Positions 1-30,961 of a stretch of 30,961 nucleotides of DNA are shown here, piece after piece. This DNA comes from a virus. Under the pieces are notes generated by a model. The model saw nothing but the letters and a program-made list of their open reading frames with translations. It did not search any database and was not told where the DNA came from. The stretch's first letter is position 1, and each line of letters starts with the position of its first letter. The translations under genes were made by a program, and so were the position numbers. The stretch is from positions 1 to 30,961 of IMG/VR virus record IMGVR_UViG_3300035071_000090. One strand, written 5' to 3'.

Positions 1-351
1 CAGCGCCAGATTGAGCGTCGCCTGGGCGACCTGGTTCACCGGCGTCGCCAAGGTCCCGGAGCGGATCTTGATGATCGGCACGCCGTCGAAAAGAACCGGG
101 TCGATCGCGAGATATTGACTCACCGCAACAGCGAAACCGGTCGTGTAGACATAGCCTCCGGTGCGGTCGTCGATCAGCTCTAGGAAGCTCACGCCGTCAA
201 AGGACGCCTGGAAAGTGAGTGCCGCGGCGGTCCATACGGATGGCATGAGGATCCCGCGCACGCGCGCGGCGCCGAGATTGATCGCGCCGGAAAGGCTCGC
301 GCCGGCGGCGATAATGCCGCTGGCGCTGTCGAAACCCATTTGAGCGGCCAT
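1..351 (-). CDS. Phage structural protein, C-terminus cut by window edge
   Basis: An open frame reads from an ATG at 351 to the window edge, giving about 117 residues without a stop. The N-terminus starts MAAQMGFDSASGIIAAGASL, followed by segments such as FQASFDGVSFLELID and a regular spacing of beta-prone hydrophobic residues. This looks like a beta-rich virion protein, perhaps a head-tail or tail-associated component. It is the most promoter-distal gene seen on the leftward strand, next to a short coiled-coil protein and a probable decoration protein, which fits a head or connector role. I do not recognise a named family. The C-terminus is missing because the window ends. Confidence 0.7.
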   Translation of the reverse strand, partial: MAAQMGFDSASGIIAAGASLSGAINLGAARVRGILMPSVWTAAALTFQASFDGVSFLELIDDRTGGYVYTTGFAVAVSQYLAIDPVLFDGVPIIKIRSGTLATPVNQVAQATLNLAL

Positions 352-390
352 TTGGCGCGCCTCCGCTTTATCGAGGGACGGACGAGCCGC

Positions 391-636
391 TCAAGCGCCC
401 GCAGACGCGGAGGCTGGAGCCGCCGTCGCGGCGATCGCGCTTGTCGTTTCCTCGAGATAGGAGGACGCGTGGTCGAGCAGCGCATTGTATTCGCCGGTCA
501 CGGCCGCCAGTTGGGCCTTGGTGGTCGCGAGTTCCGCAATGGCCTCCTCGCCCGTCTTCACGCGGGCGAGGAGATTCTGCATCGCCTCGTGATGGGCGGC
601 GGCGGCGGCGTTGAAACGATCGCTGGGATTCGTCAT
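391..636 (-). CDS. Small coiled-coil phage protein
   Basis: This 81-residue protein starts at the ATG at 636, behind a purine-rich GAGAGAAAG. A longer in-frame extension upstream overlaps the neighbouring gene and lacks a good ribosome site, so I rejected it. Residues 14-65 are Ala-, Glu- and Leu-rich with heptad-like spacing (around HHEAMQNLLARVKTGEEAIAEL), which predicts a helical coiled coil. The last 15 residues are an Ala/Ser/Pro-rich tail. The family is unknown. Its place between structural genes suggests a minor head or connector component or an assembly chaperone, but this is inference only. Confidence 0.6.
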   Translation of the reverse strand: MTNPSDRFNAAAAAHHEAMQNLLARVKTGEEAIAELATTKAQLAAVTGEYNALLDHASSYLEETTSAIAATAAPASASAGA

Positions 637-646
637 GGTCTTTCTC

Positions 647-895
647 TCAGGTCGGCGCGATAGGCGCGGAAGGAAGCCCCGCGACCTTTGGCGATTGTTT
701 CGATTTTGAGGGTTGCGGCGGAGCGACGACTGGCGGGACTTCAGGCGCCGGCGCGGGAAGCGAGATTTGCTCCCATTCGGCGGCGACGCTGCCGACCTTG
801 GCAAATACGCCATCCGGGCCTTTGCGGAGAGCGAAGATCCTTCCCCGCGATCCTTTTGGCGTGACGACAAAATCGCCGATGCTTGGGCCCGACAT
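647..895 (-). CDS. Small phage protein with KOW/SH3-like N-terminus
   Basis: The product has 82 residues. The first 40 (starting MSGPSIGDFVVTPKGSRGRI) look like a small SH3-like barrel: a GD-x-V-V turn, then a Gly-Arg-Ile strand, as in KOW-type folds. The remainder is a Pro/Ala/Ser-rich tail with little expected structure. It lies in the structural block between two other small virion-type genes. No specific function can be assigned. It could be a connector-associated protein or an accessory of head assembly. The frame matches the GC-rich codon use of its neighbours. Confidence 0.6.
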   Translation of the reverse strand: MSGPSIGDFVVTPKGSRGRIFALRKGPDGVFAKVGSVAAEWEQISLPAPAPEVPPVVAPPQPSKSKQSPKVAGLPSAPIAPT

Positions 896-923
896 CGCGT
901 TTCTCCGCCTCTCGAGAACCGCA

Positions 924-1691
924 TCAGGCGCGATTGGCCCACGCGTCCACCTTGTCGATCGTCAGCGTCGCGAGGCCGACGCTCGCGGTCTTGAAGACCG
1001 AGAGATAGGGCTGCGTGAGCGAATTCGCGCTTGTCGCGGCCCAAGTGACCGAGCCCTTGGGATTGACGCGATTGCCGTCGAAATAGAAGGCGACGTCGGT
1101 CGGGTCGGAAGCATCGATCCGAAACATGTGGAAGTTCGTATCGAGCAGGATCGCCGAAGAGGGCGTGGCGATATAGGCCGCCGCCTGCGAGAAGGTCGTC
1201 ACGCCGTCTTTCGAGCGGATGAGCAGGCCGTTGTTCGCGGTGGCGCCGAATTCAAGATAGCGGGCATTGCCGTCCGGAGTGGCGGCCCAGGCCTGCGCGA
1301 CGCCGAAGACCGCCTGCACGCCGGCGGCGGAAGGCGCGACGCTGAGCGCGATGCGCGCCTCGAAATTCAGCCGCTTCGTCACGTCGAGCGCAAGATTGTC
1401 GTTCCAGTAGATGCTCGCCTCTTCCGCCTCGTTATTGGCGAGTAGCGTCAAGGCGGCCTGACCGCCGGGCGCATTGGCGACAAAAGCGGCGGTGGGCGGC
1501 GCGGCGCCGACGATCTTCTTGACCCACGGATAGCCGGCGACGGGCGAGGCCGCGGCGGGAATGCCGGCGGAATGCCCGGCTCCGATGAAATCCTCGAGGA
1601 ATTGCAGGGGGGCCGTCGGCGCGGTCGTTTCGAAACCGGTATCTTCGTAGAATTCGAGATTGCCGGCGTTGTAGCGAGATCGGGTGGTCAT
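924..1691 (-). CDS. Phage structural protein, LamG-like beta sandwich
   Basis: This 255-residue protein starts MTTRSRYNAGNLEFYEDTGF. After an Ala/Pro-rich N-terminal part (to about residue 70) it is beta-rich. Segments such as KRLNFEARIALSVAP, ARYLEFGATANNGLLI and FHMFRIDASDPTDVAFYFDG match the strand pattern of concanavalin/LamG-type jelly rolls found in virion-surface proteins, where a F-R-I-D strand is followed by a F-Y-F-D-G-N turn. It lies two genes downstream of the capsid gene, so a capsid-decorating or head-fibre role is likely. The fold assignment is inferred from pattern only; the open frame and virion context are clear. Confidence 0.75.
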   Translation of the reverse strand: MTTRSRYNAGNLEFYEDTGFETTAPTAPLQFLEDFIGAGHSAGIPAAASPVAGYPWVKKIVGAAPPTAAFVANAPGGQAALTLLANNEAEEASIYWNDNLALDVTKRLNFEARIALSVAPSAAGVQAVFGVAQAWAATPDGNARYLEFGATANNGLLIRSKDGVTTFSQAAAYIATPSSAILLDTNFHMFRIDASDPTDVAFYFDGNRVNPKGSVTWAATSANSLTQPYLSVFKTASVGLATLTIDKVDAWANRA

Positions 1692-1776
1692 GATTTCCGT
1701 CCTTCTGGATCGGGCCTATTGGCCCGCCTTGCGGCGATCCGAGAGGTGAAAGAAACGGGCCCGCAGGCCCGCCCCA

Positions 1777-2271
1777 TCATTCCGTGTAAGTCGAGGGCTG
1801 CGAAGCGCCGAGCGCCTTGGTCTGCGCATAGACGATCAGTTCGGCGCGCGTGATGTTCGCGGCGTTCGACGCGCCGGTCTGCACGGCGATCGTCTCAAAT
1901 CCGTTCGCTAAATCCAGCGCGGCTTCCGGCAGAATCTCAAACAGGAGCAGCTTGTCTTGCAGCGTGGCGTCGGTCGTGAAGCTCGCAGCCGCAGTTTGCT
2001 GGGCCTGAACGTCCGTGACCAGGGCATTGTTTTGCAGGAAAATCGGCACGGCGTTGACGGCCTTCGAGCCGGTTCCGGACGTATCCTTCGCCTGCAGGAT
2101 GCTGACCGCGACCGTCGCGGCGTTGCCCTGGTTCACTTCGACGAGAACGAAGGCCTTGATCGCGTTTTTGAGATCGGCATAGCGGCTCGTGCGGCCGGCG
2201 GCGTCAGCCGCGGCGCCGAGCAGGACGGAGGGCGGCAGTTCAGCCGCAAGGGAAAGTTGACGACCCGACAT
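1777..2271 (-). CDS. Putative head decoration/stabilising protein
   Basis: The protein is 164 residues long. I chose the ATG at 2271 because CAGGAG lies eight bases upstream; the longer frame runs into the capsid gene. It is rich in Ala, Thr and Val, with segments such as FVLVEVNQGNAATVAVSILQ and KLLLFEILPEAALDLANGF, and has no Cys. It directly follows the major capsid gene, the usual place for a decoration or head-completion protein. The composition fits a secreted-like beta virion protein. No family is recognised with certainty. Confidence 0.65.
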   Translation of the reverse strand: MSGRQLSLAAELPPSVLLGAAADAAGRTSRYADLKNAIKAFVLVEVNQGNAATVAVSILQAKDTSGTGSKAVNAVPIFLQNNALVTDVQAQQTAAASFTTDATLQDKLLLFEILPEAALDLANGFETIAVQTGASNAANITRAELIVYAQTKALGASQPSTYTE

Positions 2272-2339
2272 CGGGCGCTCCTGTGTGTTCGAAGAGGAAG
2301 GGGGAGACGGCCGAGCTGAGCCCGGCCGCTTTGCACGCC

Positions 2340-3782
2340 TTAGCGGGTGGCGAGCGCGACGAAGGGCGAGCGTGTGTTCGTGCCCTTGAACGGTGTCATC
2401 GGAGCCGTCCACATCGGCTTACCGTCAACGCGGTAGGTGATGCGGAACACCTGCTGATCGGTCAGGAACGCCACGTGCATGGATGTGGCTGCCTGAACGC
2501 CGCCCTTGTCGACCAGTGTATATTGCGACAGATCGGCGAGCAGAATGTCGCCGGCCGTGCCGAGCGTCGGAGAATATTCGGTCTCAATGACCGGCCGGCC
2601 GAACAGCGTCGCATAGGGCGCGGAAGATTGGCCTCCGGGCGGCATAAACGTGAGCTGGCCGCCGGTGCCGACCGCCTGGTTGAGCTGGAAGAGCTGTGGC
2701 AGCACATCCTGGCTGATCAGCCAGACCGAATTCTTGCGGCTGCGCACCCAGAGGCGCGACCACATATTGTCGATATTTTCCTTGACGATCGTCTGCGTCT
2801 TCTGCCCGGCCTGCGCGGCCTGGGTGACCAGCGCGGGGCTGTTGATGACGCCGAGCGGCATGCCCGAGCCCTTGCCCTCGTAAATCGCGTCCTCGGTCAT
2901 GAACATGACCTCTTCCGAGAAGGCCTGAGAGGCGATCGCGGTCAAGGCCACCGAGTCCTGGAGCAATTCGTCCGAGGTATACATGATCGACATCAGCTTA
3001 TGCAGGCTGAATTCGATCATCTTGAACTTCGGCTTCGTCGGGGTTGCGGCCGTTCCCTCATCCACCCAAAACGACTGAACGCCGCCCCAACGCGAACCGG
3101 TCAAGCGGCTCGTTTCGTCGACGCCCGGGATCTTGATCCCGTTGAATTTGTCGCCGATCGGAATCTTGTTCACAAGCCCAAGCAATTCGCCCATGTCGTG
3201 GGCGATCAGGAAGATCGCCGCGGCGAAATCCGTCTGCACAAGAAAGCCGCCGCCGGTCGGATCGACTTCGCCGGCGCCGGTCGGGGCGCGGACGAGGCGC
3301 GCATCCGTGTTGGAGCCGCGGCTTTCGTAATAGGTCTTAATCGCCTGCAATTGTTCGCCGAGCGAGCGAAAATGCTTGCCCTTGTTCAGGCGAATGCCAT
3401 TGGCGGCGCGCACCATCGACACGGCGCGCTCGAACTTGCTCGAAAAGGCCTGCGCTCTTGAGCTATACGCGAGCTCGCGCGTCGCGACGCCGCGCTGCGC
3501 GCCGCGCTCCAAAGCCAGGCGCTCGATCTCCGATGCGACCGGCGCGTCATCGTCATAGCCTTCGACGCCCTCCTGACCCTCCTCCTCGGCATGCTGACCG
3601 GCAGGGCGCGCCAGGGCGGCATTGCGCTCCTGAGCCTTCAGCGCGCGAGTGAGCTGGGCGTCGACGCCTTCGAGATCGGCTTCGATCTGCTTATAGACGG
3701 CTTCGTTTTCGATGGCTTCCTTGGCGCTGAGCGTCTTGATCGCCTTGGCGCGCTGCGCGCGCAGTTCCGCGATGAGAGACAT
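2340..3782 (-). CDS. HK97-type major capsid protein
   Basis: This 480-residue protein forms the icosahedral shell. Residues 1-110 are a charged, helical region (MSLIAELRAQRAKAIKTLSA and a following Glu-rich part) like the delta/scaffold domain removed by the prohead protease in HK97-type phages. From about residue 150 it shows the capsid fold: GGGFLVQTDFAAAIF at the start, a long P-domain helix region (LHKLMSIMYTSDELLQDS), EDAIYEGKGSGMPLGVIN, and a C-terminal part with FLTDQQVFRITYRVDGKP. The protease gene lies directly upstream in transcription order, as expected. The start at 3782 has AAGGTGA about six bases ahead. Confidence 0.95.
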   Translation of the reverse strand: MSLIAELRAQRAKAIKTLSAKEAIENEAVYKQIEADLEGVDAQLTRALKAQERNAALARPAGQHAEEEGQEGVEGYDDDAPVASEIERLALERGAQRGVATRELAYSSRAQAFSSKFERAVSMVRAANGIRLNKGKHFRSLGEQLQAIKTYYESRGSNTDARLVRAPTGAGEVDPTGGGFLVQTDFAAAIFLIAHDMGELLGLVNKIPIGDKFNGIKIPGVDETSRLTGSRWGGVQSFWVDEGTAATPTKPKFKMIEFSLHKLMSIMYTSDELLQDSVALTAIASQAFSEEVMFMTEDAIYEGKGSGMPLGVINSPALVTQAAQAGQKTQTIVKENIDNMWSRLWVRSRKNSVWLISQDVLPQLFQLNQAVGTGGQLTFMPPGGQSSAPYATLFGRPVIETEYSPTLGTAGDILLADLSQYTLVDKGGVQAATSMHVAFLTDQQVFRITYRVDGKPMWTAPMTPFKGTNTRSPFVALATR

Positions 3783-3852
3783 GAATCGTCACCTTGATTG
3801 GAGGTTTCTTTCGGGTGTGACTTGCCCCTCACCCGGCGCGGTTTTGCGCGCC

Positions 3853-3874
3853 CCGCGCCCGATGATGGGCGCGG
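3853..3874. other. GC-rich hairpin between protease and capsid genes
   Basis: The 125-base gap between the protease and the capsid gene contains CCGCGCCC, a six-base loop, then GGGCGCGG: a perfect 8-bp stem. No T-run follows on either strand, so it is not a standard intrinsic terminator. It may act as an mRNA-stabilising or processing element raising capsid expression. Confidence 0.5.
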
Positions 3875-3908
3875 ACAAGAGCCGCCTGTCGCGGTGAATT
3901 CGGTTTGT

Positions 3909-5507
3909 TTAGGCGCTTTCGATCAGCGCCCGGGCCTGGAGAGCCGCGGCCTTCTTGCGGCGCTCGTCCGCGCTGCGCGCCGCGCCGTCATTGCCCCCAG
4001 AGCCGGCGCCGTCTCCGGCCGGCTTGGTCGCGCCAGCGCCATCATCCGCGGGTGCGCGGCCGTCGATATGATCGCGCAACTTTTCCGCTGTGCGCATGCA
4101 ATGATCGTGGATCGCCTCGGCATGATCGAACATCGCGCCGCGCGTCTCATCGTCGGACAGGTCTTCGTCCGTGTAATGATCGATATGATCGCGCATGAGT
4201 CGGGCCGAGCGGCAGGCGTGGTCGTGAATGTCCTCGAGATCTTGCTGGTCGCCCTTGGAGAGCTTCTTGCCGGCGCGCGTGAAGGACAGAGCCGCCAGGC
4301 AGCGCTCGGCGCCGGCGGCGTCGACCGGCGTGAAGTTGGCGATGAGCTCCTCGACCTCTTCGACCGCCATTTCGGTCAGCGCCTTTGCGAGCGCCTGGAG
4401 AACGGCAAGCATGTTCTCCGGGTTCGGGCTGTCTGTGTCGCCCTCGGCGGCTTCCTCGCGATCGACGTCGTATTTGATGCTTCCGGCCTGGGCCAGGAGA
4501 TAGGCGAGAGTGCTCACCACATAGAGCCCGCGCTTCGTCACAACGGCGCGCTTATCGTCCTTCTTGCTCATCTTGCCCTCATATTCATCGATCACAGCGC
4601 GCGCAGATTCCTGCACGTCGTCGGGGATGTCGGCTTGCGAAAGCCGCGACGCGGCGGCGCGAATGCCGGCGGCGACGGCGGTCATGCGGCCGTCCTTGAT
4701 CGTCGCGAACGGGAGCTTGTAGGAGCCCTTTTTCTTTGGCTCCGACGCGTCATAGGCGAGGAAGGCCTTGCGCGCCTTGGCGAGATCGGGCTTGTCGCCG
4801 TCGAAGCCGCAGGCCTCGAACACCGCCTTTTGCGACGCCGCCCCATCCCAGGACGAATCCTCGTCAAGCGGCAGATTGCGCGACGCGCCGCATTTCCAAT
4901 TCGCCTCTTTCGACGCGCGGGAATTCGTCGGCAATCTGGTCTCCCGATAGATCGTCTCGGCCTCGCGGCGATGCGCGCCGCCTTCGTCGAGAATGCGTTC
5001 CGCCCAATGGCGCAGCGGGCTTGTGTCGATCCCGAGGCCGCGCGCGGTGATCAGCGCTCCGGGATTCGCCGGCACCGGAACAATGGATGCCTCCAACATG
5101 GTGCATTCCAAAAAGTTCATCCCGTCCGGTCGATTTTTGTCTTTTGCACGCTCCCACCTGACGGGAATCCAGCTAAGCGAGGTCGCATTGAGAAATTTTC
5201 CTCGAATCAGCCGATAAGCCGTGTCCGCAAATGGATAAGTCTCCGCGTCCGCAAACTGCATGGTTCCAATTAACTGAGCGCCGCGCTTTTCAAGTCTCAG
5301 CATTTTAGCGACAGGCGGTGCCTCTATATCATGCGCGAAAGGCACGGAACCGTATTCCATATAATCGCTAAAATCTATTCCAGCCGTTATAATGATGTGA
5401 AAATCAAGCGCAACACGCTCGTCGGACAAAATCGCAGTAACAGTGCGCGTTTCATCATCCGCGGCGGCGTCATTGATCTTGCCTTGTGCATATCGGCAGT
5501 TTTTCAT
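3909..5507 (-). CDS. HK97-family prohead protease with long C-terminal extension
   Basis: The product has 532 residues. Residues 1-150 are an S78-type prohead protease: His59 (FAHDIEAPPVAKML), Ser110 (LNATSLSWIPV) and Glu139 (TMLEASIVPVPAN) fit the known His-Ser-Glu positions. It should cleave the capsid delta domain and itself during head maturation. From about residue 210 a second module begins (NLPLDEDSSWDGAA), and around residues 430-490 two His-rich helical segments repeat the pattern D-H-x-C/H-x-x-A-x-x-L/M-R-D-H-I-D. A Gly/Ala linker and basic tail end the protein. Such a long tail may serve as scaffold. The first 130 codons are much more AT-rich than the rest (see findings). Confidence 0.9.
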   Translation of the reverse strand: MKNCRYAQGKINDAAADDETRTVTAILSDERVALDFHIIITAGIDFSDYMEYGSVPFAHDIEAPPVAKMLRLEKRGAQLIGTMQFADAETYPFADTAYRLIRGKFLNATSLSWIPVRWERAKDKNRPDGMNFLECTMLEASIVPVPANPGALITARGLGIDTSPLRHWAERILDEGGAHRREAETIYRETRLPTNSRASKEANWKCGASRNLPLDEDSSWDGAASQKAVFEACGFDGDKPDLAKARKAFLAYDASEPKKKGSYKLPFATIKDGRMTAVAAGIRAAASRLSQADIPDDVQESARAVIDEYEGKMSKKDDKRAVVTKRGLYVVSTLAYLLAQAGSIKYDVDREEAAEGDTDSPNPENMLAVLQALAKALTEMAVEEVEELIANFTPVDAAGAERCLAALSFTRAGKKLSKGDQQDLEDIHDHACRSARLMRDHIDHYTDEDLSDDETRGAMFDHAEAIHDHCMRTAEKLRDHIDGRAPADDGAGATKPAGDGAGSGGNDGAARSADERRKKAAALQARALIESA

Positions 5508-5508
5508 T

Positions 5509-6438
5509 TCATAGAACTCGCGAATAGGTTTTGCCGCTTAGCATTCGCCTTACCTGCGCAGGATCCTTCGCACCTATCATGCTGGCGACGCTTGCATCAG
5601 AATGTCCGGCAGCGCGCAGCAGCTTTGCGTTTTCGATTTGGTTTGGCTTGAGCCGGTTCCTATGTGCGCAAATCATTCGGATCGCGAACGCATCATCAGA
5701 CCAGCGCGCTGAAAGGGCTGGATTTGCACCATTCTTTCGGCTTTCTCGAATGATCTCGGAAAGAGCCTCTTCTCTTCTATCAGCCTCAACCTCGCCGCGC
5801 GGACCGGCATGCTCAAATAGAAAACGAGCGCCGGCTTTTCCGCCGGGTATCATATTCAGTCCGAGAGGAAACAAACTGTCTTGGTAAACGAGCTTCTCTT
5901 CTTCTGTATCGGCCTCATCCGCGGAGAGGCAAATATGCATAATTTTCGTGACCGCAATGGAGAAATCATTAGCTCTCATCGTTCGGTGAAAAATCGTATT
6001 CGAGCCGGATTTTGCCTGCCCGACATGTTGCTGCAGTCGTTTTTGCCAGCCCTGTTTCGTTTGTCCGATATACTTGAATTCTCCGGATTGCAGATTCCCG
6101 TCTTCGTCGTAAACCGCACTCTTAACCGCGTGATTGTAAATTAGGTGTTTCCTTTGTGGGTGTTTATATTTTCCACTCAAAAACTCTATTGGAAATATAA
6201 GCTGATGCCCGCATTTTTCTTCGAGGCAAATGACGCCAGATTCAAGATTTGTCGCCTCAACTTTATAAATCTGCCAATTTCCAGCTCCGCTTTCTCGATT
6301 TTCTCGGCAAATAAAGAGATTGTTTTCCGTAGGCCCTTCGGCGACAAATTTTAGGAGCGCTCGCTCCAGGGAGGCCGCAAGCGCTCTGCCGTGACCAGTT
6401 AAAAACCTAAAATTATCGATCTCTATAATTCCTTGCAT
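5509..6438 (-). CDS. GIY-YIG homing endonuclease, free-standing
   Basis: This 309-residue protein lies in markedly AT-rich DNA between portal and protease genes. The GIY-like strand is LIYNHAV, the YIG strand is GEFKYIGQT, and an Arg follows in GWQKRLQQH. A Glu-rich helix (DTEEEKLVYQDSLF) and an Asn in PLGLNMIPGG complete the nuclease core at about residues 100-205. The C-terminus has a helix-turn-helix-like stretch (LKPNQIENAKLLRAAGHSDA) and ends RRMLSGKTYSRV, typical of DNA-contact ends of homing enzymes. I prefer the ATG at 6438 because GAGGGG lies nine bases upstream; an in-frame ATG at 6447 has no spacing to it. It probably spreads itself by cutting phages lacking it. Confidence 0.85.
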   Translation of the reverse strand: MQGIIEIDNFRFLTGHGRALAASLERALLKFVAEGPTENNLFICRENRESGAGNWQIYKVEATNLESGVICLEEKCGHQLIFPIEFLSGKYKHPQRKHLIYNHAVKSAVYDEDGNLQSGEFKYIGQTKQGWQKRLQQHVGQAKSGSNTIFHRTMRANDFSIAVTKIMHICLSADEADTEEEKLVYQDSLFPLGLNMIPGGKAGARFLFEHAGPRGEVEADRREEALSEIIRESRKNGANPALSARWSDDAFAIRMICAHRNRLKPNQIENAKLLRAAGHSDASVASMIGAKDPAQVRRMLSGKTYSRVL

Positions 6439-6468
6439 ACACACCATCCCCTCACCGCGACAAAACCC

Positions 6469-7755
6469 TCACTCGACATTCTTGCTTCCCTCCGGCCTTC
6501 CGCCGCCGTCCGCGCCCGCCCCCGTCGCTTGACTACCCGCGAAGGCGACGTTCACAGGTTGCCAAAGATTATCGCCGCCCTCGGCCGGATCGCGCCCGTC
6601 ATCGACTCGCGCTTCGTTCGGCTTGAGATATCCGCCGGCGATCGCCTTGGAATAATTCGCGTATCGGCTGGATTGATCCGCGCGCGTCAACACGCTGAAA
6701 TCATGCCCGAGCTCGAGGCCCTCGCCCTCAATGTCAAATGCGAGATCATATTTCTCGCTGAAGCGCGAAACATAACCGGTCAGCGTCTCGTTGATATATT
6801 CCATCGCCTGCTGTTCGATCGTGCCGCTTGCGCCCTTGGCTTGCGCGGCGCCGACCTTGTAGAGCGGGATGCGCAGCAAGCGCGCGACTTCCTCGAGCTG
6901 GAATTGGCGCGATTTGATGTGATCCAAATCGACCGCGCTGAAAGCGACCTGCTGGTATTTGAGGCCCTGTTCGAGAACTACGGTTCGCGCGACATTTTGC
7001 GGCCCGGCGTTCGTGTCGCGCCAGTCCGCCGCGATGCGCTTGGCGGCTTCGGTCGTGAGCTTCTTGTCGGTCGAGAGCACGCCGGAAGGTTTCGAGCCCT
7101 GCCCCATCCAGCGCGCGGATTGATCCTGCAGAGCGAGGTTGAGGCCGATCGCCTCCTTGCCGAGCACGATGCGCGCGGCGCCGAGCAAGCCGTTGAGTGA
7201 AAGCCCGCGGATATGCAGGATGTCTTCCGCGGGGATGAGGAACGGCTCGTTGATGAGCATGGCGCGTTCGTGCAGTCCGAGCGGCGTTACGCGGTAGAAC
7301 AGATCGCCCGTTGGCGCTTCCCAGATCGCCACCCGGTCGGAATTGACGGGAATGAGCTTGATTGGACGGCCCGCATTGTTGCGGATGATGACGGCGAACG
7401 CGTTGGAGCGCAGGCAGAGCTGCACCATGAGCATTTCGCGGAACTCGAAACCCGACTGGAAATCATTGGGCCGGCGAAACAGCCTCGGCAGCCAATGATC
7501 CGTGACGATATCGCGGCCGCCATCCGCGCGGCGGCGAAAGAAGAAGGGTTTGAGCTTGGCGACGTCTTCGGCGAGCATCGCGACGCAGGAGAACACCGCC
7601 GTCGACGACAGCGCCGTGACCTGGGAGACGTTCATCCCCGAATTGGTCTGCGAGACCATATAGGTCGCGGACCAAAGTTGTTCGTCCGTATTGCTTCCCG
7701 TCGAGCGCTGGAAGCCTTCGGCGCGGGCGAGATAGGGAAGTCGGCTTTCCGCCAT
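6469..7755 (-). CDS. HK97-type portal protein
   Basis: The 428-residue protein would form the dodecameric ring at the capsid vertex through which DNA enters and leaves. Family features include VSQVTALSSTAVFSCVAMLA near residue 45, DHWLPRLFRRPND, the segment RSNAFAVIIRNNAGRPIKLI, PAEDILHIRGLSLNGLLG, and the clip-region sequence FQLEEVARLLRIPLYKVG followed by IEQQAMEYINETL. The length is normal for the family. It lies immediately after TerL with a six-base gap. Its Gly-rich C-terminus (GADGGGRPEGSKNVE) is a usual flexible tail. The homing endonuclease starts 30 bases downstream and leaves the gene intact. Confidence 0.95.
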   Translation of the reverse strand: MAESRLPYLARAEGFQRSTGSNTDEQLWSATYMVSQTNSGMNVSQVTALSSTAVFSCVAMLAEDVAKLKPFFFRRRADGGRDIVTDHWLPRLFRRPNDFQSGFEFREMLMVQLCLRSNAFAVIIRNNAGRPIKLIPVNSDRVAIWEAPTGDLFYRVTPLGLHERAMLINEPFLIPAEDILHIRGLSLNGLLGAARIVLGKEAIGLNLALQDQSARWMGQGSKPSGVLSTDKKLTTEAAKRIAADWRDTNAGPQNVARTVVLEQGLKYQQVAFSAVDLDHIKSRQFQLEEVARLLRIPLYKVGAAQAKGASGTIEQQAMEYINETLTGYVSRFSEKYDLAFDIEGEGLELGHDFSVLTRADQSSRYANYSKAIAGGYLKPNEARVDDGRDPAEGGDNLWQPVNVAFAGSQATGAGADGGGRPEGSKNVE

Positions 7756-7761
7756 GATCCC

Positions 7762-9552
7762 TTAACCGAACACGATCAGGCCGCGATCGGCCGAATAGAC
7801 GCTGGATTCGTTTTCGGCTTCAGGATTCATGCTCATGAGCGCCACGGCGTTGAACAGCGCCATGGCGGGATCGATCTTGCCGTAGCCGGTCTCGTCCCGC
7901 GCCGCGCGCATGGCCGTCGCCGTCTGGACGATTCGCAGATTTCCGACGCACCAGGTCAGCAAGGCTTGATCTCCGTGCCGGAATCTGCGGTCCGCCAGCA
8001 TGCGCTCGACGGTCTTAATCGCGCCCATGAGGCCGATGCCCTGGCGCACGCCCTCGAGCAGATTGGCGTCTTGGGTGACTTCGATCTTGGCCAGCGCGTC
8101 GACGATCGCGCCGATGCCGGCCGCGTCGACGCCGACCTGAGCCAGGAGCCCGGCGTCGCGGACGCGCGCCACGAGATCGACGACAAATTGAATGTCCAAA
8201 GGCAAGCTGTTCGGGTCATGAGCTGCCGCAGGAACGTCTTCGAGCAAAGCAAGAACGGCGTCGTCTTTTTCGAGGATATCTTCGTCGTCGCGGCCAAAGC
8301 GGAAAACGGTCAGTTCGCCGGCCTTTTTGAAGCGGAGATAATCCTCGGCGTTGGCCTTGCGACGCCACACGCCGATCGTCGAAATGAGCCCATGGGCCCA
8401 GCAAAGCCAGCGACCGGTTTCGCGTTCGCGCCCAACGACAGCGACGCCGAGCAGATCGTCGAGACCGCCGCCGTCGATCCCGACCGTGACGACTTCACTG
8501 CGCTCGAGGAGCGTGTCTAGAGTGAGGGCAGCCTCAACTCCGCGCGACCAGATCGCCGCGCCCGCCCATCCATCCGAGCGCAGCGCCATGCCGGGCTCGA
8601 CATTGAGATGTTTGGCGAAGAAATTGACCAGCGAAGCCCTGCCCCCGCGCTCGGCCTTGCCGAGTTCGGCGAGGAGATATCGCTCGCTGACCGAAGCGCC
8701 GAGATTTGGGTTCGGGATGTAGAAGAATTCCGGCTTCTTGTAGCTTTCGTCCTTTATGAATTTCTTGGGATATTCATAGAGGATTCCGAGGGCGCTCGGA
8801 TCGTCTATTTTGCCGTCCCTGACGCCGCGGAAATAATCGAGCCGTTGCAGATACACGCCCGCCGGCGGCCCGTCAGGCTTCGTCGAGGCGGAAATCACGA
8901 AACCCTCGGGATGCGAAGCAAGGCCGCCCTTCGCTTCGCGAAACATCGCTTCGGATCCGGCTCTTTTGCCGAACAGCCAGAGTTCGTCGATGAGGAGGCC
9001 GATCGTTTTCTTGCCGCCGACTGTCTCCGAATCGGCGGCGATGACCTTCAGAAACGCCCGCGTATTGCGATGCGTTATGATCCTCTGGTTCTCCTGGATA
9101 TGCAGGATCTGCGCGAGCGCCGGATCGGCGCGGATCATATCGCGAGCCGGAAAGAAGGAATTGTCGGCGATCTCCTTCGTCGGCGCCAGGATGTAGAACT
9201 CGCCCGATTCACGCCAATTTCTGATCAGGCAGGTCACCATCAGGGCGGCGGCCAGCGTCGATTTTATGTTCTTTTTGGCGATATCGAGATGGAAATCGTT
9301 GATGTAGCGCACGCCCTCGGCGGCGTCATAGGAACCGAAGAAGGCCGCGGCGAGAGCTGTTGTCCAGGGCCGGCAGACCTCGCCGATCATTGGACGGCCC
9401 GGAAGACTTACGAGCCGCATCGAATGGAAAACGCCGAGGCCGCTCTTGGCTTCTTCCGGAAAAAGCGGATCGAAGGGAATAAGCGAGCGTCCATCGACGA
9501 TGCGCTCTTCCCAATCGGGGCACGCAGTCGACCAGCTGGGCTGGATGTTCAT
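7762..9552 (-). CDS. terL: Terminase large subunit, HK97-like
   Basis: This 596-residue enzyme packages DNA into the prohead. The ATPase half has a variant P-loop, KKNIKST at residues 93-99, and a Walker B in GLLIDELWLF with Asp189-Glu190. The nuclease half shows the RuvC-like acidic strands: VTVGIDGGGLDDLLG (Asp360), VGVDAAGIGAIVDAL, and a last Asp in GYGKIDPAMALFNA. The P-loop differs from the classical G-x-x-x-x-G-K-S/T but matches the K-x-x-K-S-T variant common in this terminase clade. Its start overlaps the TerS stop by four bases, so the two subunits are probably translationally coupled. Confidence 0.95.
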   Translation of the reverse strand: MNIQPSWSTACPDWEERIVDGRSLIPFDPLFPEEAKSGLGVFHSMRLVSLPGRPMIGEVCRPWTTALAAAFFGSYDAAEGVRYINDFHLDIAKKNIKSTLAAALMVTCLIRNWRESGEFYILAPTKEIADNSFFPARDMIRADPALAQILHIQENQRIITHRNTRAFLKVIAADSETVGGKKTIGLLIDELWLFGKRAGSEAMFREAKGGLASHPEGFVISASTKPDGPPAGVYLQRLDYFRGVRDGKIDDPSALGILYEYPKKFIKDESYKKPEFFYIPNPNLGASVSERYLLAELGKAERGGRASLVNFFAKHLNVEPGMALRSDGWAGAAIWSRGVEAALTLDTLLERSEVVTVGIDGGGLDDLLGVAVVGRERETGRWLCWAHGLISTIGVWRRKANAEDYLRFKKAGELTVFRFGRDDEDILEKDDAVLALLEDVPAAAHDPNSLPLDIQFVVDLVARVRDAGLLAQVGVDAAGIGAIVDALAKIEVTQDANLLEGVRQGIGLMGAIKTVERMLADRRFRHGDQALLTWCVGNLRIVQTATAMRAARDETGYGKIDPAMALFNAVALMSMNPEAENESSVYSADRGLIVFG

Positions 9553-10193
9553 TGAGCCGTCGGCGACGCATAGCGCTTCGGTGGGGCCGGCGTCGCATAG
9601 AGCCCGGTCGCGGCCGCCTCGGCGGCGCGCTGGGCGATCTCCTTCTTGCCGAGGCGCTCGGGCGATTGCTCTTCCGGCATGCGTGCCTTGCCAACCGTGC
9701 CGAGTCCACGATCGAGCAGGGCCTTGCAGGCTGCGGCGATCGCCGTCTCGCTGGCTCCGTTCATGGCGATCTGGCGCAGCACTTCGATCGCGAGATTGGC
9801 GTATCTTTTGGCCTCGGCTCGGATTTCAGCGGTGAGCGAGACCGACTGCGGCTCGGGGGCGATCATGAAGGGCAACATGGCCATCGCCGCATCGCCGCCA
9901 ATCTCGACGGCGGGCTTGCCATAGCCGCGATCGAGCAGCTCCTTGGCGGCCGTAATCTTGGCGGCCTCGCTGCTTCCGTCGCAGAGAAGCTTAACGAGCG
10001 ATTCGATCACGTCTCGGGCGTGCTTCTGGGCGACACCATCGATCTCCGCCGGCGGCTCCTTCGCCAGCGCGCTCACGCGATTCAGTGGGCCGAGCGTCGA
10101 AGGCTTGACGAAGCCCTTAGGCTTGCGCCCGGCGCCGATGCGCTTGCCGCCGCGGCGGGATTTCGGGGCTTCGATCGCGACGCTCTCACTCAT
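9549..10193 (-). CDS. terS: Probable terminase small subunit
   Basis: The 214-residue protein lies directly upstream of the large terminase and overlaps it by ATGA. The N-terminus has the basic, Gly-rich motif RRGGKRIGAGRKP common at the start of phage small terminases and other DNA-binding proteins. The centre (residues 45-85: RDVIESLVKLLCDGSSEAAK) and residues 125-165 are two similar helical segments, each ending ...AAKELLDRGYGK or ...AACKALLDRGLGT, so the protein looks internally duplicated. The role would be recognition of the packaging site and control of TerL. The assignment rests on position plus the N-terminal motif. Confidence 0.75.
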   Translation of the reverse strand: MSESVAIEAPKSRRGGKRIGAGRKPKGFVKPSTLGPLNRVSALAKEPPAEIDGVAQKHARDVIESLVKLLCDGSSEAAKITAAKELLDRGYGKPAVEIGGDAAMAMLPFMIAPEPQSVSLTAEIRAEAKRYANLAIEVLRQIAMNGASETAIAAACKALLDRGLGTVGKARMPEEQSPERLGKKEIAQRAAEAAATGLYATPAPPKRYASPTAQ

Positions 10194-10308
10194 TTTTGAT
10201 TTCCATTGATTACGCCGGCCTAATCAAACCTATTGCTGCGCATAAAATTTTCTCGCGCATTGGAACCATGCCGGTTGCTAGGCGAGGCTGATTGGGAAAG
10301 ATAACCCC
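10194..10308. other. Gap between HNH nuclease and TerS; dyad, possible cos or promoter region
   Basis: This 115-base stretch is the largest gap inside the packaging cassette and is AT-richer than its surroundings. It holds a perfect dyad, TTGATTA at 10206-10212 and TAATCAA at 10221-10227, separated by CGCCGGCC, 13 bases upstream of the TerS start. A second, weaker dyad TGCGC...GCGCA lies beside it. Between an HNH nuclease and the terminase genes this is a sensible place for a cos site or a late promoter. I see no clear -35/-10 pair. Confidence 0.45.
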
Positions 10309-10683
10309 CTATCCCCCTTGTCGAAGGCGAGCAGATCTGGCCTCGATGGTCTTGCGGTTGTGGCAGCCGCCCCGCTTACCGTCCGCATGAGGGCGGCCGT
10401 TGCCGCCGGTGCGGGTGCAGTTGAGCTTCACGTTGCTTCGATCGAAAGGTTCGCCGCCGTCCTTGAGTTCCTCGACGTGATCTCCGATCAGGCGCACGGG
10501 GGAGCCGTCGTCTTCCATCGACTTGCCGCATAGCTCGCAGCGCCGGCCGCGTTCGGCGATGATCGAGGCGATGAGCTTGCGCCAACGCGGATCGAGATAG
10601 ATCGCGTCGGCTTGCTTCTTTGGCGGTGTCAGCTTTGTGAGGTTCGCAACGGCGACGCGAGGGCGCAAGGTTCGAAGCTTCAT
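10309..10683 (-). CDS. HNH endonuclease, packaging-associated
   Basis: This 124-residue protein has a clear HNH fold: a zinc-type Cys49-x2-Cys52 (RRCELCGK), the catalytic Asp68-His69 in LIGDHVEELKDGG, Asn84 in DRSNVKLNC with Cys89, and a final GGCHNRKT with Cys107-His108. In cos-type HK97-like phages an HNH protein encoded beside the terminase works with it in DNA cleavage (HK97 gp74 is the known case). The position here, right before TerS, makes that role likely. Its start overlaps the NusG-like gene stop by ATGA, so it is co-transcribed with it. Confidence 0.88.
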   Translation of the reverse strand: MKLRTLRPRVAVANLTKLTPPKKQADAIYLDPRWRKLIASIIAERGRRCELCGKSMEDDGSPVRLIGDHVEELKDGGEPFDRSNVKLNCTRTGGNGRPHADGKRGGCHNRKTIEARSARLRQGG

Positions 10684-11312
10684 CGGCGCACCGCCGCCAT
10701 AGCTTCGCTAAAGGGACGGCTTTCGCCGCTCACCTTGGAAACGTCGGAAGGCTTCGGGGGCCGTCGGCCCTGCTCCTGCGCTTCGACGTGGCCCACTTCG
10801 CAGATTATGGGGGTGGACCGCCCGAATAGGTTCAGGTCTATTCGCATCACGCCGCGGGAGTCAACGTCGGCGACGACGCCGGCGTGGCCCTGGAGCGGCC
10901 CGGCGACAAGCGCGACTTTCATTCCCTTTTTGATTTCAACGCCATTTGCCGAACGTCTGCCGGGACAAAAAGACATGTAGAATTCGATCAGGCCTTCAGG
11001 CAAAGCAGCCGGTGCGTCCGACCCGGCCATGGTCACGAAGCCGAAAACGCCACGCATATTCTTGACCGCCGAAACGACAAAACCATGCGTGATATCAGTC
11101 TCTTCGCAGCGCAGAAAAATGTAGCGGCCAAAGCGCGCGATCTTGGTGATTCGCCTCTTCGGCCCCATGCTCGGCGCGGCTTTGCGCACATTTCGGTTCC
11201 ATGAACGTCTCTCGTCGACTGGCCGCCAGGCCTTGAAACCCGCGGCGACCAAGCGCAGATAGGCGTCTTCATCGCGCCCTTCATAGGCTTCGACCACATA
11301 CCAGCGTTGCAT
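10680..11312 (-). CDS. NusG-family transcription elongation factor (NGN + KOW)
   Basis: The product has 210 residues from the ATG at 11312, chosen because NusG proteins begin with a short M-x-x-W-Y-V-V strand (MQRWYVVEAYEGRDEDAYLR). In-frame starts at 11324 (ATG) and 11354 (GTG) exist. The NGN domain covers roughly residues 1-115, with KIARFGRYIFLRCE and NMRGVFGFVTM matching family strands. The KOW part is IKKGMKVALVAGPLQGHAGVVADVD (about residues 130-155). A Pro/Arg tail ends it. Such a phage-borne paralogue could change pausing or termination on the long leftward operon. It lies between replication and packaging genes, where antitermination would matter. Confidence 0.85.
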   Translation of the reverse strand: MQRWYVVEAYEGRDEDAYLRLVAAGFKAWRPVDERRSWNRNVRKAAPSMGPKRRITKIARFGRYIFLRCEETDITHGFVVSAVKNMRGVFGFVTMAGSDAPAALPEGLIEFYMSFCPGRRSANGVEIKKGMKVALVAGPLQGHAGVVADVDSRGVMRIDLNLFGRSTPIICEVGHVEAQEQGRRPPKPSDVSKVSGESRPFSEAMAAVRR

Positions 11313-11357
11313 ATTCGCCCCCATGCGCAGGATCGGACTCGCACAAAACGCCACGCT

Positions 11358-12479
11358 TCACACGGTGCGGCGCGGAGGGTCGGCGGTCGATTCAGGGCGC
11401 GGTGAAACATCTGATTTGGCGAGCGCCGGCGGCCATTCGGTCGGACGCAGGATACCCATCCCGGTCGGAAAGCTGCGTAGATCGATCCGCTCGACGCCGT
11501 TCGCGAGGCGCTCATATCGCGCCCAGGCCGCGAATTGCGGCGTATGCTCGCGGATCACGACGCCACCATATTTGGCGCGCTGCAGCTCGTGCAGCTCCTG
11601 CTTGCGCCGTTCCGTCGCGTCGATCTTCGCGACGAACTCTTCCCAGCCGCGATTTGTCAGCCAATTTCCAGCGAATGCCTGACGGCGCTTTTTCTCGCGG
11701 CAGTCGCGCAGATAGGCCGGCGCGTGTTTCAGCGCGAGCGCCCGCTCGGGAGGCTTCAGTCGGCGGAACACGCCCTTAGCGACAATCGGGCTCTCGACCT
11801 CCTGCCAATTCCAAAGATCGTAGAATTTGGTCCACTCCGCCGCCTCTTCGCCGGGAGGAGGCGCTGAAACACTTTCGCCAAAATCTCTCTCTCGGTCGGC
11901 GCAGCCGATCGTTGGCTCAGGCTCAGGTTCGGGTGGAGAGAGAGAGTCTTTGACGGTTAACTTGGTTATTCTAGCCCTCTCACCAGTGGTAGGGTCCCCC
12001 TTCCACAGCTGTGGTAGGGTGACCCTCTCACAGCTGTGGTAGGGTGACCCTCTCAATTTGGAAGGGTCCCCACCCTCGTTTTGGGGTTCAGACGGCGCGC
12101 AATCGGGAGCCGCTGGCGACACATTTTCGCCGCCGGAAGCGGCCTCGGCCGAAGCTTCGCGCGGCGGCTTTCCGGTCCAGCCGAGCGAGCGGGCAAACTC
12201 GCGTGCGGCTTCGTCGCACAGCAGAATGATCCAGTCAGACTGCCGCCGCCCGCTTTCATGATAGCGCGCCGCCCGCGCGATGAGATCGATGTCCTCGAGC
12301 TCGGCAAGCCATCGCCGCACGCTTGAGGCGCTTTGTTCGGTTTCCTCGGCGAGCCTGGGAATCGAGGGATAGCAGTCTCCATTGACGCCGGCATAATTGG
12401 CGATGGTGAGCAGCAAGGCCTTGCCCGCCGGCGAGCCTGTCTTGCGCCCGAGCGCCCATGTCGTCGCCTGATAGCTCAT
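11358..12479 (-). CDS. Helix-turn-helix replication protein (lambda O-like position)
   Basis: This 373-residue protein has an N-terminal winged helix, residues 1-95: KTGSPAGKALLLTIANYAGV, DCYPSIPRLAEETEQSASSV and RRWLAELEDIDLIARA, the HTH_36-type fold found in phage and plasmid initiators. The middle (about 100-190) is low-complexity and Pro/Glu-rich. The C-terminal part is helical and basic, with a YLRDCREKKRRQAFAGNWLTNRGWEEF segment split over a conserved-looking W-x-x-F pattern. Iterons lie inside the coding sequence over residues about 142-166, as the lambda origin lies inside O. No helicase or loader domain is visible, so host helicase recruitment is assumed. Confidence 0.75.
   Translation of the reverse strand: MSYQATTWALGRKTGSPAGKALLLTIANYAGVNGDCYPSIPRLAEETEQSASSVRRWLAELEDIDLIARAARYHESGRRQSDWIILLCDEAAREFARSLGWTGKPPREASAEAASGGENVSPAAPDCAPSEPQNEGGDPSKLRGSPYHSCERVTLPQLWKGDPTTGERARITKLTVKDSLSPPEPEPEPTIGCADRERDFGESVSAPPPGEEAAEWTKFYDLWNWQEVESPIVAKGVFRRLKPPERALALKHAPAYLRDCREKKRRQAFAGNWLTNRGWEEFVAKIDATERRKQELHELQRAKYGGVVIREHTPQFAAWARYERLANGVERIDLRSFPTGMGILRPTEWPPALAKSDVSPRPESTADPPRRTV
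11981..12078. repeat. Four 23-25-bp iterons inside the O-like gene; candidate replication origin
   Basis: Two adjacent identical 25-bp units lie at 12004-12028 and 12029-12053. A degenerate unit precedes them (11981-12003) and another follows (12054-12078). Each perfect unit holds two small dyads: CACAGCTGTG and AGGGTGACCCT. Because 25 is not a multiple of three, each copy is read in a different frame by the gene, so the conservation acts on DNA and not on protein. This is what an initiator-binding array looks like. An AT-richer stretch (TTAACTTGGTTATTCTAG, 11957-11974) lies next to it and could be the unwinding site. Confidence 0.75.
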
Positions 12480-13051
12480 GCGGCGACCTTTGCTTTGCGC
12501 GAGTCGCCGCGCACATGATGCATGACCGCGGTGCGGTGACGGTCCGACATGAGGCCGATATCGACATAGGACAGCGAAAGCTCGCGCTTCGTGCGCGCGA
12601 AAATCGCCTTGCGCGCCGCGACGGCGAAGAGCGCGCGCGATGGCCCGCGAAACTGCGCGAGTGTGAGCCCGCGCGCGTCGAGCTCCGCCGAGACGATGTC
12701 ATAAAATTCCGGCGTGTAATAGATGCGCGCCAGGCGTTGTTCTCTCAGCCGCCGCGCGCGTGAGATTTCATCGGCGAGTGCGTCGATCAGCGGCAGTTTC
12801 GCCAAAATCTCAGGCGCGCCAGAAACGCGCGGAAGATCGCGTTCGCGCGCGCGCAGCGTCACCGCGATCGCCCCGCGCGGCGCGCCACAGCGCGTCGAGG
12901 CAAACACGAAGGAGCGGCGCGCGAGACTTGATCTCCGCGCCGCGGTGCGTTCCGGCGCGATCATGATCGCCGTCTCGATGCCAAAAACGCGCGCCGCAGC
13001 GAAGAGAAAATCTTCGGCGAGCGGACGCGTCTTCGCAATTTCAGGCTTCAT
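12476..13051 (-). CDS. DnaA domain IV-like DNA-binding protein
   Basis: The product has 191 residues from the ATG at 13051; the longer frame overlaps the upstream gene too far. Residues 128-183 match DnaA domain IV. The order is GLTLAQFRGPSRALFAVAAR, then KAIFARTKRELSLSYVDIGL, then MSDRHRTAVMHHVRG, where D-R-H-R-T-A-V-M-H corresponds to the DnaA signature R-D-H-T-T-V-x-H. The AAA+ ATPase of DnaA is absent. Residues 12-60 (FAAARVFGIETAIMIAPERT) look like a second, decayed copy of the same domain. It may bind DnaA boxes in phage or host DNA. The stop overlaps the O-like gene by ATGA, suggesting a shared replication role. Confidence 0.75.
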   Translation of the reverse strand: MKPEIAKTRPLAEDFLFAAARVFGIETAIMIAPERTAARRSSLARRSFVFASTRCGAPRGAIAVTLRARERDLPRVSGAPEILAKLPLIDALADEISRARRLREQRLARIYYTPEFYDIVSAELDARGLTLAQFRGPSRALFAVAARKAIFARTKRELSLSYVDIGLMSDRHRTAVMHHVRGDSRKAKVAA

Positions 13052-13445
13052 TGCTCGCGGCCCCTTCGAGCAAGCCCTTTTTGCGCAACCCGCAGCGGAT
13101 ATTGACGACGGTGTGTTCGGACAGACGAGATTTCGCGGCAATGTGCTTGCAAGAAAGGCCTTGCCGTGAAAGCAAGAGCACAGCGCGCTGATTGTCTGTC
13201 AGCGACCGTTCTGCAGCGCCCCCCCCTATGGATGACGCCGCATTTTCCGGCGGTGCTGAATCGTAGGTCTCACCTTCCGGCTGGGCGTCATCAGGTTGTT
13301 CGCCATAGGCGTTATATTCGACGGGCCAGAGCAGTGATGCGGCTTCGAACAGCTGCTCGGCGAAACGCGCGACCGCGGCGAAATCGCCGAATTCGCAGCG
13401 CGCCGAGGCGAGCTGTCGCAACTCAAAGTCAATTTCAACCTTCAT
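13041..13445 (-). CDS. Small HTH protein, LuxR/sigma-4-type DNA-binding end
   Basis: The protein has 134 residues. Residues 82-126 form a LuxR- or sigma-region-4-like helix-turn-helix: LTDNQRAVLLLSRQGLSCKH, IAAKSRLSEHTVVNIRCGLR, KKGLL. The N-terminal half is acidic and of unknown fold, and a Gly/Ala linker separates the two. No receiver or autoinducer domain is present. Start 13445 has GAGG eight bases upstream. The gene overlaps the DnaA-like gene by 11 bases. It is probably a phage transcription regulator, but its target is unknown. A short dyad (GAAACGT, 13495-13501; ACGTTTC, 13508-13514) just upstream could be its site or an RNA hairpin. Confidence 0.7.
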   Translation of the reverse strand: MKVEIDFELRQLASARCEFGDFAAVARFAEQLFEAASLLWPVEYNAYGEQPDDAQPEGETYDSAPPENAASSIGGGAAERSLTDNQRAVLLLSRQGLSCKHIAAKSRLSEHTVVNIRCGLRKKGLLEGAASNEA

Positions 13446-13505
13446 TTGACTTGCCTCGCTTCTCTTGATGCTTGGAACGCAACTGCGAATACGCGAAACG
13501 TAAAC

Positions 13506-14534
13506 TCACGTTTCCGCCTCCAGGCCCCACGCATCCCATCCCGCGCGCGGCGGGCCGCGGCGGTTCAATTCGATCTTGGGAAGGTTCGGGAAGTATTCTT
13601 CGATGAGCTCGAGGAAGACCTCTGGCTTTTCGGAGTGGCGCGCGAGCGCCGCTTCGAGCACAGATTCCCATTGCTGACCCGGCGCTGGACAGGGGAGATC
13701 GCCGCGCACGCCGAGCAAAAGAAGCTCATGCTTGTTGCGAAACCAATAGCCAGTGCCTGCGCGGTCCTTGGTCCAGACGATATGCGAACGATAATCGAAG
13801 CCCCAAGCGCCCATGACGATGAGCGCATGCGGCAGCATCGGAACCGTCGCCCAAAGCAACAGCCCGCTGTCGTCGGCGGAGACCGACGCGACGTCGCGCG
13901 CGGCGATGACCTCGAGGCATGACGTCGGATAGTGATTGTCGGGTGAGCGATCGAGGCCGGTCTCGCGCGACCAAGGCTCGAAGCGCCATTCGGGATCGGC
14001 CAGGATGACCGCGTATTTCTTGTCCGGGAGCGCGCGCTGTTTCGCGCCGAGATCGGCCTCACGCGCCGCGCGCCGATCCTGCTTTTCGGCCAGGCGTTCG
14101 GCGCGCGTGCGCTCCATTGCGGAAAGCGCCTCTCGCTTTGAATCGGCGAGTTTTTGGGAAAATTCGTCGTCGGAAAGCTCGGCGAGGCGGCGCCAGCGGA
14201 ACGATTGCGTTTTGGTGACGCCGAGATCGTCGAGCTTCGGCGGTTGAAAAGTTTCGCCGTGAAACTTTTGCGCCGTGCCGCGCGCCGCGCGCTCGCCCTT
14301 CAGCGCCATGTGGCGCAAAATCTCGCCGGTCTTGCGCTCGGCGCGCAGGCGAATTTCCATGGCCCACTCGATGAGCGCGCCATCTTTGGCCTGCTTGGCG
14401 TATTCCTGCAGCGCAACGGCGCGATTGCGGATCATGCGCGCTTCGTCGACGCTGCAACATTCGGCGAGCGCGCGCCGCGCTTCGTCGTAGCGAATGAGCG
14501 CAACGCTCTGCTTCGCGACCGCTGGCGCGTTCAC
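13506..14534 (-). CDS. MT-A70 family adenine methyltransferase
   Basis: The 342-residue protein has two parts. Residues 170-342 are the MT-A70 catalytic domain: KKYAVILADPEWRFEPWSRE holds the S-adenosylmethionine/active-site tetrad as Asp180-Pro-Glu-Trp183 rather than D-P-P-W, followed by DNHYPTSCLEVIAARDV, SGLLLWATVPMLPHALIVM, YRSHIVWTKDRAGTGYW and KHELLLLGVRG. It should methylate adenine N6 in DNA. Residues 1-160 are a helical, basic domain that is duplicated in the next gene upstream. The D-P-E-W form also occurs in related phage enzymes as far as I recall, so activity is still expected. The start overlaps the paralogue's stop by ATGA. Confidence 0.9.
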   Translation of the reverse strand: MNAPAVAKQSVALIRYDEARRALAECCSVDEARMIRNRAVALQEYAKQAKDGALIEWAMEIRLRAERKTGEILRHMALKGERAARGTAQKFHGETFQPPKLDDLGVTKTQSFRWRRLAELSDDEFSQKLADSKREALSAMERTRAERLAEKQDRRAAREADLGAKQRALPDKKYAVILADPEWRFEPWSRETGLDRSPDNHYPTSCLEVIAARDVASVSADDSGLLLWATVPMLPHALIVMGAWGFDYRSHIVWTKDRAGTGYWFRNKHELLLLGVRGDLPCPAPGQQWESVLEAALARHSEKPEVFLELIEEYFPNLPKIELNRRGPPRAGWDAWGLEAET

Positions 14535-15274
14535 GGCGATACTCCTTTGGAGGAGGTTTCAATAACCGCGAGAAAGCTTTCGATTGTCTCGGCTTTGAGG
14601 ATTTCTCGAATTGGCGCATTCGGATTTGCGGGCACCGCGTGCTCGAACGCGCGACGAAGCAATTCGGCTTCGCGCAGATTTTCGGCGATGAAACGCTCGA
14701 TCTGCGACCATTTCAGATTGCCGAGATTCGAGCCGTCACGTAGCTTTATTTTCTCGAAAATGGAGACCGGAGGCTTTTCTTCAGCGGCGCGAAAAGCTCG
14801 CGGCCGCATTTCCCTTTCGGGAGCTCCTTGGTGTCCGCGATTCGCGCGGCGCTCCGCGGAAGAAAGGATAGCCTCGCGCTTCGCTGCCGCGACCTTCTTT
14901 TCGAAGAATTTTCCCTGTAGATCAGCGAGCTTTTGCCAACGCGAGGATTGTGACTTAGTGACGCCGAGATCGGCGAGTTTCGGCGTATCGTCCTGCGATC
15001 CCTTCTTTTGATCGCCTCCGCCGCGGTGGCGCTCGCCGCGCGCCGCCATCTCACGCAAAAGTTCGCCGGCGCGCCGTTCCGCGCGCATGCGAATTTCAGT
15101 CGCGTGGCTGATAAGCTCGTTATCCTTAGCCTGGCGGGCATAAGCTTGGAGCGCGATCGCCTTATCGCGAATATCCTTAACTTCGTCGACACGATACGCC
15201 TCGGCGAGCGCCTTTCGCGCCGCATCATAGCGGATGAGCGCGACGCTCGGCTTGGCGATCGCCGGCGCGCTCAT
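14531..15274 (-). CDS. Stand-alone paralogue of the MT-A70 N-terminal domain
   Basis: The product has 247 residues from the ATG at 15274, which overlaps the upstream stop. Residues 1-150 align throughout with the N-terminal domain of the downstream methyltransferase: SAPAIAKPSVALIRYDAARK against NAPAVAKQSVALIRYDEARR, later TEIRMRAERRAGELLREMA against MEIRLRAERKTGEILRHMA, and KLADLGVTKSQSSRWQKLAD against KLDDLGVTKTQSFRWRRLAE. The catalytic domain is missing and replaced by about 80 residues of a different helical end (WSQIERFIAENLREAELLRR). It may be a DNA-recognition or partner subunit for the methyltransferase. A tandem duplication followed by loss or swap of the catalytic half explains the layout. 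Confidence 0.8.
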   Translation of the reverse strand: MSAPAIAKPSVALIRYDAARKALAEAYRVDEVKDIRDKAIALQAYARQAKDNELISHATEIRMRAERRAGELLREMAARGERHRGGGDQKKGSQDDTPKLADLGVTKSQSSRWQKLADLQGKFFEKKVAAAKREAILSSAERRANRGHQGAPEREMRPRAFRAAEEKPPVSIFEKIKLRDGSNLGNLKWSQIERFIAENLREAELLRRAFEHAVPANPNAPIREILKAETIESFLAVIETSSKGVSP

Positions 15275-15825
15275 CTTGGCTTCCCGAGCTGATGGAATCG
15301 ACGCAGGAAGAATTTTCTCCACAATGCCGGATCCTCGCGCCCGTCGAGACCGGAGTCGAACGGCGCGACGCCCCGCAAGACCGACCAATCATCGTCGTTC
15401 TGGAGCAGGTCGCGCCTTTCGGTCGCGAGCATGCGCAGATCGGCGCGCTTCACCTCTTCGGGAAACGGCCAAGGAAGGCTGAAGCGCTCCGCGATCGCGC
15501 GCTGGACGCGCTCTTCCAGGGCGCGATATTCGGGCGGCAGCGCCTTCAACGGCGCGCTCACATCGCCGAGATAGGCCTCGGACGCATCGTGCAGCAGCGC
15601 GGCGAGCGCGTGCTCCGAGGCGATGTTCCAGCTCATCTCCCAACTGTGCTGGGCGACGCTGTAGAAACGCGGGCAATGGCCGGTGAAGCGGCAGAGCAAG
15701 GACAGCGCATGCGCGATATCCTCGATATCGACCGACGCCGGATCGGGCCGAGCGAGATCGAAATAGGCGCCCGAGCGCAGAACGATGACCGGCCCGTCGA
15801 TCTGTCCAGTCATGCCCGCGCTCAT
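15271..15825 (-). CDS. HD-domain nucleotidase (YfbR-like)
   Basis: This 184-residue protein has an HD metal-binding fold. His39 is in DIAHALSLLCRFTGH, His60 in FYSVAQHSWEMS, His79-Asp80 in ALAALLHDASEAYLGDVSAP, and later acidic residues lie in EEVKRADLRMLATERRDLL. This matches YfbR-type 5'-deoxynucleotidases, which clear dNMPs. In a phage it could shift nucleotide pools or remove modified nucleotides. I use the ATG at 15825, which overlaps the upstream stop by ATGA; an ATG four codons further in is possible. It is part of the leftward early gene block. Confidence 0.88.
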   Translation of the reverse strand: MSAGMTGQIDGPVIVLRSGAYFDLARPDPASVDIEDIAHALSLLCRFTGHCPRFYSVAQHSWEMSWNIASEHALAALLHDASEAYLGDVSAPLKALPPEYRALEERVQRAIAERFSLPWPFPEEVKRADLRMLATERRDLLQNDDDWSVLRGVAPFDSGLDGREDPALWRKFFLRRFHQLGKPR

Positions 15826-16205
15826 GCCGCAACTCCCGTCGCAGCGCGCCTTCGCGCGATCGAAGCCTTCGCCGGCGCAGCGATGAAATAGCCTTGACCC
15901 CAATGAGTCTTGATCTCGATTCCAAACGGCGCAAGCTTCCTACGCATTTTGCAAATGAAAACGTCGACGATCTTGGCCTCTGCCGCGTCATCGACGCGAC
16001 CGCCATAAAGAGCCGTCATAATTGCGTCCTTCGTCGCCAATTCACGATGCAGCAGGACGCCCATGACAATGGTCTCATGCTCCGTCAGCCGCCATTCGAT
16101 CGGCAGCGGATCCTCGCCGATGAGCGCGCGATCGAGCTCCGCGATACGCTCGCGCAAAATCTCGTTTTCCCCTTCGAGAACTTTGAGGCGCTGCTCAAGG
16201 TCCAT
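15822..16205 (-). CDS. CtrA-type winged-helix DNA-binding domain, no receiver
   Basis: The product has 127 residues from the ATG at 16205. Residues 1-27 form a coiled coil (MDLEQRLKVLEGENEILRER). Residues 38-110 are an OmpR/PhoB-class winged helix with the CtrA hallmark: LTEHETIVMGVLLHRELATK, then an LYGG turn, then KIVDVFICKMRRKLAPFGI, then THWGQGYFI; CtrA itself has IDVFICKLRKKL and VWGRGY at these places. The phospho-receiver domain of CtrA is replaced by the short coiled coil, so binding would be independent of the host phosphorelay. It may regulate phage promoters or compete at host CtrA sites. A start 14 codons upstream is less likely. Confidence 0.85.
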   Translation of the reverse strand: MDLEQRLKVLEGENEILRERIAELDRALIGEDPLPIEWRLTEHETIVMGVLLHRELATKDAIMTALYGGRVDDAAEAKIVDVFICKMRRKLAPFGIEIKTHWGQGYFIAAPAKASIARRRAATGVAA

Positions 16206-17022
16206 GACGCAGCTTCTTTTTGCAGGCGCGGAACCACACGATCGCAAGTGCGCGCCAGAGCGGCATGTCGTGTTCGGCGGCGAAGCGCGAAGCCTCGCGC
16301 TCGGCCGTCTCGAGACCAGCCCGAATCGCCGTCGTCAGATCGGCGTCTTCGACGCTGCCGGCGTAATCCCTGTCGAAAAGGATATATTCGACGGCGCGCA
16401 ACGCATCCCTGGAGATCGGCGCCAATTGCGCCTGCGCGCAGATCTGCACGACGCGACGCGCGCCGGCGGCGTAGCGCCGGCCGAGCAGAGTGCGCAATGC
16501 CCCAATGGCCATGATGTCGCCCGGGCGATAGCGCCCGTAGGAGGGCGGATATTTGAGCACGCGCGCCCTGGCGCGATCGCAAATCTGCTTGAGCGTCAGG
16601 GCGTCTGGATCGCCGGCGGCCACCAAGGCGAAATGCACCTGATGCGGCGTCACCTGGATTCGATCGCGATTATGGCGCACGAAGGAAAGCGCGCGGCTTT
16701 CTCTCTCCACCGCAGGCAGAAGCATGATCGGAATCGTCTTGATCGCCGGATGCGAGGCGGCGGCGATGGCCGTGTGCTGGCCGTCGATCACATGCAGGGC
16801 GTCGCCGTCGCGAATGCAAATCGGCGGCTTGAAGGCGAGCCAGCTCCATTGCGCGACGATGCGGCGAATCAGAGTGACCGAGCGTTCGCTCAGATTGCGC
16901 TGATAATCTTCGTCGACGAAAAGCGTTTCGGGCGCAACCCAAAGGAACTCTGGCGCGAAAGCTTCGGAAGCGGCCGGCTCGACGCCGGGTATTTCCATTG
17001 CGGCGATGGGGCGAAGGCTCAT
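16195..17022 (-). CDS. ParB/Srx-fold protein (DUF6551-like)
   Basis: This 275-residue protein starts at the ATG at 17022, with GGAGGCGAGG right upstream. The ParB/sulfiredoxin-like core spans about residues 25-110: FVDEDYQRNLSERSVTLIRR, a strand KPPICIRDGDALHVIDGQHT with Asp80-Gly-Gln-His83 at the nucleotide-binding turn, and IKTIPIMLLPAVERESRAL. A helical C-terminal half with a basic end follows. Proteins of this type in phages and plasmids are thought to bind DNA or nucleotides, but no activity is certain here. The stop overlaps the CtrA-like gene by 11 bases, so both are probably co-translated. Confidence 0.75.
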   Translation of the reverse strand: MSLRPIAAMEIPGVEPAASEAFAPEFLWVAPETLFVDEDYQRNLSERSVTLIRRIVAQWSWLAFKPPICIRDGDALHVIDGQHTAIAAASHPAIKTIPIMLLPAVERESRALSFVRHNRDRIQVTPHQVHFALVAAGDPDALTLKQICDRARARVLKYPPSYGRYRPGDIMAIGALRTLLGRRYAAGARRVVQICAQAQLAPISRDALRAVEYILFDRDYAGSVEDADLTTAIRAGLETAEREASRFAAEHDMPLWRALAIVWFRACKKKLRHGP

Positions 17023-17058
17023 CCTCGCCTCCGCGTGCAAAATGCCGAGTGGATCGCC

Positions 17059-17454
17059 TCAGTCCGCTTCGCAATCCAGATCATCGCACGCGCGATCAAG
17101 CGCAAAAGCGGCGTCGAATAGCGCGCGGCCGAGCGGGCTCCGCGGCGTAAATCCAATCGTTTCATTTTCGAATTTCTTCCGCTGTCGACTGCTTGCTTCG
17201 GCTCTGTGAAACTCGACGAGCAGCGCAAATTTCGTGAGCGTCAGATCCTTGGGCGGGCGGTAGAGCGCCCGCCACCAAAAGGAGTGCGGCAGTCTCGAGC
17301 GGTGCGATAGACGCCTCAAGGCCGGCGCGAGATCGCCCGGTCCTTTGGTTTCGCGCGCGATGATCTCGCGCGAAAGCGATATGGCGTCGTCGACAAGGTT
17401 CAAAGCCGGCTCACCCTCTCTTTGCTCCGAAAGCAAAAAAAATTTGCGCCTCAT
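17059..17454 (-). CDS. Conserved small protein, first gene of distal left operon
   Basis: The product has 131 residues, from an ATG at 17454 with GGAGGG seven bases upstream. The centre (residues 45-80: APALRRLSHRSRLPHSFWWR, then ALYRPPKDLTLTKFALLVEF) resembles a small basic helical family seen near replication genes of Hyphomicrobiales phages, where a W-x-x-L-x-Y-R-x-P-K-D pattern recurs. It may bind DNA. The ribosome site lies inside a strong hairpin, so translation should be tightly controlled. There are no catalytic residues or membrane segments. The name and function remain unknown. Confidence 0.65.
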   Translation of the reverse strand: MRRKFFLLSEQREGEPALNLVDDAISLSREIIARETKGPGDLAPALRRLSHRSRLPHSFWWRALYRPPKDLTLTKFALLVEFHRAEASSRQRKKFENETIGFTPRSPLGRALFDAAFALDRACDDLDCEAD

Positions 17455-17495
17455 GCAAAGCCCTCCGTGTCATAAGAAACACGGGAGGGCTTTGC
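17455..17495 (-). promoter_or_regulatory. Long hairpin burying the ribosome binding site of the 17454 gene
   Basis: The two arms are 17455-17470 (GCAAAGCCCTCCGTGT) and 17479-17495, complementary over 16 bp with one bulged base, with an 8-base loop. In the leftward mRNA the arm touching the ATG contains GGAGGG paired with CCCTCC of the other arm. The stem ends directly at the start codon, so ribosome access should be blocked unless the stem is opened or the transcript starts inside it. A T8 run lies about ten bases past the stem within the coding region, too far for a normal terminator. Confidence 0.8.
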
Positions 17496-17887
17496 TACAC
17501 GACACGGAAACGAAACGAGACGCGGCCAGGGAGTCCAGCAGACTTGTCTTGGCCAATTCGCAAGCACGAGAGAGACGCAAATGTGCTTAAAACGCTCCAA
17601 AAAGCCTCGCGCCTTTGCGAGAGGCGCGAGGGCTTGAAGGAACGCAAAACGCGCAAAACGCTACGCACGCTAAGCAAAACAACGATACGCGCTCGGCTTA
17701 GAGCCCCGAAGGCTTTCCGGCGCAGGGGACTTCGCGCCGAAACTCGAATAGGTCGCCCCACTGTGGCAGGGGCCGCCCCGATATTTTTACTCACACCGGA
17801 CGCGAAGATGGTTCTCTCCGCGAGACAAAGGCGCTGCAGTCACCATCCAAACCCGCCCACCTTTCCGGACGCGCCGAAGCGCGAAAC
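17496..17887. other. Gene-free control region left of the cro operon
   Basis: I see no convincing gene on either strand here. The region contains an intrinsic terminator for leftward transcripts (17597-17635), three close GCAAAAC motifs just upstream of it in transcript order (17644-17652, 17653-17661, 17674-17680; the first two are exact GCAAAACGC copies in tandem), and a weaker GCCCC...GGGGC hairpin at about 17754-17772. No good -35/-10 pair is visible for the distal left operon, so that operon may depend on readthrough from the cro promoter. Confidence 0.6.
17597..17635 (-). terminator. Intrinsic terminator behind the cro operon
   Basis: On the minus strand AAGCCCTCGCGCCT pairs with a copy 7 bases later (AGGCGCGAGGCTT, one bulge), and the stem runs directly into TTTTT. 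The stem is 13 bp and GC-rich. It would stop transcripts coming from the cro promoter about 250 bases beyond the last gene of that operon, in the place of a lambda tR1/tL1. Confidence 0.75.
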
Positions 17888-18214
17888 TCAATCCGGCGCG
17901 GCGGCGGCGCCGGCGATCGCGCCGGAGTCGATCGCAAGCAGCGCCTCGCCAAGCGCACGCGCCTCGGCGGCGCCAAGGCGAAACTGATGCAGAAACGGAC
18001 CGCCGCCATAATCGAGGCAGAGCATGATGTCGCCATTCGCGCGGCGCTTCGCCGAGCGGAAGTGCAACAGCAAGGGCAGGCCAGCGTCGCGCGCGGGCAC
18101 GGTCTTGGCGAGGACACGCGGCCGCGGCATGCGCTCATGTAGCGAAACGACCTTGACCTCCCCGACTTCGGCGGTCGGAACGCGAAAAAAGGGCGCGATC
18201 AGTTCGTCATTCAT
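17888..18214 (-). CDS. Unknown small protein of the cro operon
   Basis: This 108-residue protein begins MNDELIAPFFRVPTAEVGEV. The centre contains LPLLLHFRSAKRRANGDIML and LDYGGGPFLHQFRLGAAEAR, a beta-rich block followed by a helix, and the tail is Ala-rich. No family is recognised. Its start overlaps the upstream stop by ATGA. It is the last gene of the three-gene leftward operon beginning with cro and is followed by the terminator. An early accessory role is likely, but nothing more specific can be said. Confidence 0.65.
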   Translation of the reverse strand: MNDELIAPFFRVPTAEVGEVKVVSLHERMPRPRVLAKTVPARDAGLPLLLHFRSAKRRANGDIMLCLDYGGGPFLHQFRLGAAEARALGEALLAIDSGAIAGAAAAPD

Positions 18215-18423
18215 GACGCGATTTCCTCTGCGAGGGTTTCAGCTTGGGGCTCGACGAAAACCAAAGCGCCGCGCCGGCGCGGCAGCGCGAGCGATACGGC
18301 GCCGTCTTCGGAAAGGCGCGCGATTTCGGGAGCGATGACGCCGAGCTGCGCGGCGAGCGCTTCGCGTTCGTCGCGGTTCAGCGCGCGGCGCAGGCAGAGG
18401 GAATGACCGGCGATCTCAGTCAT
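18211..18423 (-). CDS. Unknown small protein of the cro operon
   Basis: The product has 70 residues from the ATG at 18423, which overlaps the cro stop by four bases; the longer frame would run into cro. It begins MTEIAGHSLCLRRALNRDER, followed by a helical segment with LGVIAPEIARLSEDGAVSLA and a short strand GALVFVEP. It is small, soluble-looking and mildly acidic. No known family is recognised. Tight coupling with cro and the next gene marks it as an early lytic gene. Confidence 0.6.
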   Translation of the reverse strand: MTEIAGHSLCLRRALNRDEREALAAQLGVIAPEIARLSEDGAVSLALPRRRGALVFVEPQAETLAEEIAS

Positions 18424-18635
18424 TGAACCTTCTCCGTCCCGCATTGTTTCATGGGCATGAAATCATTCGGCATAACCTCGCCGTGCGTGACTTCAGCGAT
18501 CTTTGAAAGATGCTCTGGCCTTGGATACCGAAGGAAATCGCGATATCGCCGCACGGTTTCTGGTGAAACTCCGAGGAGATTCCCAAATCCGGCGAGGGTC
18601 AGGCCGTTGTCGGCGAGATAGGCAGCTAATTTCAT
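18420..18635 (-). CDS. Cro-like repressor
   Basis: The 71-residue protein is a single helix-turn-helix domain: MKLAAYLADNGLTLAGFGNL, LGVSPETVRRYRDFLRYPRP, then HLSKIAEVTHGEVMPNDFM, where T-H-G-E-V-x-P-N-D-F is the usual Cro-type ending. It is transcribed away from cI from a promoter with an operator inside, as expected of a lytic switch protein. The ATG at 18635 is preferred to a TTG two codons upstream. The predicted transcript start lies one or two bases before this ATG, so the message is probably leaderless. It should bind the TCACCAT dyads and repress cI. Confidence 0.88.
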   Translation of the reverse strand: MKLAAYLADNGLTLAGFGNLLGVSPETVRRYRDFLRYPRPEHLSKIAEVTHGEVMPNDFMPMKQCGTEKVQ

Positions 18636-18642
18636 AATCAAA

Positions 18643-18671
18643 ATATCTCACCATAATGGTGATGGAGTCAA
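18643..18671 (-). promoter_or_regulatory. Leftward early promoter for cro
   Basis: On the minus strand TTGACT (18666-18671) and AGATAT (18643-18648) are separated by exactly 17 bases. The perfect dyad TCACCATTATGGTGA fills most of the spacer and touches the -10, so a bound repressor would exclude polymerase. The expected start point, about 18636-18637, lies next to the cro ATG. Confidence 0.85.
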
Positions 18672-18712
18672 GACGCCATTTCACCATTTTGACCTGTCGC
18701 CAAAATGGAGAG
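18648..18712. promoter_or_regulatory. Operators between cro and cI
   Basis: O1 is a perfect dyad, TCACCATAATGGTGA, at 18648-18662. A half-site TCACCATTTTGA (18681-18692) and an inverted CAAAATGG (18701-18708) follow, and the last lies against the GGAG ribosome site of cI. Together they give a cluster of sites in the 80-base divergent region, suitable for cI and Cro binding and for autoregulation of cI. Confidence 0.85.
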
Positions 18713-18715
18713 CCC

Positions 18716-19420
18716 ATGCAATTTTCTAAAATGCCCTTTAAAAACAAACTCCGCTTGATAAGATTGAGCCGCCTGGACGAAAGAGGGAAACCGCTTTCGA
18801 TGGCGGCTCTTGCGCGTCTAGCCGGGACATCGCCACAACAGATCGAACGCCTAGAAAAGAGCGACAGGAAATTCACGCGTGAGTGGGCGGAGCGTCTTGC
18901 GCCTCACTTGGGAGTGACCGCCAAAGAACTTATGTTCGACGGCGACGCCGAATCGTCGCTTAGGCCGGCCAATTTGGCCTATTCACATGTAAGGGGCGAA
19001 ACGGCGGCGGGGCGTTGGTTCGAACAGGATGAGTTAAACGACGAGGATAAGCCTTTGATTCCCTTGGTTCCGGGGCGGTTTTCCGGACTCGCGCAATTTG
19101 CCTTTAAGGTGATCGGCGTTTCCATGGATTTGCGAAAGATTAACAACGGTGATTACGTTATTTGTGTCAATTATTATGAAGCCAGGGAACATCCTTTATC
19201 CGGAGATATCGTCGTAGTGGAAAGAAGAAGGGGACAGCTTACGGAGAGAACATGTAAAGAGCTTGAACTAACTAATGGAGGTTTTTTGTTATGGCCAAGA
19301 TCTACGGACAAGCGCTTCCAAAAGCCAATTTTTGTTGCAAACAAGACCGATGCAGTCGGCGACGACGGGACCGAAATCGAGATCGTCGCATTGGTAATTG
19401 GTTGTTATTCTCCATTTTAG
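18716..19420 (+). CDS. cI: LexA-like phage repressor (HTH + S24 peptidase)
   Basis: This 234-residue repressor keeps the prophage silent. The HTH spans residues 26-72: LSMAALARLAGTSPQQIERL followed by EKSDRKFTREWAERLAPHLG. The S24 domain has the cleavage site Ala98-Gly99 (GETAAGRW), Ser136 in KVIGVSMDLR and Lys181 in ERTCKELEL, the Ser-Lys pair for RecA-stimulated self-cleavage. DNA damage should therefore induce the phage. GGAG lies five bases before the ATG at 18716; an upstream in-frame start would run through the operators. The last 130 bases also encode the start of the next gene in another frame. Confidence 0.92.
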   Translation: MQFSKMPFKNKLRLIRLSRLDERGKPLSMAALARLAGTSPQQIERLEKSDRKFTREWAERLAPHLGVTAKELMFDGDAESSLRPANLAYSHVRGETAAGRWFEQDELNDEDKPLIPLVPGRFSGLAQFAFKVIGVSMDLRKINNGDYVICVNYYEAREHPLSGDIVVVERRRGQLTERTCKELELTNGGFLLWPRSTDKRFQKPIFVANKTDAVGDDGTEIEIVALVIGCYSPF

Positions 19421-20004
19421 GCTTTACGGAACTAGCGCATGCGGAAATGCCGCCAGCGGATTGCTCTTCAATTACGGACGATAAGGATCGACTTCATTGT
19501 TATGATCTTCGCGCAAGCTCTGAAACGAAAGACAGAAAAGCGAAAGCAGCTGCTGTTTCTAATTGGAAAATACTTGAAAAGATGGATGATCTTACGAGGC
19601 ATAAATCGTTGAGATTGGAATTGCCTTCCGAGGAGGCGCGAGTTTTTGCTGCATATCAGCCCAATACACAATCAACATTATTACTTGAATGCATGGATAA
19701 GCATATTTCTATTATATTCGCCTTCGATGATCTCGTAGCTAACCGTAAAGTGACGGTCGATTATCGCATTGGCGACTCGGCGCCGAGGCATTCCATCTGG
19801 GATGCAACACAAGGCAGCAAGGGTTTTGGCGCTTGGGAAAGCAAGGAAGCGGTTCAAATGGCCGTCGAGATGGCTGGTGCCGACGAACTCTTTATAAAGA
19901 GTGATACGCGGATATTTTCGAGCACTGAGGCCCGCTACAAAACGGATGGGCTTCGTGAAATTTTAAATTCCCATGTTGAGGAATGCGGCAGGATTCTTCC
20001 CTAA
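19291..20004 (+). CDS. Exported VasI-like protein, probable lysogenic-conversion gene
   Basis: The product has 237 residues from the ATG at 19291, which has GGAGG nine bases upstream but lies inside cI in another frame. Residues 23-33 are Arg-rich, residues 35-48 hydrophobic (IGNWLLFSILGFTE), and AHA precedes EMPP, so a signal peptide with cleavage after Ala51 is likely. Mature residues include two early Cys (DCSS, LHCYD) and the VasI-like pattern LLLECMDKHISIIFAFDDLV, KVTVDYRIGD, GFGAWESKEAV, LFIKSDTRIFSST and a late HVEECG. Its DNA is AT-richer than the operons around it. A TTG start at 19402 would give a cleaner signal. It may change the cell envelope of the lysogen. Confidence 0.75.
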   Translation: MAKIYGQALPKANFCCKQDRCSRRRRDRNRDRRIGNWLLFSILGFTELAHAEMPPADCSSITDDKDRLHCYDLRASSETKDRKAKAAAVSNWKILEKMDDLTRHKSLRLELPSEEARVFAAYQPNTQSTLLLECMDKHISIIFAFDDLVANRKVTVDYRIGDSAPRHSIWDATQGSKGFGAWESKEAVQMAVEMAGADELFIKSDTRIFSSTEARYKTDGLREILNSHVEECGRILP

Positions 20005-20012
20005 AATTTGTA

Positions 20013-20053
20013 TCACCATATTGGTTGACGTATCACCATTTTGGTGAGACTAT
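20013..20053 (+). promoter_or_regulatory. Rightward promoter with two repressor operators
   Basis: TTGACG (20025-20030) and GACTAT (20048-20053) are spaced by 17 bases. A dyad TCACCATTTTGGTGA (20033-20047) fills the spacer, and a second site TCACCATATTGGTTGA (20013-20028) overlaps the -35, exactly 20 bases (about two helical turns) upstream. The sites match those between cro and cI, so the same repressor should silence the right operon. Confidence 0.88.
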
Positions 20054-20076
20054 GCCTCATCGCTTCCCGATGAGGC
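20054..20076 (+). promoter_or_regulatory. Hairpin covering the transcript start and ribosome site
   Basis: GCCTCATCG (20054-20062), loop CTTCC and CGATGAGGC (20068-20076) make a perfect 9-bp stem. The right arm contains the GAGG ribosome site of the gene at 20083. The promoter's expected start near 20060 falls in the left arm, so only readthrough RNA would form the full stem and be silenced. Confidence 0.7.
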
Positions 20077-20082
20077 TCCGCC

Positions 20083-20793
20083 ATGCTCGCGCCCAAAATC
20101 CTGATTGCCGTCGCCATCCTGGCGCTTTCCTACGTCTTCGTCAGCGCGATCGCCGGCGTCTGGCGCGACTATCGCGGCCGTCGCCGCGTCGCTCTCAAAG
20201 ACCCCTTCGAAGCCATCCCGCGCGAAGCCTATCAGGCCTACGGCCTGGCGCTCGCCGCCGTCGCATTCGCTACCGCGGGCAGCTTCCTCGTCGCGTTCGC
20301 GCCGACGTTGGCGCGTGCCGCAAGCAACACCGCAGCTCTCGCGGCCGCTGCGCCTGAAATGCGGCTTTCCACCATTGTCGTCATCGCTGGATTCGTCGGC
20401 GCGCTTTTCGGCGTGGCGCTTTGGTATTTTCGGCAAACGCTTGAGGATATCGCGCGGACCGACGCAAACGGCGCTGCCGCCTCGCCGGCATCAGTGATTG
20501 GTTCCATACTTTTTCATGACGACGGCCGCGGCGAATTGACTGCGTATCTTGGTGTCGATCTTTCCGGCCCCGATCGCCTTGGCGAAGGCCAGCAGCTCAT
20601 CAGGATCGACGATCACCTTCTCAAGGATGACTCCCGGCGCCGCGCAGCTCGCGACTATCTTGTTCATCTTGGCTTCCCACTCGTCGAAGGTGGAGACCAT
20701 TTCATCGTCGCAAATCTCTCGGATGCGTTGGAAATCCTCTCGCGTGAACCACGCCACGCCTACAGCTCTAATCTTCCCAATCATAAGCCCTGA
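20083..20793 (+). CDS. Three-helix inner-membrane protein, first gene of right operon
   Basis: The open frame gives 236 residues. Residues 1-125 are a clear membrane protein: helix 1 LIAVAILALSYVFVSAIAGV, a basic loop WRDYRGRRRVALKD, helix 2 at about 54-73 (YGLALAAVAFATAGSFLVAF), and helix 3 at about 95-115 (STIVVIAGFVGALFGVALWY). From residue about 137 the frame is antisense to a well-supported minus-strand gene, so the soluble C-terminal 100 residues are of doubtful meaning, although no earlier stop exists. GAGG lies seven bases ahead of the ATG. The function is unknown; superinfection exclusion is a possible role for such an early membrane protein. Confidence 0.65.
   Translation: MLAPKILIAVAILALSYVFVSAIAGVWRDYRGRRRVALKDPFEAIPREAYQAYGLALAAVAFATAGSFLVAFAPTLARAASNTAALAAAAPEMRLSTIVVIAGFVGALFGVALWYFRQTLEDIARTDANGAAASPASVIGSILFHDDGRGELTAYLGVDLSGPDRLGEGQQLIRIDDHLLKDDSRRRAARDYLVHLGFPLVEGGDHFIVANLSDALEILSREPRHAYSSNLPNHKP
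20491..20784 (-). CDS. Conserved small hypothetical protein, reverse oriented
   Basis: The product has 97 residues. The body, VAWFTREDFQRIREICDDEM, VSTFDEWEAKMNKIVASCAA, VIVDPDELLAFAKAIG and FAAAVVMKKYG, matches a family I recognise from many Hyphomicrobiales genomes and prophages, where a W-F-x-x-E-D-Y/F start, T-F/Y-D-E-W and a D-P-x-x-F/L-x-x-W/F pattern recur. Its function is not known. It is the only minus-strand gene between 18.7 and 30.8 kb and lies antisense to the end of the membrane-protein frame. It is also the only convergent gene in the right operon, so it may have arrived separately. Confidence 0.75.
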   Translation of the reverse strand: MIGKIRAVGVAWFTREDFQRIREICDDEMVSTFDEWEAKMNKIVASCAAPGVILEKVIVDPDELLAFAKAIGAGKIDTKIRSQFAAAVVMKKYGTNH

Positions 20794-20856
20794 CCTTTGT
20801 CGGCGCGCCTGAATTCGCGCGCCGAAGGTTAGCCCCAGCCCTCAAGGAACGCAACG

Positions 20857-21594
20857 ATGCGCGTTAATATCTATGCCGAGGAAATGCCACAGCCGCCGCG
20901 GCTCGAGATCATCGAGAAGCCCATAGAGGATCAAGTCTTCACGGGCCTGCGCATCTATCTCGAATTGCCCGTGAGCTTCAAAGCCTACAGGGGCTTACAC
21001 GACGATAAATACGTCGTTCCCGTCGCTCCCGACGAACAAGGCGCCGTGCGCCAATTGCAAGGGCCCTTCCTTCACCGCCCTGGCGACGACGACAGTTCGG
21101 CCGTCACCTTTTGGGGCAAGCAGGATCTGCGCAGCGTGCTCGAACAGGCATTGCGCATGCTCGACGAGCATTATTGCGATCGCGGCGGCGAGAGCCAATG
21201 TATGTTCGTTCCCCGGCGTCTGTTCCTTGAACGCCAAACGCCGGCCGAAATGGCGATCCGCCGCGCCATCGATGCGGTCGAGGCCGCGGGCGCCGAGGCC
21301 GCGGGCGCCGACGCGAGGCTGACCGCCGCCGTCATGCTCTTGACCCAGGCGCGCGAGGGGGTCGCTGATTTTGTCGACGGCGTAAATCCCAGCTCTCAGC
21401 TCGGGGCCGTTATCAAGATGAGCGATCAACGGAGAGAGCACTTCGATCAGGCGATGCGCGAGATCAAGCAGCGCGCACCGAAGGCCTTCGATTTCGACCC
21501 GTGGGTTGCGCTCGGCGAGATCATGGAAATCCTTGACCGCATGGACCGCGAGACGGCGACTGCGCATGAGACGGCCGCGGAGAAAGCGCCGTGA
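20857..21594 (+). CDS. Conserved phage protein of unknown function
   Basis: The protein has 245 residues, starting MRVNIYAEEMPQPPRLEIIE with AAGGA nine bases upstream. Residues 1-115 are beta-rich: VFTGLRIYLELPVSFKAYRG, then DDSSAVTFWGKQDLRSVLEQ. The MRVNIYAEE start is one I associate with small early phage proteins. The C-terminal half is helical, with a tandem EAAGA/EAAGA repeat coming from a 15-base direct repeat near 21280-21310. The end is acidic (EKAP). No enzymatic motif is visible. The stop overlaps the next gene through GTGA. Confidence 0.7.
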   Translation: MRVNIYAEEMPQPPRLEIIEKPIEDQVFTGLRIYLELPVSFKAYRGLHDDKYVVPVAPDEQGAVRQLQGPFLHRPGDDDSSAVTFWGKQDLRSVLEQALRMLDEHYCDRGGESQCMFVPRRLFLERQTPAEMAIRRAIDAVEAAGAEAAGADARLTAAVMLLTQAREGVADFVDGVNPSSQLGAVIKMSDQRREHFDQAMREIKQRAPKAFDFDPWVALGEIMEILDRMDRETATAHETAAEKAP

Positions 21595-21869
21595 GCGGCT
21601 CCGCCCAATGCCCACACCTGGAATTCGACGCGACGGTCAATGTCGCGCGGATCGAAGATACCGGGCTCAAATACGCACATCTCGCTATCCTCTGTCGCAA
21701 CTGCGGCAAGCCGGCGAAATTTCGCGGCATGAAATGGGGCTTATCGCCAGATGAGCCGAGAGCCGCTGTAGGCGACGAGCAAGCGAACCTGCCCTTCCTT
21801 TGCGAGGGCGACGCCTACAATGGCAAAGGCATGAGTTATTCGATCACGAGGTTCGACAATGACCATTGA
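21591..21869 (+). CDS. Small zinc-ribbon-like protein
   Basis: The product has 92 residues from a GTG that overlaps the previous stop. CPH near residue 7 and LCRNCGKPAKFRGMKWGLSP around residues 34-53 give one CxxC plus an isolated Cys-His that could bind zinc, and another Cys lies at FLCEGD. The order CPH-x-x-F-x-x-x-V-x-V-x-R-x-x-D-x-G matches small proteins common in Hyphomicrobiales phages. The function is unknown; a nucleic-acid or adaptor role is possible. It overlaps the next gene by 11 bases. Confidence 0.75.
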   Translation: MSGSAQCPHLEFDATVNVARIEDTGLKYAHLAILCRNCGKPAKFRGMKWGLSPDEPRAAVGDEQANLPFLCEGDAYNGKGMSYSITRFDNDH

Positions 21870-22113
21870 AGAACAAATTTGCTTCAAGGCCGAAAAGCTT
21901 CATAACGAAATCAAGGGCGCGATCGGCAAGCATCCGCTCGCTTCCAACGTAACTGTCGTGACGATCGCATCGATGCACGATAGCGAAAAGGGTCAATGGA
22001 TTATCGCCGCCCCAGAACAGGACAAGGCTGCGATCGTCAAGCGATTGCGCCTTTGTGCCGATCTTCTTGAGGCGGAAAAAATTCGCCACAAGCGCAATGG
22101 AGCGTCTCGATGA
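21859..22113 (+). CDS. Small unknown phage protein
   Basis: The product has 84 residues: MTIEEQICFKAEKLHNEIKG is helical, NVTVVTIASMHDSEKGQWII a strand pair, and QDKAAIVKRLRLCADLLEAE a second helix, which is a compact alpha-beta protein. It is soluble and mildly basic at the end. No known name. It is coupled to both neighbours by overlaps (11 bases before, ATGA after), so it clearly belongs to the rightward operon. Confidence 0.7.
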   Translation: MTIEEQICFKAEKLHNEIKGAIGKHPLASNVTVVTIASMHDSEKGQWIIAAPEQDKAAIVKRLRLCADLLEAEKIRHKRNGASR

Positions 22114-22205
22114 CCTGCGCGCTTTATTTTTACGGAGGCGCCGTGATCGGCGTCATCATCGGATTGTTCGTCGCCGGCCTGCTCATGATGGCGAGGCGCA
22201 ATTGA
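22110..22205 (+). CDS. 31-residue membrane peptide
   Basis: A tiny frame from the ATG at 22110 overlaps the previous stop as ATGA and ends at 22205. After MTCALYFYGG comes one transmembrane helix (AVIGVIIGLFVAGLLMMA), and the end is RRN, so the C-terminus should stay in the cytoplasm. The start and stop couplings on both sides support it as real. It is one of two adjacent single-helix peptides. The function is unknown. Confidence 0.6.
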   Translation: MTCALYFYGGAVIGVIIGLFVAGLLMMARRN

Positions 22206-22348
22206 TGAGCAACGCGCCCGACCTTTTCCAGCATGAATTCGGAGGATGGATCACGAGCCTCGCGCCGGCGCTCCCCGGCCTCGCACTCGGCGCGATGATC
22301 GGCCTCCTCTTCTTTGCTGCCCTTTTCATAATCGGAGGTGAAGAATGA
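22205..22348 (+). CDS. 47-residue membrane peptide
   Basis: The ATG at 22205 overlaps the stop of the previous peptide (TGATG). The first 20 residues (MSNAPDLFQHEFGGWITSLA) are amphipathic, followed by a transmembrane helix, LPGLALGAMIGLLFFAALFI, and IGGEE. Its own end contains GGAGGTGAAGA, the ribosome site of the next gene. The P-x-L-x-Q-x-E-F-x-G-W-I start is shared with that next gene's product, which lacks the membrane helix. Confidence 0.65.
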   Translation: MSNAPDLFQHEFGGWITSLAPALPGLALGAMIGLLFFAALFIIGGEE

Positions 22349-22599
22349 GCGGCACGCCCCGCCTCATCCAGCAGGAATTCGAAGGCTGGATCAAAGCCGT
22401 CAAGCTCTCCGGGGCTTCGCCCGAGCAGCTGCGCGAAATGCGTCGCGCCTTCTTTGCCGGCGCACGCGCCTATTCGAACCTTGTCATCATCAACGCCGAA
22501 GACGGCGACGATGTGACCGAGAATGATCTTGCGCTCATGGAAGGCCTTGAGCTCGAAATGTCGCGCTTCTGCGACGACGTGCTTGCGGGGAGCGCCTGA
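22345..22599 (+). CDS. Small unknown protein, soluble relative of the preceding peptide
   Basis: The product has 84 residues. MSGTPRLIQQEFEGWIKAVK repeats the start pattern of the previous membrane peptide, then continues as a soluble helical protein: SPEQLREMRRAFFAGARAYS, NLVIINAEDGDDVTENDLAL and EGLELEMSRFCDDVL. The R-R-A-F-x-A-G-A segment is one I associate with phage accessory proteins of alphaproteobacteria. The function is unknown. A strong GGAGGTGAAG precedes the ATG, and the overlap with the previous stop is ATGA. Confidence 0.7.
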   Translation: MSGTPRLIQQEFEGWIKAVKLSGASPEQLREMRRAFFAGARAYSNLVIINAEDGDDVTENDLALMEGLELEMSRFCDDVLAGSA

Positions 22600-22644
22600 C
22601 GTCGCCGCTCTCTCTAACCTTACGCCGAAACCGAAAGCTCGCCC

Positions 22645-24984
22645 ATGGAAACCCTACGCCTCAATGAAATCGCCGGCCTGTCCAAATTCAACGCGCGCAA
22701 GACGCCCCCAAACCCCGAGGACATAGACGAGCTCGCCGCGAGCATCGCCGCCAAGGGCATGCAAAAGCCGCTGGTCATTCGCACCGAGGACGGCTCGCTT
22801 AAGGTGTTAGACGGCGGCCGCCGCTATGTCGCGCTGAACCTGCTGTGGGAACGCGGGAAGCTGGAGGAATATCACGCCATTCCGATAACGCTCTTTGAGG
22901 GCGACGACGAAGCCGCGGCGGAATTCGCGCTCATCGATTTCCTGCATCGCAAGGATTTGCATCCGATCGACGAATTCGAGCGCTTTGGCGATCTTGTCGA
23001 GCGCTTCGCTCTCACGCCCGAGGCGATCGCCGCCAAGCTCGGCAAGCCGCTGCGCTATGTGCGCGATCGCCTGCGCTTAAACCGCCTCGCGCCCGCCGTG
23101 CGCGAGGCCTGGCGCGCGCGCGAGCTCACTGCCGAACAGGCGCAGGCCTTTTCGATCAATGCGGATCACGCGCGCCAGGAAGAGTTTTTAAAGCAAGTCG
23201 CAGAGCAGCCTTGGCACTATAGGCGCGCCGAGGATATCCGCGCGCGCCTCGCAGGCGACGCCCTGCGCGCGACGCAGCCGCTCGCCGTCTTCGTCGGCAA
23301 GACGGATTACGCCGCCGCCGGCGGCGCGCTCGAGGAGCAGCTGTTCTCCGATGACGATTGGTTTTTGGACGGCGCGCTCGTAAAGCGCCTCGCCGCCGAA
23401 AGGCTCGACGCGCTCGGCGCAAAGCTCATGGACGCAGAGGGCTGGGGCTGGTTCGCCCATGAGCTGCAACCCGATTGGAAATCGCGCGACGCCGTTTCAG
23501 GGAAGGCCTTCGATTATACCGATGCGGAACGCGACCGGCTCGAGGAGATCGAGACCGAACAGGAAGACGAAGAAATTGCGCCCGAGACGTCGCGCAGGCT
23601 CGATGAAGAGGCCGAGGCGATCGAGACGCGCGGCCTGCTGCGCGCGCTCTCCAAGGCGCAGCGCAAAACGCTCGGCGTGGTCATCTCGCTCGACCATGAG
23701 GGCCGGCTCTTCATCGATCGCGCAATCAAGCGCAAAACCCCATCGGAGCCGTCGCAAGCGCCGAGCCGCGATGAAGAGGAGAAGGGCAACCGCAAGTCGC
23801 GCACGCGCGCCAATGGCGCCGAGGGCGAAGCGGCGCAAGAGCCGGTCGCGCTCGGCAATGCGCAAAAGGCCGCGCTCGACGCGGCGGCGACGGCCGCCCT
23901 GAGCGATTTGCTCGCGCGCAATCTGAGCTTCGCGCTCATCGTCGCCGTCGCCGCGCTTGGCCGGTGTTATGCCTCGCCAGGAGGTGACCCGGTTCGCCTG
24001 ACGGGCAATCAGGTGCGGTTTGGCTTCAAGCCGAAGTCCGAACTTCTCTGCGCCGTTCGCGGTGAGGAGGAGGCGGGGGATTTCGCGACAGCGCTCCTCG
24101 CCTGCACTAGGGCGCATATCGACGGCGCCGAAACCGTCACGACCGCCTTGGCCGAGCTCATGGGCGCCATGGTCGATACGAGCGGCGCCTCGAATTTCGA
24201 TTTGACGCGCACGCTTCTCGCCACAGCCTCGCGCCTCGGCGATATCGAAACCGGCCTCAAGCGCCATCTCGATTACGAGGCCTATTTCAAGGCCGCGACG
24301 AAGGACGTGGCGATCGAGGCCGTGCGCGAGCTTGCGGGAGACGCCGGCGCGGCGCATGTCGCAAAGCTCAAAAAGCCGGAGGCCGCGCTCTATGCCGCCG
24401 AGCTCGCCAAAGAGAAATGGCTCCCCAGGCCGCTGCGCGTCGAAGAGCCCTCCGAAGACGCCGAAACCGAGGCGGAAACCGCGCCAGAGAAGGCGCCCGC
24501 GCGCAGGCCCAAGCCGGACGCGCGCAGCACGGCGCAGGCAATGGCCGATGCCATCGAAGCCGACGAAGAGAAGGGCGACGAACGCGACGCCGCGCTGAAG
24601 GCGCTCGGCGGCGACTATCCCTTCCTCGAACGATTCTTGCGCGCGAGCGGCCGAAGCATCACGCCGCGCCAGCTCTTTATCGCCTATCGCGACGCCGCCA
24701 AAGAAGAAGGCGTGAAACCGTGCCCACAGGGCGAATTCGAAGCGGCGATGCGCAAGCTCGGCTTCGAAAAGCAGCTCGTCAATGGTCGCAACATCTACCA
24801 GGGCGTCGACCTCGCGATGCTCGCCGAGGCGCTCGAGGCCGCCGAAGCAGGCAAGAGCGGCGCACAAGAGAGCGAAGCGTCAGAGGCCGTCGCAGCCGCC
24901 GGCAAACCAAAGCGCAAAGCCGCGCCGGCGAAGAGCAAGAGCAGCAGCGCGCGTGACGCCAAGAAAAAAGGAGCGCGGAAATGA
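22645..24984 (+). CDS. Large ParB/Spo0J-family protein
   Basis: The 779-residue protein carries a ParB N-terminal domain (residues 1-105): NEIAGLSKFNARKTPPNPED, then ELAASIAAKGMQKPLVIRTE, then KVLDGGRRYVALNLLWERGK, where the D-G-G-R-R-Y box matches the CTP/nucleotide site G-E-R-R in ParB. A KorB-type HTH follows (about 118-150: ALTPEAIAAKLGKPLRYVRD). Residues 280-420 are acidic and basic low-complexity. A third domain (about 420-600) and a small winged-helix-like part (YPFLERFLRASGRSITPRQL, near 655) follow, then a Lys/Ala tail. It is far longer than chromosomal ParB (about 300). Plasmid-type relatives do occur. It might organise phage DNA or regulate expression. Confidence 0.88.
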   Translation: METLRLNEIAGLSKFNARKTPPNPEDIDELAASIAAKGMQKPLVIRTEDGSLKVLDGGRRYVALNLLWERGKLEEYHAIPITLFEGDDEAAAEFALIDFLHRKDLHPIDEFERFGDLVERFALTPEAIAAKLGKPLRYVRDRLRLNRLAPAVREAWRARELTAEQAQAFSINADHARQEEFLKQVAEQPWHYRRAEDIRARLAGDALRATQPLAVFVGKTDYAAAGGALEEQLFSDDDWFLDGALVKRLAAERLDALGAKLMDAEGWGWFAHELQPDWKSRDAVSGKAFDYTDAERDRLEEIETEQEDEEIAPETSRRLDEEAEAIETRGLLRALSKAQRKTLGVVISLDHEGRLFIDRAIKRKTPSEPSQAPSRDEEEKGNRKSRTRANGAEGEAAQEPVALGNAQKAALDAAATAALSDLLARNLSFALIVAVAALGRCYASPGGDPVRLTGNQVRFGFKPKSELLCAVRGEEEAGDFATALLACTRAHIDGAETVTTALAELMGAMVDTSGASNFDLTRTLLATASRLGDIETGLKRHLDYEAYFKAATKDVAIEAVRELAGDAGAAHVAKLKKPEAALYAAELAKEKWLPRPLRVEEPSEDAETEAETAPEKAPARRPKPDARSTAQAMADAIEADEEKGDERDAALKALGGDYPFLERFLRASGRSITPRQLFIAYRDAAKEEGVKPCPQGEFEAAMRKLGFEKQLVNGRNIYQGVDLAMLAEALEAAEAGKSGAQESEASEAVAAAGKPKRKAAPAKSKSSSARDAKKKGARK

Positions 24985-25301
24985 CGGTTGATCAATTGAG
25001 CGCGCCGACTCCCGAGAGCGTCAATGCGGCGCTTTTCGCGGCGATCGAAAATGGCTTCGATTTTGCGGGGATGACGCCGCGCGAGATCGCGGAGGACATC
25101 TGCGCATATGACTGGATGCATGAGAATTGCGATCCGCAAGCTGTCGAAAAGATCGTCGAGGAAATTTTTGCGCATATTGGGCTGCAGTCGATCGTCGACG
25201 AAGAGCTTTCGAAGCTCGCCGCCGACGGCAAGGTTCGGCTCGTCAAGGAAGGCGATCTGCTCAGGGCCTTCCTGACGGATGAAGAGGCGAGCAAGCGATG
25301 A
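24981..25301 (+). CDS. Unknown acidic helical protein
   Basis: The product has 106 residues: MTVDQLSAPTPESVNAALFA, MTPREIAEDICAYDWMHENC, EKIVEEIFAHIGLQSIVDEE and a C-terminal RLVKEGDLLRAFLTDEEASK. It is helical and strongly acidic, without Cys pairs or membrane segments. Acidic all-helical phage proteins are sometimes DNA mimics, but there is no direct sign of it here. It is joined to the ParB-like gene before it by ATGA and to the ASCH gene after it by ATGA, so all three are co-translated. Confidence 0.65.
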   Translation: MTVDQLSAPTPESVNAALFAAIENGFDFAGMTPREIAEDICAYDWMHENCDPQAVEKIVEEIFAHIGLQSIVDEELSKLAADGKVRLVKEGDLLRAFLTDEEASKR

Positions 25302-25726
25302 CGCGCGCTCTTTCGATCCGCCAGCCCTGGTGTTGGGCTATATTGTTTGCGGGGAAAGACATCGAGAACCGCAGCTGGCGCTCGCATTGCGCCGAGCGCG
25401 TGCTGATCCATGCGTCGCTGGACCGGACGCGCGCGGAATATGAGGCGGCGCTGCATGTCATGAATCGCATCTCGCTCCGCCATCCCTTTCCGTCCGGGCG
25501 CGAACTTCCCGCGCTCAAGGAGCTGCCGTTCGGCGGGATCGTCGGCGAGGTCACGATAACCGGAACCGTCAGATATTCGTCGTCGCCCTGGTTCAGCGGG
25601 CCGTTCGGTCTGACGCTGAAGGACGCGAAGCCGCTGCCGTTCCGCCCCTTGCGTGGCGCGCTCGGTTTCTTCGAGGTCGACGAGGCGGCGCTTTATGCCG
25701 ACCCGATGCAGGGAGACTTGCTGTGA
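25298..25726 (+). CDS. ASCH-domain protein
   Basis: This 142-residue protein begins MTRALSIRQPWCWAILFAGK, then DIENRSWRSHCAERVLIHAS, the signature start of ASCH domains: a strand with R-Q-P-W, an alpha helix, then G-x-K-x-I-E-N-R-x-W. The middle has FGGIVGEVTITGTVRYSSSP and the end LRGALGFFEVDEA. ASCH domains bind RNA or modified nucleotides. In phages the partner is unknown. It is overlapped by the genes on both sides, in the middle of the right operon. Confidence 0.88.
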   Translation: MTRALSIRQPWCWAILFAGKDIENRSWRSHCAERVLIHASLDRTRAEYEAALHVMNRISLRHPFPSGRELPALKELPFGGIVGEVTITGTVRYSSSPWFSGPFGLTLKDAKPLPFRPLRGALGFFEVDEAALYADPMQGDLL

Positions 25727-25956
25727 AAGCTGCCGCGCAAGATCATGAGCGCAAAATCATCGTCGTGAACGTCTCGCTGTCGGAGCTGGCCGTGCGCATC
25801 TGCGAGGCGAATTATGGGCTGCTCCGGCCCTGTTCGAGCGCGCGCGAGGCGCTCGCCCGCATGTCGCCCGAAATGCGCGCGGGCGCGATCCGCGGCGCGC
25901 AGGCGGCGCTCGATTACCTCGCCGAAGTCGGCGCAGAGGAAAGGATGAAGCATTGA
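25723..25956 (+). CDS. Small unknown helical protein
   Basis: The product has 77 residues from a GTG that overlaps the ASCH stop (GTGA). It contains a strand (ERKIIVVNVSLSELAVRICE), then ANYGLLRPCSSAREALARMS and an Ala-rich helix, RGAQAALDYLAEVGAEER. There are two Cys, neither paired into a CxxC. No known family. The end carries GAGGAAAGGA, the ribosome site of the next gene, so the two are coupled. Confidence 0.6.
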   Translation: MKAAAQDHERKIIVVNVSLSELAVRICEANYGLLRPCSSAREALARMSPEMRAGAIRGAQAALDYLAEVGAEERMKH

Positions 25957-26288
25957 CTGCTCAAGACGCAGAGACGCACTCCGCGGCGCCCGAAAATTCC
26001 GAAGGCTGGGAATGGGCGCGCGTCGAGATCATGGGCCATCGCTGCCATTACGGCCGCACGCGCGAGGAGGAACGCTTCGGCGCGAAAATGCTGCGCATCG
26101 ATATTCCGATCGACGGAGTTCCGGCCAAGGGATGGCGGACACATTATTACGGCGGCTCTTCGATCTTCTCTTTCACGCTCACGGACGAAGCTTTCGTTTT
26201 GCGTGCCAACAAGCCTTACGACCCGCCTGCGCGAATCACCTATCGCGAGGCGGCGCAGGATGATGAAGCAGAGGAGCTTGATCTCTGA
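25953..26288 (+). CDS. Conserved small phage protein with TTG start
   Basis: The product has 111 residues. The TTG at 25953 overlaps the previous stop (TTGA) and has GAGGAAAGGA upstream. The core SEGWEWARVEIMGHRCHYGR, TREEERFGAKMLRIDIPIDG and THYYGGSSIFSFTLTDEAF corresponds to a family that I recognise in phages and proteobacterial islands, where V-E-I-x-G-H-R-x-x-x-G-R-x-x-E-E-E-R-F-G is diagnostic. The function is not known. The end is acidic, and a one-base overlap (26288) joins it to the next gene. Confidence 0.75.
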   Translation: MTAQDAETHSAAPENSEGWEWARVEIMGHRCHYGRTREEERFGAKMLRIDIPIDGVPAKGWRTHYYGGSSIFSFTLTDEAFVLRANKPYDPPARITYREAAQDDEAEELDL

Positions 26289-27355
26289 TGGCCGACAAGA
26301 CCGGCATTCAATGGACCGATGCGACATGGAATCCGCTCGTCGGCTGTTCGCTCGTCTCGCCCGCTTGTTCTAATTGCTATGCGATGGCGCAGGCGCACCG
26401 CATCCAGCGCATGACGCCAAGCACGCATTATGTTGGCACGACGAAGCTCGTGAACGACAAGCCAGTCTGGACCGGCGTCGTCAAGCAGGCGCCCGAGCAT
26501 GCATTGCTCGCGCCTCTGCGCTGGAAAAAGCCGCGCAAGATCTTCGTCAATTCGATGAGCGATCTCTTTCATGAGAGCGTTCCCGACGCATGGATCGACA
26601 GGATTTTCGCGATCATGGCGCTTTGCCCGCAGCATACTTTTCAAGTGCTGACGAAGCGGGCGAAGCGGATGCGGGAGTATATGACGAAGCTCGATACTCC
26701 CGCCCGCATCGCTACCGACGGCCTTTGCGAAGCGACGATCGACTTCCCGACTCGCGAATGCCTTGTCTTTAACGCGACGTGGCCGCTCCCCAACGTATGG
26801 CTCGGCGTCACCGCCGAAGACCAGGCGCGCGCCGATGAACGCCTTGACGATCTCCAAGACACACCGGCTGCTGTTAAATTTGTTAGCATTGAACCGGATT
26901 TAGGATCCGTGGATTTGGAAAAATGGCTTTTTGTCGGGCCAGAGGGCGGAATTGATTTTGCCTATTCGCAAAGCCGGATGCTCGATTGGATCATCTGCGG
27001 CGGCGAGAGCGGCCCCGGCGCGCGTCCGATGCATCCCGATTGGGCGCGCTCCTTGCGCGATCAATGCGCCGCCGCTGGCGTGCCGTTTTTCTTCAAGCAA
27101 TGGGGCGAATTTCTCGAATTCGATCATTTAACAAAAACCTATACGGTCGAAAGTGAGCCAGAATTGGTTGATGTTTTCGAACGAGCTTGCGCGCATCCGC
27201 TTTGGCTTGCGCTCGATGGCAGATCCTCTAGCCGGGCGCACGAGCTGCCCCTCAACGACCAGCCGTTTCGTTTGCTAGATCGCGTTGGAAAACATCGCGC
27301 CGGCCGCCTGCTCGACGGCCGCGAGCACAATGAATTCCCGAATGAGCGCTCATGA
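26288..27355 (+). CDS. Phage Gp37/Gp68 family protein (DUF5131)
   Basis: The protein has 355 residues. MADKTGIQWTDATWNPLVGC followed by SLVSPACSNCYAMA is the family start, with Cys20, Cys27 and Cys30 as a possible metal or Fe-S site reminiscent of radical-SAM proteins. Then come KIFVNSMSDLFHESVPDAWI, FQVLTKRAKRMREYM, LPNVWLGVTAEDQARADERL, WIICGGESGPGARPMHPDWA and VPFFFKQWGEF, all matching the family. The C-terminus (HRAGRLLDGREHNEFP) is also typical. Relatives occur in many prophages; the chemistry is unknown. Short AT-rich patches at 26865-26960 and 27110-27190 suggest mosaic exchange. Confidence 0.92.
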   Translation: MADKTGIQWTDATWNPLVGCSLVSPACSNCYAMAQAHRIQRMTPSTHYVGTTKLVNDKPVWTGVVKQAPEHALLAPLRWKKPRKIFVNSMSDLFHESVPDAWIDRIFAIMALCPQHTFQVLTKRAKRMREYMTKLDTPARIATDGLCEATIDFPTRECLVFNATWPLPNVWLGVTAEDQARADERLDDLQDTPAAVKFVSIEPDLGSVDLEKWLFVGPEGGIDFAYSQSRMLDWIICGGESGPGARPMHPDWARSLRDQCAAAGVPFFFKQWGEFLEFDHLTKTYTVESEPELVDVFERACAHPLWLALDGRSSSRAHELPLNDQPFRLLDRVGKHRAGRLLDGREHNEFPNERS

Positions 27356-27429
27356 CCCGCGACCTCGCCGCCGCCGAAGCCCACGCCGCCAGCGCCGAGC
27401 CAGCGAAAGAGAAGGGCGCGGACAAATGA
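27352..27429 (+). CDS. 25-residue peptide between DUF5131 and an exported protein
   Basis: A tiny frame starts at the ATG overlapping the DUF5131 stop (ATGA) and ends overlapping the next ATG (AATGA). The product MTRDLAAAEAHAASAEPAKE is Ala/Glu-rich and helical, with a GADK end. Its last codons contain GAGAAGG, the ribosome site of the next gene. It may be a real peptide or only a coupling leader. Confidence 0.4.
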   Translation: MTRDLAAAEAHAASAEPAKEKGADK

Positions 27430-27722
27430 AAAAGATAGCTGCGTTTTTTATTATCGCAGAGATATTTAGTTCTGGAGCGGTCGCGGAGACTGTTCCGTTG
27501 GATATAGGAACATACGTCGAGCGCTACGACCTGCCAAGGATATGCGGACGCTCTTGGTGCTTGGAGCGAAAAGACGCCTGGTCTCTGTTGATTAAGAGCA
27601 AAGACAACAAGCTCAAGCTGATGGAATGGTTGACCGTCGATCAATGCAAGCAGGAGCGTGAGTTGGCTCTTCAGAGCGGAGCCGGTTCCGCTTCGTGTTT
27701 TCAGGAAGGACGCGGACCATGA
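27426..27722 (+). CDS. Small exported protein
   Basis: This 98-residue protein starts at 27426 behind GAGAAGG. The first 20 residues, MKKIAAFFIIAEIFSSGAVA, form a classic signal peptide (two Lys, hydrophobic core, A-V-A cleavage site before ETV). The mature part has four Cys (ICGRSWCLERK, DQCKQE, ASCFQEG), which could make two disulphides in the periplasm. The DNA is AT-richer than that of its neighbours. It may be a second lysogenic-conversion gene. No family is recognised. A longer frame upstream overlaps DUF5131 and was not used. Confidence 0.7.
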   Translation: MKKIAAFFIIAEIFSSGAVAETVPLDIGTYVERYDLPRICGRSWCLERKDAWSLLIKSKDNKLKLMEWLTVDQCKQERELALQSGAGSASCFQEGRGP

Positions 27723-28732
27723 GTGACGCGAGAAAGCTGGTAGCTGATTTGAAAAAGCTCCGATTATACCTTGAAGCAAATACTGAAAATGAGGCCGTGA
27801 TGCTTATTACGCGCGCCATCGCCGCGCTTCGCCCCATCGCCCTCCATCCCGTCGCCAGCGAAGCGCCGCCACTTGAAATCGTCTACAAAAATTGGCGTGG
27901 TGAAATTTGCCCACGCAAGATCATTCCGGCGCCGAGTGGCCTGCGCTTCGGATCAAACGAATGGCACAAGGAACCGCAATGGCTTTTGCTCGCCGTCGAT
28001 GTGGAAAAGCGAGAGCTGCGCGAGTTCGCTTTATCAGGGATTTTGCATTGGGGGTCCATCGCCAGCGAAGCGCAAGACAAAGCACTAAACGACGCGCTTT
28101 CGTTCGGCATGGGGGTCGTCAGAATAAACGCCGATGGGACCAGAGAACGCATTGCGCCGGAAGATGTTTTTGTGAGACCAGAGCCAACCGCCGGCGAAGC
28201 GCAGGGGGAGTGCGACCCGGAACCGAGCGAAAAGGCTGTCGAGGCTGCATGGGGGCTTGGTTACGTCGTTAATTATAACGGCGTGAGAGCGCGAGCGTTC
28301 ATGGATGAGGGAAAGCATCTTTCAGAAGCGCTTTCCGCCGCCTATCGCATCGACCTTCCCCGCCTCCTCGCCGCAGAGAGGCGGAAAGCGCGAGAAGAAG
28401 GCATCAAAGCCGCCGTTATGTGGGCTGCCGAGCGTGCCGCGCATTACGACCGTCAGCCGCATGATCAGTTTCAGAAGGGCACATTCTATGCCGATCTCGC
28501 GCGGTCGATTTTGAAGCTGCTGGAACCGGAGGCGCAACTCGCCGAGGTTACGGCGCCGGATGGGTTGGAAGGACTGCGCAAAGACGCCGCCCGCTACCAA
28601 TACCTGCGCTCGCGCGATCTTGAGACGATCAAAAGTGGCGGAATTTTTGCCGGCCGCGCCCCTGAGAACGTCGTCGTCAACTTGGAGGATTTAGACACGT
28701 CGATAGATGCGGCCCTCGCTGAGCAGAAGTAG
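27719..28732 (+). CDS. Multi-domain phage accessory protein
   Basis: The product has 337 residues from the ATG at 27719, overlapping the previous stop. A helical start (MSDARKLVADLKKLRLYLEA) is followed at about residues 49-105 by a domain I recognise from phage genes: IVYKNWRGEICPRKIIPAPS, then GLRFGSNEWHKEPQWLLLAV, then DVEKRELREFALSGIL. After a linker there is a segment with AAERRKAREEGIKAAVMWAA, and at about 288-337 a second known phage module, KDAARYQYLRSRDLETIKSG, then GIFAGRAPENVVVNLEDLDT. It looks modular, built from common small phage domains. No enzyme activity is evident. Confidence 0.7.
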   Translation: MSDARKLVADLKKLRLYLEANTENEAVMLITRAIAALRPIALHPVASEAPPLEIVYKNWRGEICPRKIIPAPSGLRFGSNEWHKEPQWLLLAVDVEKRELREFALSGILHWGSIASEAQDKALNDALSFGMGVVRINADGTRERIAPEDVFVRPEPTAGEAQGECDPEPSEKAVEAAWGLGYVVNYNGVRARAFMDEGKHLSEALSAAYRIDLPRLLAAERRKAREEGIKAAVMWAAERAAHYDRQPHDQFQKGTFYADLARSILKLLEPEAQLAEVTAPDGLEGLRKDAARYQYLRSRDLETIKSGGIFAGRAPENVVVNLEDLDTSIDAALAEQK

Positions 28733-28740
28733 GAGTTAAC

Positions 28741-28974
28741 ATGCTTAATGAACTTTTGGCGTGGCTAAATGGCTGGCGTTATGATCTTGACGGGTGGTTG
28801 GTTCGCGCGCGCAAGGTTGGAGATCCTTCGTTTAAAGACGAAACCGCCAGTTGCTTCGGATTTACGGAAGAGGCCTGCATTGCAGTTAGGGATGCTCACA
28901 TTGCGCGCCTTGTTGATAGGGGCGGCATCTCCCACCCCAAGCCCAGCGACGCGGAAACAGGGGAGGGGGAGTAA
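28741..28974 (+). CDS. Small unknown phage protein
   Basis: The product has 77 residues: MLNELLAWLNGWRYDLDGWL, a strand region VRARKVGDPSFKDETASCFG, then FTEEACIAVRDAHIARLVDR and an acidic end. The DNA at the start is AT-rich. AGGAG lies six bases before the ATG. It shows no membrane segment or metal motif. It lies one base into the next gene's start codon (A of ATG at 28974), so the next gene is translationally coupled. Confidence 0.6.
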   Translation: MLNELLAWLNGWRYDLDGWLVRARKVGDPSFKDETASCFGFTEEACIAVRDAHIARLVDRGGISHPKPSDAETGEGE

Positions 28975-29486
28975 TGACCCTCTTCGAAGCGCCGGCGCCG
29001 GAAATCCGCAAGACAGCTCAAATCTCAGAGTGTGGGCTCTATCGCTATCGGCTGACACGCGAATGGGGAAGCGGAACCCTTCTGCCATTTATCATGCTCA
29101 ACCCGAGCACGGCGGACGCGAGCATCGACGACCCGACGATCCGGCGCTGTATGGGTTTTGCCAAACGCGAAGGCGCCGCTGGAATCGTCGTCGCCAACCT
29201 CTATGCCTTTAGAGCTACTGATCCTGACGAACTTTGGACGGCCAAAAATGCCGTCGGGCCGGAAAATTGGGTAACTCTCTGTGCGCTCGGAACGACAGCA
29301 AAATATGACGGCATGCCGATAATTTGCGCTTGGGGTGTGCTCGGTTCGATACAGGGCAAAGATGCCTCGGTCGTCGCTCTCTTGCGCGAACTAGTTCCCC
29401 TGAAATGTCTGGGCAAGACCAATGGCGGCCATCCTCGCCACCCGCTCTATCTCCGCGCCGATCAGCCGCTGGAGCCGTTCCCGTGA
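28974..29486 (+). CDS. DUF1643 protein
   Basis: This 170-residue protein matches DUF1643: CGLYRYRLTREWGSGTLLPF, then IMLNPSTADASIDDPTIRRC, MGFAKREGAAGIVVANLYAF and RATDPDEL, the most diagnostic block (F-I-M-L-N-P-S-T-A-D), then IICAWGVLGSIQGKD and LKCLGKTNGGHPRHPLYL. The family is common in phages and bacterial islands and may have a nucleotide-processing or nuclease-like role, but its activity is not established. The stop overlaps the excisionase-like gene through GTGA. Confidence 0.92.
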   Translation: MTLFEAPAPEIRKTAQISECGLYRYRLTREWGSGTLLPFIMLNPSTADASIDDPTIRRCMGFAKREGAAGIVVANLYAFRATDPDELWTAKNAVGPENWVTLCALGTTAKYDGMPIICAWGVLGSIQGKDASVVALLRELVPLKCLGKTNGGHPRHPLYLRADQPLEPFP

Positions 29487-29878
29487 CCCGCGCCCACGCC
29501 GCGCCCGCCCCCCTGCTTACGACGGTCGAAGCCGCCGCGCGGCTCGGCATTTGCGAGCGGCAGTTGCGCGAGCTCGCGCATGACGGCACAATCCCCTGCA
29601 TCAATGTCGGGCGCGAGGGGAAGCGGGCCTCCTATCGTTTTGCGCCGCAGCATCTCGACGATTTCATCGCGCGCAGGGTGACGATATGCCAAAAAAAATC
29701 AGGGGTCTCTATCAAAGGGCCGGCGCGGGCGCGTGGCTCTACGACCTCCAGATTCGAGGTCATCGATTTTGCGGCTCGACGGGCCTTGCGAACCGCCGCG
29801 ACGCCGAAAAATGGCTTGTCCAGTTCAAAGCGGCGCGGCAGGTCGAAGCCGCCGAACTCGCCGGCGACGCCCCCATGA
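29483..29878 (+). CDS. xis: Excisionase-like HTH protein overlapping the integrase
   Basis: The product has 131 residues from the GTG at 29483, which overlaps the DUF1643 stop. Residues 12-66 are a MerR/excisionase-type winged helix: LTTVEAAARLGICERQLREL, AHDGTIPCINVGREGKRASY and RFAPQHLDDFIARR. The remaining 65 residues are basic and low-complexity (TSRFEVIDFAARRALRTAAT and on to PPNSPATPP) and overlap the first 193 bases of int in another frame. That tail may be real or a recent loss of an earlier stop. The role would be to bend DNA at the attachment site and direct excision. Confidence 0.8.
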   Translation: MTRAHAAPAPLLTTVEAAARLGICERQLRELAHDGTIPCINVGREGKRASYRFAPQHLDDFIARRVTICQKKSGVSIKGPARARGSTTSRFEVIDFAARRALRTAATPKNGLSSSKRRGRSKPPNSPATPP

Positions 29879-30804
29879 GCTTCGATGTCGCTTCGACGCG
29901 CTGGTGGACCGAGCGCGGCGAGGCGCGCAAGGATTGGAAAGACATGGACCGCGCGCTGGCCTGGCTGCAGACGCAGATCGGCAGATCGACGCTCATCCGC
30001 GCGATCGACAACAATATCGTGGCGCGGCTCGCCGCCGCCCGGCGCGCCGAGGGCGCCTCGCCCGCAACGGTGAATAGGAGCGCGCTGGAGCCACTGCGCG
30101 CCATTCTGACGCGCGCCGGCGAGGTCTGGGGCCAGCAGACCGCCAAGATCGACTGGCGTGGCCATTTGCTCAAGGAAACTGCTGAGCGCATCCGCGAGCT
30201 GTCCGGCGCCGAGGAGGCGGCGTTATTCGCTGCGCTGCGCCCCGATTTTCACGCCGTCGCGCGCTTTTTGCTCGTAACGGGACTGCGACGGGCAGAGGCG
30301 TGCCGGCTGAAATGGTCCGACGTTGACCTCGAGGGCGAGCGCATGACCGTGCGCGGCAAAGGCGGAACGCTGGCCATGCTGCCTCTCGCCGCCGCCGCCG
30401 TGGCGATCTTGCGGGGCGAGCGCCGCCGCCACAAGGAGCGCGTCTTCACTTATGAAGTCCGGCACGAATGGGGCGGCAAGAAGGGCGAGCGCGCGCCGAT
30501 CGAACCCGACACGCTGAGCACGGCCTTCTGGCGCGCCAGGCGCGCCGCCGGGCTCGCCGAAGCCGACCTGCGCCTGCACGACCTGCGCCATACAATGGCG
30601 ACTCGCATGGGCCGCGCCACGGGCAATCTGCAGCATGTGCAAAAGGCGCTCGGCCACAAGAGGCTGACGACGACGGCGCGTTACGCCCATGTGACTGAAG
30701 ACGATCTGCGCGCCTCGCTAAACAAGGCGAACCCCGTGGCGACGCTGGTCGAAAGTCCCGTTGAAAATCCCGCAATCGAAGCGGAGATAAAGCGGAAGGC
30801 TTAG
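29686..30804 (+). CDS. int: Tyrosine-family integrase
   Basis: The 372-residue recombinase has an N-terminal arm-binding/SAM-like part (residues 1-165) and a catalytic domain with Arg201 (LLVTGLRRAEACRLKW), Lys226 as a likely beta-hairpin lysine (GKGGTLAMLPL), His298-x-x-Arg301 (LHDLRHTMATR), His324 (ALGHKRLTTT) and Tyr333 (ARYAHVTEDD). All catalytic residues are present. It ends 32 bases before a tRNA-Gly half, the usual place for the attachment site. The first 193 bases are shared with the excisionase-like frame. Confidence 0.95.
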   Translation: MPKKIRGLYQRAGAGAWLYDLQIRGHRFCGSTGLANRRDAEKWLVQFKAARQVEAAELAGDAPMSFDVASTRWWTERGEARKDWKDMDRALAWLQTQIGRSTLIRAIDNNIVARLAAARRAEGASPATVNRSALEPLRAILTRAGEVWGQQTAKIDWRGHLLKETAERIRELSGAEEAALFAALRPDFHAVARFLLVTGLRRAEACRLKWSDVDLEGERMTVRGKGGTLAMLPLAAAAVAILRGERRRHKERVFTYEVRHEWGGKKGERAPIEPDTLSTAFWRARRAAGLAEADLRLHDLRHTMATRMGRATGNLQHVQKALGHKRLTTTARYAHVTEDDLRASLNKANPVATLVESPVENPAIEAEIKRKA

Positions 30805-30835
30805 AATTATAAGGGATTGCGTGCCGATGAAATGG

Positions 30836-30875
30836 AGCTTGGGAAGCTGTCGTTCTACCACTGAACTACGCCCGC
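30836..30875 (-). pseudogene. 5' half of tRNA-Gly(CCC); right attachment junction
   Basis: On the minus strand the sequence from 30875 starts GCGGGCGTAGTTCAGTGG: a 7-base acceptor strand, D-arm GTTC/GAAC, then anticodon loop TTCCCAA with CCC (30843-30841). After AAGCT (30836) it stops matching: the anticodon stem is not closed, and no T-arm or acceptor 3' strand follows. Only 40 bases of the tRNA remain. Homology ending just past the anticodon loop, 32 bases from int, points to the crossover site of prophage insertion. The anticodon loop and stem would be the att core. Confidence 0.85.
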
Positions 30876-30901
30876 GAAACCACGTCCGAGGCTTCATGCT
30901 C

Positions 30902-30930
30902 GAACGCCCCTTTATAAGCGCTTCTCACGA
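30902..30930 (-). promoter_or_regulatory. Promoter of the interrupted tRNA-Gly
   Basis: On the minus strand TTGGAA (about 30931-30936) and TATAAA (about 30908-30913) are separated by 17 bases and precede the tRNA half by about 32 bases. This is a good housekeeping-type promoter and suggests that 30876-30961 is host chromosome, not phage. No gene is visible in this last stretch. Confidence 0.65.
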
Positions 30931-30961
30931 GTTTTCCAACTCGACCGCGGCCGGCCTGGAT

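Follow-up and report, generated by a model that had tools for sequence, protein, structure and literature searches.

A stem straddling the predicted start of a PL-like phage promoter as a probable translational lock on lytic-operon RNA begun at the repressor promoter

A virus record of 30,961 bases, analysed as one window (the whole stretch at its full length), was found to carry a perfect 9-bp stem over the Shine-Dalgarno (SD) sequence of the first open frame of a lytic operon, with the predicted transcription start of that operon inside the left arm and a co-directional repressor gene upstream. Comparative and energetic evidence makes it very probable that the stem serves as a translational lock, which would silence the lytic-operon part of transcripts begun at the repressor promoter. 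The computed basis of this reading consists of the stem, its position, its energetics, the covariation of its arms and its recurrence behind repressor genes, and from it we infer the transcript ends, the existence of readthrough RNA, the translational block and the benefit to lysogeny.

Readthrough RNA from the repressor promoter would contain both arms, and the stable stem formed by them would hide the SD and leave the first gene of the lytic operon untranslated; Rho-dependent polarity would presumably silence the remaining operon as well. RNA from the derepressed promoter would begin at about A20059, just beyond the anti-SD segment, and would form at most a short 5'-terminal stem, which should leave the SD accessible. 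Translation of the VasI-like gene stops at 20004, 49 nt 5' of the left arm, so terminating ribosomes should not open the stem.

The right promoter and its stem

The following features of the right promoter and the stem were identified, all on the plus strand:
20025-20030, plus strand: -35 hexamer TTGACG of the right (PL-like) promoter, in a layout shared with the cro promoter and with relatives
20033-20047, plus strand: operator TCACCATTTTGGTGA inside the 17-bp spacer, 0 mismatches, a palindrome of the type seen at 18648-18662
20048-20053, plus strand: putative -10 hexamer GACTAT, a weak match at 17-bp spacing
20054-20062, plus strand: left stem arm GCCTCATCG
20054-20058, plus strand: predicted anti-SD part of the left arm (about -5 to -1), which RNA started at the promoter should lack
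20059-20060, plus strand: predicted transcription start, A20059 preferred, 6-7 nt past the -10 hexamer; the opening cost reaches its floor at 20059
20068-20076, plus strand: right stem arm CGATGAGGC
20072-20075, plus strand: SD GAGG, 7 nt 5' of the ATG at 20083

The inverted repeat GCCTCATCG/CGATGAGGC, perfect over 9 bp around a 5-nt loop, had been noticed in a preliminary description of the sequence, together with the GAGG of the 20083 gene in its right arm, and was confirmed at 20054-20062/20068-20076. The 86-nt fold gave z = -3.0 against shuffles, and no Rfam match was obtained in the window at the gathering score. Inverted repeats of 9 bp are not rare (six in the window), and the single case in the window is therefore suggestive only; the weight of the stem lies in its position and conservation rather than in the mere presence of a 9-bp repeat.

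The right promoter was not listed by a generic promoter scan because its -10 hexamer matches at only three of six positions, and its prediction is supported by the operator in the spacer and by the matching layout of the cro promoter. Since the left arm starts directly after the -10 hexamer, a normal start (about 7 nt on) lands inside the arm. The same geometry bears out the start in the left arm given in the preliminary description; its exact base, 20060, was not upheld, A20059 being best predicted.

The computed cost of freeing the SD was 12.4-13.3 kcal/mol for RNAs with 5' ends at 19990-20054, and then dropped stepwise to a floor of 3.8 kcal/mol at A20059 (3.8-4.2 kcal/mol for 5' ends at 20059-20066). 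Weak pairing of the SD persists in the native RNA (mean probability of being unpaired 0.13 for a start at 20060). That promoter-initiated RNA lacks part of the left arm, as first described, agrees with promoter geometry, yet this RNA is predicted to retain the inner AUCG/CGAU stem. The interpretation built on it, in which readthrough RNA carries the anti-SD and promoter RNA is without it, is backed by strong comparative and energetic evidence.

The immunity region of the window

Around the repressor, the following features were recorded in addition to those given above:
18420-18641, minus strand: cro-like gene, divergent from the repressor
18642-18671, minus strand: cro promoter (TTGACT 18671-18666, operator TCACCATTATGGTGA 18662-18648, GATATT 18647-18642)
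18656-19420, plus strand: S24/HTH repressor, cI-like (Peptidase_S24 8e-9; phrog_4 7e-16)
18697-18711, plus strand: further operator-like site between cro and cI, 2 mismatches
19291-20004, plus strand: VasI-like gene between the repressor and the right promoter (VasI 1.6e-8; phrog_1848)
20013-20027, plus strand: upstream operator copy TCACCATATTGGTTG, overlapping the -35 hexamer, 2 mismatches to TCACCANNNTGGTGA, in tandem with the 20033 copy, 20 bp apart
20083-20793, plus strand: first open frame of the right operon, 236 aa (phrog_22906, only at E 0.005)

The arrangement is lambda-like, with divergent cro and repressor genes, shared operators and a co-directional early promoter beyond the repressor. 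For the repressor, the internal ATG at 18716 is a likelier start than 18656. Operators of the form TCACC-N5-GGTGA flank the repressor unit; the two exact copies of TCACCANNNTGGTGA (18648-18662 and 20033-20047) both fall within the spacers of TTGAC promoters and are adjoined by weaker copies. By architecture, we take the VasI-like gene to be placed like rexAB of lambda, and the right promoter is presumably the counterpart of lambda PL.

The ATG of the cro-like gene in the window (18635) coincides with the predicted transcription start, giving a leaderless layout. Leaderless-looking cro-like genes, with the ATG at +1 to +3 of an operator-controlled promoter, were seen in the window and in six relatives (L032, L034, L058, L070, L093 and L098).

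The frame at 20083 has a hydrophobic N-terminal part with three apparent membrane segments by eye and no convincing family. No relatives of its protein were found in viral_contigs, genome_contigs or phages, so the hairpin is not traceable through its gene. A minus-strand frame at 20491-20784 with a match to phrog_4753 (E 3e-9) overlaps the 3' end of the 20083-20793 frame, and because of this overlap the true 20083 gene may be shorter. Further downstream, the N-terminal 110 residues (MRVNIYAEEM...) of the 20857-21594 gene belong to a family of unknown function present in 29 viral loci on varied contigs, none of which has a 20083-like gene adjoining; a search with the ParB-like gene gave one locus.

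Recurrence among relatives and with other operators

Relatives were collected by pattern scans for TTGAC plus the TCACC-N5-GGTGA operator, and 17 promoters were analysed in this orientation. Many pattern matches in genome_contigs were chance or unrelated and were dropped by eye; genome-wide pattern draws returned 2 of 397 and 2 of 298 genomes, with one new locus (L111). A co-directional repressor homologue was present upstream of 14 of the 17 promoters (for L068 via the overlapping locus L098); among these loci are records of Afipia (L058), Methylobacterium (L070) and Tepidamorphus (L068). In the readthrough RNA of 12 of these 14 promoters, two SD bases or more were paired with positions -1 to -6 at P > 0.5. 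The exceptions were L093, where the paired stretch lies between the SD and the ATG instead, and L095, where the SD is paired with +4 to +6; at L090 there was little energetic gain. Arm sequences vary (GCCTCATCG/CGATGAGGC, GTCCTCC/GGAGGAC, GCTCCCC/GGGGAGC, CTCCTCAT/ATGAGGAG, GCCTTCG/CGGAGGC and TCCATCGC/GCGATGGA), and the first genes 3' of the stem differ among the phages, so the stem goes with the promoter rather than with any single gene.

No such stem was found at L080, L092 or L094, which share the promoter type and have no repressor homologue in the locus. The promoters of L080 and L094 point away from cro and no co-directional repressor was found upstream, which possibly makes these two a natural control. 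The open frames upstream of L092 are co-directional and no hairpin is present there, and L092 thus stays a possible exception. Two contigs of one genome (L047 and L066, MAG SKS3.bin25) carry TTGACGGTTCACCATTTTGGTGAGTCTCTATTTCGG in a non-phage-looking context, possibly as a repeated mobile element.

The repressor query gave no match in viral_contigs and matched eight distant phages. Six further phages with window-like repressors were considered, DMCA being a seventh, found with the L034 repressor. The stem geometry accompanies unrelated operators in phiLM21, phiAX1 and Pan3 (in Pan3 with an opposite-strand gene between repressor and promoter), is weak in RHph_TM3_3_3 and RHph_Y25, and is absent from Mae-JY35 and DMCA. 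Rhizobium phage 16-3 (DQ500118) has a stem at its annotated PL, directly downstream of c and on the same strand: TATAAC is followed by TCTCCTC, which pairs with GAGGAGA, the left arm lying at about -6 to +1, and the opening cost falls from 8.7 in the long RNA to 3.0 at +1. Phage 16-3 and the window share the order of repressor and then PL on one strand and the position of the arm, whereas their operators differ.

For statistical analysis, the readthrough-minus-native opening cost of each leader was compared with 300 permuted leaders and with 300 random -6 to -1 segments, using 12 non-redundant leaders (L035 and L088 were dropped as near copies of L034 and L074). Fisher's combined p was 3.9e-12 against permuted leaders and 5.7e-10 against random segments (7.8e-11 and 1.1e-8 with the window excluded), values that are not exact since some leaders are mutually related; individually, 9 of the 12 leaders were below 0.05 against permuted leaders and 7 against random segments. 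Covariation was separated from generic anti-SD:SD matching by pairing left arms with the right arms of other phages. Mean arm pairing across 16 leaders was -13.2 kcal/mol in cis versus -8.1 kcal/mol in trans. None of 100,000 swaps was as good as cis (16 leaders, and likewise for the 12-leader same-operator set and for 17 leaders including 16-3), a test somewhat favoured by the omission of RHph_Y25, Mae-JY35 and DMCA, which have no clear stem; L080, L092 and L094, where no repressor was found, were also left out. Of 476 SD-led open-frame starts listed mechanically from 13 loci, 17 had a perfect stem of at least 7 bp over the SD, and right-promoter starts accounted for six of these 17. Judged by sequence comparison, this evidence puts the stem beyond chance, and the three predictions that follow from the logic first proposed hold in the related phages: the stem straddles the start, its arms covary and a co-directional repressor lies upstream.

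IMG/VR was also searched with the hairpin alone, using the pattern TCCATCGCN{4,8}GCGATGGAG, which returned 60 loci with 87 oriented sites (80 once identical ones were removed). A start codon came next at 32 distinct sites and was absent at 48; TTGAC beginning at -35 to -37, counted from the A that follows TCC, was present at 15 of the former versus one of the latter, with a chance expectation among the 32 of about 0.1 by simple arithmetic. The TTGAC-bearing sites had 14 distinct spacer sequences, several of them visibly palindromic. Upstream genes were checked at 21 loci, namely the 21 rows with a promoter score of at least 7, minus L075 (already counted) and L174 (a copy of L150), plus L166 and L175 (score 6). 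A repressor-type gene was located upstream on the same strand in 18 of the 21 (14 with co-directional repressor homologues and four with an HTH or S24 gene by Pfam), ending 56-85 nt 5' of the stem in 12 of the 18. Upstream sequence was shorter than 520 nt at L126 and L167, and no upstream repressor was seen at L165.

An inner AUCGC/GCGAU stem was conserved in the hairpin loci (L121-L177), and as AUCG/CGAU at 20059-20071 in the window, beyond what hiding the SD needs; in both it would stay as a 5'-terminal stem on the native mRNA.

On balance, we lean towards a general, operator-independent lysogeny lock: an anti-SD discriminator between -10 and +1 of PL-like promoters in many temperate phages (those with a named host mainly infecting alphaproteobacteria), which would make the lytic operon translatable only from self-started RNA. 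One large class would be bipartite, with an outer CUCC:GGAG switch and an inner AUCGC:GCGAU stem that the native mRNA retains at its 5' end, and the TCACC-operator group, with its predicted leaderless cro mRNA, would have both lytic promoters readable only on self-started RNA.

Alternative readings, terminators and known systems

The stem might instead act mainly in the native mRNA, stabilising its 5' terminus or controlling translation of the induced operon, since an inner stem of 4-5 bp (AUCG/CGAU or AUCGC/GCGAU) would persist there in the window, L075, L090, L111 and the hairpin-search set. We regard this as unlikely, as the outer anti-SD pairs lie mostly 5' of the predicted start, and L032, L034, L068, L093 and Pan3 keep the outer pairing without an inner stem; a function in the native mRNA may exist alongside the lock instead of competing with it. 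Slightly less credible is a second DNA operator at the start point, bound by Cro or another regulator, with an incidental SD overlap: the perfect 9-bp symmetry and the position at about -6 to +17 would suit a repressor site, but the arms vary among the TCACC-N5-GGTGA phages while pairing and the SD in the right arm are retained, and the hairpin found alone accompanies many different operators. It is highly improbable that the structure ends or pauses transcription of the repressor unit, for although it is a GC-rich stem just past that unit, no T run follows it, none of the detected terminator-like sites falls at this position, and several relatives have a separate terminator further upstream.

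Pattern scans gave no terminator between the repressor unit and the right promoter in the window, nor upstream in nine of the 14 repressor-linked loci, the window included. In four of the 14 (L070, L074, L088 and L111) a terminator-like hairpin lies upstream as well, so readthrough may already be low there; the match at L090 overlaps the operator and is doubtful. The translational lock would thus either replace termination or back it up.

Long transcripts of the T4 genes e, soc, 49 and I-TevI are known to have their SD sequestered, and the comparison with gene e made in the preliminary description is correct (PMC3014915). In both gene e and, by prediction, the window, long upstream RNA hides the SD and initiation at the proximal promoter leaves out the helix's 5' strand: the SD is predicted to be paired in the longer RNA, and promoter geometry places the predicted proximal start inside the 5' arm. 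T4 differs in using late TATAAATA promoters and in delaying lysis within the lytic cycle, whereas the window has a repressor-controlled TTGAC promoter (TTGACG-17-GACTAT, not a T4 late promoter) in a lysogeny region. The predicted lock thus works like that of gene e but outside the T4 late-gene family.

In IS10 and IS50, a strand of readthrough RNA sequesters the transposase SD, and RNA from the native promoter is without that strand; these cases concern the ends of transposons, as opposed to the junction between a phage repressor and a lytic operon. Lambda has the order cI-rexAB-(tImm)-PL, in which the repressor and accessory genes are followed by a co-directional, operator-controlled early promoter with a terminator before PL. 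In the window, by contrast, pattern scans gave no terminator ahead of the promoter, and the prediction is of an RNA lock in its place.

No lock between a phage repressor and a lytic operon was found described in PMC search listings, and none is mentioned in the parts consulted of PMC12429752 (phiLM21-like prophages) and of PMC3694467 and PMC10460002 (phage 16-3 and relatives). The best reading is that the principle is known and the setting, a widespread lysogeny-maintenance module, is new. In such prophages the repressor gene points at the lytic operon, and the avoidance of lytic leakage in lysogens is usually credited to terminators; a conserved RNA lock that forms part of the promoter would be a simple second answer. 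The anti-SD discriminator would also make PL-like promoters, and their start points, easy to recognise in genomes.

Because it lies at the annotated PL of the long-studied phage 16-3, the predicted lock is directly testable there. In that region (L179 35646-35551, minus strand), the first frame behind the promoter encodes 28 aa and is unannotated; L093 likewise opens with a frame of 27 aa, and in view of these two frames leader peptides may be common at such promoters.
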